In this document: positions 1 through 64,000 of the stretch, piece after piece
How the letters are laid out: each line of letters starts with the position of its first letter
Numbering within the stretch: the stretch's first letter is position 1
DNA from: Desulfomicrobium escambiense DSM 10707
GTDB taxonomy: Bacteria > Desulfobacterota > Desulfovibrionia > Desulfovibrionales > Desulfomicrobiaceae
Reading direction: 5' to 3'
NCBI RefSeq assembly: GCF_000428825.1
Contig: NZ_AUAR01000008.1
Span: forward strand, 1 to 64,000
Length of the DNA: 64,000 nt
Translations under genes and position numbers: made by a program
Notes under the pieces: model-generated
What the model was told of the DNA's origin: nothing
Database searches by the model: none
What the model saw: only the letters and a program-made list of their open reading frames with translations

Positions 1-179
1 CTGCGATAGCCCAGACGGCCCTCTGTGCGCTCACCCTTGGATGCTCCAAGGGCTGCGTCCATCTCGGCCTCCAACGTTTGCTGGACAACCGCACGCACGA
101 GTTCCTTCAAAACATCCTGTTCGCCTTCAAGAAGCCCTTTCAGTTCAGACGACGATAGAATAGAATTCTTCCTGACCAT
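1..179 (-). mobile_element. IS256-family transposase, N-terminal part (cut by window edge)
   Basis: The first 59 codons of a transposase read leftward off the window. The protein starts MVRKNSILSSSELKG and continues with a helical stretch ending DAALGASKGERTEGR, which I recognise as the N-terminus of IS256/mutator-family transposases. These are DDE enzymes that move insertion sequences; the catalytic residues lie outside the window. The start is the ATG at 179, with GGGAGGAGT a few bases upstream. It lies at the 3' end of the restriction-modification operon and reads in the same direction. Whether the element is intact cannot be seen. Confidence 0.85.
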
Positions 180-296
180 GGCAGACTCCTCCCGGAGTTG
201 TGGATTGGTGGTACAACCCACACATGCCATGGTCTTTCTTTTTGCTGAAGATCCCGCACACTACCTTTTAATCCTCTTGGAATTGCTCTTCCCCCG
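180..296 (-). other. Probable IS leader and left end
   Basis: This stretch between the transposase start and the last gene of the restriction island has no gene. Read on the minus strand it contains GTGTGCGGGATCTTCAGC (about 245-262), a plausible outer terminal repeat for an IS256-type element. The matching right end is outside the window, so the boundary and any target duplication cannot be checked. Confidence 0.35.
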
Positions 297-545
297 TCAA
301 CGTAGCTCCACACGTCCCGGTATTGGGGCGTCAAGTCGAACAGACCTCCACGGCTTACGGACCGTCTTCGCCCAGCCCATCGGAAACAAGATTTGTTGGA
401 CTGCATCAGCCCAGCGTTTCGTTACATCGAAAGCCTGGCTCAGCTCCTCATATACCTTCTGTTGCTCGGGGTTGGATTTGTCGTAAATCGTCCTCTTCCA
501 TTTGTTCAGCAGCTTGAAATGGTCACTGGTAAAATAATCCGCCAT
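297..545 (-). CDS. Short conserved-looking protein at the 3' end of the restriction operon
   Basis: 82 residues beginning MADYFTSDHFKLLNKW and rich in charged and aromatic residues, with no signal peptide or membrane segment. I do not recognise the family. The ATG at 545 lies 4 bases beyond the stop of the YgjP-type peptidase gene, so it is probably the last gene of the restriction-modification operon. The probable IS end lies only about 35 bases past its stop codon, so its last residues (after about FPMGWAKTVRKPW) may have been replaced by the insertion. A full-length relative would settle this. Confidence 0.55.
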   Translation of the reverse strand: MADYFTSDHFKLLNKWKRTIYDKSNPEQQKVYEELSQAFDVTKRWADAVQQILFPMGWAKTVRKPWRSVRLDAPIPGRVELR

Positions 546-549
546 GCTT

Positions 550-1302
550 TTATATCCCCTCGATATCAATCCCATGTTCCGCCAGCCAAGCCTTGCGCTG
601 CGCATAGTCGGGCATTGCCCGCTCAACGCGCAGCCAAAAGGCCGCGGTGTGGTGGGCCTCGTGCAGATGGGCCATCTCGTGCACGACCACGTATTCCGCG
701 ATACGGGCCGGCAGCAGGATGCTCTTCCAATGGAAGTACAGCCAGTCGCCCTTGCCGCAGGAGCCCCAGCGATACCCGAGATCCTGCACCTTGATGCCGA
801 CGGGCATCACCTCCATGCGCGACCGGTACTCGGCCACGCGGCCCGACAGCCATACCCGGGCCCTTTCGCTGTACCAGCGGATGAAATGCTCGCGTGCGCC
901 TTCCTGCGCATCGCGCCGCAATGCAAAGCGGCCATTCGCCAGTTTCAAGGGCGTGTTCTGGTCCTCGACCAGTTTCAGCCGATAGCTGCGCCCCAAATAC
1001 AAAAACCCCTCGCCGCCGACGAACTCTTTACGCGGCACCTGGCGCTGCAAACGCTCCTTTTCGGCCAACTTCGTATACACCCAAAAGCGCTTTTCAGTGA
1101 CGAAATCACGCAACTGGGCGATGCCGACGTCAGGCGGCGCGCTCAGAATCAGCTCACCGGTTCGTTCCACCGTGATTTGCATGGTCCGGCGGCGGGCGCT
1201 GCGGCGTAGCGCGAAGCGCAGATCGTCCACTTGGATATAGCTCTCGGCCGAGGCAGAGGGACTATCCGTTTGATGGTCGACAGATTTCAAAGGCACCGAC
1301 AT
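550..1302 (-). CDS. YgjP/DUF45-type zinc metallopeptidase in the restriction operon
   Basis: 250 residues. The metal-binding motif HEMAH followed by LHEAHH is near residue 210, after a WGSC segment, which is typical of the YgjP (DUF45, M48-like, SprT-related) family. The N-terminal half is a beta-rich domain. No signal peptide, so cytoplasmic. The gene starts 4 bases after the hsdR stop and belongs to the same operon. YgjP-type genes are common companions of type I restriction loci, where their substrate is not established. A second, divergent member is at 58680-59402. Confidence is high for the family and low for the role. Confidence 0.88.
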   Translation of the reverse strand: MSVPLKSVDHQTDSPSASAESYIQVDDLRFALRRSARRRTMQITVERTGELILSAPPDVGIAQLRDFVTEKRFWVYTKLAEKERLQRQVPRKEFVGGEGFLYLGRSYRLKLVEDQNTPLKLANGRFALRRDAQEGAREHFIRWYSERARVWLSGRVAEYRSRMEVMPVGIKVQDLGYRWGSCGKGDWLYFHWKSILLPARIAEYVVVHEMAHLHEAHHTAAFWLRVERAMPDYAQRKAWLAEHGIDIEGI

Positions 1303-1306
1303 GGCG

Positions 1307-4300
1307 TTACACCTGCACCAGTTTATCGTGGTTGGCGCGGGCCTGTTCCATCAACTTGTCCGCGAGAACGCCCGCCTTGTCGGTATCCACCAGAGGCGGC
1401 CGCAGGCGCATCACGTGTTCGAACAGCTGCGTGTTCAGGTTTTCCTGCGCCGCACGTTTGTAGGGGCTCCAGATGTCGCGGTTGTCCTGCAGTTCCTGCG
1501 CAATCAGGTCCACCAACTCGACCGTCACATCCTTCAATCGCAACAGTTCCGCAGGCGTCGGCGTCTGCCCGGCGCACACCACGTCCAGAACGGTGCGCAG
1601 GAAGGACGCGTACTGCTCGGGCAAATCGCCCGGCGTATCGGCGCTGCCGGCTTTGCCCGTGCGCAGTTCGTCGATGATCTTCTGCAATTGCGAGATCACC
1701 TCGTTCCACTGCTCGCCCAAGGTCTTGAGGATGTCGTTCAGGCGTTCGGAAAGCTTGCGGTACAATACGGGGTCTTCGTCCAGGTGCTTGCGAATGTGCG
1801 AGCGAATCGCGTGCTCCATCTCGGAAGCCTTGGCGCGGTCGTTCGCGGCGCGCGCGACATGCGTGTCAAACTCGGCATCGGTCAGCTGGATCGGCGGAAT
1901 CTTGGGGTCGATACCCAAGGAGATCACATGGTCGTCGATCAGCTTGCGCACCTTGGCGCCGACATCCTTGCCCAGCACCGGCGTGTCTTTGTAGCGGTTG
2001 CGGGCGCGGGCGTAGATGTAGGCCAGACGCTTGGCGTCGCCCGAGTAGGGCAGGCCCTCGGGACGCGGCAGCACCGTGTCCAGCGATCCCAAAAACGCCT
2101 TGAGCTTGACGGAAAATTCGGCGCGCAGCTTCTCGCTGCCCAAGGCCTCAACGCAGGCTTCGGTGTCATCCAGCGACTCGATACCGAGCCTTCGGAACAG
2201 GTCCACCACGCGCAGATGCCGGGCGCGCAGCACCGGCACCTCGTCCTTCAGGCTGGCCAGCGAACCCTCCACGTCCTCGGCGGAGTACGCGGCCAGCGCC
2301 TCCTTCAAATGCCGGGCCACACCATAGTAATCCACCACGATGCCGCAGCGCTTGCCGAAGCCGGTCCGGTTGACGCGGGCAATGGCCTGCAGCAGCTCGG
2401 CCTCGCGGATCGGGCGGTCCAGGTACATCACGCCTTCGATCGGCGCATCAAAACCGGTGAGCAGCATCGATTTCACGACCAGAAAAGTCAGCGGATCGGT
2501 CTTTTCCGGCTTGGCGTGAAACAGCGGCTTCTTGAAACGCTTGATCAATTGCTCGTGCGCCGCGCCGTCCGTCCAGCGCTTCCAGGCCGGGTCGTCGTTG
2601 TTGCTGCCCGAAATGACGGGCGCGAACTCGATGCGGGCCAGGGTGTCGCGATAGCGCCAGGCCTGCACCACCGCCTGCACCTTGGCCGGTCGTTGACACA
2701 AGGCCTCGTCATCCAGCCCCTTGTCTTCCGGCGGCAGCGCCTGCGCTTCAGCAAGCAGCTCGTCGCGGGCCTGCTTCAAGGCCTCGAAATAGCGGATCGC
2801 CGCCAGACGGCTGTACGCCACCACCTGCGCCTTGTAGCCGTTGGGGAGGATATTGGTGACGTAATGGCGGATGATGTCACGGGCCTTGTCGGCGATGAGC
2901 GCCGGGGCATCGAAGATATGGCCCTTGGTGGCGTACTTTTTCTTGATCGCCTCCAGTTCCTCGGGCGTGTGCTGGCGGAAGAGGTCCTCGAACAACTCGT
3001 CCAGGCTGGCCCCGTCCCTGATCGCCCCGGAGGCCGTGCGGCCCTCGTACAACACCGGCACGGTGGCGCCGTCGGCCTCGGACTCCTTGATGGTGTAGCG
3101 GTCGATGAACTCGCCGAAAATCTCATGGGTGCGCTTCTTCTCGCCCATGATGATCGGCGTGCCGGTAAAGCCGATGCGCGCGCAGTTGGGCAGGCCAGCC
3201 AGCAGGTTGGCGTGCAGGTCCCCCGCCTGGGTGCGGTGGGCCTCGTCCACGAGCACGAGGATGCTCTCGTCCTCGTTCAGCACCTCGAACTTCTCGTTGG
3301 CCGCATAGGCGGCTTTCGGCTCCTCCAGCCTTGGCAGATCGTCCACGGTCAACGGCGCTTCGCCAACAGTGTCGGTGTCACGATATTTCTGGATGGTGGC
3401 GAAGATCAGCCCTGGCCCCTTGCGGCGCGCCAGGGCCTTGATGCCCGCCGTGCTGTCGGCCACCTCGACCGCTTCGCCGGTCAGGGTGGCGGTGACGGAC
3501 AACTGACCCTGCAAGTCCTTGCGATCGGTGACGACGATGACCTTGAAGCGCCGCAGGTCCGCGTCCCCGCGCATCTTGCGTACCAGAAACACCATGGTCA
3601 GGCTCTTGCCCGAGCCCTGGGTGTGCCAGATGATGCCGCCGCGCGTATCGTACTCGCCGTGCTGCAATCGCGTCCGGCCGGTCTTGAGCCGGGCAATGGC
3701 CCGATTCACCGCCCGGTACTGCTGGTAGCGGCACACAGCCTTGATGGTCTGCCCACCCGCCTGCATGAACAGCACGAAATTCTTGATCACATCCAGCAGG
3801 TGCGCGGGTGCGAGCAGCCCGGCGATCAGGCGTTCCTGCTCGGACAGGGCGGGCTTGCCCAGAGCTTGCGTCACCTCGATCTCGCTGCCGGTGCCATCAG
3901 GGCCGACCACCGTTTTCCACTGGCCGTAGTGCTCGAAGGCCGCGCCCACGCACCCCACCCGCGCCTCGTCAAAACTGGTGGCCACAAGCAGCTGGTTGGT
4001 GGCGAACAACGGCTCGCTGCCCTCGTTGTCGTCGACCTCGAAGGCGGCCTTGCGCTGGTTGCTGTAGCGACGCAGCTGGTCAACGGCCTCGGCCAGGGGT
4101 TCGGGCGTGGATGGGCTCTTGCACTCCACCACGACCAGGGGGATGCCGTTCACCAGCAGCACAAGGTCGGGCACGATGAAGGCCTTGCCGCTGTTGAAGC
4201 CTGGAGGGCAATCGACGCGGTACTGGTTGATGACGGTGAAGCGGTTGTTGGCCGGAGTCTCCCAGTCGATGTAGCGGATGGTCTGCCCCCGCCCCCCGAT

Positions 4301-4624
4301 CCAGCCGGGCAGGCCTTCAACGGTCAAGCCACGAATCAACAGGCCGGTGGCCTTTTCGTTGGCCTCCATCAGCTTGTGCGTGCCCAGGCGGGTGATGGCC
4401 GCCACGGCCTCGGACAGTCGCGCATCGTCCAGCCAAGGCTCGCCGTCGGGGCCGGGGTTCAGCGCGCGCAGTTGTCCGCGCAGGACATCCTCCTGAATCA
4501 CCTCGGCAAAGCCGGTTCGGCCCGTGACCGCCGGGTCGTCCAGACTGCCCTCGATGTGCCCCCAGCCCAGCGTTTGCAGCTGGGCCACGAAAGGCTTTTC
4601 GACATCGTCAAGTTCCCAGCCCAT
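1307..4624 (-). CDS. hsdR: Type I restriction enzyme, R (translocase/nuclease) subunit
   Basis: 1105 residues, the usual size for HsdR. The N-terminal nuclease shows the PD-(D/E)xK pattern (VPDLVLL at about residue 153, then VECKSP). The helicase part has a Walker A (HTQGSGKSLTM, about 337), a DEAH box (VDEAHRT, about 460) and motif III TGTPI. With HsdM and HsdS it forms the ATP-driven complex that cuts unmodified DNA. I chose the ATG at 4624, not the in-frame GTG at 4630, because GGAAGGAG sits 5 bases before it and overlaps the GTG. This ATG overlaps the stop of the preceding small gene (ATGA), so translation is probably coupled. Confidence 0.95.
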   Translation of the reverse strand: MGWELDDVEKPFVAQLQTLGWGHIEGSLDDPAVTGRTGFAEVIQEDVLRGQLRALNPGPDGEPWLDDARLSEAVAAITRLGTHKLMEANEKATGLLIRGLTVEGLPGWIGGRGQTIRYIDWETPANNRFTVINQYRVDCPPGFNSGKAFIVPDLVLLVNGIPLVVVECKSPSTPEPLAEAVDQLRRYSNQRKAAFEVDDNEGSEPLFATNQLLVATSFDEARVGCVGAAFEHYGQWKTVVGPDGTGSEIEVTQALGKPALSEQERLIAGLLAPAHLLDVIKNFVLFMQAGGQTIKAVCRYQQYRAVNRAIARLKTGRTRLQHGEYDTRGGIIWHTQGSGKSLTMVFLVRKMRGDADLRRFKVIVVTDRKDLQGQLSVTATLTGEAVEVADSTAGIKALARRKGPGLIFATIQKYRDTDTVGEAPLTVDDLPRLEEPKAAYAANEKFEVLNEDESILVLVDEAHRTQAGDLHANLLAGLPNCARIGFTGTPIIMGEKKRTHEIFGEFIDRYTIKESEADGATVPVLYEGRTASGAIRDGASLDELFEDLFRQHTPEELEAIKKKYATKGHIFDAPALIADKARDIIRHYVTNILPNGYKAQVVAYSRLAAIRYFEALKQARDELLAEAQALPPEDKGLDDEALCQRPAKVQAVVQAWRYRDTLARIEFAPVISGSNNDDPAWKRWTDGAAHEQLIKRFKKPLFHAKPEKTDPLTFLVVKSMLLTGFDAPIEGVMYLDRPIREAELLQAIARVNRTGFGKRCGIVVDYYGVARHLKEALAAYSAEDVEGSLASLKDEVPVLRARHLRVVDLFRRLGIESLDDTEACVEALGSEKLRAEFSVKLKAFLGSLDTVLPRPEGLPYSGDAKRLAYIYARARNRYKDTPVLGKDVGAKVRKLIDDHVISLGIDPKIPPIQLTDAEFDTHVARAANDRAKASEMEHAIRSHIRKHLDEDPVLYRKLSERLNDILKTLGEQWNEVISQLQKIIDELRTGKAGSADTPGDLPEQYASFLRTVLDVVCAGQTPTPAELLRLKDVTVELVDLIAQELQDNRDIWSPYKRAAQENLNTQLFEHVMRLRPPLVDTDKAGVLADKLMEQARANHDKLVQV

Positions 4625-4884
4625 CAGCACTCCTTCCCCGGTATTGCATCCGGCAGTCGGCCCAGTTCCTGTTTGATATGAATCTCCAGCACACTGCGCG
4701 ACCAGCCGTGTTCAGTGGTCCGCAGTGCAAAGGCCAGACGCAGGCCAGGGGTTTTCAGCTTGGTCGAGAGCACCGGATCGTGCCCCCAGGACAATTGTCC
4801 AAAAGGCTGTTGGACAATTGCTTCGGCTGTCCATTCGACATAGCCAATGAGTGGATGGGGCAAGGAAAGGGGGCGTTCGGTCAT
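4624..4884 (-). CDS. Small protein between hsdS and hsdR
   Basis: 86 residues beginning MTERPLSLPHPLIGYVEW. It overlaps hsdS by 4 bases at its start and hsdR by 1 base at its end (ATGA at both junctions), so it sits in a tightly coupled reading chain and is very likely translated. No membrane segment, cysteine cluster or helix-turn-helix is visible. I do not recognise the family. Its position suggests a role in the assembly or control of the restriction complex, but nothing in the sequence shows this. Confidence 0.72.
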   Translation of the reverse strand: MTERPLSLPHPLIGYVEWTAEAIVQQPFGQLSWGHDPVLSTKLKTPGLRLAFALRTTEHGWSRSVLEIHIKQELGRLPDAIPGKEC

Positions 4885-6182
4885 TCGGCAGCCTCCAGCA
4901 GTGGAGTAACACGGACGCGGCCGGTGAGGAGGTCGTCCATTAGGCTGATTTTTTGCAGAAGTAGATTAGCACGCAGTGCTGATTCGCTGCGGATACTTTC
5001 GTCGATGCTTGCCATCCGCTTGACTGCTTCCAATTGTTCTTCAGGCTGCGGGAGCGCAAACGAGAGCGCAGCAATCTGTGCAGAGTTAATTCCCTCACGC
5101 GTCCCTCGTCCCTTCACTTGATCCACTTGGGACTTGGTATTGTCGGAATTGAAAACCGCATAAAGATAAGAAGGATGACACCTCGCTTTGTCGACAGCCA
5201 CCCGAATAATGTGGTAGTTGATGACAGCTCCATCTGCGCGCGCGTCCGCTAGCGCATTGCGGCCTGTTGTTGCTCCTTGTCGCGCAAACAACAGGTCGCC
5301 CTCCTGAATAAGGTACTTCGCAAGCGAGTTAGCCTTGTGCTGTGTGACATACTGTGTGTCACTCCAATCAATGAAGCCTGACTGGACGTTTCCAATTCGC
5401 AGTACAGGCACGCCTTCGGGTCTAAAATCACTCTGGCCGAGATCTGCACCAAAGGGTCCAGTGAGGATGCTCTGACGGTCTTCGGGGGCTACATCCAACA
5501 CGCCCCGCAGCTCCCAGGTCTTCGGAATCAAACCCACCCGCGAGGTCTTGTAGAGATGCGGCGCCTCGGCCTGGGGTGGGCGCAGTTCGCCGTTGGCGTC
5601 GATGCCGCGCGTCAGCAGGTCGTGCAACAGGCCCTGCTTGACGGCCTTGAGCTTGGCGATAATCGCCTCGGTTTCGTGGATGGCGGTGTCGAGGGTGTCG
5701 AGAATTTTGGCGAGGGTCGATTGCTCGTCGGGGTCAAAGTTGGCAACAAGAAACTCGTCGAAAAACGAGCGTGGGACACGTTGCTGCCCCGCAGAACCGA
5801 CCATCTGCCCCTCCGCTGCGTGCCTGAATTTCCTCCACTGTGTAAGGTGGAAAACAAACCGCTGCGCGTTTCCTGGCCTTGCCCGTAGCACGTGGAACTC
5901 GGTGCTCCCGAACCCGAGACCGTTCTCAAGGCCGAGAGCGTGAGCGCCTTTGCCGTTCTCCATACACGGAGTAATCTTCGCAACAAGAATGTCTCCTTCA
6001 TTGAATGCAGTGAATCCGGCAGCAATCGATCTGAGCGGACGAATTTGCTTGAACGTCCAATGTCCTGACTCGGAAACATCTCCCATCGGAATGAATGAAA
6101 CCGCGTCCTTACCAGAGAGGTTTCTCGGAATCCGAACGGTTGGATTGACCTCGGCAATCGACGAGAGGGGCAAGTCACACAT
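4881..6182 (-). CDS. hsdS: Type I restriction enzyme, S (specificity) subunit
   Basis: 433 residues with the two-target-recognition-domain layout of HsdS. Each variable domain is followed by a helical spacer: the first carries an STLAKILDTLDTAI-type conserved region near residues 160-190, and the second ends the protein (ISLMDDLLTGRVRV). Each half recognises one part of a bipartite DNA target, which cannot be predicted here. The ATG at 6182 lies inside the TATGTGTGA that ends the hsdM-like mini-gene, so the start is coupled to upstream translation. The stop overlaps the next small gene. Confidence 0.94.
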   Translation of the reverse strand: MCDLPLSSIAEVNPTVRIPRNLSGKDAVSFIPMGDVSESGHWTFKQIRPLRSIAAGFTAFNEGDILVAKITPCMENGKGAHALGLENGLGFGSTEFHVLRARPGNAQRFVFHLTQWRKFRHAAEGQMVGSAGQQRVPRSFFDEFLVANFDPDEQSTLAKILDTLDTAIHETEAIIAKLKAVKQGLLHDLLTRGIDANGELRPPQAEAPHLYKTSRVGLIPKTWELRGVLDVAPEDRQSILTGPFGADLGQSDFRPEGVPVLRIGNVQSGFIDWSDTQYVTQHKANSLAKYLIQEGDLLFARQGATTGRNALADARADGAVINYHIIRVAVDKARCHPSYLYAVFNSDNTKSQVDQVKGRGTREGINSAQIAALSFALPQPEEQLEAVKRMASIDESIRSESALRANLLLQKISLMDDLLTGRVRVTPLLEAAE

Positions 6183-6312
6183 ACCCCACGCCCCTCAAAA
6201 CCCCCTGCAACACCTTCGCCGCCTCATCCCGCTCCCCCTCGATCTCCGTCACCCGCACCCGGTACGTGTTCCACCAGTTCGCTAAGGCCGCCACTTTTCG
6301 GTTCGAGTTCAT
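6175..6312 (-). CDS. 45-codon copy of the HsdM C-terminus, open and overlapping both neighbours
   Basis: An ORF of 45 codons beginning [15 protein letters not shown] and ending in GVGYV. It aligns without gaps to the last ~40 residues of HsdM ([20 protein letters not shown], then [18 protein letters not shown]). It is therefore a partial duplicate of the hsdM 3' end lying after the DUF1016 gene. The ATG overlaps the DUF1016 stop (ATGA) and the TGA overlaps the hsdS ATG (TATGTGTGA), exactly as the full hsdM overlaps DUF1016 (TATGTCTGA). Either it is a recombination scar or a small protein kept to couple hsdS translation. The intact frame and both overlaps favour translation. Confidence 0.75.
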   Translation of the reverse strand: MNSNRKVAALANWWNTYRVRVTEIEGERDEAAKVLQGVLRGVGYV

Positions 6313-7421
6313 TGCGCTCCCTCCAGTTCGTGCAAGGCCCGGCTCAAGAAGGCGCTCATGTCCTCTGGCCGAGGCAGTTCAACCTGATAGCGTGACACGA
6401 ACAGGCTGTCCGAAAGACCGGCCAAGGCGTAGCGCAGCAATTCGTCATTCTTGGCTGTGCAGAGCAGGAGGCCTATGGGCGGCTGGTCGCCCGGAGTCAT
6501 GGCGTTTTCCCGGTACCAGCCGACATAGCTGTTCAATTGCCCCAGATGTTCGTGGCGGAAGTGGTCGGTCTTGAGTTCGACCAGGACATGGCATTTGAGA
6601 ATGCGGTGATAGAAGACCAGATCCACGAAGAAATACTCGCCGCCGATAGACAGGCGCTTTTGCCGCGCCTCGAAGCAAAAGCCGTGGCCGAGTTCGAGCA
6701 GGAAGTCTTGCAGCCGATCAATCAGCGCGGTTTCCAGATCAGCCTCGCGCATGACTTCAGCAGGCTGGAGGCCAAGAAATTCAAAGACGTAGGGATCACG
6801 GATGACCTGAGCCGGAGTCTGGACCTCGCAGGACTCACGGGTCAGCCGGCTCAAAGCGTCCTTGTCGCCGGACAGGCCGCTGCGTTGATAATACAGGCTG
6901 CCGATCTGGCGTTTGAGTTCACGTACCGACCATTGGCCTCGCAGGGCTTCGATTTCATAGAAACGCCGCTGCTCTGGATCGGCAATTTCGCAGAGCAGCG
7001 CGAAATGGGAATAGCTCAGGCGGGCAAGAAGCTGCATTTCGGGAGCTGACTGTGGGGACGCCGTTCCCACTTTCTCCAGTAGGACGCTTGGCAATGATTG
7101 TGGGGACAGCGTCCCCATTATCTGCGGGTAGCACGTAAAGAAATCCCGGTAGCGGTAGAGTTCACGGCGGTCGCAGCCCGGTATGCGCAGGGCTTTGAGC
7201 CGGGCGGCCAAGCGTGAAAACAGATGTTCGCCATACTCGGCGCGGTCTTTGCCCGCCAGTTCGAATTCGGCGATATGACGCCCGATCAGCCAGTTGCGCA
7301 GGCTCAGACCGATATTGACCGCCCGAGACGCTTGTGCGGCCATCTGCCGATGCGCTTCGGCAATGGCTTGAGCCAATGTTTCAAAGTCTTCCGACCCGTG
7401 GAACGGCAATGATTCAGACAT
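6309..7421 (-). CDS. DUF1016 (YhcG-type) PD-(D/E)xK nuclease-like protein
   Basis: 370 residues. The C-terminal half has the DUF1016 nuclease-fold signature: FVDLVFYHR near residue 267 and [10 protein letters not shown] near 280, followed by [13 protein letters not shown]. The N-terminal half is helical ([15 protein letters not shown] and similar). The family is predicted to be a DNA nuclease of the restriction-like fold; its partners and targets are poorly known. The gene lies inside a type I restriction operon between hsdM and hsdS, overlapping hsdM by 8 bases at its start and followed by a copy of the hsdM tail. It may add a second nuclease activity to the system or have arrived as a cassette. 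Confidence 0.88.
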
Positions 7422-9912
7422 ACCCCAACCCTTTCAAAAACCCCTGCAACGCCTTGGCCGCCGCATCCCGCTTGCCCTCGATCTCGGTCAGCGTCACCCG
7501 GTACTTGTCCCACCAGTTCTCGAACGCGGCCACGATCTGCTTGCGCTGGGCGGCCATGTAGCGTTCGACGATGGCCTGCATGTCGTTGTGCAGGATGGTC
7601 AGCAGCAGGTCGGCGGCGGCTTCCGGGGCCAGCCCGTCCACGGCGGCGTCAATGTGCTGCCTGAAGCTGTCCTTCTTGGCCTTGAGCTGCTTTTTGACGG
7701 CGGCGAGTTCCTTTTTCCACGCCCTGATCTGCTCTTCGTTCACCGCGTTTTCATCGTCGCCATCCTCCTCCGCCTCGGCGGCTTCGCCGTCCTCGCCTTC
7801 GGCGCCCTTGGGCGCGGCAGCCTTGATTTGGCTGTCCAGCTCGGCCTTTTTGGCCTCCAGCTCGGTGATGGCCTCCACGAAATCACTCATCAGGAACTTG
7901 ACCAGCTTGTGCTCCAGCGGGTTTTCCTTGCTGGTCTTGTCTTCCAGCGCCGTGACGATGCTGGTGCGCCAGGCGTCGGCCACGCCTTTGGCGCCGCGCG
8001 CCATCAAGGTGAGGAAGTCGTACTTGGTCTGATACCAGAAGCCGGCGACGATGCCGCGCACCTGGAAGGGGTCGAGCAGACCGATGGCCTCCAGACTCTG
8101 GCTGAAGCTGGCCAACAGGTCGTTACGCAATGCGACGAGGCTGGCGGCGTTGTCCATTTGCCCGGACAACTCCGTGATGCGCACGCTGTGGGTTTGCCAC
8201 CAGTGCTCGAAGGCGGTGCGGACGGCCGTTTCCTTGGCGACCAGACCGGCATTGCTTTCAACAGCCGGTTTGAGGGCCTGACGGGTGTCGAGAATCGGCG
8301 CGAAATCGAGATACCTGGCGTCCCGTTCCACCAGCAGATCCATGGGGTTCAGACCGTGGGCGCTGAACAGTACGGCCTTGTCGGCCACCTCGGCCTTGGG
8401 GATGCCGCCCACCAGATGGGCGCGCACGTCGTGCGGCTCGGGCGGCGGCGCGTTGTCGGCGTAGCGGCGGATGTTGAGATTGCAGTCGTTGGCTTTGAGC
8501 GTGGCGTTGTCGACAATGGCCGAAAAAGCGTCGATGGCCCGGAACTCATCGAAGGTGGTGACGATCTTTTCGATGTGCTCGGGCAACAGGTAGTTCTGGG
8601 CGCGGCCTTCGAAGAATTCGCGGTCGGCATTGATGAACAGCACCTTGCCCTGGCGCTCGGGCGGCTTGCCGCTGACGCGTTGGGCGCCCTTCTGCACCCT
8701 CTGGCGCAAGACCAGAATGCAGGCCGGAATGCCCGTGCCGTAGAACAGATTGGGCGCGACGCCGATGACGGCTTCGAGCAGGTCATCCTCGATGATGCCG
8801 GCGCGGATGTTTCGTTCCTCGCCGCCCCGGAACAGCACGCCGTGAGGCATGACGGTGGCGACCATGCCGCCGTCGCGGGTCACGGCCAGCATGTGCTGCA
8901 GAAACATCAGGTCGGCCTTCTTGGCGCCCAGCGGCACCTGACCGTAGGTGAAGCGCTCGGCTTCAAACTTGGGCTGCCAGGCGGGCTTGCCATTAGCATC
9001 CTTCTCGGTGTTGCCCCAGTTGATGGAGAACGGCGGGTTGGTGAGTACGCGGTCGAAGTGCATCAGCTCACCGCCTTCCACGTGCTGCGGCTCGGCCAGG
9101 GTGTCGTCATTTTGCAGATTGGCGTTGCTGATGCCGTGCAGCAGCATGTTCATCTTGGCGATGGACCAGACCGTTCCGTTGAATTCCTGCCCGAAGAGGT
9201 TGGCCTTGCGGCCGTCTTCGCCGTGCTCGTCGATGTATTCCTTGGAAGCGATCAGCATGCCGCCGGAGCCGCAACAGGGGTCGTAGATGTCGTGCTTGAG
9301 CTCGGGCTTGATGAGCCGCACCATCATCCGCACCACCGAACGCGGCGTGTAGAACTCGCCGCCCTTCTTGCCGGCCGAGTCGGCGAACTCGCCGATCAGG
9401 TATTCGTAGGCCGCGCCGAGCAGATCCGGGAATTCAAAATCCTCGTTGCGCAGCCGGTAGGCGCCGAAATGGGTGATCAGCTGGCGCAGCTTGATATCCG
9501 GGATCTTGCTCTGGCCGACCTTGCGGGTGAAGTCGATGTGCTCCAGCACATCGTACAGGCTGGTGTTGGCCGTCTCGATGCCGGTCAGCGCCTTGTTCAG
9601 AAAGTCCCCCACGTTCTGGTGGGCATCGTTGAGCAGAAATTCGTAGCGCGACTGCGGCGGCACCCAGAAGGACCCATCCTTCTTGTACCAGCGCGAATTT
9701 TCGGCGGATTTCTCGGCCTCGGCGGTGTTCTTGCCCGCGTCGATTTCCAGTTTGATGACTTCTTCACAGCGCTGGTCGAACACGTCGGAGCAGCGTTTGA
9801 GAAACAGCATCCCGAAGATGTATTCCTTGAACTCCGAGGCATCCATTTTGCCGCGCAGAATGTCGGCTGCTTTGAAGAGGTGACGTTCGAGCTGTGGGAG
9901 GGTCAGTGGCAT
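7414..9912 (-). CDS. hsdM: Type I restriction enzyme, M (N6-adenine methyltransferase) subunit
   Basis: 832 residues. The N-terminal HsdM helical domain is followed by the methyltransferase core, with SAM-binding DPCCGSGGM at about residue 209 and catalytic NPPF at about 294. It methylates adenine in the target together with HsdS. The protein is about 300 residues longer than the classical subunit: the C-terminal part holds an acidic low-complexity stretch ([18 protein letters not shown]) and a lysine-rich coiled coil before a final NWWDKYR segment. No good ribosome site precedes the ATG. It is the first gene of the operon. Confidence 0.95.
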
Positions 9913-10390
9913 GAAGGGAATCCGGTTCAGTTCGATGGTTCTTGTGAGATGCTCCCCAACCGTTGCCAGGGAGATGGCCGCTCCGAGGCATGCGATCTTC
10001 GGACAGACAGGTCAAGGCGTCCTTGGGCGAAAATTTCTCCAGATTCTTCTTCGATCATCAAGCACAAACACCTTGACAATTTTGCTACAAGAAAAGTTGC
10101 GAAAGGGACAAGTACTTATTTTGTCATACATATTTCACTGCAAGACTGACTGACAATACGTACATGATCCCCTGGCAGAAAAGAACCTCTGGGTAGGGTT
10201 GATATTGATTTCAACGGGCAGCACGCTGACCACGGTTCTTTTGCCGTCACCTTTCCGATAACCATCGACAGCGCAAGCATGAAAGGATCACGCATCGTCT
10301 CAGACCTGATTTCGAAACCGATGAAAAATAGCAGGCCATACCCTCCAGCCACAAGCGCCTGGCCCGGGAGAGAATGAAGGAGATCATGCA
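9913..10390. other. Gene-poor gap between the restriction operon and the XRE gene
   Basis: About 480 bases, AT-rich around 10040-10140, with no ORF I trust on either strand. It should hold the hsdM promoter (reading left) and the promoter of the XRE gene (reading right). TTGACA at 10073-10078 has no convincing -10 element. A frame on the plus strand (about 10199-10378) is open but resembles nothing known to me. I looked for a RelE/HigB-type toxin before the antitoxin-like gene and found none. Confidence 0.5.
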
Positions 10391-10762
10391 ATGCCGGACC
10401 TGAAATACGAACCCGTGACCCACGACCACGAAAAATTCCTGCAACGGGCCCGCCGCCGGAAAAGATTCGAGGACGCTTACGAGAGACTGGAAGGTGAATA
10501 CGCGGTCATTCGCGAACTGGTCGCGGCGAGAATCCGGGCAGGCCTGACCCAGGAAAGCGTCGCCACGCGCATGGGCACCACCAAGAGCGCCGTGTCGCGG
10601 CTCGAAAGCGCCGGGAGGCATTCTCCGTCAGTATCCACGCTCAGGAAATACGCCCGCGCCGTTGGCTGCGAACTGGAAATCAGGCTCCGCGAGATGGAGG
10701 CCCTGCACGAGCCCGAAGCAAATACATCCGCCTGCGAAACGGCTGAAGACTACAAGGCCTGA
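10391..10762 (+). CDS. XRE/Cro-type helix-turn-helix regulator (HigA-like antitoxin)
   Basis: 123 residues. A helix-turn-helix occupies about residues 45-100 (IRAGLTQESVATRMGTTKSA, then VSRLESAGRH), with a charged N-terminal helix. It matches the antitoxin members of the XRE family, which normally sit beside a RelE-type toxin. The ATG at 10391 has AAGGAG 8 bases upstream. No toxin gene is visible on either side, so it may be an orphan antitoxin or a stand-alone repressor. Confidence 0.82.
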   Translation: MPDLKYEPVTHDHEKFLQRARRRKRFEDAYERLEGEYAVIRELVAARIRAGLTQESVATRMGTTKSAVSRLESAGRHSPSVSTLRKYARAVGCELEIRLREMEALHEPEANTSACETAEDYKA

Positions 10763-10962
10763 CCAAGCTATCCGACTCGCCACGTCTCCGGCAGGGCTCA
10801 TCCTCTCCGCGAGAATTTTCTCCAGGTTTTGGCTCTGCTGATCAGCCCCTCCGGCGCCCATGCCTCTGCCGAACGCCTCCGTCCCGGACATCGGCGCCGA
10901 AGAGGCGACCATCTCGAACGTCAGCCCAACGCACCGGGCCGATCCCGGTTAACCTCTGCGCC

Positions 10963-11355
10963 TCACGGAGCGATCACGATGGTCTCCTCCCTCTCCATGA
11001 GCGGCCTGGCCGCAACTCCGCCGCAGCTTGTCTTGCAGATCTGGTTGAGCCTGAAATTCAGCACGTATTTCCCCGGAGTCTCGAAGACCAGGCTGGTCAC
11101 CGGGTACCCGGGTATGATCCTGGGCATGGGGCCGTCGGGGCTTTCCAGGATGTCCACGTTGATGGCCACGGACTGCCCAGACGGCGGGGTGTAGCCGCCC
11201 ATGTCGAAGGACGCGGTCATGTCCGCGCCCACGGCTCGCTCTCCTGCGAGGACGAGGCGGCCGGCCTTCGTCCCGGCAGCCTGGCCGCCGTCGGCGAGGG
11301 CCATGCCGGTCATGCCGAGGCACAAAACGGTTATGAAAACGCAGATTCGTCGCAT
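10963..11355 (-). CDS. Secreted protein of unknown function, divergent from the LuxR regulator
   Basis: 130 residues from the ATG at 11355, which has GGGAGGAAGA just before it; longer upstream frames lack a ribosome site. A clear signal peptide (MRRICVFITVLCLGMTGMALA) is followed by a small, probably beta-sandwich domain with two cysteines (NQICKTSCGG) near the end, likely a disulfide or metal site in the periplasm. I do not recognise the family. It is transcribed away from the PAS/LuxR gene, and the paired GGGTA boxes lie between them, so it could share regulation with the molybdoenzyme operon. Confidence 0.7.
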   Translation of the reverse strand: MRRICVFITVLCLGMTGMALADGGQAAGTKAGRLVLAGERAVGADMTASFDMGGYTPPSGQSVAINVDILESPDGPMPRIIPGYPVTSLVFETPGKYVLNFRLNQICKTSCGGVAARPLMEREETIVIAP

Positions 11356-11422
11356 TCTTCCTCCCGAAGCTCGGATTGACCTGCCTTGCTGATACGCCCA
11401 AAAAGAAATAAGACAATCCGGT

Positions 11423-11439
11423 GGGTAGACAATGGGTAG
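11423..11439. promoter_or_regulatory. Direct-repeat GGGTA operator candidate upstream of the LuxR gene
   Basis: GGGTAGACAATGGGTAG: two GGGTAG boxes whose starts are 11 bp apart, in the gap between the divergent secreted-protein and regulator genes. A 14/17 match (GGGTAAATATTGGGTAG on the minus strand) lies at 12807-12823, after the regulator and before the TorD/molybdoenzyme operon. The double occurrence around one regulator suggests a binding site for it. Confidence 0.5.
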
Positions 11440-11463
11440 AACGCCTTGCCGGAGAAGAACGCC

Positions 11464-12804
11464 ATGAAGACGCCCGTCACGAACGGCCACGAGGGCCTGT
11501 TGCGGCTGATCGAGACAGACCAGGACTATTTCCTCGAAAGATGGACCATCCGCATGGAGGCCGCAGGATACCTGCAGCACACCACGGCCAAGCGCGTGGA
11601 CTGCATGGTCGCCCTGAAGGAATTCCTGCACCCGATCCTCGCCGACCTCGAATCAGGCGGCATTCCATCGGATTTCCCGGAACTGCTCCGCCGCGACAGC
11701 GGCTGGGAACGCTTCCTGATCGAATCGTCCCGCCGCCACCGGGCGCGCGGCATCACCTTCGACATGTTCCTCGGCTGCTTCAAGACCTTCATCCACAGCC
11801 TCCTCGACGTCATCGAGGCCATGGATGCCGAATACGCCCGCAAGGTGGAGGCGCGCAGGCTGATCCGGCTCTACGGCGACGCCCTCGAAGTGCTCTACCT
11901 GCAGGACTGGATCCGCACCTTCCCCGATTTCTCGGACGGCAGGCTCGACGACATGAACCGGCTCCTGACCCTGGAGAAATGCCGCTTCGAAAACATACTG
12001 AACGCCACCTCGGACCTCATCCTCGTAGTGGACGGCACCGGACAGGTGGTGAACATCAACGCCGCGGTCAAGGCCGTCATGGACGAGGCGCACGTGATGC
12101 ATCGCCCCATTTGGGAAGTCCTTTCCCTGGAGGGCGACAGCGTCGACGAACTGCTCCGGTACTACCCCGTAGGCATCACCTGCGAGCTCGCACCCTTCGG
12201 GGAGAGCGCCATCTACAGGATGCAGGTCAACCCCCTGAAGTCCGTAAGCATGGCCAGCGACCAGTACATCTTCGTGCTGACGAACATGACCACCCAGGCC
12301 ATGCAACGCGAGACGCTGGAACGTATCGTCGACGAAAAGACCGAGGCCCTGCGCAGGGAAAAGGCGCAGCTCGAAGAGATGAACATCACCCTGCGCAACG
12401 TCCTCAAGAGCGTCGGCCGGGAGCACGAGGAGCACGCCAGCAACCTCGCCGCCAAGGTCAACACCCTCGTGCTGCCTGCCCTGGAGCGCATCGAGTCCGA
12501 GAACGACCCGGCCATCCGCAAGGGATACGTCACCGTCGCCAAGGACCAGCTGACGCGCCTCTTGCCCCGCGACTCCGGAGGCATGCCCCTGCTCCTCAAG
12601 CTCACGCAGATGGAGATGAAGGTCTGCCAGTTCATCCAGTCCGGCCATTCCAACAAGGACATCGCCGACCTCCTGAACCTCTCCGTGGAAACCATCCAAA
12701 CCCACCGCAAGAGCATCCGCCGCAAGCTCGGCCTGCACGGCCGCAGCGTCAGCCTCTTCGCCCATCTCAACACCATGGGGCTGGACAGCGCATTGGGTAG
12801 TTAA
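11464..12804 (+). CDS. PAS-domain LuxR-family transcriptional regulator
   Basis: 446 residues. Residues 1-150 form a helical RsbRD/RsbR-N-like sensor module (FLERWTIRMEAAGYLQHTTA and following). A PAS-like domain follows at about 170-290 (FENILNATSDLILVVDGTGQ), then a coiled coil, and a LuxR-type helix-turn-helix at about 385-440 (NKDIADLLNLSVETIQTHRK). I chose the ATG at 11464 with GGAGAA upstream; an in-frame TTG at 11446 is possible. It lies just before the TorD/molybdoenzyme operon in the same direction and is flanked by GGGTA boxes, so it probably senses a redox or metabolic cue and controls that operon. Confidence 0.85.
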   Translation: MKTPVTNGHEGLLRLIETDQDYFLERWTIRMEAAGYLQHTTAKRVDCMVALKEFLHPILADLESGGIPSDFPELLRRDSGWERFLIESSRRHRARGITFDMFLGCFKTFIHSLLDVIEAMDAEYARKVEARRLIRLYGDALEVLYLQDWIRTFPDFSDGRLDDMNRLLTLEKCRFENILNATSDLILVVDGTGQVVNINAAVKAVMDEAHVMHRPIWEVLSLEGDSVDELLRYYPVGITCELAPFGESAIYRMQVNPLKSVSMASDQYIFVLTNMTTQAMQRETLERIVDEKTEALRREKAQLEEMNITLRNVLKSVGREHEEHASNLAAKVNTLVLPALERIESENDPAIRKGYVTVAKDQLTRLLPRDSGGMPLLLKLTQMEMKVCQFIQSGHSNKDIADLLNLSVETIQTHRKSIRRKLGLHGRSVSLFAHLNTMGLDSALGS

Positions 12805-12823
12805 AACTACCCAATATTTACCC
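12795..12823. promoter_or_regulatory. GGGTAGTT inverted repeat plus further GGGTA box
   Basis: GGGTAGTTAAAACTACCC (12795-12812) is a perfect 8-bp inverted repeat with a 2-bp centre, covering the stop codon of the regulator gene. A third box, TACCC, ends at 12823, so the three boxes repeat every 12 bp on one face of the helix. No T-run follows, so an operator is more likely than a terminator. It lies about 100 bp before the TorD start. Confidence 0.55.
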
Positions 12824-12850
12824 TGAATCCCGCCTGTCGGACATGGCATC

Positions 12851-12909
12851 GCTGACGTACCTGTGATACGGGTACTCTGTACCCCAACTTGTAACCAAGG
12901 TACGTCAGC
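12851..12909 (+). promoter_or_regulatory. 12-bp perfect stem ending at the TorD start codon
   Basis: GCTGACGTACCT (12851-12862) and AGGTACGTCAGC (12898-12909) are exact inverse complements, and the second arm abuts the ATG at 12910. A nested GGGTAC-TCT-GTACCC palindrome lies at 12870-12884. In mRNA the stem would hide the only SD-like bases (AAGG) before the start. As DNA it could be an operator, and the inner palindrome shares the GGGTA core with the boxes upstream. Confidence 0.6.
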
Positions 12910-13485
12910 ATGTCCGCACGTGTATTCCCCATCATCGAGGCCCTGCGCGACTTCTTCTCCGCCACGGACGCCGCCGGCCTGCAGGGGGCAGCCGTCCGCA
13001 TCGCGGAAAGCTCCGGCGCAGAGATCCCTGCCTGCACGGACTGGACCGCGGCCGAGTACGAGTTCAACCGTCTCTTCGTGGGACCGGCGGCTGTCCCCGC
13101 CCCGCCCTTCGCCTCGGCCTGGTCCGAAACCGACCGCGCCCTCATGGGCAGGGCGACCATGGAGGCGCGCCAGACATACCACCGCCTCGGCCTGGCCGTA
13201 CCCGGCGAGGGCGTCATCCCCGACGACCACTTGGCCTACGAGCTCGAAGCCGTGCTGGCCATGAAGGCCTGGCTCGCCGCTCAGACAGGAGCGCCGGACG
13301 CGGAGATCGCGGACCTGCACGCATGGTTCGTCGGGGAGCATCTGGCGCGGTGGATTCCACCTTTCGTCCGAACGGTCCGGGAACACGCGACCAGAGGCGG
13401 TGTCATCGCCCTGGCCGCGGACGCGCTGGACTCGTGGTTCGACAGCGAACGCAATTCAACAGCAGCAGCGCCGCGCCGGTCCTGA
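12910..13485 (+). CDS. TorD/DmsD-family molybdoenzyme chaperone
   Basis: 191 residues, all-helical, with the family signature EYEFNRLFVGP near residue 54 and the PDDHLAYELEAVLAMK segment near 104. Such chaperones bind the twin-arginine signal and the folding catalytic subunit until the molybdenum cofactor is inserted. It is the first gene of the operon, 26 bases before the catalytic subunit that carries a TAT signal. Its start codon is preceded by the long inverted repeat and lacks an obvious ribosome site. Confidence 0.88.
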   Translation: MSARVFPIIEALRDFFSATDAAGLQGAAVRIAESSGAEIPACTDWTAAEYEFNRLFVGPAAVPAPPFASAWSETDRALMGRATMEARQTYHRLGLAVPGEGVIPDDHLAYELEAVLAMKAWLAAQTGAPDAEIADLHAWFVGEHLARWIPPFVRTVREHATRGGVIALAADALDSWFDSERNSTAAAPRRS

Positions 13486-13511
13486 AGCCCGCGCGGTCGA
13501 GGAGGAGTGAC

Positions 13512-15764
13512 ATGTCACACACACCGAGTGGATTGAGCAGGCGCCAGTTCCTGAAGGGGCTGACCATGGCCGGGGCGGCCTCGCTCCTGCCCCTGCGCCT
13601 GCTGATGCCGTACACCGCCCAGGCGTCCACGGCATTCAACGCCAAGGATTTCCAGATCTTCCGCAACGCCTGCCCACGCAACTGCTACGACACGTGCTCC
13701 ATCAAGACGTACGTCAAGGACGGGGTCGTGCAGTTCATCGAGGGAGCGCCGGAGTCGACCTTCACGGCCGGCGGGCTGTGCGTCAAAGGGTATGCCTACC
13801 CCCGCCGCGTCTACAGCCCGGACCGCATCAAGTACCCCATGGTCCAGGACGGCCGCCGTTCGGGCAACTGGCGGCGCGTGTCCTGGGACGAAGCCATGGA
13901 CCGCATCGCGAAGAAGATCCTCGAAATCAAGGAAAAGGACGGGAGCCTCCTGGGCCTGGGACTGACCAAGTATTCCGGCAACTTCGGCATCACCAACTAC
14001 GGCGTCGAAGGCATGATGTCGTCCCTGGGCTACACCACCCGCTTCGTCGGCACCCCCTGCTGGCCGGCGGGCATCGACGCCCAGAACTACGACCTGGGCG
14101 ACATGTGGTGCAACGACCCCGAGGACATGGTCAAAGCCAGATACGTGATCGTCTGGGGCGCCAACCCCGCCTGGTGTTCGGTGCACTCCATGAAATACAT
14201 CATGGAGGCCAAGCGGCGCGGCGCCAAGGTCGTGGTCATCGACCCGGTCTTCACCCAGACCGCGGCCAAGGCGGACGTCTTCTGGCAGCCCGAGACGTCC
14301 AGCGACGGCGCCCTGGCCCTGGGCATGGCCCGGCACATCCTCGACAAGGGGCTGACGGACAAGGGCTTCGTGACCGAAAACGCCCTCGGGTTCGAGGAAT
14401 TCGCCGCCTACCTGCGCGAGAACGTGACCGTGGAGTGGGCCGCGGAGGTCAGCGGCATCCCGGCCGAGCAGATCCGCGAGGTGGCCGAGGAGTTCGCCAC
14501 GGCTGACCCGGCGACCATCTGGATCGGCTACGGCATGCAGCGCCACACCAACGGCGGGGCCTCGGTGCGGGCCATCGACGCCCTGGTGGCCATGACCGGC
14601 AACGTCGGCAAGGAAGGCGGCGGAGCACGCTACGGCCATCTGCGGACCTGGGGCTTCAACTACCACGCCCTCCTCCAGAAGCAGCCCGAGGGCTCCGTGG
14701 GCTTCGTCGGCGCGGGCGGCCCCAAGGGCGAGTTCGACTTCACCAAGGGCGGGGCGGCCAGCTACACGGACCGCACCTTCAACATCAACAAGACCGCCCA
14801 GGGCATCCTCGACGCCAAGGACCCGGCCATCAGGATGCTCTGGGTGTCGTGCAAGAACCCCTTCGCCCAGGACTTCGACCGGCCCAAGCTGGAGAAGGCC
14901 TTCGACACGCTGGAGCTGGTCGTGACCGTGGACCAGTTCTTCAACGAGACCGTGGCCAACTCCGACATCGTGCTGCCGGTGACGACCCTCTTCGAGGAAT
15001 GGACCGTCAACGTATCCTACTGGCACTACTGGCTGGGCATCAACGAGCAGGCCATCAAACCCATGTACGAGACGAAGTCGAACATCGAGATCGCGTCCCT
15101 GCTGTCGAAAAGGATGAACGCGCTTGCCCCGGGCTCCTGCACCTTCCCGCAGGACATCGACACCAGGGAGTGGCTGGAGAAGGAGTTCAACCAAGGCATT
15201 TACGACTCCTTCGGCATCAAGCACTGGACCGACCTGAGGAACGGGCCCGTCAAGGCCAGGCTCGCCTCCACCGCCTCTTGGCACGACATGAAGTTCGGCA
15301 CCCCGTCCGGCAAGTACGAGTTCCGCTCGGACCTCTGCCGGGAACACGGCCACGAAGCTCTCCCCAAATACAAGGAAGGCCGCAAGCCCTACGATGCATT
15401 CAGACTGCTGACGCCGCACACGAAGTTCGGCCTGCATTCGCAGTTCATCAATCTCGACTGGATGCACGAATACAACAAGGAGCCCTTCCTCTACATGCAT
15501 CCTGACGACGCGCGCGCCAAGAACATCAATGACCTGGACACGGTCCGCGTCTTCAACAAGGTCGGCGAGGTGCGCCTCAAGGTCAAGCTGACCCGTAACG
15601 TCGCCCCCAGGAGTCTCGTCATGTACGAGGCCTGGTTCGGCCGCGGCAACGACTTCAACGTCCAGAACCTGGTGGACGACGAGGCGGCGGACATGGGCGC
15701 CTACAAGACCGGCGCCCCCGGCGTCGCCATTCATGACCAGTTCGCCAACGTCGAACGGGTCTAA
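13512..15764 (+). CDS. DMSO reductase-family molybdopterin oxidoreductase, catalytic subunit
   Basis: 750 residues with a TAT signal (SRRQFLKG, residues 9-16), so exported folded. A [4Fe-4S] site is formed by Cys54, Cys58, Cys62 and Cys90, with Lys92 after the last cysteine. The Mo/W ligand is probably Cys183 in GTPCWPAG, by position against family members. Cys and Lys here resemble Nap, Psr/Phs or acetylene hydratase rather than DmsA, which uses Ser and Arg, although the anchor subunit is DmsC-like. The substrate is therefore open: a sulfur or metalloid oxyanion is possible. GGAGGAG precedes the ATG at 13512. B and C subunits follow. Confidence 0.9.
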   Translation: MSHTPSGLSRRQFLKGLTMAGAASLLPLRLLMPYTAQASTAFNAKDFQIFRNACPRNCYDTCSIKTYVKDGVVQFIEGAPESTFTAGGLCVKGYAYPRRVYSPDRIKYPMVQDGRRSGNWRRVSWDEAMDRIAKKILEIKEKDGSLLGLGLTKYSGNFGITNYGVEGMMSSLGYTTRFVGTPCWPAGIDAQNYDLGDMWCNDPEDMVKARYVIVWGANPAWCSVHSMKYIMEAKRRGAKVVVIDPVFTQTAAKADVFWQPETSSDGALALGMARHILDKGLTDKGFVTENALGFEEFAAYLRENVTVEWAAEVSGIPAEQIREVAEEFATADPATIWIGYGMQRHTNGGASVRAIDALVAMTGNVGKEGGGARYGHLRTWGFNYHALLQKQPEGSVGFVGAGGPKGEFDFTKGGAASYTDRTFNINKTAQGILDAKDPAIRMLWVSCKNPFAQDFDRPKLEKAFDTLELVVTVDQFFNETVANSDIVLPVTTLFEEWTVNVSYWHYWLGINEQAIKPMYETKSNIEIASLLSKRMNALAPGSCTFPQDIDTREWLEKEFNQGIYDSFGIKHWTDLRNGPVKARLASTASWHDMKFGTPSGKYEFRSDLCREHGHEALPKYKEGRKPYDAFRLLTPHTKFGLHSQFINLDWMHEYNKEPFLYMHPDDARAKNINDLDTVRVFNKVGEVRLKVKLTRNVAPRSLVMYEAWFGRGNDFNVQNLVDDEAADMGAYKTGAPGVAIHDQFANVERV

Positions 15765-15777
15765 AGGAGTGATAGCG

Positions 15778-16338
15778 ATGAAGAAACACTACGCATTTCT
15801 GGTCGATTCGGAGAAGTGCATCGGCTGCTTCACCTGCGCCATGGCCTGCCGGAATTACTACCATCAGGTCGAAGGCGTGGTCTGGCGGCAGGTCTATCCC
15901 CTGGGTGAGCCCATCTATCCGCACCGGGAAAGGGCCTTCTTCTCCCTGGCCTGCAACCATTGCGAAAACCCGGCCTGCCTGAACGTGTGCCCCGTCGAGG
16001 CCTACACCAAGCGCGAAGAGGACGGGGTGGTGGTCCATCACCAGGAGAAGTGCATCGGCTGCGGCAACTGCATCCGCTCGTGCCCCTACGGCGCGCCCGT
16101 CTACAACCCCGTGGAGAAGCGCGCGGAAAAATGCAGCTTCTGCCACGAGCGCCTCGACGCCGGCCTCCTGCCGGCCTGCGTGCAGAGCTGCCCTACGGGC
16201 GCGCTGAAGCTCGTGGACCTGGCGACAATGGAGCCTGGAAACGAGATTCAATTCCCGGCAGGGTTCCCCAAAAACGAAAAGGTGAACCCTTCCACCCGCT
16301 TCATCATGCCCAAAGTGCCGACCCTGGTAAGGAGGTAG
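15778..16338 (+). CDS. Molybdoenzyme electron-transfer subunit, four [4Fe-4S] clusters (DmsB-like)
   Basis: 187 residues. Four cysteine groups are visible (CIGCFTCAMAC, CNHCENPACLNVC, CIGCGNCIRSC, and CSFC...CVQSC), giving the 16 ligands of DmsB/PhsB/NrfC-type ferredoxin subunits. It passes electrons between the catalytic subunit and the membrane anchor. There is no signal peptide, so it is probably co-exported with the TAT-bearing subunit. The ATG at 15778 has AAAGGAG upstream and is 13 bases after the catalytic subunit. Confidence 0.93.
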   Translation: MKKHYAFLVDSEKCIGCFTCAMACRNYYHQVEGVVWRQVYPLGEPIYPHRERAFFSLACNHCENPACLNVCPVEAYTKREEDGVVVHHQEKCIGCGNCIRSCPYGAPVYNPVEKRAEKCSFCHERLDAGLLPACVQSCPTGALKLVDLATMEPGNEIQFPAGFPKNEKVNPSTRFIMPKVPTLVRR

Positions 16339-16340
16339 CG

Positions 16341-17126
16341 ATGCAATCCATGGAATTGCCACTTGTTCTGTTCACGGTGCTTTCACAGGCGGCCGTCGGG
16401 ATGGTCCTGATGAGCGCGGTGCGAGGTTTTGCCGGCCATCACGGAGGCAGCGCCCGCAACGAATGGACACTGGTCGCCGGGCTCATGGGCCTGGGCATCG
16501 TCGCGTCCCTCTTCCACCTCGGGCACCCACTGGAGGCCTACCGCGCCCTGGCCCATCTGGAAAAAGCCTGGCTCAGCCGCGAGGTCCTGGCCGCAGGCGT
16601 CTTCCTGGCCCTGGCGGCGGTCGCGGCGGTTGCGGGAATCGGCAAGGGCGCCCTGCTCTGGGGCGCGATCCTGGCCGGACTGGCCACTGTCCTGGCGTCC
16701 GGCATGACATACGCTCCGCCCGCGTTTCCGGCCCTGAACAACGCCCTGCCCACGGTCTTCTTCCTGATTTCGGCCGTGGTCCTGGGTGCGGGCTTCGCCA
16801 GCTGGTTCGCGGCTGCCGGCAGTCAGACGCTGCTCGCGCGCATCTGCGCCACCGCCCTGGTGACGGGTCTGGTCGTACGTCTGGCCGTGCCCTGCGTCTG
16901 GCTCTCGGGCGGCGAGATCATGCGCCAGAGCGGCCTGGCCTGGCTCGACTCCCCGCTCTACTGGGCCAATATCGCCGTCATGGCGGCCTGCCTGGGAGTG
17001 CTCTGGAAGAATCGAACCATCCCGTCCTGGCTCCCCATCCTGGCCCTGCTGGGCGAACTGGCCGGCCGCGCGGCCTTCTTCGCCGAAACGGTCCACACGG
17101 CCATGAACATCGGCAACCCTTACTGA
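16341..17126 (+). CDS. DmsC-type membrane anchor subunit
   Basis: 261 residues with about eight hydrophobic segments. The N-terminus (MQSMELPLVLFTVLSQAAVG) and the segment LFHLGHPLEAYRAL followed by WLSREVL match the DmsC family, which oxidises menaquinol at the membrane and feeds the B subunit. GGAGG lies 5 bases before the ATG, and the gene follows the B subunit by 2 bases. A strong hairpin follows the stop. Confidence 0.9.
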   Translation: MQSMELPLVLFTVLSQAAVGMVLMSAVRGFAGHHGGSARNEWTLVAGLMGLGIVASLFHLGHPLEAYRALAHLEKAWLSREVLAAGVFLALAAVAAVAGIGKGALLWGAILAGLATVLASGMTYAPPAFPALNNALPTVFFLISAVVLGAGFASWFAAAGSQTLLARICATALVTGLVVRLAVPCVWLSGGEIMRQSGLAWLDSPLYWANIAVMAACLGVLWKNRTIPSWLPILALLGELAGRAAFFAETVHTAMNIGNPY

Positions 17127-17131
17127 CCCGA

Positions 17132-17164
17132 CCGAAGCGGGGCGGCATCGCCGCTCCGCTTCGG
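17132..17164 (+). terminator. Hairpin after the molybdoenzyme operon
   Basis: CCGAAGCGGGGCGGC and GCCGCTCCGCTTCGG pair over 14 of 15 bases with a 3-base loop, just after the stop of the anchor gene. There is no T-run, so it may be a weak or Rho-assisted terminator, or an mRNA 3'-end stabiliser. Confidence 0.6.
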
Positions 17165-17505
17165 CCCCATGCTCCCTGCTTGAGCGCGACCCAAAAATTG
17201 AAATCGTCACTTCAGCGCGTTCTCTACGCTGTGCGGTTCGCCTCTTCGGTATCATCTCGGTCTGTCCGGCATGGAAATCCGAAAAAATCTCACCGCCCAT
17301 GCCGTCGGCCTCTTTCTCTCGTCAGTAATTTCCTGTATCTTTGTCATACAGTTTGAGGTGTCCCCCCTACCTCTCTGCCCTGCGCAAAGGGGATCGATCC
17401 GGGCCGGGACAGCGTGAATAGGGGAAGTAAGGGCGAAAGTCCTGAGTTCCCGATACAGTGCGACACGAAAAGGTCATCTGAACCATCCACCATTCGGAGG
17501 CGGCA
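17165..17505 (+). other. Leader region of the first chemoreceptor gene
   Basis: About 340 bases without a gene. It contains a small hairpin (CTGTAT...ATACAG, 17333-17351) and, near 17420-17450, a nested stem GGGAA...TTCCC enclosing GGGC-GAAA-GTCC. A cyclic-di-GMP riboswitch was considered because of the GNRA loop, but the conserved GEMM core is not present. No promoter could be fixed. Confidence 0.35.
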
Positions 17506-19458
17506 ATGAAGAGCATCCCCATTCGCGTGAAACTGATCGGCGGGATTCTGGCCCTGCTGGCGCTGGTGTGCGCAGGCCTGGGGTATATCGCCTATAACCG
17601 GGCCATGCATGCGGCCCGGGGCCAGGTGGAGGAAAACATCGTCCTGACGGCCAAAAACGGCGCAAATCTGGTCCGCAGCCGCCTGGACTATCATCTCGCC
17701 GTCATACAGGGCATCGCCAACCGCCACGTCGTCAAATCCATGGACTGGGAGCAGCAGCGGCCGGCCCTGGAAAACGAAACGGCCCGGATGAAATACCTCG
17801 GCATGGGCATCATCTCCGCCGACGGCCAGGCCAAGTACCCCGACGGCACCACGGCCAACCTGGGCGACAGGGCGTACTTCAAGCAGGCCATGGCCGGCGA
17901 GTCGCTCTTCTCCAGCGTCATCATCAGCAAAGTGACCAACTCTCCGGTCATCGTCCTGGCCACCCCGATCAAGGGTGACGACGGCAAGGCCCGCGCAGTG
18001 CTCATCGCCAGGCTCGACGCGACCATGCTGAGCGAAATCACCGACGGCATCAAGTACGGCCAGACCGGCTACTCCTACATGATCGACGAGAAGGGCGTGC
18101 TCATCGCCCACGCCAACCGGCAGTTCGTCCTGGACCAGAAGAACTTCCTCGAAGAAGGCAAGACCAACCCCGATTACGCGACCCTGTCGGCCATGCTGCA
18201 GCGCATGGTCAAGGGCGAGTCCGGTTTCGAACAGTATCCGTTCATGGGCAAGGACCGCTTCTTCGGCTTCGCGCCCATCGAGGGGACCGGCTGGTCCATC
18301 GCCGTGGGGGCCATGCAGGACGACGTGCTGGCCGCGATCTACCAGATGCGCTGGATGATCGCCCTGGCGTCCGTGGTCTTCTTCGCCATCGGCATCGTCA
18401 TCGCCCTGATCATCGGCCGCATGGTCCTGCTCCCGGTCAGGAGTTGCGTGCATCTGCTCAAGGACATCTCCGAAGGCGAAGGCGACCTGACCAAGCGCCT
18501 GCCCGTCGAGACCCGGGATGAAATCGGGCAGCTGGCGCAATACTTCAACACCTTTGTCGAAAAGCTGCAGCGCATCATTTCCGAGATCGCGGGCAACGCC
18601 CAGACCGTGGCCTCCTCGGCCACGCAGCTTTCGGCCGTGAGCGGCCAGACGACGCAGAACGTGCGCTCCCTGTCGGCCAAGACGTCCACGGTGGCCACGG
18701 CCGCCGAGGAGATGAGCGCCAACATCGCCTCGGTCGCCTCCGGCATGGAGGAGACCTCGGCCAACCTCTCCTCCGTCGCCGCGGCAACGGAGGAGATGAC
18801 CTCGACCATCGGCGAGATCGCCGGCAACACCGAACGCGCCCGCGGCACCACGGACAACGCGGCGCAGCAGGTGGACAGCTTTGCGGGCGTGCTGCGGGAC
18901 CTCGGCGCGGCGGCCCAGGAGATCGGCAAGGTCACGGAAACCATCGCCGCCATCTCCTCCCAGACCAACCTCCTGGCCCTCAACGCGACCATCGAGGCGG
19001 CCAGGGCCGGCGAGGCGGGCCGCGGCTTCGCCGTGGTGGCCAACGAGATCAAGGAACTGGCCCAGAAAACGGCCGAGGCCACCAAGGACATCCGCGATCG
19101 CATCGGCGGGATTCAGTCCGCCACGGGCAGCGCCGTGAGCGACATCGGGCAGATCGTGCATGTCATCGGCGAGGTCAACACCATCGTCACGGCCATCGCC
19201 GCGGCCATCGAAGAGCAGTCCGCCGTGACCCGCGAGGTGGCCGAAAACATCTCCCATGCCACGCATGACGTGCAGGACGCCAACAGGCGGTCGTCGGAGA
19301 TGTCGACGGTGTCCAGGGACATCACGCGCGACATCACGTCCGTGGACGCCATCACCGGCGACATCCGCGGGGGCGGCGACCAGGTCCAGGCCAGCGCCGA
19401 GGAGCTGTCCAGGCTGGCCGAACAGCTCAAGGGGCTCGTGAGCCAGTTCAAGGTATAG
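17506..19458 (+). CDS. Methyl-accepting chemotaxis protein with periplasmic Cache domain
   Basis: 650 residues. A transmembrane helix (about 8-30) is followed by a dCache-type sensor domain (about 35-280; GDRAYFKQAMAGE, GYSYMIDEKGVLIAHA), a second helix near 285-310, a HAMP domain (DISEGEGDLTKRLPVETRDE) and the signalling domain with the hairpin tip [20 protein letters not shown]. It senses a small external ligand and controls CheA. GGAGG lies before the ATG. No C-terminal CheR-binding pentapeptide is seen. Confidence 0.93.
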   Translation: MKSIPIRVKLIGGILALLALVCAGLGYIAYNRAMHAARGQVEENIVLTAKNGANLVRSRLDYHLAVIQGIANRHVVKSMDWEQQRPALENETARMKYLGMGIISADGQAKYPDGTTANLGDRAYFKQAMAGESLFSSVIISKVTNSPVIVLATPIKGDDGKARAVLIARLDATMLSEITDGIKYGQTGYSYMIDEKGVLIAHANRQFVLDQKNFLEEGKTNPDYATLSAMLQRMVKGESGFEQYPFMGKDRFFGFAPIEGTGWSIAVGAMQDDVLAAIYQMRWMIALASVVFFAIGIVIALIIGRMVLLPVRSCVHLLKDISEGEGDLTKRLPVETRDEIGQLAQYFNTFVEKLQRIISEIAGNAQTVASSATQLSAVSGQTTQNVRSLSAKTSTVATAAEEMSANIASVASGMEETSANLSSVAAATEEMTSTIGEIAGNTERARGTTDNAAQQVDSFAGVLRDLGAAAQEIGKVTETIAAISSQTNLLALNATIEAARAGEAGRGFAVVANEIKELAQKTAEATKDIRDRIGGIQSATGSAVSDIGQIVHVIGEVNTIVTAIAAAIEEQSAVTREVAENISHATHDVQDANRRSSEMSTVSRDITRDITSVDAITGDIRGGGDQVQASAEELSRLAEQLKGLVSQFKV

Positions 19459-19468
19459 ATGCAGCAAA

Positions 19469-19497
19469 GGGCCCGCCACAAAGAGAAACGCGGGCCC
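19469..19497 (+). terminator. Possible terminator after the chemoreceptor gene
   Basis: GGGCCCG at 19469-19475 and CGGGCCC at 19491-19497 form a 7-bp stem with a 15-base loop, 10 bases after the stop. No T-run follows, so the call is weak. Confidence 0.35.
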
Positions 19498-19701
19498 CGT
19501 GCCGATACGGCAAATGGGACGGCGGCATTCAGGCGGATCGGCCAATGTTGTCCCATCGGCCATGAGCCGCCCATCACCGGGCCTTGCGCCGGGTCAGACA
19601 AATCCATTTGAATCCGCCTTGATTGTTGGGTAGTGTCGCGAACTGGGTTGCAAAGGATGTTGCGTGTTCCGTATCTCAATCACAGGCCACAGGAGACTCA
19701 C

Positions 19702-21384
19702 ATGTTAGGAAGGTTCCGCATTCGCGCGCGACTGTTCGTCATTCTCGGCATCAACGTCGCTCTCATCGCCGTCATGGGGTTGGTGGCCTTCTTCATGGCC
19801 ACCTCCATCAACGGCAAACTCAGTCTGGTGCTTCAGCGCGATTTGCCGGGGGCGAGCGTGCTCCTGGAGGCGGACCGCGACCTGCACCAGATGCTCCTGG
19901 CCGAGAACGGCATGCTACTGAGCGCACCGGGCACGCCTGAGTACGAAAAGCACATGAAATCCTACACCGAGAACATGCAGCAGGCCGATACGCGGCTGGG
20001 CAAGTTCATCGAGATCTCGTTCTCCCCGGAGAAGAAGGCCCTGGTGGACAAGTACCGCGCGGACCGGGCGGTCTGGGAGGAGGTGTCCAAAAAGATACTC
20101 GCCCTGCGCAACCAGGCCGGTCACGAGAGCAGCCCGGAAGCGGTCGCCCTGGCCATGACCGAGGGGATCGAGAAGTTCGACACCATGCGCGACCACATCA
20201 ACAAGCTGACGGAAATCGTCGATAACGACGCGGCCACGGCCGGCAAGGAGGCCGAGGCCGCCTTCTCGCGCCTGAAGCTCATTCTCGCCGCCATCACCCT
20301 CGGCAGCATTCTCATCGGCGGGGCACTGACCATCATCATTTCGGGGGGGATCACCGCGCCGCTGCGCCGGATGATCGTCATGCTCAAGGACATCGCCGAG
20401 GGCGAAGGCGACCTGACCAGGCGGATCGAGGACCGCTCGGGCACGGAAACCCAGGAACTGGCCGAATGGTTCAACCAGTTCGTCAGCCGGGTCCACAACA
20501 TCATCAAGGATGTGGCCCACAATTCCAGCCAGGTCACGGGGGCGTCAAAGAACCTGCTGGCCCTGGCCGGGAGCCTGAACACCTCGTCCCAGACCATGAC
20601 GCAGACCTCGAACACCGTCGCGGCCTCGGCCGAGGAGATGAGCGCCAACATGAACAACGTCGCGGCCTCCATGGAGCAGTTCACCGTGAACATCGGCACC
20701 GTGGCAACGAGTTCCGAGGAGATGAGCGCGACCATCGCCGAAATCTCGGCCAGCACCGGCAAGGCCAAGGAGATCACCGGGCAGGCCGTCGCGGCAGCGG
20801 GCAAGGCCACGTCGCAGGTCAGCCAGCTCGGCGCCGCGGCCCAGGACATCGGCAAGGTGACTGAGGCCATCTCGGCCATCTCCTCCCAGACCAACCTCCT
20901 GGCCCTGAACGCCACCATCGAGGCGGCCCGGGCCGGGGAAGCGGGCAAGGGCTTCGCGGTCGTGGCCAACGAGATCAAGGAACTGGCTCAGCAGACCGCC
21001 CAGGCCACCGAGGAGATCCGGGGCAAGATCCAGGGCATCCAGCACACCACCAGCCAGACAGTGCTCGAGATCGGGCAGATCAGCAACGTCATCGGCGACG
21101 TGGATGCCATCGTCGGCAGCATCGCTGCCGCGGTGGAAGAGCAATCCGTGACCACCCACGACATCGCCGAAAATGTCGGACAGGCCTCCACGGGCGTCCA
21201 GCAGGTCAACGAGAACGTGGCCCAGGCGGACACGGTCATTCGCGGCATCGCCCGTGACGTGGCCGCGGTCAGCGCCTCGGCCGGCGAGGTGGCCACCACA
21301 GCGCGGTCCATGCACGAAAACTCCGAGACCCTGGCCGGCCTGGCCGGCAATCTCGACACCATGGTCAGCCGCTTCAAAATCTAA
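19702..21384 (+). CDS. Methyl-accepting chemotaxis protein with four-helix-bundle sensor
   Basis: 560 residues from the ATG at 19702, which has AGGAGACTCAC before it; an upstream TTG extension lacks a ribosome site. A transmembrane helix (10-32) precedes a helical 4HB_MCP sensor domain (about 35-190), then a second membrane helix, HAMP ([18 protein letters not shown]) and the signalling domain ([20 protein letters not shown]). The cytoplasmic half is closely similar to the preceding receptor (17506-19458), but the sensor half is not, suggesting duplication with sensor swapping. The ligand is unknown. Confidence 0.92.
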
Positions 21385-21413
21385 GGGCTTCGCCCCGGGC
21401 GGCATGGCGTGAC

Positions 21414-21451
21414 GCAAAAACGGGGAGGGAAAGCCCTTGGCTCCCTCCCCG
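21414..21451 (-). terminator. Bidirectional terminator between MCP and radical SAM gene
   Basis: CGGGGAGGGA (21421-21430) and TCCCTCCCCG (21442-21451) form a perfect 10-bp stem. On the minus strand it is followed by TTTTT, a classic intrinsic terminator for the radical SAM gene. It also lies 36 bases past the stop of the plus-strand receptor. Confidence 0.85.
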
Positions 21452-21543
21452 CCGGTCACTCTGGACGACCCGCCCGTCCCGCCACTGTTTGAACTCTTAC
21501 GCACGCAAGCAGGACGCCTGCGTGATCGCCGGCCGCGCTGCAA

Positions 21544-22506
21544 TCAGGACACAGAACCTCGGGACGGCCCCCCGTGCTTGCGCGCATAGAACACGCCCCG
21601 CTCCCGCCGCACGGGCACGACCCGCCCTTCGCCCTCCAACACCCCGACGTATTTGTTGATTTCCGCAGCGCCCAGCCCCAGGATCGTTGACAGATCGTCC
21701 ACGGTGCAGGGTCGGCGGGCGATGGTTTCCAGAATGGCCGTTTCCGTGTCGCTGCGGTATCCGCCCAGGTTTTTGCGCTGCGGCGGCGCGGCGATGATCT
21801 CCACGTTGTCCAGGGCCAGCATGTCCGCCACAGCCCGGAGTTCCTGCGGCGTGGCGGCGCGCAGGTCCTCCAGGGTTCCGGGCCTGTCCAGCGTGTTCAG
21901 CTGGACGCGGTCCGGCCGGATGTCCAGCACAGCCTTCCTGATGGCCGCAATTTCCTCCGGAGCGTCGTTGTAGCCGGGCAGGATGAACACTTCGAGCCAC
22001 AGCGCGCCAGCAAACTCCCTGCGGAACGCGACCAGCCCCTTGATGCATTCCTCGATGTCCAGGGAGCTGTGCGGCCTGTTGATCCGCCTGAAGACGTCGG
22101 CGGTGGCCGCATCGAGCGACGGCAGGACCACATCGGCGCCGAGCAGCTCCCGCCGCACCGACGGGTCGCGCAGCAACGTCCCATTGGTCAGGACGGCCAC
22201 GGGAAGGCCGGGCTTCTCCCGCTTGATGAAATCCACCAGGTCGCCGATTCGGCTGTTCAAGGTCGGTTCTCCCGAACCCGAGAAGGTCACGTAGTCGGGC
22301 TCCGGACCCTGGGCGAAAAACTCGCGCAGCTCACGCGCCACCAACTCGAACTTGACGTACTCCCTGCGCTCGTCGGTCAGCAACGTAGTCCGTCCGACCT
22401 CGCAATAGACGCAGTCCAGGGAGCACACCTTCCTGGGCACCAGATCGACGCCCAGGGACATGCCCAGCCTGCGCGAAGGGACGGGACCGAACAGACATGC
22501 AAACAT
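21544..22506 (-). CDS. Radical SAM protein with C-terminal winged helix
   Basis: 320 residues. The iron-sulfur motif CSLDCVYC (CxxxCxxC) is near residue 28, and GSGEPTLN and the TNGTLL/LPSLDA strands follow in the radical SAM barrel. The last ~80 residues (ILETIARRPCTVDDLSTILG and following) look like a winged helix-turn-helix. It resembles the broad family of stand-alone radical SAM proteins found in anaerobes beginning with FGPVPSRRLG; the substrate is unknown. The gene is monocistronic with its own terminator. Confidence 0.88.
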   Translation of the reverse strand: MFACLFGPVPSRRLGMSLGVDLVPRKVCSLDCVYCEVGRTTLLTDERREYVKFELVARELREFFAQGPEPDYVTFSGSGEPTLNSRIGDLVDFIKREKPGLPVAVLTNGTLLRDPSVRRELLGADVVLPSLDAATADVFRRINRPHSSLDIEECIKGLVAFRREFAGALWLEVFILPGYNDAPEEIAAIRKAVLDIRPDRVQLNTLDRPGTLEDLRAATPQELRAVADMLALDNVEIIAAPPQRKNLGGYRSDTETAILETIARRPCTVDDLSTILGLGAAEINKYVGVLEGEGRVVPVRRERGVFYARKHGGPSRGSVS

Positions 22507-22825
22507 GGGGCCCTCCTGTTTTCAATACGGCCAGATGACGGGATGCGTCAGGAGCCACCGTGGCCGGGTGCATTCCATAATCCGGGAGGCTTTGAACATT
22601 TCCTGTTTTGGGGCCATGGTTACCCAAAAAGGGCGCTTCGGCAACAGCCGCCATGAAGCGAGCCGACAGCCCGGCCCGAACAGCCCGAGGTTGGCACGCT
22701 CGAATCCGGCACGTGAGTTGAATCGCAGATACCGCATCGAAGGGCATGGGATCGGTGGCAGGCAAGCTTGCCGTCGTATGCGATTAAGGTCGATCGCAAA
22801 GCCGTGTGGGCTCCACGCCAATGAA
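22507..22825. other. Gap without a recognisable gene
   Basis: About 320 bases holding the upstream region of the radical SAM gene (minus strand). Frames here are open on both strands but have no ribosome site and no known protein pattern. I see nothing else in it. Confidence 0.4.
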
Positions 22826-22860
22826 CAAAGGGAAGACCGGCGGACCCGGCCTTCCCTTTG
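22826..22860 (-). terminator. Terminator of the two-gene unit at 22883-24120
   Basis: CAAAGGGAAGACCGG and CCGGCCTTCCCTTTG pair over 14 of 15 bases with a short loop, 22 bases past the stop of the minus-strand gene. The stem itself ends in TTTG. Confidence 0.75.
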
Positions 22861-22882
22861 TTACGAAATGAGGAAAAATATC

Positions 22883-23878
22883 TTACAGATCGTGGACTTG
22901 CAGATAAACGAGGGTCTGGTTCAGCAGCTGGTAGGCCACCTCGCCGAAGGTGATCGGACCGACAAAGGGTTCCGTCTTGTGACCCTCAAGGCCTGAATAG
23001 AGGTAGTTCAGGATGCAGTTGCAGGAAAAGACGATGTTTTCCCCGCCCACCTCGTTCTTCTTCAACTGGGCGTCAAACAGCGTGGCGTAGTCGCTGATGG
23101 GCTTGGCGTGTTTGTAGCGGATTCCGGCGAAGACGGGGGCGTAGAATTTCACGTCGGCGCCCGGTTCCACGCTCTGAAAACTGATGTTGACCAAGGCGCC
23201 GTAGTAGTCCGCGACGAGGGGCAGCTTGGTGTCGAGCTTGTTCCGCGTGATGTAGTCGGCGAAGTTCTCCTTCACGCCGTTGACCATGACGTCGGTGCAG
23301 GAGAAGCCGTCGGACGCGAAGGTCAGGGTATCGCCGCCGCCCTGCTCAAAAATGTTCACGATCCCCACATCCACGGTTTTGCCTTGTGGCACGCGCACGT
23401 GCATGACCACGGCTTCCCGTTCGTGGGCGGTGCCGCTGACGCCGTCAAACACTTTCGGGGAACTCTTTCCCAAGTTGTCCAAGTGTACTCCGGAAATCCA
23501 TCCGATAAGCGGCTGGCAGCCGAAATCCTTGTAGTTCGGCCCATTGAGCGCAAAGTTCGAATGAACGGGACTCATGGCCGGGATGATGATGAAACTAAAA
23601 CCTGCGTGTCCGGAGTCCGTATAAACCTTGCCTAACGTATTGTCGTCATAAACCTTGACGTCTATGGACGCGACAACATCGCTGATATCGGTGACGAAAA
23701 TCTTGTCCTGCGAAACCATGCCTCCTTTCTCGGGAGTGATGAAATACGGAATCGTTCCGCCAATCCACTTTCCTTTGGGCAAGTTGCGAAGAAGATCTTC
23801 CTCGCCTGCGAGCAAAAGAGTTTTTCCTTTCTGGATCAATTGTTCAACATCAGCCAGTGTCATGATATGCTGCAGCAT
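22883..23878 (-). CDS. Conserved protein of unknown function (possibly FIST-like)
   Basis: 331 residues, no signal peptide or membrane segment. It starts MLQHIMTLADVEQLIQKGKT, contains GEEDLLRNLPKGKWIGGTIP and, near the C-terminus, VFSCNCILNYLYSG. The overall plan (an N-terminal glycine-rich half and a C-terminal domain with a cysteine-bearing strand after a GGENIVFS-type turn) reminds me of FIST ligand-binding proteins, but I cannot assign the family with confidence. AGGAGACACC precedes the ATG. It is translated 8 bases after a 77-residue protein and the pair has its own terminator, so they probably work together. The location next to signalling genes fits a sensory role, which is inference only. 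Confidence 0.7.
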   Translation of the reverse strand: MLQHIMTLADVEQLIQKGKTLLLAGEEDLLRNLPKGKWIGGTIPYFITPEKGGMVSQDKIFVTDISDVVASIDVKVYDDNTLGKVYTDSGHAGFSFIIIPAMSPVHSNFALNGPNYKDFGCQPLIGWISGVHLDNLGKSSPKVFDGVSGTAHEREAVVMHVRVPQGKTVDVGIVNIFEQGGGDTLTFASDGFSCTDVMVNGVKENFADYITRNKLDTKLPLVADYYGALVNISFQSVEPGADVKFYAPVFAGIRYKHAKPISDYATLFDAQLKKNEVGGENIVFSCNCILNYLYSGLEGHKTEPFVGPITFGEVAYQLLNQTLVYLQVHDL

Positions 23879-23886
23879 GGTGTCTC

Positions 23887-24120
23887 CTAACCGAAAATGG
23901 TTTTCAAATCTTCTTTGACAGCAGGATTACTTTCATTTTTTTCGTAAATTGAATGCAAATGATCAATAGCACCTTGAATATTCGCTGGTGATGGATCAGC
24001 ACTCAAGCTGCGAATGACACGTCCTAGCATAATTTTCACAGCGAGAAATTTCAAATCGAATGTCTTTTTTCCCGTGACGACCTCAACCCATTTTGGGTGA
24101 TTCTTTGCCGGAATGCTCAT
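23887..24120 (-). CDS. Small unknown protein, first gene of a two-gene unit
   Basis: 77 residues from the ATG at 24120, which has AAGGAGGGGGCC before it; the longer upstream frame has no ribosome site. Sequence MSIPAKNHPKWVEVVTGKK then mostly helical, with no cysteines or membrane segment. I do not recognise it. It is followed after 8 bases by the 331-residue gene. Codon use is more AT-rich than in neighbouring genes. Confidence 0.65.
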   Translation of the reverse strand: MSIPAKNHPKWVEVVTGKKTFDLKFLAVKIMLGRVIRSLSADPSPANIQGAIDHLHSIYEKNESNPAVKEDLKTIFG

Positions 24121-24689
24121 GGCCCCCTCCTTAAGAATGTTTACGAATATTTTTGCGCTCACATTGATTATTTCAAAAAATCATCACGATGAATTGAATA
24201 AACATGTCATAGAAAATACCGCATAAGTATAGCCGACAAATTTTTGAACAAAACGCATTCGCGTTGCGTTAGACAGGCATATGTTCAAAAGCACCTTTCG
24301 TGCCATTGTGCCGGGCAATATTTTTTTAGAAGCTAATTGTCTGACATGATTTGTAATACATCCACTCTTCGCCCTCCCTGACATTTGTCGCATACAAAGT
24401 CATAAAAATCTTGTAATTCAAAATTGTTACATCAAAATGGCACATCGCTGGCAAGGCGTATTGCGTCATTGTGACACGCCAAAAAGTGTCGGAACGACAC
24501 AACTGCAGACATCGTGACCATACATTCTGCGCTTCCCGATCCACCCTGAACACGATTCCGCATTTCACAACGCGGCACGAAACGATCTTGCCAGGCACTT
24601 GCAAAATTCACCCCCCCTCTGCTATCATCATGTCCTGACTGACTTCAAACGCTGCCGGATTCGGATTCACATTGCCGCAAGGACGCAAC
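24121..24689. other. AT-rich gap with divergent promoters
   Basis: About 570 bases, clearly richer in A and T than the surrounding genes. Short frames exist but none has a ribosome site or a recognisable product. It must hold the promoter of the 77-residue gene (minus) and of the hypothetical gene at 24690 (plus). TTGAAA on the minus strand near 24170 is a candidate -35, but no clear -10 was fixed. Confidence 0.45.
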
Positions 24690-25151
24690 ATGCCTGCATC
24701 ATGGCACAAACAAGAACATGTCGCGATTGTTCAACTGGAACAAGCGATTCGGCTTTTTCTTGACGAGCAGGACTACTACTCCGCCGCAACGCTGGCAGGA
24801 TCGAGCGAGGAAATATCAGGCAGGATCGCGCTGAACGCAGGAAAATTGCCGGTCCGCGAAGAGAGGATGCGCGACCTAGTATTGAACTTTTCCCGAAATC
24901 AAATCTGCGCCATACTTGAACTCAAGAAGCTCGACAGCGAAGAAATTGCACTTGAATGGATATTGTACAAATATACTGACTGGCTCAAACACTACAGGGA
25001 AAAGAATAGCGAGATATACATAAACACGAAAGCAGCAGCATATGAACTGATCACACGAGCGCTCTCAAACCTGTCGAATTGCGGAAAAACAATCCGATAT
25101 GCCGACAGATTCAGGGAATACGCCATGCAGACGACCACCCTCGACGAATAG
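24690..25151 (+). CDS. Conserved hypothetical helical protein (HEPN-like outline)
   Basis: 153 residues from the ATG at 24690, with AAGGA upstream; an in-frame TTG at 24672 is possible. The opening (HVAIVQLEQAIRLFLDEQDY then YSAATLAGSSEEISG) matches a family of small helical proteins often left as hypothetical, with a helical layout recalling HEPN domains. The canonical RxxxxH motif of toxic HEPN nucleases is not seen. No partner gene is next to it. Codon use is AT-richer than its neighbours, suggesting transfer. Confidence 0.65.
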   Translation: MPASWHKQEHVAIVQLEQAIRLFLDEQDYYSAATLAGSSEEISGRIALNAGKLPVREERMRDLVLNFSRNQICAILELKKLDSEEIALEWILYKYTDWLKHYREKNSEIYINTKAAAYELITRALSNLSNCGKTIRYADRFREYAMQTTTLDE

Positions 25152-25235
25152 CCCATACTAACTCTCCCCCCAGCCCGGCCCATCCGCGCAACGGACGTGG
25201 CGCACAATGACACAGCCGCCAAAAAGGGAAAGAAC

Positions 25236-27737
25236 TCAGGATCTCCCGTTCTTTCCCGCCGGAGAAGCCCGAGGGATTTCGATATGAAAGCAGGCGCCCT
25301 GCTCCGGCGCGGACCGGACATGGATGCTGCCGCCATGGGTCTGGGTCACGATGAAGTACGAAACCGACAACCCGAGCCCGGTGCCCTGGCCCGGAGGCTT
25401 GGTCGTGAAGAACGGCTCGAAAATCCTGCGAACCGTCTCCGGCGGAATGCCGGGCCCGTTGTCCTCGACCTCGATCACGACATTCTCCCCCTGGCACCTT
25501 GTGCGCACGGTGATGGCCGGTTCGGCCACGGACCCGCCGGCCAGGGCCTGCGCGGCGTTGCGCAGCAGATTGAGGATGACCTGCTCTATCTCGGTTTCAG
25601 AGCACCGGATGCCCGGCATCCGTTCCTCGAAGTCACGGACAATCTGGATGCGCCTGAAATCGAAACTCTTACGCAGATCGTAGTCGCTACCGGCCAGAAC
25701 GATGGCCCGGTCGATGATGTCGTTCACGCAGCAGAACTTGTGTCCTGAATCGCTGCGCCGGCTGAAATCCAGCATATGCCGGATAATGTCGGCGGCCCGT
25801 TTCGCGGCTTCGCGAATATCCCGGACATACCCCAGAATGTTGCGCTCGCGCATGTAACGATCCAACAGCCGCAAATCGAGTCCCATACCCTCAGCCACGG
25901 CGACGTTCCGCGGAAAGTCCGGCAGGGTCCGCTGTTCCAGCAACTGGGCCGACTGCATGATGATGCCTAGGGGATTGTTGATCTCATGGGCGATGCCTGC
26001 GGCGATCCCGCCTATGGACACCATCTTCTCCGTCTGGATCATCATTTCCTGCATTTTCTTCAATTCGGTGACGTTTCGATAAACGGACATTACAACACGT
26101 TGCTCGCCGATCTGCAGGACATGCGACGACAACGCGCAAACGAGCGCATGCCCGTCCCGGGTCCGGATCATGAGTTCCTGGTTTGCCAGGTGGCCTTCAC
26201 GTCTGAGCATGCCATACAGGCGGTCCCACAACGCGGGATCGACATAGAAGTTGAGGCTGCCGGTGGTCCTGCCGATGACCTCGCCGCGGGTGTACCCCGT
26301 CATGGCCACGAAGGTGTCGTTGATGTCGGAGACGATCCCGGTCTCGATGTCGGCCAGCAGGATGGCGTCCGGGGAATTCCTGAAAAGATGGGCAAACTTC
26401 TTCTCGGACTGAAGCAGCAACTCTTCGGATTTCTTCCGTTCAGTGATGTCCATGCCCATGCCGACGAGATATGCTCGTCTGTCGATGGTGTGTCGCGCCA
26501 CGGTGAAGAGACAGGGAACCCTGCGCCCCGACTTCGTGAACAGGAGCGCCTCCGCCTCGGACCGTCCCTGGGCCATGGCCTGCCGAAAGCTGGCCAGGAT
26601 GATCGACGTATCCGGTTCCCTGCCCCCGAACCAGGCCGCGGCATCGCTTCCAAGAAGTTCCTCGGGCGAATACCCCGTCATGGTCTCGTAGTTCCTGTTC
26701 CAACGGACCATGCGCTCCTGGCTGTCGTAAATGTAGAGAAGGCCGGGCACGCTCTCCATGACGGCGTCGGTGAACATGCGCTCCCGCGCGGCTTCCTGCT
26801 CGGCCTCCTTGCGCCTGCCGATATCCCTGAGGATGCCTTCGAGGCCGAGCATGAAGCCGGATTCGTCACTATAGATGTTGCTGGTGGCCTCCACGACCAC
26901 TTCGCTGCCGTCCCTGCGCAGGAGGGTGGCCTCCAACTCCCGGACCACACCCTGTTCGGACAGGATCTCGACATACTTCTGAAACGCCTCCGGAGTCTTC
27001 CACAGTTTTTCCATCGGCGTCCCGAGCAGTTCCTCCACGGTCTCGTAGCCCAGGAGGCTCGCGCCCGACGGACTGAGCATAATCAGAGCTCCGCCTGCGT
27101 CGGTGCGGTAATAGGTGTCCTGGATGTTCTCGATGACCGACCTGTAGCGGGCCGCGCTCTCTCGCAAGGCCAGTTCCGCATCCGCACCCTCGCCCATGCA
27201 GAGGCACCGTGTCCGGTAGGCCTGGTGAAAGACATGCCCGGCGATCAGCGCCATGGAGTCGGCCACAGCGGTGAAGCGCGACCTGTCCATCCGCGGCACC
27301 TGCTCCAGGGCGGCGGCGACGGCCTCGGGGTCGGCCCCGATCCTCCCGGCGAGGGCGATGGCCTGCTCCCCGTTCGTGTCCTCGTCGCGGACCTGGCCGA
27401 TGACCCAGTTCGCGACATGGCGCTCGCCGACGATGATGGGCATGGCCGCATACAGGAGGTCGGTCAGCGGGCAGACGTACACGGCAAGGCCGTCCGCAGC
27501 GGAAGTCCGAAGCGCGGTGGCCGGAAAGACGTGGCCCGCCTCGACGGCGTTTCTGCCGTGGACGAGCGTCGTGAACGGCTCGCTCAAATTGCCGGGACTG
27601 GTCAAAGGCGTGCCGTCGGGAGCCGAGATGACGGAGGCCACATTCGAGGCCAGGGCAAAGGCGTCCTGCACGCGCTGAATTTCCTCCGCCTGGAAAAGGT
27701 CAAAGAGCGAGATTCTCTGAGTGAAGCAAGACGTCAT
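25236..27737 (-). CDS. PocR/PAS sensor histidine kinase
   Basis: 833 residues from the ATG at 27737, which has GAGGAATT before it; the longer frame upstream lacks a ribosome site. The N-terminus is a PocR ligand-binding domain ([40 protein letters not shown]). Three PAS domains follow (about 190-570), then HisKA with the phospho-accepting His near residue 584 ([12 protein letters not shown]) and a HATPase domain ([21 protein letters not shown]). There are no membrane segments, so it is cytoplasmic. PocR domains typically bind small hydrocarbon-type ligands. No response regulator is adjacent, so its partner is unknown. Confidence 0.9.
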
Positions 27738-28491
27738 AATTCCTCGCCGGACAGATCGCTGTTCATGAGTGCATGAGCCGATATGACTCCCTAGCAAACT
27801 ATTCCGAAGTTCGTCGACCCTGCGGGACCTGAATACGAAAAACTGGCGGCGCAATATTCGACATGATGTCGACATGGCTGGCGAGCGGATGGACAGAATT
27901 CTGGAAATCATAGTCAGCCACGGCCTTCAGCAAACACCATGCCCGCAAACAAAAGAATGCATGCGAAAGCGTCATGCCGGGCAAATTACACGAAACATTC
28001 GGCTGCATGTCGCAACAGCTGTCGGAATGCTCCATCATCGTGCACGACAAATCGATGGGCTGTTTCGACACAGCGCGTATCAAATCGACACATAGCCATC
28101 TTTCGATCCAGCCGAAACACTCCTTCAATTGTCGAAATAATTCTATATAGTTGGGGCATTCGTTTCTTCAAGCGGACGTGATTCGAAAAATATCCGTACC
28201 ACATAGAATGTCAGACAATTAGCGATTAAAACCATATTTTCTCAAAAAATGGCACAAATCATGCTTACACGCCAAACCCACACCACACCGCACCACAATA
28301 CATCAATATAACAGAATAACGTATTTCATTTGTGGAAACATATATGGTACAGAAATAAAGGAGCGCGTTGCATCATATTCATTTTTTCAAAAGACAAAGA
28401 TGTAGTATACTTTATTCAGACTAAACACCCCAAAGGGATCAATCCAACCCATTGCAAAAAATAGCGTCGCTTCCATTCAACGGAGAGAAAC
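27738..28491. other. 754-base AT-rich intergenic region
   Basis: No believable gene on either strand. Base composition falls sharply in 28140-28480. The kinase promoter should lie at the left (minus) and the chemoreceptor promoter at the right (plus), where TATACT at 28406-28411 is a possible -10 with only a poor -35. I see no tRNA or riboswitch pattern. Such a long, AT-rich gap may hold a transferred remnant or an undetected small RNA. Confidence 0.45.
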
Positions 28492-30663
28492 ATGAAGTTC
28501 GTGTCTGTTCGCACTAAAATAGCCGGTATTGCCGGCATCTGCCTGTTCGTTTCCTCGGCGGTCCTGGTCGGGTACAGCGTGTATTCGGCGCGCGCCAACC
28601 AGGAGTTGGTCAACACCCGCGTTTCCAGGCTGATCGAGAGCCGTTCGCTGGACGGACTGAAAAACCTGGCCGGAAACTACGCAGGCAAGATCAAGGCGGA
28701 ATTCGACGTGGCCCTGGACGCGGCGCGCACCATGGCCGACACATTCATGCTCTCCAAGGACAAGGACAGTGCTGGCCTGGTCCTCGGCCGGGACCAGATC
28801 AACGGCATTCTCCTCAAAGTCCTGAAAAACAACCCCAACTTCAACGGCTCCTATTCCTGCTGGGAACCCGACGCCCTTGATGGACGGGATGCCGAGTTCG
28901 CAACGGGCCGGGACGGCAACAATAAGGTCACGGGCCGCTTCACCCCGTACTGGAACCGCGACGAGAACGGAAACATCGCGGTCCAGCCCCTGGTCGAATA
29001 CGACACCATGGACCGCCACCCCAACGGCGTGCTCAAGGGCGGCTGGTACATCGGCCCGCGCGAGAACCACACCGAAAGTGTGCTCGACCCCTTCCCCTAC
29101 ATCGTGCAGGGCAAACAGGTCTGGCTGACCACGCTCTCGGTACCGATTCTGGTCGACGGCGCGTTCCTCGGCGTGGCGGGCACAGACTACAATCTCAATT
29201 TCGTTCAGGAAATGGCAAAGAATGTCGACAAGGAACTGTTCGACGGCCAGGGAGCGGTGACCATCGTCAGCTATCAGGGCCTCGTCGTCGCCGACAGCGA
29301 GAAGCCGGAACTCATCGGCTCCTCCATGCAGAACATCATCGCCGAGGGGTGGGAAAAGGATCTCTCCGAGATCCAGGCCGGGAAAAGCGCCGCGACCATC
29401 GACCAATCCAAGGGACAGTTCGTGGTCTTCGCCCCGATCCCCCTGGGACGCACCGGCAAACCGTGGTCGGTCATGATCCGCGTCGATTTGGCGACCGTTA
29501 TGGCCGACGCCATCGACTTGGACACGGAACTGAGCGCCGCGGGACGGAAAAGCGTCGCCATGCTGGTGGGCACCGGGGCCGGGACCACGGTTCTGGCCAT
29601 CGCGCTGCTCTGGTATGCGGCAGGAGGCATCGTCCGCCCCATCCGCAGCACGGTCGAGGTCCTCAAGGATATCGCCGAGGGCGAGGGCGACCTGACTAGG
29701 CGCCTGGAGATCAAGGCCAACGACGAAGTCGGCGAAATGGCCAGCTGGTTCAACCAGTTCATGGAAAAACTGCGCGAACTGATCGGCCAGATCGTGGACG
29801 ACGCCGGTTCGCTCAATACCGCCTCCGCGTCCCTGTCCGACATCGCCAGGCAGATGAAGGAAGGGGCCGAATCCATGGCCGAACGGTCCCGTACCGTGGC
29901 CACCGGCGCCGAGGAGATGGACGGGACCATGGTCGGGGTCGCTGCGGCCTGCGAGCAGGCGGCTATCAGCGTCAACATGGTGGCCACTGCGACCGACGGC
30001 ATGAACCTGACCGTCCGGGAGATCGCCAAGAAAACCGAAGAGTCGCGGACCATCTCCGAGTCGGCGGTGCTCAAGGCCGGCGAGGTCTCGGGCAAGCTGG
30101 GCAACTTGGGACAGAGCGCCCTGGAGATCAGCAAGGTCACGGACGTCATTTCGGCCATCTCCTCCCAGATCAACCTGCTGGCCCTGAATGCCACCATCGA
30201 GGCGGCCCGGGCCGGCGACGCTGGACGGGGCTTCGCCGTGGTCGCGTCCGAAGTGAAGGAACTGGCCAAGCAGACGGCCGACGCAACGCAACTGGTCCAG
30301 AGCCAGATCAGCAAGATTCAGGTCTCCACCGAGGAGACGGTGTCCGAAGTGGCCCAGATTCTGGATATATTCAAGAACGTCAGTGAAAACGTCGCCTCCA
30401 TCGCACAGGACGTCGAAGGACAGGCCTCCACCACGCAGGAGATCGCCGACAACATCACCCAGACGTCGGCCGGCATCCAGGAGGTCAATCTGAGCGTCAG
30501 CCAGGGGTCAGGGGTCGTGCGTTCAATAACTACCGAAATCAACAACGTGAACGAGTCCGTGCAGGAGGCGTCCGTTTCCATCGGCCGGGTCAACGACAGC
30601 GCCGGAGAGCTGTCCGGCCTGTCCGGCAAGCTGCAGGAGCTCGTAGGACGCTTCAAGATCTGA
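28492..30663 (+). CDS. Methyl-accepting chemotaxis protein with large Cache domain
   Basis: 723 residues. Transmembrane helix 8-30; a long dCache_1 sensor (about 35-340) with [16 protein letters not shown] and [19 protein letters not shown], a pattern seen in amino-acid or carboxylate-binding chemoreceptors; second helix near 360-380; HAMP ([20 protein letters not shown]) and signalling domain ([20 protein letters not shown]). It senses a periplasmic ligand. GGAGAGAAAC precedes the ATG. It lies 154 bases before a hybrid histidine kinase, which may be a separate unit. Confidence 0.93.
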
Positions 30664-30817
30664 GAATGAGCCATCGCGTCGCGGACACTGCCGGCCGCCG
30701 GAGGTGTCCGCGACGCACGTTCAAGAAATACGGAAACAGCCTGATTAACGCTTCCGCTCTGGTCGCGGAATAATTATTGTATTCGCCATCCCGATCCAGA
30801 AGGAAGCGCATGCCCTC

Positions 30818-34265
<3,448 letters not shown>

Positions 34266-34279
<14 letters not shown>

Positions 34280-35183
34280 AAAACCGCGCATCCTGATCGT
34301 CGACGATGAAGTCTTCAACCTGCAGTTCCTGACCGAACTGCTCATCACCGACCATCATGTCAGCACGGCCAAGGACGGGCCGAAAGCCCTGCAGCTCGCG
34401 CAGTCCCTCCTGCCTGACCTCGTCATCCTGGACGTGGTCATGCCGGGGATGGACGGCTACGAGGTCATTCAGGCCCTGAAAGCCAACCGCAAGACCCGCC
34501 ACATTCCGGTGATCTTTCTGACCGGCCTGGACAACGCCCGGGACGAGGAAAAAGGGCTCTCCCTGGGTGCGCTGGATTACATCAGCAAGCCCTTCCACCC
34601 CGCCATCGTCAAGGCGCGGGTCAACAACATCCTGGAACTGGTCCAGCACCGCAAGCTCCTGGAAAAGATCGCCCTCATCGACGGGCTGACGGGCGTGCCC
34701 AACCGCAGAGCCTACGACGAACGCCTGCAGCACGAATGGCACCGGGCCTGCCGAAGCGGCGAGCCTTTTTCCCTGGCCTTCGTGGACATCGATTACTTCA
34801 AGCAGTTCAACGACACCTACGGCCACGCCGCCGGCGATCTTGCCCTCAAAAAAGTCGCCCAGACCCTGAACTCCGTGCTGAAGCGCACATCCGACTTTGT
34901 CGCCCGCTACGGCGGCGAGGAATTCGCCTTCATTCTGCCGAGCATCTCCTTCCAGAACGCCCAAGCCTTCGCGACCCAAGCCTGTCTGGAAGTGCACGGC
35001 ATGGGTTTGGAGCACAAGGCATCCTCCGCTGCGGACGTCATCACCATCAGCATCGGCGGCGCCACCACCCTGCCCGCCCGCAACCAGCACCTCGGAGCGT
35101 TCACCAAACACGTCGACACGATGCTCTATCAGGCGAAGGAAGCGCGTAACCGGGCCGTGTGGAGCTTTTTCCAGGAAAGCTGA
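34266..35183 (+). CDS. Response regulator diguanylate cyclase (REC-GGDEF)
   Basis: 305 residues. The REC domain has the phospho-accepting Asp near residue 55 (VILDVVMPGMDG), and the cyclase carries GGEEF near 217, the active form, preceded by an inhibitory-site RTSD (RxxD). It makes cyclic-di-GMP when phosphorylated and is likely to be feedback-inhibited by product. The start (ATG 34266, or 34269) lies inside the end of the hybrid kinase gene, which marks the two as cognate partners by translational coupling. Confidence 0.93.
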
Positions 35184-35243
35184 CGGCGTGCGCGTTCAGC
35201 GACAGCCCAGGCGGCCGAGCCTCCGTCGCCCCTTCGCAATTGT

Positions 35244-35627
35244 TTACATGGTCATCCTGGCAGCCGCTACCTTGGCCACGTTCTCGATGTTCTCCTCGTT
35301 GGCCGGGCTTTCGCCTTTCTGAAATCCTACCTCCATGAGATTCAGATGGACGAAATCACTGAACCCCGCCTCTTCGAGCGTCTTCTTGGCGCAGTTCAAC
35401 GGGCAACCATCGATGACCAGAACACTGGCAGCAGCCTCGGTGGACGTGATGATGCCGCTGACGCGCCCGCCGATCCCGGCCAAGCAGAACATGCGGCCCA
35501 CACCATCCCTGGTAAGCTTGCGCGCGGCCTGGTCAGCCAAGGCGCCCACGTCGGCCCCACCCGAACAGGCGAAAATGAGTTTCGGGGCTCCTCCGCACGC
35601 ACAGGAACAGGAATGCTTTTCGGACAT
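35244..35627 (-). CDS. DGC-domain putative zinc-binding protein
   Basis: 127 residues. It begins with a cysteine-rich stretch (SCSCACGG), then FACSGGADVG and the family signature DGCPLNCAKKTL near residue 72, which defines the DGC (PF08859) small proteins. Multiple conserved cysteines suggest metal or metalloid binding in the cytoplasm. AGGAGAGTCGTT precedes the ATG. It is the last gene of a unit with a mini-thioredoxin, a YraQ-type permease and an ArsR regulator, so a role in arsenic or metal handling is likely but not shown. Confidence 0.82.
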   Translation of the reverse strand: MSEKHSCSCACGGAPKLIFACSGGADVGALADQAARKLTRDGVGRMFCLAGIGGRVSGIITSTEAAASVLVIDGCPLNCAKKTLEEAGFSDFVHLNLMEVGFQKGESPANEENIENVAKVAAARMTM

Positions 35628-35637
35628 AACGACTCTC

Positions 35638-35871
35638 CTATTTCACCAGAATTTTTTTCAGTTCATCCACGGTCGGCACCTTGCCGACCAATTTGACGTC
35701 TCCATCCACCACCAGGCCCGGAGTCATCATCACTCCGAACGCCATGATTTGATTCACGTCCGAAACCTTTTCGATCTCATACGCCAACCCCAGAGCGTCG
35801 GCAGCCGTCTTTACGGCTTCCGTCAACTTGACGCACTTGGGACACCCCGTGCCCAGAATCTGAATCTTCAT
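35638..35871 (-). CDS. Mini-thioredoxin (redox-active disulfide protein)
   Basis: 77 residues with the CxxC site in LGTGCPKCVKL (residues 10-13) and the cis-Pro segment MMTPGLVVDG. This is the small thioredoxin/glutaredoxin-like family often linked to ArsR and YraQ/DUF318 permeases. AGGAGGATGT precedes the ATG at 35871. It lies between the permease (29 bases) and the DGC gene (10 bases). A paralogue with the same layout is at 38086-38322. It probably reduces thiols of a partner protein. Confidence 0.88.
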   Translation of the reverse strand: MKIQILGTGCPKCVKLTEAVKTAADALGLAYEIEKVSDVNQIMAFGVMMTPGLVVDGDVKLVGKVPTVDELKKILVK

Positions 35872-35900
35872 ACATCCTCCTGATTTCAGAAATTGGGGCA

Positions 35901-37202
35901 TCAACCCCAGATCGATCCGTAAAAAAGACCCGAGAACGTGGCCATGACGATGACCAGACTGACAAAAACCACGGTCTTCTTCACGCCCATAATGCTGTTG
36001 ATGACCAGCATGTTCGGCAGGCTGAGCGCTGGCCCGGCCAGAAGCAGGGCCAGGGCCGGGCCCTTGCCCATGCCCGCGCCGATGAGTCCCTGCAGGATGG
36101 GCACCTCGGTCAGGGTGGCGAAGTACATGAACGCTCCGGCGAAGGAGGCGAAGAAGTTGGCCATGAATGAATTGCCGCCCACGGCCTTGGCCACCCACTC
36201 CGAGGGAATGAGGCCTTCATACCCGACGCGGCCCAGAAGCGCGCCGGCAATGAGCACGCCGAAAAGAAGGAGCGGCAGAATCTGCTTTGCAAATCCCCAG
36301 GATGCCGAAAACCAGTCTCCGGCCTCGCCTTCGTGCGTGCTTGTAAATGCGGACAAACCAATAACTCCGGCCGTGAACGCGATCAGCGGATGATCCGGAA
36401 AAAAGAAAGCCAGAAGCACCACAGGCACAGCTGCGACGGCTACTTTCCACGCTTTGATCTCAAACCATGCCACGAGAATGAGTCCCAATGATACAGCAAA
36501 GAGAGATGTCAGGATCCATTTTGCACCGAAAATGGCGGCCCAAAGCCCGGTTTCTTCCTGAGGCCGAGCCCAATTGGCGAAAACAAGAATGGCGACCATG
36601 GAGGCGAAATAGAGCGCATTCTGCCACAGGGGACGCTTAACTTCCTCCTCGATTTGAGCCATTTGGAGAACTTGCCGCTGAGCTTCTTCCTTATGAAAAA
36701 AGACATGCATGAGCACGCCGATGATCACGCTGAACGATATGGCCCCCACTGCTCTTGCGATACCCATTTCAGTGCCGAGCACCCGTGCGGTCATGACAAT
36801 GGCCAGCACGTTGATGGCCGGGCCGGAGTAGAGGAACGCACAGGCCGGTCCAAGCCCCGCGCCCATGCGGTAGATGCCAGCGAAAAGGGGCAGCACCGTG
36901 CAGGAGCATACGGCCAGGATGGTGCCGGAGACAGCGGCCACGCCGTAGGCCAGAACCTTGTTGGCCTTGGCCCCCAGGTACTTCATGACCGAGCCCTGGC
37001 TGACGAAGACCGATATGGCGCCTGCTATGAAGAAGGCGGGGATCAGACAAAGGAGCACGTGCTCCTGAGCGTACCATTTGACGAGGTGAAACGCTTCGAG
37101 GATGGCGTTGTCAAAGCGCTGCGTGCCGACGGGCAGATAAAAACAGGCCAGGAACACGGCCACGATGATTGCCAGCGGCTTCCACTCTTCTCTCCAGTTC
37201 AT
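35901..37202 (-). CDS. YraQ/DUF318-type permease (ArsP-like)
   Basis: 433 residues with about ten hydrophobic segments in two related halves. The first half has SGTILAVCSCTVLPLFAG and GPAINVLAIV, and the second repeats the pattern TEVPILQGLIGAG and LLAGPALSLPNMLV. The CSC motif is typical of the YraQ/DUF318 family, which includes the organoarsenical exporter ArsP and putative metal exporters. It lies 9 bases after an ArsR-family gene and before a mini-thioredoxin. The substrate is probably a thiol-reactive metalloid. Confidence 0.88.
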   Translation of the reverse strand: MNWREEWKPLAIIVAVFLACFYLPVGTQRFDNAILEAFHLVKWYAQEHVLLCLIPAFFIAGAISVFVSQGSVMKYLGAKANKVLAYGVAAVSGTILAVCSCTVLPLFAGIYRMGAGLGPACAFLYSGPAINVLAIVMTARVLGTEMGIARAVGAISFSVIIGVLMHVFFHKEEAQRQVLQMAQIEEEVKRPLWQNALYFASMVAILVFANWARPQEETGLWAAIFGAKWILTSLFAVSLGLILVAWFEIKAWKVAVAAVPVVLLAFFFPDHPLIAFTAGVIGLSAFTSTHEGEAGDWFSASWGFAKQILPLLLFGVLIAGALLGRVGYEGLIPSEWVAKAVGGNSFMANFFASFAGAFMYFATLTEVPILQGLIGAGMGKGPALALLLAGPALSLPNMLVINSIMGVKKTVVFVSLVIVMATFSGLFYGSIWG

Positions 37203-37211
37203 GACAAACCC

Positions 37212-37556
37212 CTACTTGAGTTGCGGCCGGTCAGAGAGGCCGGTCATTGAAAGATGGTCCAGGGCCCGCGCGGACAGCACGGCCTCCACGCAATGGATGA
37301 AACTCAGGACGCACGGGACCTTGAGGCTGTAGTAGACCTGCTTGCCCCGCTTCTCGTCCTGCACGATGCCTGCCTGCTTGAGCACGGTCAGGTGCTTGGA
37401 AACCGTCGAAAAATCCGCGTCGACGGCATCGGCGAACTCGCAAACGCACTTCTCGCCGGATTCCAACTGCTCGACCATCCACAAGCGGGTCGGGTGAGCC
37501 AAAGCCTTGAGCACGGCAGCCTTGGCTTCATAGAATCTCTTGTCTTCAGATTTCAT
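37212..37556 (-). CDS. ArsR-family repressor of the permease unit
   Basis: 114 residues from the ATG at 37556, which has AAGGAGCGTTT before it. A winged helix (ALAHPTRLWMVEQL; DFSTVSKHLTVLKQAGIVQD) carries the metalloid-sensing pair Cys37/Cys39 in EKCVCEF at the start of the recognition helix. It should release DNA on binding As(III) or Sb(III). It is divergent from a second ArsR gene at 37725, with 168 bases between, and precedes the permease by 9 bases. Confidence 0.9.
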   Translation of the reverse strand: MKSEDKRFYEAKAAVLKALAHPTRLWMVEQLESGEKCVCEFADAVDADFSTVSKHLTVLKQAGIVQDEKRGKQVYYSLKVPCVLSFIHCVEAVLSARALDHLSMTGLSDRPQLK

Positions 37557-37687
37557 AAACGCTCCTTCATTTGCACGAATGACCAAATATGCAAACAGCA
37601 GATCTCCGTCAAGTGGGTCACGAGAATTCCGGAGTTGAAGGGATTGTCGTCCGACAAAATCTGGGAAAAGAATTGACGCGGATAATA

Positions 37688-37705
37688 CTTGGCAATATTG
37701 CCAAG
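37688..37705. promoter_or_regulatory. 18-bp perfect palindrome, ArsR operator candidate
   Basis: CTTGGCAATATTGCCAAG is a perfect palindrome 19 bases before the ArsR start at 37725. TTGACG at 37673-37678 can serve as a -35 with a -10-like TATTGC inside the palindrome at 17-bp spacing, so a bound repressor would block polymerase. It differs from the operator before the third ArsR gene. Confidence 0.6.
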
Positions 37706-37724
37706 CATAAAACCGAGGAAGCCC

Positions 37725-38039
37725 ATGCTCATGCACCTTCGACCGACCAGGGAAGAATTCGAGGCCCGCGCCAAAGTCATGAAGGCCCTGGCCCACCCGA
37801 CCCGCCTCATGATGATCGAGGAATTGTCGAGGGGCGAGCGTTGCGTCTGCGACCTGCGCGACCTGGCGGGTTGCGACCTGTCCACGGTCTCCAAGCACCT
37901 CGCGCTGCTGAAGGACGCGGGCATCGTCGAGGACGAGAAGCGGGGCAAGCAGGTCTACTACCGGCTGCGCGTGCCGTGCGTGCTGAATTTCTTCCACTGC
38001 CTGGATTCGGTGCTCACGGCGCGGGACCGGCTGGGCTGA
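37725..38039 (+). CDS. ArsR-family repressor of the mini-thioredoxin unit
   Basis: 104 residues from the ATG at 37725 with GAGGAAGCCC upstream; an in-frame ATG at 37731 is possible. Winged helix MKALAHPTRLMMIEEL and DLSTVSKHLALLKDAG, with Cys40, Cys42 (ERCVCDL) and an extra Cys50. It is closely related to the divergent ArsR at 37212-37556 (shared EDEKRGKQVYY segment), so one arose by duplication. The palindrome at 37688 is its probable operator. Confidence 0.9.
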   Translation: MLMHLRPTREEFEARAKVMKALAHPTRLMMIEELSRGERCVCDLRDLAGCDLSTVSKHLALLKDAGIVEDEKRGKQVYYRLRVPCVLNFFHCLDSVLTARDRLG

Positions 38040-38085
38040 TTCTTGGCCGTCTCGCCAAGTCAACTTCAACCTGTATGGAGCTATC

Positions 38086-38322
38086 ATGAAAAAAATTCAC
38101 GTCATGGGTCCTGGCTGCCCCAAGTGCACGGAAACCTTCAAGATCGTCGAGGCGGCCATCGCCGAATCAGGGGTGGAGGCCAGCCTGGAAAAGGTGACCG
38201 ACTTCACCGAGATCGCCAAGTTCGGCGTGTTCACCACCCCGGCCGTGGCCGTTGACGGCACGGTCAAGATCATGGGCAAGGTGCCCAAGAAGGCCGATGT
38301 GGTGGCCTGGCTGACCGCATAA
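38086..38322 (+). CDS. Mini-thioredoxin, second copy
   Basis: 78 residues with the CxxC site in MGPGCPKCTET and VFTTPAVAVDG. It is a paralogue of the protein at 35638-35871. GGAGCTATC precedes the ATG, and it follows the ArsR gene by 46 bases in the same direction, so the pair forms an ArsR-controlled unit. Its reductase partner is unknown; the periplasmic thioredoxin and CcdA genes are 260 bases downstream. Confidence 0.88.
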   Translation: MKKIHVMGPGCPKCTETFKIVEAAIAESGVEASLEKVTDFTEIAKFGVFTTPAVAVDGTVKIMGKVPKKADVVAWLTA

Positions 38323-38383
38323 TGTGCTTTGGGTTCAACGCATCGAACGCCTGGGCCTAACTTTGCGATCGCCGCAAAAAGTC

Positions 38384-38460
38384 GTCATCCCCCTGAAGAA
38401 GGGGATTCATGTCCTTTTAACTCCTTGGAAGGCATGGATTCCCGCCTTCGCGGGAATGAC
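38384..38460. repeat. Inverted pair of REP-like 28-bp elements
   Basis: A 28-base unit beginning GTCATCCCCCTGAAGAAG (38384-38411) is followed in inverted orientation by a better copy ending CCCGCCTTCGCGGGAATGAC (38433-38460); the two agree at 21 of 28 positions. Each folds into a small hairpin. The second copy matches 57933-57960 exactly over 28 bases. This is the extragenic palindrome (GTCATTCCCGCGAAGG-type) widespread in proteobacteria. Confidence 0.75.
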
Positions 38461-38578
38461 GCACGGGTCCACTCGCGACTTTTCGCAGTTGCCCTTCCTT
38501 CAAGCAAATTGCGTTGAATCGAAGCAAACCACTACGTTTTCAAACCGATAACTTAGCAACCCTTTCTCCGAGGTTTCC

Positions 38579-38965
38579 ATGAACGGCTTTCGCCTCCTCC
38601 TCGCCCTCCTCTTCCTCGCTTCCGCCAGCCAGGCGCTTGCCGCCCCGTTCCCGCTCATCTCCGGCGATCCCCAGGAAGTGCCCATCAAGGGCATGGTCAC
38701 CATGGTGGACATCGGTGCAAAAGCCTGCATCCCGTGCAAGATGATGATCCCGGTCATCGAATCCCTGTCAGAGGAGTACGAGGGCCGGGCCGGCATCGTT
38801 TTCATCGATGTCTGGAAAAACCCGAAGGAGGCCGAAAAGTTCGGCATCCGCGCCATCCCCACCCAAATATTTTATGACAAGGACGGCAAGGAGGCCATGC
38901 GCCACGAAGGCTACTTTTCCAAAGAGGAAATCATCAAGGTTCTCACAAAACTCGGGGTAAAATGA
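38579..38965 (+). CDS. Periplasmic thioredoxin-fold protein
   Basis: 128 residues. A signal peptide (MNGFRLLLALLFLASASQALA) is followed by a thioredoxin fold with CxxC in KACIPCKMM near residue 60 and the cis-Pro segment RAIPTQIFYD. It is exported and acts as a disulfide reductase or oxidase outside the membrane. Its stop codon overlaps the start of the CcdA-like gene (ATGA), so it is probably reduced by that protein. Confidence 0.9.
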   Translation: MNGFRLLLALLFLASASQALAAPFPLISGDPQEVPIKGMVTMVDIGAKACIPCKMMIPVIESLSEEYEGRAGIVFIDVWKNPKEAEKFGIRAIPTQIFYDKDGKEAMRHEGYFSKEEIIKVLTKLGVK

Positions 38966-39669
38966 TGGATCAGTTCCTGATCCTTATCCACGAATGGATG
39001 GGGTCCGGGGCAGGGCTGGCGGCCGTGGGCTGTTTTCTGTGGGGCGTGGTCAGCGTGCTCTTCAGCCCCTGCCATCTGGCCTCCATCCCCCTCATCGTCG
39101 GCTACGTGGCGGGTCAGGACAAGCTGGTGGAAGGGCGTCAGGCCGCCCTCTACGCCGGCCTCTTCACGACCGGGTTGTTCCTGACCATTGCCGCCATCGG
39201 CGTGATCTGCGCCCTGCTCGGCCGGATGCTCGGTGACGTGGGCCCCTATTGGACCATTGTCGTGGGGCTCATCCTCTTGTGGGTCGCCATGGACATGCTC
39301 GGCGTGGCCAAGTGCTCCATGGGCGGCAGCCTCATGGGTCGGTTCAAACTGCGCGGCATGGGCGGAGCTTTCGTACTTGGCTTGGCCTACGGCATCCTGT
39401 CGGGCTCCTGCACCTTCGGCTTCATCGCCCCCATCCTGGCCGTCATCACGGTTCAGGAAAAAATCATGACCGGCATCCTGCTCATCATCCTTTTCGGCCT
39501 CGGACACTGCATCCCAATCGTCATCGCCGGAAGTTCCGCGGCCCTGGTCCGCCGCCTCATGGCAAATGCCTCCTGGCAACGCGGAGGTACGGCCTTCCGC
39601 CGCCTGGCGGGGGTTCTCATCGGAATCATGGGCGTCTATTTCATCGCCAGGCCCTTTCTGCCTGCCTGA
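38962..39669 (+). CDS. CcdA/DsbD-type transmembrane thiol-electron carrier
   Basis: 235 residues, six hydrophobic segments, with the functional cysteines in VLFSPCHLASIP (helix 1) and LSGSCTFGFIAP (helix 4). CcdA-family proteins carry reducing power from cytoplasmic thioredoxin to periplasmic thiol proteins. It is translated from an ATG that overlaps the stop of the periplasmic thioredoxin gene, its likely partner. In this island the pair may keep metalloid-binding or c-type cytochrome cysteines reduced. Confidence 0.9.
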   Translation: MMDQFLILIHEWMGSGAGLAAVGCFLWGVVSVLFSPCHLASIPLIVGYVAGQDKLVEGRQAALYAGLFTTGLFLTIAAIGVICALLGRMLGDVGPYWTIVVGLILLWVAMDMLGVAKCSMGGSLMGRFKLRGMGGAFVLGLAYGILSGSCTFGFIAPILAVITVQEKIMTGILLIILFGLGHCIPIVIAGSSAALVRRLMANASWQRGGTAFRRLAGVLIGIMGVYFIARPFLPA

Positions 39670-39752
39670 AGATCGTCACGCCAGAACACGCTCCACAGAC
39701 TCTTCGCCTCCCGATCAGCGCCGTTCCACCGAATTCCCGAATACGGCTGATA

Positions 39753-39780
39753 TTGACATATTCGCTTATGCGGATATGTT
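39753..39780 (+). promoter_or_regulatory. arsR promoter overlapped by an inverted repeat
   Basis: TTGACA (39753-39758) and TATGTT (39775-39780) are spaced 16 bp. An inverted repeat, ACATATTCGC (39756-39765) with GCGGATATGT (39770-39779; 9/10), spans both elements, a typical ArsR operator. The predicted start point, about 7 bases past the -10, falls at the A of the arsR ATG (39787), so the mRNA may be leaderless. Confidence 0.65.
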
Positions 39781-39786
39781 AAAGCC

Positions 39787-40134
39787 ATGGAACGCACCGC
39801 CGAAATTCTCAAAGCCCTCTCCGACCCCACCCGTCTGCGCATCGTATCGCTGCTGCGCCACGGCGAACTCTGTGTCTGCGACCTGATGGAAGCACTGGGC
39901 ATCCCGCAGTCGACCATATCGCGGCATCTCGCCACGCTGAAGAACGCGGGCTGGGTCAAGGCCCGCCGCAGCGGGAAATGGATGCACTACGTCCTCCTCG
40001 ACCCGGTTCCGTCCCTCCAAATGCGTATAGCGGACATCCTCCGGGAAGAACTCCCCCTGATCGCCGCGTGCCGGGAGGATGACAAACGCTATTTCGCCTA
40101 TCTTGCCGTCAAACCGTCACAATCCTGTGACTGA
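39787..40134 (+). CDS. arsR: ArsR arsenite-responsive repressor
   Basis: 115 residues. Winged helix ([32 protein letters not shown]) with the As(III)-binding cysteines 29 and 31 in [11 protein letters not shown]. It is the first gene of arsR-acr3-arsC. No Shine-Dalgarno sequence precedes the ATG at 39787, consistent with a leaderless transcript from the promoter at 39753-39780, where its own operator lies. Confidence 0.92.
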
Positions 40135-40154
40135 CAACCCGTAGAGAGGCTCTC

Positions 40155-41252
40155 ATGACCGAATCCGTCATCCGCAAACTGTCCTTCCTGGACCGCTACC
40201 TGACCCTCTGGATCTTCCTGGCCATGTTCGTCGGCGTGGGGCTGGGCTATCTGGCGCCGGGCGTGAAGGACGTCGTGGGCGCCTTCCAGGTCGGGACCAC
40301 CAACATTCCCATCGCCATCGGCCTCATCATCATGATGTACCCGCCCCTAGCCAAGGTGAAATACGAGGAACTCGGACACGTTTTCCGCAACGGCCGCGTT
40401 CTGGCCCTGTCCCTGGTCCAGAACTGGGTCATCGGCCCCATTCTGATGTTCCTGCTGGCCATCGGCCTGCTGTCCGGCTACCCGGAATACATGGTCGGCC
40501 TGATCCTCATCGGCCTGGCCCGCTGCATCGCCATGGTCATCGTCTGGAACGACCTGGCCAAGGGCGACACTGAGTACTGCGCGGGTCTGGTGGCCTTCAA
40601 CTCCATCTTCCAGGTCCTCTTCTTCTCGGTCTACGCCTGGGTCTTCATCACGATCTTGCCCGGCTGGTTCGGCCTCAAGGGCATGGAGGTGGACATCTCC
40701 ATGGGCCAGATCGCCGAGAGCGTCTTCATCTACCTGGGCATTCCCTTCCTGGGCGGCATGATCACACGTTTTGTGGGTCTGAAGACCAAGGGCAAGGACT
40801 GGTACGAGAAGGTCTTCATCCCCAAGATCAGCCCCTTCACGCTCATTTTCCTCCTGTTCACCATTCTGGTCATGTTCTCCCTCAAGGGCGAGTACATCGT
40901 GCAGCTGCCCATGGACGTGGTGCGGGTGGCCATCCCCCTGACGATCTACTTCCTGGTCATGTTCCTTATGTCCTTCTATCTCTCGGCCAAGGCCGGGGCG
41001 ACCTACGAGCAGTCCACGACACTCAGCTTCACGGCGGCCTCCAACAACTTCGAACTGGCCATCGCCGTGGCCATCGCCGTCTTCGGCATCAATTCCGGCC
41101 AGGCCTTCGCCGCGGTCATCGGCCCCTTGGTCGAGGTGCCGGTCCTCATCGCCCTGGTCGGCGTGGCCCTGCGTTTCAAGGAAAAGTACTTCCCCCACGC
41201 CGTAGGCACCCTGCAAGGAGTCTGTCACGTGCGGGTCAAACCCGAAGCCTGA
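40155..41252 (+). CDS. acr3: ACR3-family arsenite efflux permease
   Basis: 365 residues with about ten membrane segments. The ACR3 signature is clear: [20 protein letters not shown] at the start, [17 protein letters not shown], and the catalytic-cysteine segment [18 protein letters not shown] (Cys about 119). It expels As(OH)3. It lies between arsR and arsC in one operon, with a GAGAGGC ribosome site. Confidence 0.95.
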
Positions 41253-41258
41253 GGTTCC

Positions 41259-41678
<420 letters not shown>

Positions 41679-41738
41679 TCCGCAGAGAAAGCACCCCGCG
41701 ACGCCGCAGGCGGCAGGGATGCGCGCAGGTTCAAAAAA

Positions 41739-41772
41739 GCGGGGCGCCCAGGCAAACGCATGGGCGCCCCGC
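41739..41772 (-). terminator. Bidirectional terminator between arsC and DUF362 gene
   Basis: GCGGGGCGCCCA and TGGGCGCCCCGC are a perfect 12-bp stem. On the minus strand TTTTTT follows, so it terminates the DUF362 gene; it also lies 60 bases past arsC. Confidence 0.88.
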
Positions 41773-41788
41773 ATCCATTTCGCTCAGT

Positions 41789-42928
41789 TCATTTGACGAC
41801 GATCAGCTCGTACTCCCGGGTGCCCAGCCCGATCTTCTCGGCATGCTCCAGGCAGGAGCGCCATTCCGATTGCGGCGTGGAGTTTTTGAAGTGATCGTGA
41901 TGGTCAAGGAAGTCGGGCCTCGACATGTTCTCGAAGAGATGGCTCCCTGGGAGCGGCTTGGCCTTCATGCAAGCGTCCACGCAGGCCTGGTCCAGGGCCA
42001 GCGGGTCGAAGGAGGCGAACATGCCCAGATTGGGCAGGATGGGCACGTCGTTTTCCCCGTGACAATCGCAGAAGGGCGAGACGTCGACGATCAGGGAAAT
42101 GTGGAAGCACGGACGGCCGTCCACGACCGCCTTGGTGTATTCCGCCATGCGCCGGTTCAGGAGTTCGTTGGCCGCGAAGTTCGTGAACGCGATGGCGTCG
42201 AAATTACACGCCCCGAGGCAGCGGCCGCAGCCGACGCAGTTGTCCTCGTTGACGCGCATCTTTTTGGCCTCGGCGTCGAAAAAGAGCCCGTCGTTGGCGC
42301 ATTCCTTCAGGCAGGCCATGCAGCCCCGGCACTTGGCCTCGTCGATTGAGGCCTTGCCGCCGCTGTGCTGCTCGGTCTTGCCGGCCCGGGAACCGCAGCC
42401 CATGCCGATGTTCTTGATGGTCCCGCCGAACCCGATCATCTCGTGGCCCTTGAAGTGCGTCAGGCTGATGAACACGTCGGCGTCCATGACGGCACGCCCG
42501 ATCTTGGCCTCCTTCACGTACTCCCCGCCTGCCACGGGCACGGCGATATCGTCGGTCCCCTTGAGCCCATCGCCGATGAGGACGGGGCAACCGACGGAGA
42601 GCGGCGTGAATCCGTTTTCCCAGGCGCACTCCAGATGGTCCAGGGCGTTCTTGCGCTTTCCCGGGTACATGGTGTTGCAGTCCGTCAGAAACGGCTTGCC
42701 GCCCAGTTCCTTGACCACGTCGGCCACGGCCTTGGCGTAGTTGGGACGCAGGTAGCTGATGTTGCCCAGTTCGCCGAAATGCAGCTTGATGGCCACGAAC
42801 TTCCCGTCCATGTCGATCTCCCCGATGCCGGCTTTCCTGATCATCTTCTTGAGCTTGGTGGGCAGGCCGTCGCCAAAGGCCACCGTACGGAAATCGGTAA
42901 AATAAACCTTCGCTTTCTCCATTGTCAT
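41789..42928 (-). CDS. DUF362 protein with two [4Fe-4S] clusters
   Basis: 379 residues from the ATG at 42928 (an ATG at 42922 is equally possible). The DUF362 core (KLHFGELGNISYLRPNYAKA; SLTHFKGHEMIGFGG) surrounds a ferredoxin-type insert with CRGCMACLKEC and CVGCGRCLGAC. The family is common in anaerobes and has been linked to iron-sulfur or cofactor handling; the reaction is not known. It is cytoplasmic, in its own transcription unit with a terminator. Confidence 0.88.
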   Translation of the reverse strand: MTMEKAKVYFTDFRTVAFGDGLPTKLKKMIRKAGIGEIDMDGKFVAIKLHFGELGNISYLRPNYAKAVADVVKELGGKPFLTDCNTMYPGKRKNALDHLECAWENGFTPLSVGCPVLIGDGLKGTDDIAVPVAGGEYVKEAKIGRAVMDADVFISLTHFKGHEMIGFGGTIKNIGMGCGSRAGKTEQHSGGKASIDEAKCRGCMACLKECANDGLFFDAEAKKMRVNEDNCVGCGRCLGACNFDAIAFTNFAANELLNRRMAEYTKAVVDGRPCFHISLIVDVSPFCDCHGENDVPILPNLGMFASFDPLALDQACVDACMKAKPLPGSHLFENMSRPDFLDHHDHFKNSTPQSEWRSCLEHAEKIGLGTREYELIVVK

Positions 42929-43346
42929 GCATCCTTTTTTCCAGGTTGATTGCACGGGACGCCGGGCGCATCCGCTGGGGAGGCACCCCGCTCTCGCCCG
43001 ATCTCGTGTCTGCCGTTTTCACGCACTGCGCTGAAAAAATCAAAGCCCAAAAGAGCCGCGACGGCGCGCCGCCCTCATCGACCACCCGACCTGCGCGGCA
43101 TGGATGTCGTTCTCCGGGAAATGTTGATATGAGGCGAAGAATTACGTATCGTTGACTCTACCGCTTTTGTCCACGGGGTAGGCGCTGTCAGCTGACCATG
43201 GCTCGTGCGGGCCACGAGACGCCACACGCGACAATAGCCCCAAGGCCCCATCGCCCGGAGATTCGTTTCGGACTTCGACGTGCCGATGCGGTGCGATTCG
43301 GCAATACGGGTTTGCAACACCACACTGAAATAACGGAGGCTACACT
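42929..43346. other. Gap between divergent DUF362 and BON-domain genes
   Basis: About 420 bases with no gene I can support. It contains the promoters of the two divergent genes, but no pair of boxes stood out. Frames across it are open by GC bias only. Confidence 0.4.
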
Positions 43347-43661
43347 ATGAAAAATTGTCTGAAGATCATGAAAATCATGCTGTGCATGCTGCTGGTCGCG
43401 TCTTTCGTGGGCTGCGCCGGAACAAAGACGCGCGAAAGCACGGGGCAGTACATTGACGATTCCGCCATCACAACCAAGGTCAAGGCCGCCATATTCGCCG
43501 AAGAATCCCTGAAGACGCTGCAGATCACGGTGGTCACGTTCAAGGGCGTCGTGCAGTTGAGCGGCTTTGTCGATTCGGCGGCCAGCGTCACCAAGGCGGG
43601 CAAGGTCGCCCGCGGCGTCGAGGGGGTGAAGTCGGTCAAGAATGACCTCGTGGTCAAATGA
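43347..43661 (+). CDS. BON-domain lipoprotein
   Basis: 104 residues. A lipoprotein signal with lipobox SFVGC (Cys about 25) is followed by one BON domain (DDSAITTKVKAAIFAEESLK; GVVQLSGFVDSAASV; VKSVKNDLVV). BON proteins of the OsmY/DolP type bind phospholipid at the cell envelope and often respond to osmotic or envelope stress. GGAGGCTACACT precedes the ATG. Confidence 0.9.
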   Translation: MKNCLKIMKIMLCMLLVASFVGCAGTKTRESTGQYIDDSAITTKVKAAIFAEESLKTLQITVVTFKGVVQLSGFVDSAASVTKAGKVARGVEGVKSVKNDLVVK

Positions 43662-43755
43662 CCTCCGGCTGCGGCCCCCACACGCCGGACAGCCCGGCAG
43701 CACGCGATGTGGCTGCCGGGCCGTTGCCGGCTTCCGCGCGAAAAGAGGAGAACAC

Positions 43756-44718
43756 ATGCCGGCATCCAAAGAGAAAAAGCTGGAAATGCTCCGTTCCATG
43801 CTCCTGGCCCGAAAATTCGAGGAAGCGCTGACGGAGCTGTGCATGATCAAGAACAAGATCCCGGGGATGATGATTCTGTGCACGGGCCAGGAGGCCGTCG
43901 GCGCCGGGGTGTGCGCCGCCCTGGCGGCTGAGGATGTCATCATCACCAACCACCGCAGCCACAGCCACCTGCTGGCCAAGGGTGCGGACCCGAAGCTGCT
44001 GATGGCCGAAATCTTCTGCAAGAGGACGGGGTGCAACAAGGGCAAGAGCGGCACGCTGCACTTGGCCGTACCCGAGGTCAACGCGCCCTGCACCACCACC
44101 GTGGTCGGCGGGGGCCCACCCATCGCCGTGGGCCGGGCCTTTGCCCAGCAGTACCGGGGCGAACAACGCGTGACCGTCTGCTTCATCGGCGACGGCGCGG
44201 CCAACGAGGGCTCCGTACACGAGGCCATGAACCTGGCCAGCGTGTGGCGCCTGCCGGTCGTCTTCGTCTGCGAAAACAACGTCTACGCCGGCGCCCAGCG
44301 TTACGAGGAGCACACCAGGGCCGCCAACATCGCCGACCGCGCGGCCGGGTACGCCATGCCCGGCGTGGTAGTCGACGGCAACGACGCCCTGGCGGTCCAC
44401 GATTCGGTCAAGAAGGCCCGGGAGCGGGCCCTGGCCGGGAAGGGCCCGACCCTGATCGAATACAAGACCTACCGCTGGCGGGGCCACGGCGAAAACGACA
44501 TGCAGATCTACCAGCCCAAGGACGAGATAGCCCGCTGGCAGGCCGCATGCCCCATCCCCAGGCTGCGCGCCGACATGCTCGCCGAAGGCCTCATCACCGC
44601 GGACGAGGTCAGGGCGATGGAGGCCCGCGCCGAGGCCGTCGTACAGGAAGCCATCCGCTTCGCAGAGGAGAGCCCCTTCCCCGAGCCCCACGAGGCCCTC
44701 GAAGACGTCTTCGCCTGA
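43756..44718 (+). CDS. 2-oxoacid (pyruvate/acetoin) dehydrogenase E1, alpha subunit
   Basis: 320 residues. The thiamine-diphosphate motif GDGAANEGSVHEAMN ending VFVCENN is near residues 155-185, and YRWRGHGEND marks the phosphorylation-loop region of E1-alpha. It decarboxylates a 2-oxoacid or acetoin and hands the acyl group to a lipoylated E2. GAGGAGAACAC precedes the ATG at 43756. The beta subunit follows by 32 bases. No E2 or E3 gene is present nearby; lipoate-protein ligase lies after the beta gene. Confidence 0.9.
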   Translation: MPASKEKKLEMLRSMLLARKFEEALTELCMIKNKIPGMMILCTGQEAVGAGVCAALAAEDVIITNHRSHSHLLAKGADPKLLMAEIFCKRTGCNKGKSGTLHLAVPEVNAPCTTTVVGGGPPIAVGRAFAQQYRGEQRVTVCFIGDGAANEGSVHEAMNLASVWRLPVVFVCENNVYAGAQRYEEHTRAANIADRAAGYAMPGVVVDGNDALAVHDSVKKARERALAGKGPTLIEYKTYRWRGHGENDMQIYQPKDEIARWQAACPIPRLRADMLAEGLITADEVRAMEARAEAVVQEAIRFAEESPFPEPHEALEDVFA

Positions 44719-44750
44719 AAAAACCGGAACGCACACGAAGGAGTCGCAGC

Positions 44751-45728
44751 ATGCAGAAACTCGGGATGGGACAGGCCGTGAACCAGGCCCTGCGCGAAGA
44801 AATGATCCGGGACTCGGGCGTCTTCATCGCCGGCGAGGGCGTCGGCGTAAGCATCCACGACAGCCCCATGCTCCCTACGCACGGACTGCTGGCGGAGTTC
44901 GGACCGGCCCGCGTCAAGGACACCCCTGTTTCGGAAGCGGCCATCGCCGGGCTTGCCGTGGGGGCGGCGGAAGCGGGGCTCAGGCCTGTCGTGGAGATCA
45001 TGTTCAACCCGTTTTTCACCCTGGCCTCGGACATGATCGTCAACCACGCCGCCAAGCTGCGCTATCTTTCTGGGGGCAAGTCGTCCTTCCCGCTGGTGGT
45101 GCGCATGAAATCCGGGGCGGGTTTCGGCGCCGGGTGCCAGCACGCCCACAACCTGGAGGCCTGGGTTGCCCACTGCCCCGGCCTGAAGGTGGTCATGCCC
45201 GCGACGCCGGCCGACGCCAAGGGGCTGCTCAAGTCCGCCATCCGGGACCCCAACCCCGTAGTCTTCATCGAAGACATGATGCTCTACTTCGCGCCGGGGC
45301 CGGTTCCCGAAGGCGAATACCTGATCCCCATCGGCCAGGCCGACGTCAAGCGGCCTGGCCGGGACGTGACCGTGGTCACCTGGTCCAAGATGCTCGGCGT
45401 GGCCATGGGCGCGGCCGAGACGCTGGCCGCCGAGGGGATCGAAGCCGAGGTCGTGGACCTGCGCACCCTGTCCCCCCTGGACACGGAGACCATCCTCGCC
45501 TCGGTGCGCAAGACCGGCCGACTGGTCGTCCTGCACGAGGCCTGCCGCACGGGCGGTTTCGCCGGGGAGGTGGCGGCGGTGGTCATGGAACAGGCCTTCG
45601 ACAGCCTGAAGGCCCCCCTGCGGCGCGTGACCGGCCCGGACATCCCGGTCCCGGCCAGCCCGCCCTTGGAGCGCTTCTTCATCCCGGACCAAGGGCAGCT
45701 GATCGCGGCAGTGAAGGAAATCGTCTGA
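44751..45728 (+). CDS. 2-oxoacid (pyruvate/acetoin) dehydrogenase E1, beta subunit
   Basis: 325 residues. The transketolase pyrimidine-binding part (DTPVSEAAIAGLAVGAAEAG; HAHNLEAWVAHCPGLKVV) and the C-terminal domain (VVDLRTLSPLDTETIL; EACRTGGFAGEVAA) match E1-beta of PDH/acetoin/branched-chain complexes. It forms an alpha2-beta2 enzyme with the preceding gene. AAGGAGTCGCAGC precedes the ATG. Sequence alone does not say which oxoacid is used. Confidence 0.9.
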   Translation: MQKLGMGQAVNQALREEMIRDSGVFIAGEGVGVSIHDSPMLPTHGLLAEFGPARVKDTPVSEAAIAGLAVGAAEAGLRPVVEIMFNPFFTLASDMIVNHAAKLRYLSGGKSSFPLVVRMKSGAGFGAGCQHAHNLEAWVAHCPGLKVVMPATPADAKGLLKSAIRDPNPVVFIEDMMLYFAPGPVPEGEYLIPIGQADVKRPGRDVTVVTWSKMLGVAMGAAETLAAEGIEAEVVDLRTLSPLDTETILASVRKTGRLVVLHEACRTGGFAGEVAAVVMEQAFDSLKAPLRRVTGPDIPVPASPPLERFFIPDQGQLIAAVKEIV

Positions 45729-45806
45729 AGTCCCCGGACATCCTCCCCGACCGGGGAGCAGGCCGCACCGCGGTCATGCCCCGCGGGTCGGAACGATGAG
45801 ACGCAC

Positions 45807-45844
45807 AAAGGCCGGCATTACGCTTCATCGCGTTGCCGGCCTTT
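45807..45844 (+). terminator. Hairpin after the E1 operon
   Basis: AAAGGCCGGCA (45807-45817) and TGCCGGCCTTT (45834-45844) form an 11-bp stem, with further ACGC/GCGT pairing inside. It has a short T-run in the stem itself and lies about 80 bases after the stop. Confidence 0.65.
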
Positions 45845-45990
45845 GCGCGTGCTGGCCCGTCACCGCTGCCGGCACGGCCGTGGGTCCGCACCGACAGGAT
45901 TTCTTGCGCGCGGGGCGAAGCGGAAACATCCGACTGGACAAACCCGCCAGGCATCGCGTTTGATGGGCACCTGCGAAACAAGGAGCACCC

Positions 45991-46968
45991 ATGCGTTACA
46001 TCCACCACCCCCAAACTGACCCGGCCTTTAACCTCGCCGCCGAGGAATGGCTGCTGCGCAACACGGACCAGGACATCTTCATGCTCTGGCGCAACCACCG
46101 GGCGGTCATCGTCGGGCGCAACCAGAACACCGCCGCCGAGATCGACGAGGCCTACGTGCGCGAGCACGACATCACGGTCATCCGCCGCATGACCGGCGGC
46201 GGGGCCGTGTTCCACGACCTGGGCAACGTCAACTTCTCCTTCATCCAGCTCGGCAGCCAGAGCAGGCACCTGGACTTCCACCGATTCACGGCCCCCATCC
46301 TCGAAGCCCTGCGGGCCATGGGCGTGGACTGCCGGTTCGAGGGCCGCAACGACCTGACCATCGACGGCCTCAAGTTCTCGGGCAACGCCCAGCTCATCGA
46401 GAAGGACCGCGTCCTGCACCACGGCACCCTGCTCTTCTCGGCCCAGATGGCCGACCTGTCCGGCGCCCTCAAGGCCAACCCGCTCAAGTTCGAGGACAAG
46501 GCGGTCAAGAGCGTCAAGAAGCGGGTCACGAACATTTCGAGCCACCTGCCGGAGCCCATGGACGTCGAGACCTTCATCGCCCGCGTCATGGACCACGTCT
46601 CCGGCGGCGCGCCCGGCCACGCCCTGGGCCTGCGCCCCGACGAGGAGGCGGGAATCCGCGAACTGGTGCGCACCAAATACGGCACCTGGGACTGGAACTT
46701 CGGCGCCTCGCCGGACTACGGCATCGCCCAATGCCGCAAGACTGCTGGCGGGCTGGTGGAGATCCATCTGGACGTGCATCAGGGCCGCATCCGCCGCGCC
46801 CGCATCTTCGGGGACTTCTTCGGCGTCCGCCCGGTGGCCGAACTGGAGGCCCTCCTGGCCGGCCGCCGACACGAACGCGCGGACATCGAGGCAGCCCTTG
46901 AAGGGGTGAGCGTGGGGGAATTCATCCGCGACGTGGACTCGGGGACATTCATCGACTGCCTGTTCTGA
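45991..46968 (+). CDS. lplA: Lipoate-protein ligase A
   Basis: 325 residues. The catalytic segment RRMTGGGAVFHDLGNVNFSF near residues 65-85 and the DGLKFSGNAQ motif near 128 (with Lys) are diagnostic. The C-terminal accessory domain (about 245-325) is present. It attaches lipoate to E2 proteins or GcvH. It follows the E1 genes in the same direction but after a hairpin and a 260-base gap. AAGGAGCACCC precedes the ATG. Confidence 0.94.
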   Translation: MRYIHHPQTDPAFNLAAEEWLLRNTDQDIFMLWRNHRAVIVGRNQNTAAEIDEAYVREHDITVIRRMTGGGAVFHDLGNVNFSFIQLGSQSRHLDFHRFTAPILEALRAMGVDCRFEGRNDLTIDGLKFSGNAQLIEKDRVLHHGTLLFSAQMADLSGALKANPLKFEDKAVKSVKKRVTNISSHLPEPMDVETFIARVMDHVSGGAPGHALGLRPDEEAGIRELVRTKYGTWDWNFGASPDYGIAQCRKTAGGLVEIHLDVHQGRIRRARIFGDFFGVRPVAELEALLAGRRHERADIEAALEGVSVGEFIRDVDSGTFIDCLF

Positions 46969-47000
46969 AATCGACCGGAGCACGGGGAGCGGAAATTCAA

Positions 47001-47053
47001 GGCCCTGCCCGCTACGCGACCGTTTGGGTGTCGCGCAGCAGGCAGGCAGGGCC
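47001..47053 (-). terminator. Long hairpin at the 3' end of the cation antiporter gene
   Basis: GGCCCTGCC (47001-47009) and GGCAGGGCC (47045-47053) pair, with an inner CGCGAC/GTCGCG stem. It starts 1 base past the stop of the minus-strand antiporter. TTGAATTT follows on the minus strand. Confidence 0.7.
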
Positions 47054-47054
47054 G

Positions 47055-48029
47055 TCAGCCCAGCAGCACGCTGCGGATCAGCACGGACACGTAACCGACG
47101 TAGCAGGCCAGCAGGATCGTGCCCTCGAAACGGTTGATGCGCCCCTGGCCCGGGCCGCGAAAGCCGTAGCCCATGACGAAGAGGGAAAAGGTCAGGCCGG
47201 CCATGACCAGGATGTCGCGGGAGAAGACCTCCGGACCGACGCGCAGGGGGGAGATGGACCCGGCGATGCCGACCACGGCCAGGGTGTTGAAGAGGTTCGA
47301 GCCGAGGATGTTGCCCAGGGCGATGTCGTCCTCGCCCTTGCGCGCGGCGACGATGGACGAGGCCAGTTCGGGCAGGGACGTGCCCACGGCGACGATGGTC
47401 AGGCCGATGATCATGTCGCTGACCCCGAAACCGCGGGCCAGTTCCACCGCTCCCCAGACCAGGATGCGCGAACTGGCCACGAGCAGGACAAGCCCGACCG
47501 CCAGCCAGGTCAGGGCGCGGCGCAGGGGCATTGGGCGCCTCATCTCCTGCTCCATCTCCAGACCCAGGGCATCGGTCTGCCGGCGCAGTCCCTGCCAAAC
47601 GGTCCAGGCCATGAGCCCGCCGAAGACGGCCAGGAGCGTCACGGCATCGCCACGCGAGACCTCCCCGTCCATGAGCTGCCACGCGGCGAAGACGGTCACG
47701 GCCGTCAGGATCGGCAATTCCGTGCGCAGCACGCGTGAATGCACCATCACGGGCCGAATGACGGCGGTCAGGCCGAGGATGAGGGCGATGTTGGTGATGT
47801 TCGAGCCAAAGGCGTTGCCCAAGGCGATTCCGGGGTTGCCCTGGCTCGCCGACAGCGCCGAGACGACCATCTCCGGCGCGGACGTGCCGAAGCCGACGAT
47901 GACCATGCCGATGAGCAGCGACGGCATGCCGAGGCGGCTTGCCGCGGAGGCCGCCCCGTCCACAAAACGCTCGGCGCTCCAGACCAGCAGGGCGAGGCCG
48001 AACACGACGGCGAGAATCGGGGTGATCAT
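47055..48029 (-). CDS. CaCA-family Ca2+/cation antiporter (YrbG-like)
   Basis: 324 residues, about ten membrane helices in two inverted halves, each with an alpha-repeat: GFGTSAPEMVVSALSA then GNAFGSNITNIALILG, and GTSLPELASSIVAAR then GNILGSNLFNTLAVVG. It exchanges Ca2+ (or Mn2+) for Na+ or H+. Its mRNA begins with a yybP-ykoY riboswitch (48186-48306), implying control by Mn2+, so manganese export is plausible. GGGAGG lies before the ATG at 48029, which overlaps the stop of a 43-codon leader ORF. Confidence 0.92.
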   Translation of the reverse strand: MITPILAVVFGLALLVWSAERFVDGAASAASRLGMPSLLIGMVIVGFGTSAPEMVVSALSASQGNPGIALGNAFGSNITNIALILGLTAVIRPVMVHSRVLRTELPILTAVTVFAAWQLMDGEVSRGDAVTLLAVFGGLMAWTVWQGLRRQTDALGLEMEQEMRRPMPLRRALTWLAVGLVLLVASSRILVWGAVELARGFGVSDMIIGLTIVAVGTSLPELASSIVAARKGEDDIALGNILGSNLFNTLAVVGIAGSISPLRVGPEVFSRDILVMAGLTFSLFVMGYGFRGPGQGRINRFEGTILLACYVGYVSVLIRSVLLG

Positions 48030-48157
48030 GCGCAGTCCCTCCCGGGGTGCGTGAAGCCCCCGCTCACGATGGGACAACGCCCGGTTTGGACGTCTGAATC
48101 CTGGATGAGGCCACCCCTCGGGGATGGCGAAGACGGCAGGAAACGGTTCTTTTTCAT
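48026..48157 (-). CDS. 43-residue leader ORF between riboswitch and antiporter
   Basis: Encodes MKKNRFLPSSPSPRGG followed by 27 residues ending GRDCA. It has a strong ribosome site (GGAGGTCTC before the ATG at 48157), and its TGA overlaps the antiporter ATG (ATGA). It starts about 30 bases after the riboswitch terminator. I do not recognise the peptide. It may serve to couple ribosomes into the antiporter start. Confidence 0.5.
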   Translation of the reverse strand: MKKNRFLPSSPSPRGGLIQDSDVQTGRCPIVSGGFTHPGRDCA

Positions 48158-48185
48158 GAGACCTCCGGGTCTTGGCCGAAGGTCC

Positions 48186-48306
48186 AAAAAAAAGACCTCC
48201 AGCACGGTTCGGTGCTGAAGGTCTTGCTCATCGGTGTGATCCGACGGCAAGGCCAAGCGCGGAAGCGCCGGTGTTGTTGACCTTGCCTGGAGGAGCTACT
48301 CCCCTT
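48186..48306 (-). ncRNA. yybP-ykoY (Mn2+) riboswitch upstream of the antiporter
   Basis: On the minus strand the RNA begins AAGGGGAGTAGC and ends CGATGAGCAAGACCTTC, the two conserved parts of the manganese aptamer, with a paired arm between (GGCAAGGTC / GGCCTTGCC). It runs into a terminator stem (AGACCTTCAGC / GCTGGAGGTCT) and eight T residues. Mn2+ binding should favour the aptamer fold and free the gene from termination. A near-identical copy is at 52158-52280. Confidence 0.92.
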
Positions 48307-48317
48307 CGAAAAAAATA

Positions 48318-48346
48318 AGTTTACATCTCCCCCACTTCCCCGTCAA
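48318..48346 (-). promoter_or_regulatory. Promoter of the riboswitch-antiporter unit
   Basis: On the minus strand, TTGACG (48341-48346) and TAAACT (48318-48323) are exactly 17 bp apart. Transcription would begin near 48311, a few bases before the aptamer. Confidence 0.75.
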
Positions 48347-48444
48347 GGCCCGGCTCCCGCATCCCCCCCGCATTGCGGGCAATCCGTCCCACATACGAAG
48401 ATCATGGCAAAAAGAGACGCGATGACACCCAGAAGAGCGAACCG

Positions 48445-49605
48445 TCACCCACACGAAGTCTCCAAGGGCAACACGACGACCTGATTTCGCCCCTTGTCCT
48501 TGCCCACGTACAACGCCTTGTCGGCGACATGGACGCAATCGTTGATGGTCATGCACGGATTCTCACAGGCGCTGACGCCGAAGGTCGCGGTGACCCGGAA
48601 AGACTCGCCGCCGCACGAAAAGGGGGTGTCCGCAATGGCCTTGCGGATGCGCTCGGCGATCACGGCGGCCCCTGGGGCATCCGTATCCTTGAGCAGCATG
48701 ACGAACTCCTCCCCGCCCCAGCGCGCGACCCTGTCCTGGGCGCGCAGGCTGTTCGTCAGAAGCGTCGAGATGACCTTGAGAACCTCGTCGCCGCAGACAT
48801 GGCCGAAAGTGTCGTTTATGTCCTTGAAATTGTCGACATCGCACATGACAAGAGAAAAACCGGGAAAGACGGCGCGGACCTGCGCGGCGTGCCTTCTGCG
48901 GTTCAGCGCGGCGATCTCCGTGTCCAGACAGTCGATGATGGCCCGGCGATTCGGCAGCCCGGTCAGGAAGTCCGTCAGCGCCATCTCCTCGATCTTGCGG
49001 TTTTTCTCCTCAAGGGCCGCGTTGGCCGCGGCGAGGCGGTTCTGGGTCAGGAGACGTTCCTCCTCCAGGCGGATGGCGGACGAAAAGGCCTCGATGATGT
49101 ACTGCTCGATCTCCGTGTATTCGCGCTTGCGGGTGTCGACGACGCACAGCGACCCGACCACCCTGCCTTCCAGCTGGATAGGGAAGCCCAGGTAGGATTT
49201 CAGGCCGTACTGCCTGACGTTGGCGTCCAGCGTTGCCCATTCCGTGCCCTCCAGGTCGTTGAGGACAACGGCCTTCATGTTGGACGGGTCGCGGTGCGAG
49301 ATGGTCATGTCGTAGCAGATATGGCCTTCCGGGGCGTCTTCCCGCTTGAAGCCAGGAGGTTCATGATCGATGGACCACGTCCTGAGCACACCGCCTTCGA
49401 GCCGGTTGTAGAACGCCACGTCTGAACCGAGGACCTTTCCCAGCGTGGTGACGACAACGTCGATGTTCCTGATGGGATCGGGTCCGAGCAGATAGAAATA
49501 GTCGAAGAGAAAGCGCCGCATCTCCACCAGGGCGTCCTCGGCCTTCTTCCTCATCTGGGATTGCTTCTCCGCGACCATCCGCCAGTCCGAGCTCTGCGTA
49601 CTCAT
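48445..49605 (-). CDS. GAF-domain diguanylate cyclase
   Basis: 386 residues, soluble. A GAF domain occupies about 40-185 (LKSYLGFPIQLEGRVVGSLC), a coiled linker follows, then a GGDEF domain with GGEEF near residue 297 and inhibitory RAQD five residues before it. It makes cyclic-di-GMP in response to a cytoplasmic signal. GAGGAT precedes the ATG. It lies between the two riboswitch units but reads separately. Confidence 0.93.
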   Translation of the reverse strand: MSTQSSDWRMVAEKQSQMRKKAEDALVEMRRFLFDYFYLLGPDPIRNIDVVVTTLGKVLGSDVAFYNRLEGGVLRTWSIDHEPPGFKREDAPEGHICYDMTISHRDPSNMKAVVLNDLEGTEWATLDANVRQYGLKSYLGFPIQLEGRVVGSLCVVDTRKREYTEIEQYIIEAFSSAIRLEEERLLTQNRLAAANAALEEKNRKIEEMALTDFLTGLPNRRAIIDCLDTEIAALNRRRHAAQVRAVFPGFSLVMCDVDNFKDINDTFGHVCGDEVLKVISTLLTNSLRAQDRVARWGGEEFVMLLKDTDAPGAAVIAERIRKAIADTPFSCGGESFRVTATFGVSACENPCMTINDCVHVADKALYVGKDKGRNQVVVLPLETSCG

Positions 49606-49889
49606 ATCCTCACCTCGAAACTCCGAAAACGCCGATTGTCCGGCTGCCGAAAGCGTATCCGATCACCATGGGCGCAAAATATACGGACTGACAGTACAGG
49701 TAAAGCCGAAACCCCTACTTCCCTCACCCATCAATGCCCGCACGCCACTGGGAGGCCCGTCCGCTCGGCATCGACAGAACATCGAATCGCGCCTTGTAAG
49801 AATGAACTCTTGCTGATATCCCCGGCAGCTACGACAAAGCGGACACGGTTACCACAAGGCCTACCACGCACGTCCGGACCATCCCAAAC

Positions 49890-51932
49890 ATGATCACCCA
49901 TCTGAAGCAACTTCTATCACGACGCTCCACCGCCCCGGCCCCGGACTCCACGTACAGCGGCAGGCAGACGATTCGCAGGGAAATGTTCCTCATCGGCCTG
50001 TTCTGCCTGGCGGCGATAGCCGTCGTCGTCGTTTCCATGCAGTCCATGGGCATCTACCGCGCGGGCATGGACAGCGCGCGCGAACGGATCACCGGCGCGA
50101 ACAGGCAGATTTCGTCCTACGTCGAGGCCCACCTCGAAGGCCTGGCGGCCGCGGTACGGATCATGGCCGCCACCCCCGATGTCGTGCATGGCGACACAAG
50201 CGGCGAGGAATCCAGGGAACGCGCCCGGACCTACTTCCGTTTCGTCGAGCTATCCAACCCGAACGTGAAGTACTGTTATGCAGGCTATGCAGGCGGAGAA
50301 CTGCTGATCAACGGCTACATCCCGCCCGATGGCTACGATCCGAGGGTCCGGCCCTGGTACGTCGCCGCGGTCGAAAGCTGGCCCAAAATGACCATCGGCC
50401 TGCCCTATCGGGACATCGTCGACCAGGAGTGGCTCGTCGCCATATCATCGGCCTTTTCCGACGCCAACGGCCTGCGCGGCGTCGTCTCCGTCGATAGCAC
50501 CCTGTCCAGCATGGACGGGATGCTCAACAATATCAAATCCTTCAGCAGCCAGTCGAACTTCGTCGTCAATGCCGGGGGGCAGATCCTCATCCACAACAAC
50601 GAGAACGGGTACCTAGACCACAAAATCGGGGACATTGTCCCCGGGGCCATGGAGCTGATGAAGGCCGATACCGGCTATATCGAATACGACTTGCCCGGAA
50701 CCGGAATCCGGATGGCGTATTTCACCCGGCTCAACATCAACGACTGGATCATCATATCCGCCGTGGACCGGGACGAGGTCATGGCCCCGATCAGAGGCAG
50801 GATCGCGCTGACCGTGTCGGCGACGGCCCTGGTCACGCTGCTGCTGGGGCTTCTGCAGCTCAAGGCGTACGAGTGGCGCTTCGTCGAGCCGTTCATGACC
50901 CTCAAACGGCGCATAGCCGACATCACGGCGGGCAGGGAGGCGGGCAGAAAGCCGCCGTCCATTTCCAACGCCGAACTGGCTTCCATCGCGGACAGCATCG
51001 AAGGGATGACCCAGTCCTCTCTCCGGCGCAAGGCCACGGAGCTGCGGCTCATCCTGGAGACGACCAGCGACGGCCTGCTGGTCCTGGACGATCAGGACAG
51101 GATCACGCACTACAACCAGCGCTTCCTCGAACTGTGGAACCTCCGGGACGAGCATGTCGGCGGGGGACTGAGCGCCCTCGTCATCGAGCACGTCAGAGGG
51201 GCCGTCCTGCCCGAGTCCGCCGACAGCGTACTCGAAACACGCCACAAGGACCGGGACAGCCAGCTGATCCACCTGAAAACGGGGATCATCCTCGAACAAA
51301 GCGCCCGGCCGCTGCTCGAGGACGGCAGCGTCACGGGCTGGCTGTGGAGTTTCAAGGATGTGACCATCAAGATCATGGCCGAAGAAAAGCTCCGGTTACT
51401 GGCCGCCACGGACGAACTGACGGGCCTTTGGAACCGGCGCTGCTTCATGGGCCGGGCCGAGGCGGAAATCACCGAGGCGACGCGCCTGCGCCAACCCTTG
51501 TGCCTGGTGCTCCTGGACGCGGACCACTTCAAGCGCATCAACGACACCTACGGCCACGCGGCCGGGGACGCCGCCCTGAAATACCTGGCGAACACGCTGA
51601 CCTCGCGCCTTCGCTCCTCGGACACCGTCGGACGGATCGGCGGAGAGGAATTCGCGATCCTGCTGCCCAACACGGGCCAGGAGACTGCCCGGGCGGTGCT
51701 CGAAAAGATCCGGACCGTCATCGCGCAAGGACGCTTCACCTTTGGCGACAAGGAACTGGCCTTCACCGTAAGCATCGGCATCGCCGCCCTGCAAGGCGCC
51801 AAGATCAGCGTCGACGAATTCTTCTCCGTCGCCGACGCAGCCTGCTACCAGGCCAAGGCCCTGGGACGGAACCGCACCGTGGTCCGGGCCTGCGACAGCC
51901 CCCGGCCGGATGAAGCCGTAAGCCGGCAGTGA
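49890..51932 (+). CDS. Membrane diguanylate cyclase with Cache and PAS domains
   Basis: 680 residues. A transmembrane helix (33-52) leads to a dCache sensor (about 60-300; YDPRVRPWYVAAVESWPKMT is the typical segment), a second helix near 305-325, a PAS domain (about 390-500; LILETTSDGLLVLDDQDRIT) and a GGDEF domain with GGEEF near 585, preceded by RSSD. It converts an extracellular signal to cyclic-di-GMP. No Shine-Dalgarno sequence precedes the ATG at 49890, so the exact start is uncertain. Confidence 0.92.
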   Translation: MITHLKQLLSRRSTAPAPDSTYSGRQTIRREMFLIGLFCLAAIAVVVVSMQSMGIYRAGMDSARERITGANRQISSYVEAHLEGLAAAVRIMAATPDVVHGDTSGEESRERARTYFRFVELSNPNVKYCYAGYAGGELLINGYIPPDGYDPRVRPWYVAAVESWPKMTIGLPYRDIVDQEWLVAISSAFSDANGLRGVVSVDSTLSSMDGMLNNIKSFSSQSNFVVNAGGQILIHNNENGYLDHKIGDIVPGAMELMKADTGYIEYDLPGTGIRMAYFTRLNINDWIIISAVDRDEVMAPIRGRIALTVSATALVTLLLGLLQLKAYEWRFVEPFMTLKRRIADITAGREAGRKPPSISNAELASIADSIEGMTQSSLRRKATELRLILETTSDGLLVLDDQDRITHYNQRFLELWNLRDEHVGGGLSALVIEHVRGAVLPESADSVLETRHKDRDSQLIHLKTGIILEQSARPLLEDGSVTGWLWSFKDVTIKIMAEEKLRLLAATDELTGLWNRRCFMGRAEAEITEATRLRQPLCLVLLDADHFKRINDTYGHAAGDAALKYLANTLTSRLRSSDTVGRIGGEEFAILLPNTGQETARAVLEKIRTVIAQGRFTFGDKELAFTVSIGIAALQGAKISVDEFFSVADAACYQAKALGRNRTVVRACDSPRPDEAVSRQ

Positions 51933-52119
51933 CGCCGCGCGGCACGTGGTCAGCCCGGCCATTGCGGCCGCCGGAAGACGGCCAGTGACAAACGGAGACG
52001 GCCATCGCCTGTCCGGCATGGAATATGGCGATGAAAGAGCGTGACTGGATACATCCTTCCGCACAGTCTGTTTGACGGGCTTCCGCCCCGATTCCGGAGC
52101 GCTACGATCGGAATTATTC

Positions 52120-52149
52120 TTGACAATGTGCCTCCATGCACAATATTTA
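52120..52149 (+). promoter_or_regulatory. Promoter of the second riboswitch unit
   Basis: TTGACA (52120-52125) and TATTTA (52144-52149) are spaced 18 bp. Transcription would begin near 52156, right at the aptamer. Confidence 0.65.
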
Positions 52150-52157
52150 TGGTTTTG

Positions 52158-52280
52158 AAGGGGAGTAGCTCCCAGTGGCAAGGTCAACAATACTGGCGCG
52201 AAAGCGCTTGGCCTTGCCGTCGGAATCAACCGATGAGCCAGACCTTCAGCATGATCAACCATGCTGGAGGTCTTTTTTTT
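52158..52280 (+). ncRNA. yybP-ykoY (Mn2+) riboswitch upstream of the Tim44-like gene
   Basis: Begins AAGGGGAGTAGC, with GGCAAGGTC / GGCCTTGCC pairing, and ends CGATGAGCCAGACCTTC, then a terminator stem (AGACCTTCAGCATG / CATGCTGGAGGTCT) and eight T residues. It parallels the copy at 48186-48306, with one base changed in the 3' conserved part (AGCCAGACC instead of AGCAAGACC). Confidence 0.9.
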
Positions 52281-52310
52281 GGATGACCTCCAGCCAAATC
52301 AGGAGGTTCC

Positions 52311-53219
52311 ATGAAGACCGATTCTCTTTCTCCATCTTGCGCGGCCGTCGCGCATACAAGAACAGCCTATCTCTTTTTCCCCCTTATCGCCCTGGCCTTT
52401 CTACTTTTCACCTGGCCAGACCTGGCCGACGCAAAACGCATGGGCGGAGGCGGGTCCTTCGGCAGCAAACCGTCGTACAGCAGCGGCTACAACAAGCAGG
52501 CTTCCCCTTCCAAGGACTCCCCGACCATGGCCAAGCAGGCTGCACCGAACAGCCCGTCCCGCTTCGGCGGCCTCGGCGGCATGTTCGGTGGCCTGCTCAT
52601 GGGCGGCCTCATCGGCTCCATGCTTTTCGGCGGCGGATTCGCAGGCCCGGGCATGCTCGACATGCTTCTCCTGGCCATGGGCGGGTTTCTGCTGTTCAAG
52701 TTCCTAAAATCCCGCCGGGCGGCCACGGCAAATTCCGCGCCCTATGCCTACGCCGGACATGAAGAAGCCCGGAACCCCGGCTCTCATGGCGGATGGGGCC
52801 AGCAGCGCTTCGAAGCGCAGGCGCCGCCGCGGCCCGTCATGCCCCACGGCCTGGACGAGCAGGAATTCCTGGCCGGGGCGAAGGCCCTGTACACCCGCCT
52901 GCAGGCATCCTGGGACCGTCGGGACATCGACGACATCCGCCAGTTCACGAGCCCGGAAGTGTACGGCGAGATCGCACGCCAGGCAGCGCTCGACCCTGCG
53001 CCCGGGCGCACGGAAATCCTCATGGTCGAGGCGCGCGTACTGGAGGCCCGCAACGCAGGGACCGAAACCGTCATCAGTGTGCTCTTCGACGCCATGCTGC
53101 GCGAGGACGGCGAAGGCTCCCCGGCGGAGCAGGTCAGGGAAGTCTGGCACATCCGACGCGACGAAAGCGACCAGTCCCCCCAGTGGACCCTGGAGGGCAT
53201 CCAGCAACTGACGGTGTAG
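52311..53219 (+). CDS. Tim44-like domain membrane protein under Mn2+ riboswitch
   Basis: 302 residues. A signal or anchor segment (about 20-40; YLFFPLIALAFLLFTW) is followed by a low-complexity glycine-serine region, a second hydrophobic stretch of glycine and leucine (about 85-127), and a C-terminal Tim44-like domain (about 180-300; LYTRLQASWDRRDIDDIRQF; TVISVLFDAMLRED). Bacterial Tim44-like proteins are membrane-associated with no settled function. AGGAGGTTCC precedes the ATG at 52311, which lies 30 bases after the riboswitch terminator, so expression is likely raised by Mn2+. Confidence 0.87.
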   Translation: MKTDSLSPSCAAVAHTRTAYLFFPLIALAFLLFTWPDLADAKRMGGGGSFGSKPSYSSGYNKQASPSKDSPTMAKQAAPNSPSRFGGLGGMFGGLLMGGLIGSMLFGGGFAGPGMLDMLLLAMGGFLLFKFLKSRRAATANSAPYAYAGHEEARNPGSHGGWGQQRFEAQAPPRPVMPHGLDEQEFLAGAKALYTRLQASWDRRDIDDIRQFTSPEVYGEIARQAALDPAPGRTEILMVEARVLEARNAGTETVISVLFDAMLREDGEGSPAEQVREVWHIRRDESDQSPQWTLEGIQQLTV

Positions 53220-53235
53220 CGCCCTGCCTGGCACA

Positions 53236-53275
53236 CGCCCGGGGCATTGGCATGGCCAATGCCCCGGGCGTTTTT
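53236..53275 (+). terminator. Terminator of the Tim44-like gene
   Basis: CGCCCGGGGCATTGG (53236-53250) pairs perfectly with CCAATGCCCCGGGCG (53256-53270) around a 5-base loop and is followed by TTTTT. Confidence 0.93.
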
Positions 53276-53585
53276 CCGTCTGCAGCACCCGACGGCAAGG
53301 CAGGTGGACTCGAGAAAGAGATCAAGATGACACGTCGTGTTTCAGCCGAGGATGCCGGCCACCAACGGCAGGGGAAGTATCACGGCCCGTGTGTCGATCA
53401 TCAGGGCCTCCACACGCGAAAGCCCCGGAGCTTGTGACTCCAGGGCTTTCGTTCGTGCGTACGCATATGGGTCCGTCCCTGTCCAGCAAAGCGGCCAAGC
53501 CATATGCGCCAGTGCTTCAGAGCGCCCAGGAAGGGGACGGAATCGCGGGAGAAGTAACCACAGGAAATTCAACCCCCATGCATAG
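53276..53585. other. Gap with an unassigned strong hairpin
   Basis: About 310 bases without a supported gene. CGAAAGCCC...GGAG (from 53417) pairs with CTCC...GGGCTTTCG (to 53451) in a 13-pair stem with one mismatch. Neither strand has a T-run and no coding gene ends here, so it could be a small RNA or a remnant. Confidence 0.45.
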
Positions 53586-53618
53586 AAAAAGCCGCAGGAG
53601 CTTTCACTTCAGCGGCTT
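53586..53618 (-). terminator. Terminator after tRNA-Leu
   Basis: On the minus strand AAGCCGC...GCGGCTT forms a 7-bp stem followed by TTT, starting 11 bases after the tRNA 3' end. Confidence 0.8.
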
Positions 53619-53628
53619 ATCCGTTTTT

Positions 53629-53713
53629 TGGTGTCGAAGGGGGGACTCGAACCCCCACGGGATACCCCACTACCCCCTCAAGATAGCGTGTCTACCAATT
53701 CCACCACTTCGAC
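53629..53713 (-). tRNA. tRNA-Leu (anticodon GAG)
   Basis: 85 bases on the minus strand. The acceptor stem pairs GTCGAAG with CTTCGAC, followed by an encoded ACCA. The anticodon arm CTATC-TTGAGGG-GGTAG gives GAG (leucine). A long variable arm, as in leucine tRNAs, precedes the T-arm GGGGGTTCGAGTCCCCC. It lies 88 bases downstream of secG in the same direction, a classic secG-tRNA-Leu arrangement. Confidence 0.97.
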
Positions 53714-53801
53714 ATCTAACCTATCAGATTTGCGAAACTTCATCCCGCAAACCGGAGAAGCAGTCTTTAGCCATGCCTCTTCGGTTTGTCCAGCACTTTT
53801 T

Positions 53802-54146
53802 TTACTGTTTCTGCTCCGGAGCGGCAGGCTGCTCGGCCGGGGCCGCGGGGGCGGCGTCCTGGGTGGCCGGGATCTGGGTCACGGGCATGTCGATGACGAT
53901 GGACTCCTTGGGAGCCACGTGCTGCTGGGTGCTGATATACGTGAAGACCATGGAAGTCAGGAAGAACACGGTCGCTGCGCCGGCGGTCAGTTTGCCGAGC
54001 AGGCCTCCCGCGCCCGTGGCCCCGAACAGGGACCCGCCGCCACCGCCGAAGATGACTCCCATGCCCTCTTTGCCGGACTGCAGCAGGACGAGGACGACAA
54101 GGGTGACACAGGCAATGACGTGAATGGTGATTATCAGGGCGTTCAA
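53802..54146 (-). CDS. secG: Preprotein translocase subunit SecG
   Basis: 114 residues. Two membrane helices (3-23 and about 55-72) flank the conserved loop LLQSGKEGMGVIFGG then GSLFGATGAGG. It assists SecYEG export. The C-terminus is a long proline-alanine-glutamine tail. The start codon is TTG at 54146, with AGGAGGAATCCCC upstream. It follows tpiA by 18 bases in the pgk-tpiA-secG operon. Confidence 0.95.
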   Translation of the reverse strand: MNALIITIHVIACVTLVVLVLLQSGKEGMGVIFGGGGGSLFGATGAGGLLGKLTAGAATVFFLTSMVFTYISTQQHVAPKESIVIDMPVTQIPATQDAAPAAPAEQPAAPEQKQ

Positions 54147-54164
54147 GGGGATTCCTCCTAATAT

Positions 54165-54920
54165 TTAAGCCAGAACGATCTGGCTGAAGCTGTCGGCTTT
54201 GAGACTTGCGCCGCCTACCAGTACACCGTCCACATTGTCAAGGCGGATGATGATTCCGGCGTTGTCGGGCTTGACGGAACCCCCGTAGAGGATACGCACG
54301 GATGCGCCCTCGGTCGGCAGCAGGGCCACGAGTTTTTCGCGCACAAAGGCATGGGCGGCCAAAATCTCGGCCGGTCCGGCGACCTCGCCCGTGCCGATGG
54401 CCCAGACCGGCTCATAGGCCACTGCCAGGTTCCCGGCCGTGGCTGTGCCGAGCACGCCCTCCAGGCCCTTCTCCAGCTGCCGCGCCAGCACCGTCTCGAC
54501 CTGCCCGGCCCTGCGCTCCTCGATGGTCTCGCCGACGCACAGGATCATCCGCAGGCCCGCGCCCAGGCCGAAGGTCACCTTCCGCCCGACAAGCTCGTCA
54601 CCCTCTCCCAGGACGTGCCTGCGCTCGGAGTGTCCGGCCAGAGCGTAGGCGCAGCCCAGGTCCAGCAGTTGCTCAGGGGCGATCTCGCCCGTGAAGGCGC
54701 CCTGCCCGGCAGGGTAGAAGTTCTGGGCGCCTGCGCTGCAGCCCGGGGTCTTGGAAAGGATGGGAGCCACGGCCGAAAGCATGGTGAAGGACGGACAGAC
54801 CAGGACCTCGCGGTCCGCGGGCAGACGCCCGTCCAGCAGCCCGACCAGTTCCGCGGCCGTGGCCGCGCCTTCGGCCACGGTCTTGTACATCTTCCAGTTG
54901 GCGGCCATGAGCTTCTTCAT
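54165..54920 (-). CDS. tpiA: Triosephosphate isomerase
   Basis: 251 residues. The N-terminal Asn-Lys (MAANWKMYK), catalytic His in YALAGHSERR (about 95), catalytic Glu in VAYEPVWAIGTG (about 167) and the phosphate loop LYGGSVKPDN are all present. It interconverts dihydroxyacetone phosphate and glyceraldehyde 3-phosphate. The ATG overlaps the pgk stop (ATGA), so the two are coupled. Confidence 0.97.
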   Translation of the reverse strand: MKKLMAANWKMYKTVAEGAATAAELVGLLDGRLPADREVLVCPSFTMLSAVAPILSKTPGCSAGAQNFYPAGQGAFTGEIAPEQLLDLGCAYALAGHSERRHVLGEGDELVGRKVTFGLGAGLRMILCVGETIEERRAGQVETVLARQLEKGLEGVLGTATAGNLAVAYEPVWAIGTGEVAGPAEILAAHAFVREKLVALLPTEGASVRILYGGSVKPDNAGIIIRLDNVDGVLVGGASLKADSFSQIVLA

Positions 54921-56098
54921 GACTTCTTCTCCAGGGCGGTGAAGGCCGGCAGTTCCTTGCCTTCGAGGAATTCCAGGAACGAGCCGCCGCCGGTCGAAAT
55001 GAAGGAGAACTTCTCGGTCAGCCTGGTCTGCTCCACGATGACGTTGGTGTCGCCGCCACCGAGGATGGTCATGGCGGGGATGGCGGCCACCACCCGGCAG
55101 AGGTTGATGGAACCCTGGGCAAAGGCCGGGTTCTCGAAGGCACCCATGGGGCCGTTCCAGATGACGGTCCCGGCGTCCTTGATGACCTCGGCGAACAGGG
55201 TGTGGGAGGCCGGGCCCGTGTCGAGGATCATCTCATCCTGGGGAATGTCTTGGTAGGTCTTCACGCCCGAGGCGATGCCGCCCTTGGGGTCTGTGCCGAG
55301 GATGAAGTCCACGGGCAGGTAGAACTTGACGCCCTTCTCGCGGGCCTCGACCATGATGGCCATGGCATCCTCGAGCAGGTCGTCCTCGACCAGGGAGGTG
55401 CCGACCTCGAAGCCCTGGGCCTTGCGGAAGGTGTTGGCCATGGCGCCGCCGACGATCATGGAATCGACCTGCCCCATGAGGGCCTTCAGGATGCCGAGCT
55501 TGGAGGATACCTTGGCCCCGCCGATGATGGCCACGAAGGGGCGCTTGGGGTCTTTCAGGGCCTCGCCCAAGTACTGCCATTCCTTCTTCAGGAGCAGGCC
55601 GCCGCAGCAGTCGGCGATAAATTCCGTCACGCCGACCACTGAGGCGTGGGCCCGGTGGGACGCACCGAAGGCGTCGTTGACGTAGACTTGGCCGAGGCCG
55701 GCCAGTTCGCGGCTGAAATCGGGGTCGTTCTTGGTCTCGCCGGGATGGAAGCGCAGGTTTTCAAGCAGCAGGACTTCGCCGGGCTTCAGGGCGTCGGCCA
55801 TGGCCCTGACCTCGGGCCCGATGCAGTCCGGAGCCATCTTCACCTCGCGACCCAGCAGCTCGGCCAGGCGGGCGGCCACGGGCTTGAGGGAGAACTGGGC
55901 GTCCGGGGCGCCCTTGGGCCGGCCCAAATGGGAGCAGATCACCAGGGAGGCGCCGCCGTCCAGGGCCATCTGCAGGGTCGGCAGGCTCTGACGGATGCGG
56001 TTGTCGTCGGTGATGGTCTCGCCCTTCAGGGGCACGTTGTAGTCGACGCGCATGAGGACGCGCTTGCCGCTGACATTCAGTTCGTCCAGAAATCTCAT
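54917..56098 (-). CDS. pgk: Phosphoglycerate kinase
   Basis: 393 residues. The substrate-binding segments RVDYNVPL (about 20) and SHLGRPKG (about 57), the RFHPGE segment, and the nucleotide part IGGAKVSSKLG and GGGDTNVIVEQ are intact. It makes ATP from 1,3-bisphosphoglycerate. I chose the ATG at 56098 with GGAGGCAGACCAT before it, not the in-frame ATG at 56113, which overlaps that site. It is the first gene of the pgk-tpiA-secG operon. Confidence 0.97.
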   Translation of the reverse strand: MRFLDELNVSGKRVLMRVDYNVPLKGETITDDNRIRQSLPTLQMALDGGASLVICSHLGRPKGAPDAQFSLKPVAARLAELLGREVKMAPDCIGPEVRAMADALKPGEVLLLENLRFHPGETKNDPDFSRELAGLGQVYVNDAFGASHRAHASVVGVTEFIADCCGGLLLKKEWQYLGEALKDPKRPFVAIIGGAKVSSKLGILKALMGQVDSMIVGGAMANTFRKAQGFEVGTSLVEDDLLEDAMAIMVEAREKGVKFYLPVDFILGTDPKGGIASGVKTYQDIPQDEMILDTGPASHTLFAEVIKDAGTVIWNGPMGAFENPAFAQGSINLCRVVAAIPAMTILGGGDTNVIVEQTRLTEKFSFISTGGGSFLEFLEGKELPAFTALEKKS

Positions 56099-56296
56099 AT
56101 GGTCTGCCTCCATGGGCTGCGGAGTTGGTTGTCGAAGGCGTGTGCAAACATCCGCTTACGTACTGGAATGGCGCCGGAATGACAATGCCCCGCCCCATCG
56201 GCATGGAATCCGGCCCGCCCCCCTTGATCCCGGAACGCAAAGCACGCACAATGCCATGGTCCCGATTTTTTGCAACGTCATCCCAAGGATCGCAGC

Positions 56297-56734
56297 ATGA
56301 CCGCACCGCGCATCGCCACCATGACCATGAACGACTACCCCGCCGCCCTGGCCCTGTGGCAGGACACGCCGGGCATCGGCCTGTCCGCCGCCGACGGGCC
56401 CGAGTGCATGCGCGACTACCTGCTGCGCAATCCGGGCCTGAGCCAGTGCGCCTGGTCCGGCGAAGTCCTGACAGGTACGGTCCTGGCCGGGCACGACGGC
56501 CGGCGCGGCTACCTGCATCATCTGTGCGTGCACGAAGATTACAGGCGCGGAGGCATCGGCCGCATGCTGATCGACAGCGCCCTGGGCGCCCTGGCCGAAG
56601 CAGGGCTGGACAAGGCCCACGCCTTCCTCTTCACGGACAACGAGGACGGGCGGAAATTCTGGGAGCGGATCGGGTGGAACTGGCGCGCGGACATCGGGGT
56701 CGTGTCCCGGATGACGGCTGGAGGCGGACGATGA
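56297..56734 (+). CDS. GNAT-family N-acetyltransferase
   Basis: 145 residues. The acetyl-CoA loop is HHLCVHEDYRRGGIGRMLID (about 75-94), and the C-terminal FLFTDNEDGRKFWERIGW is typical of GNAT enzymes. AAGGATCGCAGC precedes the ATG at 56297. Its stop overlaps the start of the M20 amidohydrolase gene, so the two are co-expressed, perhaps acetylating and deacylating related amino compounds; the substrate is not known. Confidence 0.9.
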   Translation: MTAPRIATMTMNDYPAALALWQDTPGIGLSAADGPECMRDYLLRNPGLSQCAWSGEVLTGTVLAGHDGRRGYLHHLCVHEDYRRGGIGRMLIDSALGALAEAGLDKAHAFLFTDNEDGRKFWERIGWNWRADIGVVSRMTAGGGR

Positions 56735-57897
56735 AGAGCATACTGAACCAGAGCAGGCAGCGCCTCGACCACGTGCGCGCCATCCGGCGCGAGCTGCACC
56801 GGCATCCCGAGATCGGCGTGGACCTTCCCCGAACCAAGGCCCTGGTCCTGCGTGAACTGAACAGGCTCGGCCTGGACGTCCGGGAGAACGTCGGCGGAGG
56901 CATCGTGGCAGATCTGCACGGACCGGACGAAGCCTCGGGCGGCATGATCGCCCTGCGGGCCGACATGGACGCCCTGCCCGTGCAGGAGGAGACCGGGCTC
57001 GACTTCGCCTCGCAGATCCTTGGGCAGGCCCACGTCTGCGGCCACGACGCGCACACGGCCATGCTCCTGGGCGCGGCCGCCCTGCTTACGGACCTGCGGG
57101 ACAGGCTGCCGACGGGCGTGCGCTTCCTTTTCCAGCCCAACGAGGAGAACCAGCCCGGCGGGGCGAAATTCATGGTCGAGGCCGGGTGCCTGGACGGCGT
57201 GAGCGAGGTCTACGGCCTGCACGTCTGGCCGGGCAGGCCCACGGGCTGGTTCGGCACCCGCCCCGGCCCCCTCATGGCCCGGCCAGACGTCTTCGGCGTG
57301 ACCCTGCGGGGCAAGGGCGGCCACGCCTCGGCCCCGCACCAGTGCGTCGACCCGGTCCTGGCCGCCTGCCACCTGGTGACCCAGCTCAATACCATCGTCT
57401 CGCGCCGGGTGCCCCCGGGCGAACGGGCCGTGCTCAGCGTGACGCGCCTCGACGCCGGCACGGGCTACAACATCATCCCGGACATGGCCTTCCTGCAGGG
57501 CACGGTGCGCACGCTCTCGGCGTCGACGGGCGACATGATCGAAGGGGCCATGCGCGCCATGACGGACGCCGTGGCCGCAGGCATGGGCGTGCAGGCCGAC
57601 TTCGACTACCTGCGGGGCTTCCCCGTGGTCGTCAACGATTCTGCAGCCGCGGCGAAAGCCGCACGGGTTCTCGGGGAGATGTCGGAAATGGTAGAGGGGA
57701 ACATCGATCCGGTCATGGCCGGAGAAGATTTCTCGCAGTACCAGCAGAAGGTGCCGGGCTGCTTCGTCTTCATGGGCTGCGGCCCCTGCGCCGCCGACGG
57801 CCGGGGCGGGCTGCACAGCTCGTGCTTCTGCCTGGACGAGGACTGCTTGCCCTGGGGCGTTACGGCCCTGGCGGCCCTGGCCCTGGATCGGGGGTGA
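56731..57897 (+). CDS. M20-family amidohydrolase (aminoacylase/hippurate hydrolase-like)
   Basis: 388 residues. The M20D features are present: RRELHRHPEIG at the start, RADMDALPVQEETGL (about 75), VCGHDAHTAML (about 103) and PNEENQPGG with the catalytic glutamates (about 137). A dimerisation domain sits at about 185-300. It hydrolyses N-acyl amino acids or similar amides using two metal ions. The ATG overlaps the acetyltransferase stop (ATGA). Confidence 0.93.
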   Translation: MKSILNQSRQRLDHVRAIRRELHRHPEIGVDLPRTKALVLRELNRLGLDVRENVGGGIVADLHGPDEASGGMIALRADMDALPVQEETGLDFASQILGQAHVCGHDAHTAMLLGAAALLTDLRDRLPTGVRFLFQPNEENQPGGAKFMVEAGCLDGVSEVYGLHVWPGRPTGWFGTRPGPLMARPDVFGVTLRGKGGHASAPHQCVDPVLAACHLVTQLNTIVSRRVPPGERAVLSVTRLDAGTGYNIIPDMAFLQGTVRTLSASTGDMIEGAMRAMTDAVAAGMGVQADFDYLRGFPVVVNDSAAAAKAARVLGEMSEMVEGNIDPVMAGEDFSQYQQKVPGCFVFMGCGPCAADGRGGLHSSCFCLDEDCLPWGVTALAALALDRG

Positions 57898-57932
57898 GCC
57901 GCGCGCTTCCCCTTCCGCTACAGGTCGAAAAT

Positions 57933-57960
57933 CATGGATTCCCGCCTTCGCGGGAATGAC
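57933..57960. repeat. REP-like 28-bp element, identical to 38433-38460
   Basis: The unit ending CCCGCCTTCGCGGGAATGAC matches the copy in the arsenic island at every one of 28 positions. It lies about 35 bases after the M20 gene stop and folds into a short hairpin. Confidence 0.8.
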
Positions 57961-58068
57961 ACAAAAAAATGCGGCAGAAATCCACAGGAGGACCCCAAAA
58001 GAGAGGCCAACCAGAGGTCTGAAAACGTTCCCTGGCTTTCCATTCTCCCGCTCAAAGTCCAGCCCCAA

Positions 58069-58242
58069 GCGTGTCGGGCGGTTTCTGCCGAGGGCCGTCG
58101 ACTGTCCGACTGAGCCAGGCATCGTTGGCGTAAACGTCGCCAAACGCACCGCCCGGGCCTGCCGCGCCGGCACGCGACGTTTCCGCCGTACGAGGCCCGC
58201 GAGGAAGTTTCGACGGGCCTCGGCAGAGACCGCCCGACACGC
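58069..58242. repeat. 174-bp inverted-repeat element (MITE-like)
   Basis: Terminal arms of 32 bp (58069-58100 and 58211-58242) match at 30 positions as inverted copies, e.g. GCGTGTCGGGCGG against CCGCCCGACACGC. Inside lies a second pair, GGCGTAAACGTCGC (58127-58140) and GCGACGTTTCCGCC (58174-58187), 13/14 matched. It carries no convincing gene. The layout suits a small non-autonomous mobile element or a long structured RNA. Confidence 0.7.
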
Positions 58243-58321
58243 GCCCGCCCCGCCACGCACCCCGTTCTTCGTTCTTTAACTTAGACCGCCGGAAGCTCAA
58301 CCGGACAGCCGAACCTCCCGG

Positions 58322-58648
58322 TCAGGGCTGCTCGTAAAACACGTATGTCGCAAACTCAGCGACCTCGAAGTACACCTTCTTCTCACCCGGTCCGACCTTA
58401 CCGTCAAAATCCGTGTCGGCCACGCCGTAGCCGAAGCGGTAGCCCCTGGCCTGGCGGTCCGCGGTGCCGTAGGCCGTGGACAGCTTGTCGATCTTGATGA
58501 AACGGTGGACGAGCTTTTCCCCGGAGAACACCTCCAGGACTCCGTTGGTCCCGGTCCAGTTCTGGATGGAGCGTCCCAGCTGGTTCTGGGCTTCCTGCGT
58601 GCAGCCGAAAAGGCCGGCAAGTAACAGAGCGAATACCATCTTTCTCAT
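58322..58648 (-). CDS. Small lipoprotein of unknown function
   Basis: 108 residues from the ATG at 58648, which has GGGAGGGACT before it. A lipoprotein signal ends in LLLAGLFGC (Cys16). The rest is a soluble beta-rich domain (EVFSGEKLVHRFIKIDKLST; YRFGYGVADTDFDGKVG) with an acidic C-terminal half. I do not recognise the family. It follows the YgjP-type gene by 31 bases in the same direction. Confidence 0.75.
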   Translation of the reverse strand: MRKMVFALLLAGLFGCTQEAQNQLGRSIQNWTGTNGVLEVFSGEKLVHRFIKIDKLSTAYGTADRQARGYRFGYGVADTDFDGKVGPGEKKVYFEVAEFATYVFYEQP

Positions 58649-58679
58649 AGTCCCTCCCTTTCCGGTCATTGCAGGGCGT

Positions 58680-59402
58680 TCACGCGCCCACGTCCTTCCT
58701 GCGCCATTTGGTCCAGGCCGGCAGTTCCTCCCAGGCTGTCCTGATCCGCGCCTCATGTTCGTCCGTCAGCGGATCCAATTCCCGCAGGGCGGCCTTGAAG
58801 GCCGGCCCGTGGTTGCGGTACGCCACATGGCAGAGCTCGTGGAGCACGACGTTGCGCGCCAGGGGCCGGGGCAGAAAAAGAAGCTTGGCGTTGAGGCTGA
58901 TGCCGCCCCTCGCCGAACAGCTGCCCCAGCGGCCGGCCTGGTTGCGCACCCGGACGCTCGAGATGGACACCCCGTGCAGCTGCGCAACCTCCCGGCAGAA
59001 CGGGACGAGATGGCACTTTCCCAGATCGGCCAGCCACATCTGCAGCAAGAGCGCCCCGGCGCCGGTCTCGCCGCCGGGCAGCAGCACGCGAAGCTGCGTT
59101 TCCGCGACATGCAGTTCAGGCCGGACGGCCTCGCCGTAGGCAACGAAATATTCCCGGTTCAGGAACGCGAGAGTGACGGCATCCGGCAAAGGGTTCTGCC
59201 CCGGCGCCTGGCCCCTGGTTTCGAGGTCGGCCAGGCGCTCCATGAGCCAGGACTTGTGCCGTTCAAGGATGGACGGCACTTCGGACGTCGAAACCCTGTA
59301 CGGCAGAACGACCTCGATCCCCCGACAGGAGCGCATCTTGAGCCAGACTTTGCGCGCCCTGGGGTTGCGGGTCACGGTGACGGGGATGGAATTCCACTGC
59401 AT
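58680..59402 (-). CDS. YgjP/DUF45-type metallopeptidase, chromosomal copy
   Basis: 240 residues. NQAGRWGSCSARGGISLNAK is followed by the metal site VLHELCHVAYRNHG (HExxH near residue 190). It belongs to the same family as the protein at 550-1302 but is divergent. It is cytoplasmic, between ppsA and a lipoprotein gene. A terminator separates it from ppsA, so expression is probably by read-through or from its own promoter. Confidence 0.88.
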   Translation of the reverse strand: MQWNSIPVTVTRNPRARKVWLKMRSCRGIEVVLPYRVSTSEVPSILERHKSWLMERLADLETRGQAPGQNPLPDAVTLAFLNREYFVAYGEAVRPELHVAETQLRVLLPGGETGAGALLLQMWLADLGKCHLVPFCREVAQLHGVSISSVRVRNQAGRWGSCSARGGISLNAKLLFLPRPLARNVVLHELCHVAYRNHGPAFKAALRELDPLTDEHEARIRTAWEELPAWTKWRRKDVGA

Positions 59403-59407
59403 GGATG

Positions 59408-59431
59408 AAAAAGGGCGGCTTTCGCCGCCCT
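59408..59431 (-). terminator. Terminator of ppsA
   Basis: On the minus strand AGGGCGGC-GAAA-GCCGCCCT is a perfect 8-bp stem with a GAAA tetraloop followed by TTTT, just past the ppsA stop. Confidence 0.9.
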
Positions 59432-59434
59432 CGC

Positions 59435-62400
59435 TTACCAGGTTTTGGTCCGCTGCTCCGCCAGAGCTTTTTCCTGCTCCGCGAAATCTGCAAACCCGGC
59501 CTGATGCAGGGCATCCCTGACCGTGGTCTGCCAGTCCCAGTTGGCGTAGATGACCGGCTTGTGGAAGATGCTGCGGAAGGTGGCCAGCTCCTGCCGGTAG
59601 AAATCCTCCTTGGCTGCACCGAGGTTGGACTGCAGCTGCTCGTGCAGGCGGGCCAGCTCGCCTTCGTACCAGTCCATGAGGTCCGGTCCGGAGGTGTTCT
59701 TCTTGAGGATGTGCTCGTAGCGGTTCTCAGCCAGGAGCATATGCAGACGCTCCAGGTGCTGTTCCGTGAGCCACGCGCCCAGGCCAGAAAGCGGGATGTT
59801 CTCGGACTCGACCTCGGCGATGTCGAACTTGGTCTGCTGGTAGGTGTCCGGCACGACCGAGGCCGAGACGATGCCGGCGATGCACACCAGGCCGCGGATG
59901 ATCTTGGAGTTGGACACGCCCTGGCCGCAGAAGCCGACCTTCTTGCGGAACTTCTGGCCCGTGAAGATGGTCGTCAGGATGGCCCAGACCACCGCCGGGT
60001 CCTCCTCGTCGTAGATGTGGCGCAGGCGGGCGTTGTCACGGTCGGTGCCGAGTACCAACTGGGTCATGTCATTGGAGCCGATGGAGAACCCGTCGAACTC
60101 CTTGATGAATTCCTTGGCCAGCACGGCGTTGCTCGGGATCTCGGACATGAGGATGATCTTCAGGCCCGAGTCTCCGGACTGGATGTGGTGCACCTGCTGG
60201 AGGTAGCGCTTCATGGAGCGGGCCTCTTCGAGGGTGCGCACGAAGGGCAGCATGAGGTGCAGATTCACGCCGCCAAAGGCGCCGCGGGCCAGCTTGAAGG
60301 ACTCCAGCTCCCAGTCGTGGATGTTGCGCGACACGCCGCGGTAGCCGAGCATGGGGTTGTCCTCGTGTCCTTCGAACAGGAGGCCGCCCAGGAGGTTGCG
60401 GTATTCGTTGGTCTTGTAGTCCGTGGTGCGGTAGACGATGGTCTTGCCGTGGAAGGCCATGGCGAAGAGAGCCAGGCCCTGGGCCAGGGACTGGATGTAC
60501 AGCTCCTTGCCGCTGCGGTAACCGCGGGCCTTGAGGATTTCGCGGATCTTCTCCGGCAGGGTGCGGACCGTGTCCATTTCCTGCTGCAGGCCGACCTTTT
60601 TGGCCACGTCCTCACGCATGGCGGCGATCTTCTCCAGGATGGAGACGATGACCGGATCCTTCTCGATGCGGGCCACGTCACGGGAGATGGCGTCCTGGAG
60701 CTCGTGGCGGCGGCGCTGGGACTGCGGGTCCGCGCCAAGGTTCTCCAGCTCGTCGGCGTAGCCCATGATGACGGCCACATGGTCGCGCAGGTTGTGGGAG
60801 GTCTTCAAGACTTCAAAGCGCTGTGTGGCGAACTCCAAGTGCTCGTCGAGCTTCTTGTCCAGTTCGCGCAGCTGGCGGTGGATGGCCAGAACCTCGTCGG
60901 TGCCCTTGGCGCCTTCGCGCTCGGTCAACTCCTCCATCTTGCGGCCCAGGCCCGTGACGATGCCCACGTAGCTGCGCAGCTTGATGTCCAGGGAAATGAT
61001 GCCGGCGGCCATCTGCTCGGACACGATCTTGGTCAGGTCGTTCTCGAGGACCGTCAGCTTCTCGGTGACCACGGTCTCCAGGGTGCCCAGGTCATAGGCC
61101 TCCAGGGCCAGGGGGTGGACGCCGATGTTGCCGAGCATGAACTCGGCGCGCAGCAGGCCCACCTCGAAATCGGGGACGTCGCGCAGGCGCGACAGGAAGA
61201 GCGACTGCCCCACGTCGGCCAGGATGAGGCCGACCTTGGTCTTGGTGTCCGGCAGCTGGCTCACGTCGATCTCGCCGCCCACGTCAACGAGTGGCAACAG
61301 ACCGCGGTAGACCTTGCCGCGGGAGCCGTCCACGGTCACGTCCTGACCGTCCAGGGTGCGCAGCTTCTCCAAGCGCTTGATGCCGATGACGGCCGGGATG
61401 CCCAGTTCGCGGGAGGTGATGGCAGCGTGGCTGGTGTCGCCGCCGGCGTCGGCCATGATGGCCGAGGCGATGCGCATGCCCGGCACCATGTCCGGGTCAG
61501 TGCGCTCGGCCGCCAGGACATTGCCCTTGTTGATCTTGTTCAGTTCCAGGGCCGAACGCAGGTAGCGCACCTGGCCCTGGCCGGCGCCGCGGGACGCGCC
61601 GTTGCCCTCAAGGAGCACTTCTGCGTACTTGGCGGCCTCGGGGTCCACTTCCTTGCGGCGCATGAAAATCGTGTGCGGGTGATGATCCAGCTCTTCGTTC
61701 CAGCGGGTCTCGGGGCGGGCCTGCACGAACCACAGGCGGTCCCACTGGTCGATGCAGAACTCCGAGTCCATGATCATGCCGCCGTAGCCCTTGCTGATGC
61801 AGCGCACGCCCTTGGCCACGGATTCTGCCTGGGCCAGAGACAGGGACCAGCGGTAGGCCATGTCCTCGGGCACGGTCTCGACCTTGGTGCCGCGTCCGGA
61901 CTCCTTGTAGACGATGCGCTTGTCCTTGCAGCCCATGTAGCGAATGACGATCTCCTGACCGTCCTCACGCTGGAAGACATAGAATTTGTCGGGCGTGACC
62001 AGGCCGCTGACCACGGCTTCGCCCAGGCCGTAGCTGGCGTCGATGGACACGAGGTCCTTGCGGGAGGTGCCGCGGCAGCCCGTGGACGTGTCGGCCGAGA
62101 AGGCTGTGCCCGAGATGACCGGGTTGATCATGCGCATGATGCACACGGACAGGGACGTGTTCTCGATGGCCCATTCCTGCTTGGCCTTGATGGCGATGGA
62201 GTCGTCACCGGTCTGCTCGGCCTTGGCCACGGCGTCGAGGATGGCCTCACGGCGGTAGGTCATGGAGCGCAGGTTGTAGGCCGAGGCGCAGTCCCAGTGA
62301 TAGGCCTGGACCACGTAATTCTCGCCCACGATATTGAGGTAGGTGTCCTGCAGGCCGGCGAAGGCCTTCTTGCGGCTGTCCTCGCCGGCGGCCGAGGAAC

Positions 62401-63028
62401 GCACGGCCACGGGCTCGTTCTCCAGGCCCGCTTCCTTGCAGATGTCGAGGTAGGCGCCACGCACGGCGTCGGCCACGTCCTTGGGCAGATCCACGGACAG
62501 GATGGCGACCTGCACGAGGACCGAGCGCTTGCGCAGCTGGTCGATGCCCTCGGGGGAAACGGCGAAGCCTTCGACGACGTTGTTGATGAAGGTGCGCAGG
62601 CGGATGAGGGTGCCTTCCTGCTTCTTGGCGGCTTCCTTCACGTCGAGGGCGATCTTGCGGACGAACTTCTGGAGGAACTCGGAGTCCTTGTTGATCTCGG
62701 CGTCGCTCCAGTCAGTGGTATCGTAGGCCCTGTCCACGGTGCTGCGAACCAGGGCGGCGTTGACCTTGGTCTCGTCGAGGAGCTTATGGAAGGCGATGGA
62801 GGAAACGGCCCTGAACTGCGGGGCGCGGATACCTTCGATGGTGCTGATGATGGCGGTGTTGTAGTTCTTGCCGCCGACCAGAAGCTCCGCCTCCTCGCCA
62901 ATGGTCACGATGTCCTTGCCGGTCAGGATGAGCTGCTTCTGAATCAGCTCCAACTGCTCCGCGGTCGGCGTGCCAGTATCCGACGCATCGGCTTTCTTCT
63001 TGGAACCCTTCTTCTCGCTCTCAGCCAT
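59435..63028 (-). CDS. ppsA: Phosphoenolpyruvate synthase-like enzyme, long form
   Basis: 1197 residues, against about 790 in E. coli PpsA. The ATP-grasp part (VAVRSSAAGEDSRKKAFAG; STGCRGTSRKD), the phosphohistidine segment GGDTSHAAITSRELGIPA (about 530) and the PEP-binding part (TTDYKTNEYRNLLGG; GSNDMTQLVLG; GFCGQG) are in order. An extra stretch of roughly 190-200 residues, largely coiled coil, lies between LLRAEFMLGNIGVHP (about 633) and VYRTTDYK (about 866). It makes PEP from pyruvate. AAGGAGGCGAAG precedes the ATG at 63028. It lies beside pyruvate carboxylase, so both feed C4 or gluconeogenic flux. Confidence 0.9.
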   Translation of the reverse strand: MAESEKKGSKKKADASDTGTPTAEQLELIQKQLILTGKDIVTIGEEAELLVGGKNYNTAIISTIEGIRAPQFRAVSSIAFHKLLDETKVNAALVRSTVDRAYDTTDWSDAEINKDSEFLQKFVRKIALDVKEAAKKQEGTLIRLRTFINNVVEGFAVSPEGIDQLRKRSVLVQVAILSVDLPKDVADAVRGAYLDICKEAGLENEPVAVRSSAAGEDSRKKAFAGLQDTYLNIVGENYVVQAYHWDCASAYNLRSMTYRREAILDAVAKAEQTGDDSIAIKAKQEWAIENTSLSVCIMRMINPVISGTAFSADTSTGCRGTSRKDLVSIDASYGLGEAVVSGLVTPDKFYVFQREDGQEIVIRYMGCKDKRIVYKESGRGTKVETVPEDMAYRWSLSLAQAESVAKGVRCISKGYGGMIMDSEFCIDQWDRLWFVQARPETRWNEELDHHPHTIFMRRKEVDPEAAKYAEVLLEGNGASRGAGQGQVRYLRSALELNKINKGNVLAAERTDPDMVPGMRIASAIMADAGGDTSHAAITSRELGIPAVIGIKRLEKLRTLDGQDVTVDGSRGKVYRGLLPLVDVGGEIDVSQLPDTKTKVGLILADVGQSLFLSRLRDVPDFEVGLLRAEFMLGNIGVHPLALEAYDLGTLETVVTEKLTVLENDLTKIVSEQMAAGIISLDIKLRSYVGIVTGLGRKMEELTEREGAKGTDEVLAIHRQLRELDKKLDEHLEFATQRFEVLKTSHNLRDHVAVIMGYADELENLGADPQSQRRRHELQDAISRDVARIEKDPVIVSILEKIAAMREDVAKKVGLQQEMDTVRTLPEKIREILKARGYRSGKELYIQSLAQGLALFAMAFHGKTIVYRTTDYKTNEYRNLLGGLLFEGHEDNPMLGYRGVSRNIHDWELESFKLARGAFGGVNLHLMLPFVRTLEEARSMKRYLQQVHHIQSGDSGLKIILMSEIPSNAVLAKEFIKEFDGFSIGSNDMTQLVLGTDRDNARLRHIYDEEDPAVVWAILTTIFTGQKFRKKVGFCGQGVSNSKIIRGLVCIAGIVSASVVPDTYQQTKFDIAEVESENIPLSGLGAWLTEQHLERLHMLLAENRYEHILKKNTSGPDLMDWYEGELARLHEQLQSNLGAAKEDFYRQELATFRSIFHKPVIYANWDWQTTVRDALHQAGFADFAEQEKALAEQRTKTW

Positions 63029-63166
63029 CTTCGCCTCCTTCGTGCGCGATTCGATCACATTCAAGCCCGCAAAAAACTGGGCATGGGGTACAGCCGACAT
63101 GACGGCTCGTCAACAACGCCGACCCCTCATGACACGAAAAAATGATATACAAAAGTTCTTGACAGC

Positions 63167-63191
63167 AAAAGGACAGGCCCGAAGGCCTGTC
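63167..63191 (-). terminator. Terminator after pyruvate carboxylase
   Basis: On the minus strand GACAGGCC-TTCG-GGCCTGTC, an 8-bp stem with a TTCG tetraloop, is followed by CTTTT. It begins immediately after the pyruvate carboxylase stop codon. Confidence 0.88.
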
Positions 63192-64000
63192 TTACACCTT
63201 TTGTCCACACCCCGGACAGAACTTGAAGTCGTCCCTGGTGACCGGCGCGGAGCAGGTCGGGCACTTGCGGGGGGCGGGCACGAGCTTGACCAGCAGTTCC
63301 CCTTCCTTGACCGGGACCATTTTCTTGTCCTCCTGGTAGTCGGCGAACTTGAGCACCCGCTCGACCATGCCGTCCACCGGCGCGAGCACGGACTTCTCCT
63401 GCTTCATGATGGAGATGTTGAAGAGTTCCTCGCCCTTTTTGACCATGTCGCCGGGCTTGACGTGCACCACCCAGAGGTCGCCGCTGGACGGCGAACCCAC
63501 CTGGTACGGGTCGCGCGGGTCGACCATCTCCAGACCCGTCTCGGCCTGCCCCACCGCCTCGGCCACCTTGACCTGCTGGCTGAAGGATTCCGAGTCGAGA
63601 GTGTAGGAGACCAGGCTCATGCCGTGATCATCGGGCCTGGAGACGTGCTGCATGGCCATGACGTGGTGCTTGCCGCTGGAGTCCTTGAACATGAACTCCT
63701 CGCCGGCGCGGACGCCTTCGAACCAGACATTGAGGGGCACCCGGTTGCAGTCCCCGTAGCGGGCCACGAACTTGATGGTGTTCAGGGCGTCGCCGGGCTG
63801 GCTCAGGTACATGAGCAGTTCCTCTTCCGTTGGCATGCGGCCGATGTGCTCGGCCAGGCTCTGCTGCTCCTTGGCAACATCGACATCCAGCAGGGTGGAC
63901 AGCGGGGAGCATTCGGTGCGCCGCTCGATGGCTTCCTGCCAATCGGAGCCGAAGGCCGATTCGTAGACCCAGTCCGGCGGGAAGCCCAGGGGCAGGCGGC
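63192..64000 (-). CDS. pyc: Pyruvate carboxylase, C-terminal part (5' end outside window)
   Basis: 269 codons, open to the window edge. It reads GFPPDWVYESAFGSDWQ then ERRTECSPL, the pyruvate carboxylase carboxyltransferase end, followed by HIGRMPTEEELLMYLSQP. A biotinyl domain follows with the biotin lysine in ISIMKQEKS. The protein ends in an added zinc ribbon (CPTCSAP...CPGCGQKV). It carboxylates pyruvate to oxaloacetate. The in-frame ATG at 63836 is internal, because the frame is open and homologous beyond it. Confidence 0.88.
   Translation of the reverse strand, partial: RLPLGFPPDWVYESAFGSDWQEAIERRTECSPLSTLLDVDVAKEQQSLAEHIGRMPTEEELLMYLSQPGDALNTIKFVARYGDCNRVPLNVWFEGVRAGEEFMFKDSSGKHHVMAMQHVSRPDDHGMSLVSYTLDSESFSQQVKVAEAVGQAETGLEMVDPRDPYQVGSPSSGDLWVVHVKPGDMVKKGEELFNISIMKQEKSVLAPVDGMVERVLKFADYQEDKKMVPVKEGELLVKLVPAPRKCPTCSAPVTRDDFKFCPGCGQKV

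Follow-up and report, generated by a model that had tools for sequence, protein, structure and literature searches.

Riboswitches of the yybP-ykoY class are known mainly for controlling metal transporters. At positions 52158 to 53219 of the window (the whole 64-kb stretch of DNA that was analyzed), the initial annotation had placed such a riboswitch directly before a gene for a glycine-rich Tim44-like protein, and this raises the question of whether the RNA is a Mn2+ riboswitch and, if so, what a protein of this kind does in the Mn2+ response. The coordinates were right to within one base at the aptamer, and the following features were assigned.

52120-52147, plus strand: sigma-70-like promoter, TTGACA - 16 - AATATT (alternatively TTGACA - 18 - TATTTA), from a consensus scan
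52157-52247, plus strand: Mn2+-riboswitch-type aptamer of the yybP-ykoY class, compact form (91 nt), from R2, R1, and RF00080 scores and pair counts
52157-52161, plus strand: 5' strand of the P1 switch helix, GAAGG, partner CCTTC at 52243-52247, from alignment A3 and pair counts
52160-52169, plus strand: L1 motif GGGGAGTAGC, from a motif scan of the genome
52187-52194, plus strand: L3 loop ACAAUACU, one extra A relative to ACAUACU, from alignment A3 and comparison with PMC6754395
52240-52281, plus strand: intrinsic terminator AGACCTTCAGCATG..CATGCTGGAGGTCT, 14-bp stem (52240-52273) plus T-run
52285-52294, plus strand: GACCTCCAGC, complementary to the terminator 3' arm (52263-52272) and, via ACCTCC, to the Shine-Dalgarno region, from folding
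52302-52306, plus strand: Shine-Dalgarno GGAGG of the Tim44-like gene, 4 nt before the ATG at 52311
52311-53219, plus strand: Tim44-like membrane protein gene (302 aa), from Pfam, AlphaFold2, and fold comparison

Membership in the riboswitch class was examined with covariance models. RF00080 at its gathering threshold was not reported in a cmscan of the whole window, where the Rfam output consisted of a tRNA only. With relaxed thresholds, cmscan matched RF00080 to 52159-52234; the score was 17.5 bits (cut-off, 45) and the E value 0.0072 in a search of 401 bases, too weak to serve as proof by itself. Two further models were built: R1, from 13 elements of Desulfomicrobium and related genomes, and R2, from 16 elements located before Na/Ca exchangers and TerC only, so that no Tim44 element entered the training and circularity was avoided. 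With R2, the Tim44 element of the window (52154-52250) scored 84 bits (E = 1e-17), and scores for its counterparts before Tim44 genes in other genera ranged from 73 to 88 bits; R1 gave the window element 116 bits. RF00080 itself gave 35 bits (E = 5e-6) for the Tim44-associated element L099, and the exchanger element G196 bridged the models (RF00080, 43.8 bits; R1, 69 bits), indicating that compact and classical forms intergrade. A verdict of "no riboswitch" from the Rfam gathering threshold alone was thus overturned by the cross-trained model, conservation, and the L1 and L3 motifs.

Among the 297 Desulfovibrionia genomes, R1 elements were found in 94 and RF00080 matches at its threshold in 26, many at the same places; at the thresholds used, most elements of these bacteria escape the current Rfam model. 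The RF00080 gathering threshold was passed in few genomes of the class (3 of 297). In the genome that contains the window, RF00080 missed both window elements (the second is described below) and reported the HtpX leader weakly. Three R1 matches with E values of about 0.003 (L188 to L190) were probably due to chance and were left out. Judged by descent and anatomy as read from sequence, the element is a member of the yybP-ykoY class despite failing the Rfam cut-off.

The anatomy of the leader was then compared with that of solved riboswitches. The promoter matched the consensus at 10 of 12 positions (0.2 expected in the region), and its counterpart in L006, TTGACG..TAATAAT, lies at the same place; the transcript probably starts at about 52150, just ahead of the aptamer. 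In the class, P2, P3, and P4 join P1 in a four-way junction; here, helices P1, P3, P3.1, and P4 are present, and P2 has at most 2 to 3 bp and is reduced to a connector of 6 to 8 nt. The leader is laid out as GAAGGGGAGTAGC...GGCAAGGTCAACAATACTGGCGCGAAAGCGCTTGGCCTTGCCGTCGG...CCGATGAGCCAGACCTTC, followed by the 14-bp terminator with its T-run. The proposed helices contained 96% standard pairs, with four pairs changed on both sides, and none of 500 shuffles scored as high; pairing collapsed when the helices were slid by 1 to 3 columns. P1 was paired in all 13 aligned elements and is invariant, so it contributes no covariation evidence. Folding of the leader gave a z score of -6.2 relative to shuffles, much of which came from the terminator.

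In solved Mn2+ riboswitches, L1 docks with L3. The L1 motif GGGGAGUAGC was found at 52160-52169, and GGGGAGTA(A/G)C was present in all 13 aligned elements; in alignment A3, both GGGGAGUARC of L1 and UCAACA of L3 were invariant. The genome contains five GGGGAGTARC sites, three of which lie in full elements, located before the Tim44-like gene, a YrbG-type antiporter gene, and htpX (contig 17). The L3 sequence (A/G)TCAACA occurred in 107 of the 115 elements examined, and three of the eight exceptions were weak and probably false matches. By alignment and loop comparison, A52189 is the counterpart of A48 of Xanthomonas oryzae, the Mn2+-sensing adenosine (A48/A41) of the solved structures (PMC6754395). 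Taken with the model scores, these features make it very probable that a riboswitch of the yybP-ykoY class controls the Tim44-like gene.

How the aptamer might be coupled to expression was examined by folding. The terminator overlaps the 3' strand of P1 (52243-52247), and P1 and the terminator are therefore mutually exclusive. Unconstrained, the leader folded into the terminator plus a hairpin masking the Shine-Dalgarno sequence; with P1 forced, an alternative 10-bp hairpin formed. GACCTCCAGC formed helices of 10 bp and 6 bp in two leader folds. Its complementarity to the terminator arm is kept in Desulfomicrobium and in many other leaders: the helix has 9 to 11 bp in Desulfomicrobium, a length rarely reached by shuffled sequence, and 6 to 9 bp in several more distant genera, where it is often not beyond chance. 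In two leaders (L100 and L102), the T-run is gone and the masking segment is kept, as would be expected if the translational control is real. The leader probably works as a two-layer platform controlling both transcription and ribosome access.

The encoded protein contains an N-terminal hydrophobic helix (residues 14 to 33), a Gly-rich stretch with a transmembrane (TM) helix (115 to 140), and a Tim44 (NTF2-like) domain (176 to 300). Pfam assigned the Tim44 domain (PF04280) to residues 177 to 299 (E = 1.1e-15; 58.5 bits against a cut-off of 29.6), and no transporter family was found in the Pfam search. The description of a glycine-rich protein without transporter features, preceded directly by a yybP-ykoY-type riboswitch, was thereby borne out. 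The N terminus (..PDLADA-KRMGGGG) has the appearance of a signal peptide or anchor. Helix 115-140 has a basic end, KSRR, and by the positive-inside rule the Tim44 domain is probably on the cytoplasmic side. The window belongs to a Desulfomicrobium genome, the nearest named loci being L033 and L034 (95% and 93% protein identity).

No solved structure was found by a sequence search with the protein. An AlphaFold2 model had pLDDT values of at least 90 over blocks 181-300, and in fold comparison the predicted residues ~172 to 302 resembled mitoribosomal mL45 (Z ~13; 13.2 over 124 residues) and the C-terminal domain of human Tim44 (2cw9; Z = 12.5 over 141 residues), at 10 to 14% sequence identity. 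mL45 is also present in the mitoribosome-OXA1L structure 6zm5. The NTF2-like fold common to mL45 and Tim44 is by itself no proof of function. The protein missed the NCBIfam cut-offs for TimA (NF033778; 25.5 versus 200 bits) and for the Tim44/TimA adaptor (NF033779; 29.1 versus 80 bits). Among the riboswitch-controlled proteins, neither a clade-specific conserved metal-ligand pattern nor a residue pattern explaining the manganese link was seen.

Tim44-like genes are present in 267 of the 297 genomes of the class, and the initial annotation had proposed surveying them for the riboswitch. In a tree of 101 Tim44-like proteins, the element-controlled copies formed a single clade (27 rows; support, 98/99) spanning ten genera and two families. 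The element preceded 26 of the 27 clade members and none of the 74 rows outside the clade; for two of the compared rows, L061 and L227, the upstream sequence was shorter than 300 bases. Absence of the riboswitch before orthologues, which the initial annotation had named as a refutation, was therefore not what the survey showed. The label changed twice on the tree versus 23 times in shuffles. The sole clade member without a recognizable aptamer (L198 in G080) keeps a related terminator-like hairpin, and an Rfam search upstream of it revealed no convincing substitute; loss or replacement of the aptamer is the apparent explanation. No element was found before the Tim44-like genes of Methylococcaceae and other relatives. 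Desulfomicrobium has a second Tim44 paralogue, located just after the SRP RNA gene in the seven loci checked and lacking the element, and many of the 74 element-free genes likewise follow an SRP RNA gene. This single clade and the element-free, SRP-RNA-linked paralogue suggest that one copy of a duplicated housekeeping Tim44-like gene was probably placed under the Mn2+ riboswitch a single time and has remained there. The gene stands alone in Desulfomicrobium, and in most clade members the sequence read downstream of it contained no exporter.

Next, the other genes behind such elements were examined. The window itself contains a second case.

48214-48310, minus strand: second element of the same type, near-identical, with its own terminator (R2, 86.5 bits, E = 2.5e-18; R1, 113.6 bits)
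47055-48029, minus strand: YrbG-type calcium/sodium antiporter gene under the second element (PF01699, 3.6e-68; TIGR00367, 239.9 bits, cut-off 179.65)

Across the 297 genomes, the genes directly downstream of R1 elements formed clusters of 50 Na/Ca exchanger-like, 24 Tim44-like, 24 TerC-like, and 3 YrbG-like genes; Pfam and NCBIfam searches with representatives bore out these families. A TerC protein scored 371 bits with TIGR03718 ("R_switched_Alx"), above its cut-off. RF00080 matches added GDT1 and one further TerC, and an R2 scan of the phylum outside the class found elements before GDT1, P-type ATPases, TerC, and Na/Ca exchangers. Manganese-exporter families (TerC, GDT1, Na/Ca exchangers, and P-type ATPases) thus occur behind R1, R2, and RF00080 elements. 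GDT1, TerC/Alx, and P-type ATPases are known partners of the Mn2+ riboswitch. With the link to Tim44 conserved and the other genes behind the element forming the classical Mn2+ set, the sequence data are best explained as the initial annotation proposed, by a Tim44-like gene that newly joins the Mn2+ response.

In 11 of the 14 Desulfomicrobium loci where the upstream region could be read, the membrane protease gene htpX also follows an element, whose L3 resembles the Lactococcus lactis type. Three small genomes (G005, G006, and G012) have neither an htpX element nor a controlled Tim44 gene. In a distant family of the phylum, three more htpX genes (L314 to L316) follow such an element. Single operons were also found: htpX lies directly after the controlled Tim44 gene in G070 (L092), and riboswitch-Tim44-TerC operons occur at L093, L098, and L099, with TerC behind the controlled Tim44 gene in G129, G072, and G139 and confirmed for L098. 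Several genomes carry separate exporter genes under the same element, and others with a controlled Tim44 gene (e.g., G004, G009, G050, G060, and G066) have no other R1 match at threshold. The HtpX and TerC partners are present in some of the lineages only.

Several further observations were made at these loci. In Desulfomicrobium, a short, little-conserved open reading frame (ORF) of about 40 to 67 aa with a good Shine-Dalgarno sequence lies between the element and YrbG or TerC; in the window it occupies 48026-48157 (minus strand), its stop overlapping the YrbG start (ATGA), and others are at L138, L142, L084, and L087 to L089. Loss of a Tim44 gene could have left this ORF behind, or it may encode a leader peptide. 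A truncated Tim44 gene lies behind a second element in G001. An uncharacterized membrane protein of ~180 aa is encoded after the element in G007 and G001 (L141 and L090), in G001 after the truncated Tim44 gene and in G007 ahead of a CNNM/CorC-type transporter. A small zinc-ribbon protein (PF13453 in L287 and L096; similar in L290) follows Mn2+-type elements in other lineages and, in G126, the controlled Tim44 gene (L096:2739-3032). At L317:2206-2460 (minus strand), a PGPGW-type transmembrane protein is encoded after a Mn2+-type element and ahead of a P-type ATPase. The htpX genes of genera g21 and g17 are preceded by another type of structured leader that seems to be conserved (e.g., CGGGAACCGGAGGTTCTCTCCGGAACCCG ... 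terminator; L239 to L241, L243, L250 to L253, L259, and L260), for which three loci tested gave no convincing Rfam match; it is a candidate for a new regulatory RNA. Two divergent diguanylate cyclase genes (48445-49605, minus strand; 49890-51932, plus strand) with GAF-GGDEF and dCache-PAS-GGDEF domains separate the two riboswitch-controlled genes of the window.

Could the RNA be something other than a Mn2+ riboswitch? A mere attenuator or terminator resembling one by chance would agree with the RF00080 score under the cut-off, but the E value of 1e-17 from the cross-trained model, conservation across genera, and the common L1 and L3 motifs make this exceedingly improbable. It is also very unlikely that the compact aptamer responds to a different divalent ion or to some other condition (e.g., Ca2+, Cd2+, or alkaline pH with Mn2+). 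The extra base in L3, the reduced P2, and the many Na/Ca-type exchangers among the targets would fit such a change; against it, the L1 motif is retained, as is the invariant adenosine of L3, the targets include GDT1, TerC/Alx, and P-type ATPases, and G196 connects the compact form with the classical one. The ligand is highly likely to be Mn2+.

Two other explanations concern the gene rather than the RNA. The Tim44-like protein might handle manganese more directly, as an accessory subunit of a TerC- or CaCA-type exporter or as a Mn2+ metallochaperone, and the operons with TerC and the separate exporter genes under the same element in several genomes are in line with this. We consider it unlikely, given that the controlled clade has no specific conserved metal-ligand pattern, that the gene is alone in Desulfomicrobium, and that HtpX and the SRP-linked paralogues suggest a role in protein biogenesis instead. 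Alternatively, the riboswitch may have come from an exporter operon (riboswitch-Tim44-TerC) in which Tim44 merely stayed, with no role in manganese physiology. Such operons exist. In Desulfomicrobium, short unconserved ORFs separate the element from TerC and YrbG, and G001 has a truncated Tim44 gene after a second element, a pattern that loss of Tim44 between switch and exporter could explain. Retention of the element before Tim44 in 26 of 27 members from 10 genera, mostly with no exporter in the downstream sequence read, and the occurrence of HtpX under the element in two distant lineages render this hitch-hiking quite improbable.

The explanation that we favor, and hold to be fairly likely as a whole, is that a compact yybP-ykoY riboswitch turns on a dedicated Tim44-like paralogue when cytoplasmic Mn2+ is raised and that the product is a membrane adaptor working with TerC and HtpX. 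Mn2+ would dock L1 to L3 and stabilize P1, and with the 5' arm of the terminator taken, transcription would continue. As complementarity and folding suggest, the freed 3' arm of the terminator could then pair with GACCTCCAGC, unmasking the Shine-Dalgarno sequence and opening translation; without Mn2+, the leader would block both steps. By genomic association, TerC/Alx, Na/Ca-type exchangers, and the membrane protease HtpX would belong with the Tim44-like gene to one Mn2+ regulon, in some cases within a single operon. The protein, with a predicted inner-membrane anchor and a probably cytoplasmic Tim44 domain, could act as an adaptor near the translocon or insertase and might help in the insertion, metalation, and quality control of TerC-type exporters and of Mn2+-loaded exported or membrane proteins.

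The operon partners TerC and HtpX and the fold relatives mL45 and Tim44 point to insertion, metalation, and quality control, and on these grounds the chances that the protein is an adaptor in membrane biogenesis or quality control appear evenly balanced. The suggestion of an envelope factor protecting against excess metal fared less well: the Tim44 domain is predicted to be cytoplasmic, no sign of metal binding was seen, and these partners and fold relatives point elsewhere. In Bacillus subtilis, the TerC proteins MeeF and MeeY copurify with holotranslocon proteins (SecY and SecDF) and with the proteases FtsH and HtpX, meeY is controlled by a Mn2+ riboswitch, and a proposed role of TerC proteins is to supply exported proteins with Mn (PMC10550928). 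Uncontrolled expression of MntP in Escherichia coli causes membrane-protein toxicity (PMC11647493). We tentatively propose, with somewhat less than even confidence, that Mn2+ riboswitches control, beyond metal export, a module for membrane-protein biogenesis and quality control (the dedicated Tim44-like adaptor and HtpX) that works with TerC during translocation. If so, Mn2+ excess in Desulfomicrobium and related sulfate-reducing bacteria would induce both the exporters and the machinery for insertion, metalation, and surveillance of membrane proteins.

In a search of the main text of openly available articles, no publication was found that joined Tim44 with this riboswitch or that described HtpX under a manganese riboswitch as here. 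The main text of Sun et al. 2013 (PMC3766115), a study that covers Desulfovibrionales, names neither, and a Herbaspirillum paper linking htpX and RNA concerns sRNA targets and is unrelated. With a conserved single-clade Tim44-like target in ten genera, and with HtpX in two distant lineages, the Mn2+ response would reach into the handling of membrane proteins. The B. subtilis proposal that TerC proteins cooperate with the secretion machinery would gain independent backing from genomes, and the function of an uncharacterized bacterial Tim44-like protein can now be probed under a defined condition.

Comparison with known systems places these findings in context. With mL45 and the C-terminal domain of mitochondrial Tim44, the protein shares the predicted fold of residues ~172 to 302, at 10 to 14% identity. 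With the Tim44/TimA family (PF04280; NF033778/NF033779), it shares a Tim44 domain above the Pfam cut-off, a signal or TM helix, and a Gly-rich membrane segment, whereas it falls far below the NCBIfam TimA cut-offs and belongs to a separate clade under a Mn2+ riboswitch. The TerC (MeeF/MeeY) secretosome module of B. subtilis likewise has a Mn2+-riboswitch-controlled TerC and HtpX as a partner, but the HtpX link is physical there (copurification) and regulatory here, and Tim44-like proteins do not figure in the B. subtilis data of that study (PMC10550928). Finally, the element shares with yybP-ykoY Mn2+ riboswitches (RF00080; L. lactis yoaB, X. oryzae, B. subtilis ykoY/meeY, and E. coli mntP and alx) the L1 motif GGGGAGUAGC, the invariant adenosine of L3, a P1 that overlaps the terminator, P3/P3.1 and P4, and downstream exporters from the same families. 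It differs in the connector of 6 to 8 nt in place of P2, the additional base in L3, an Rfam score under the cut-off, the apparent combination of a terminator with Shine-Dalgarno masking, and its Tim44-like and HtpX targets.
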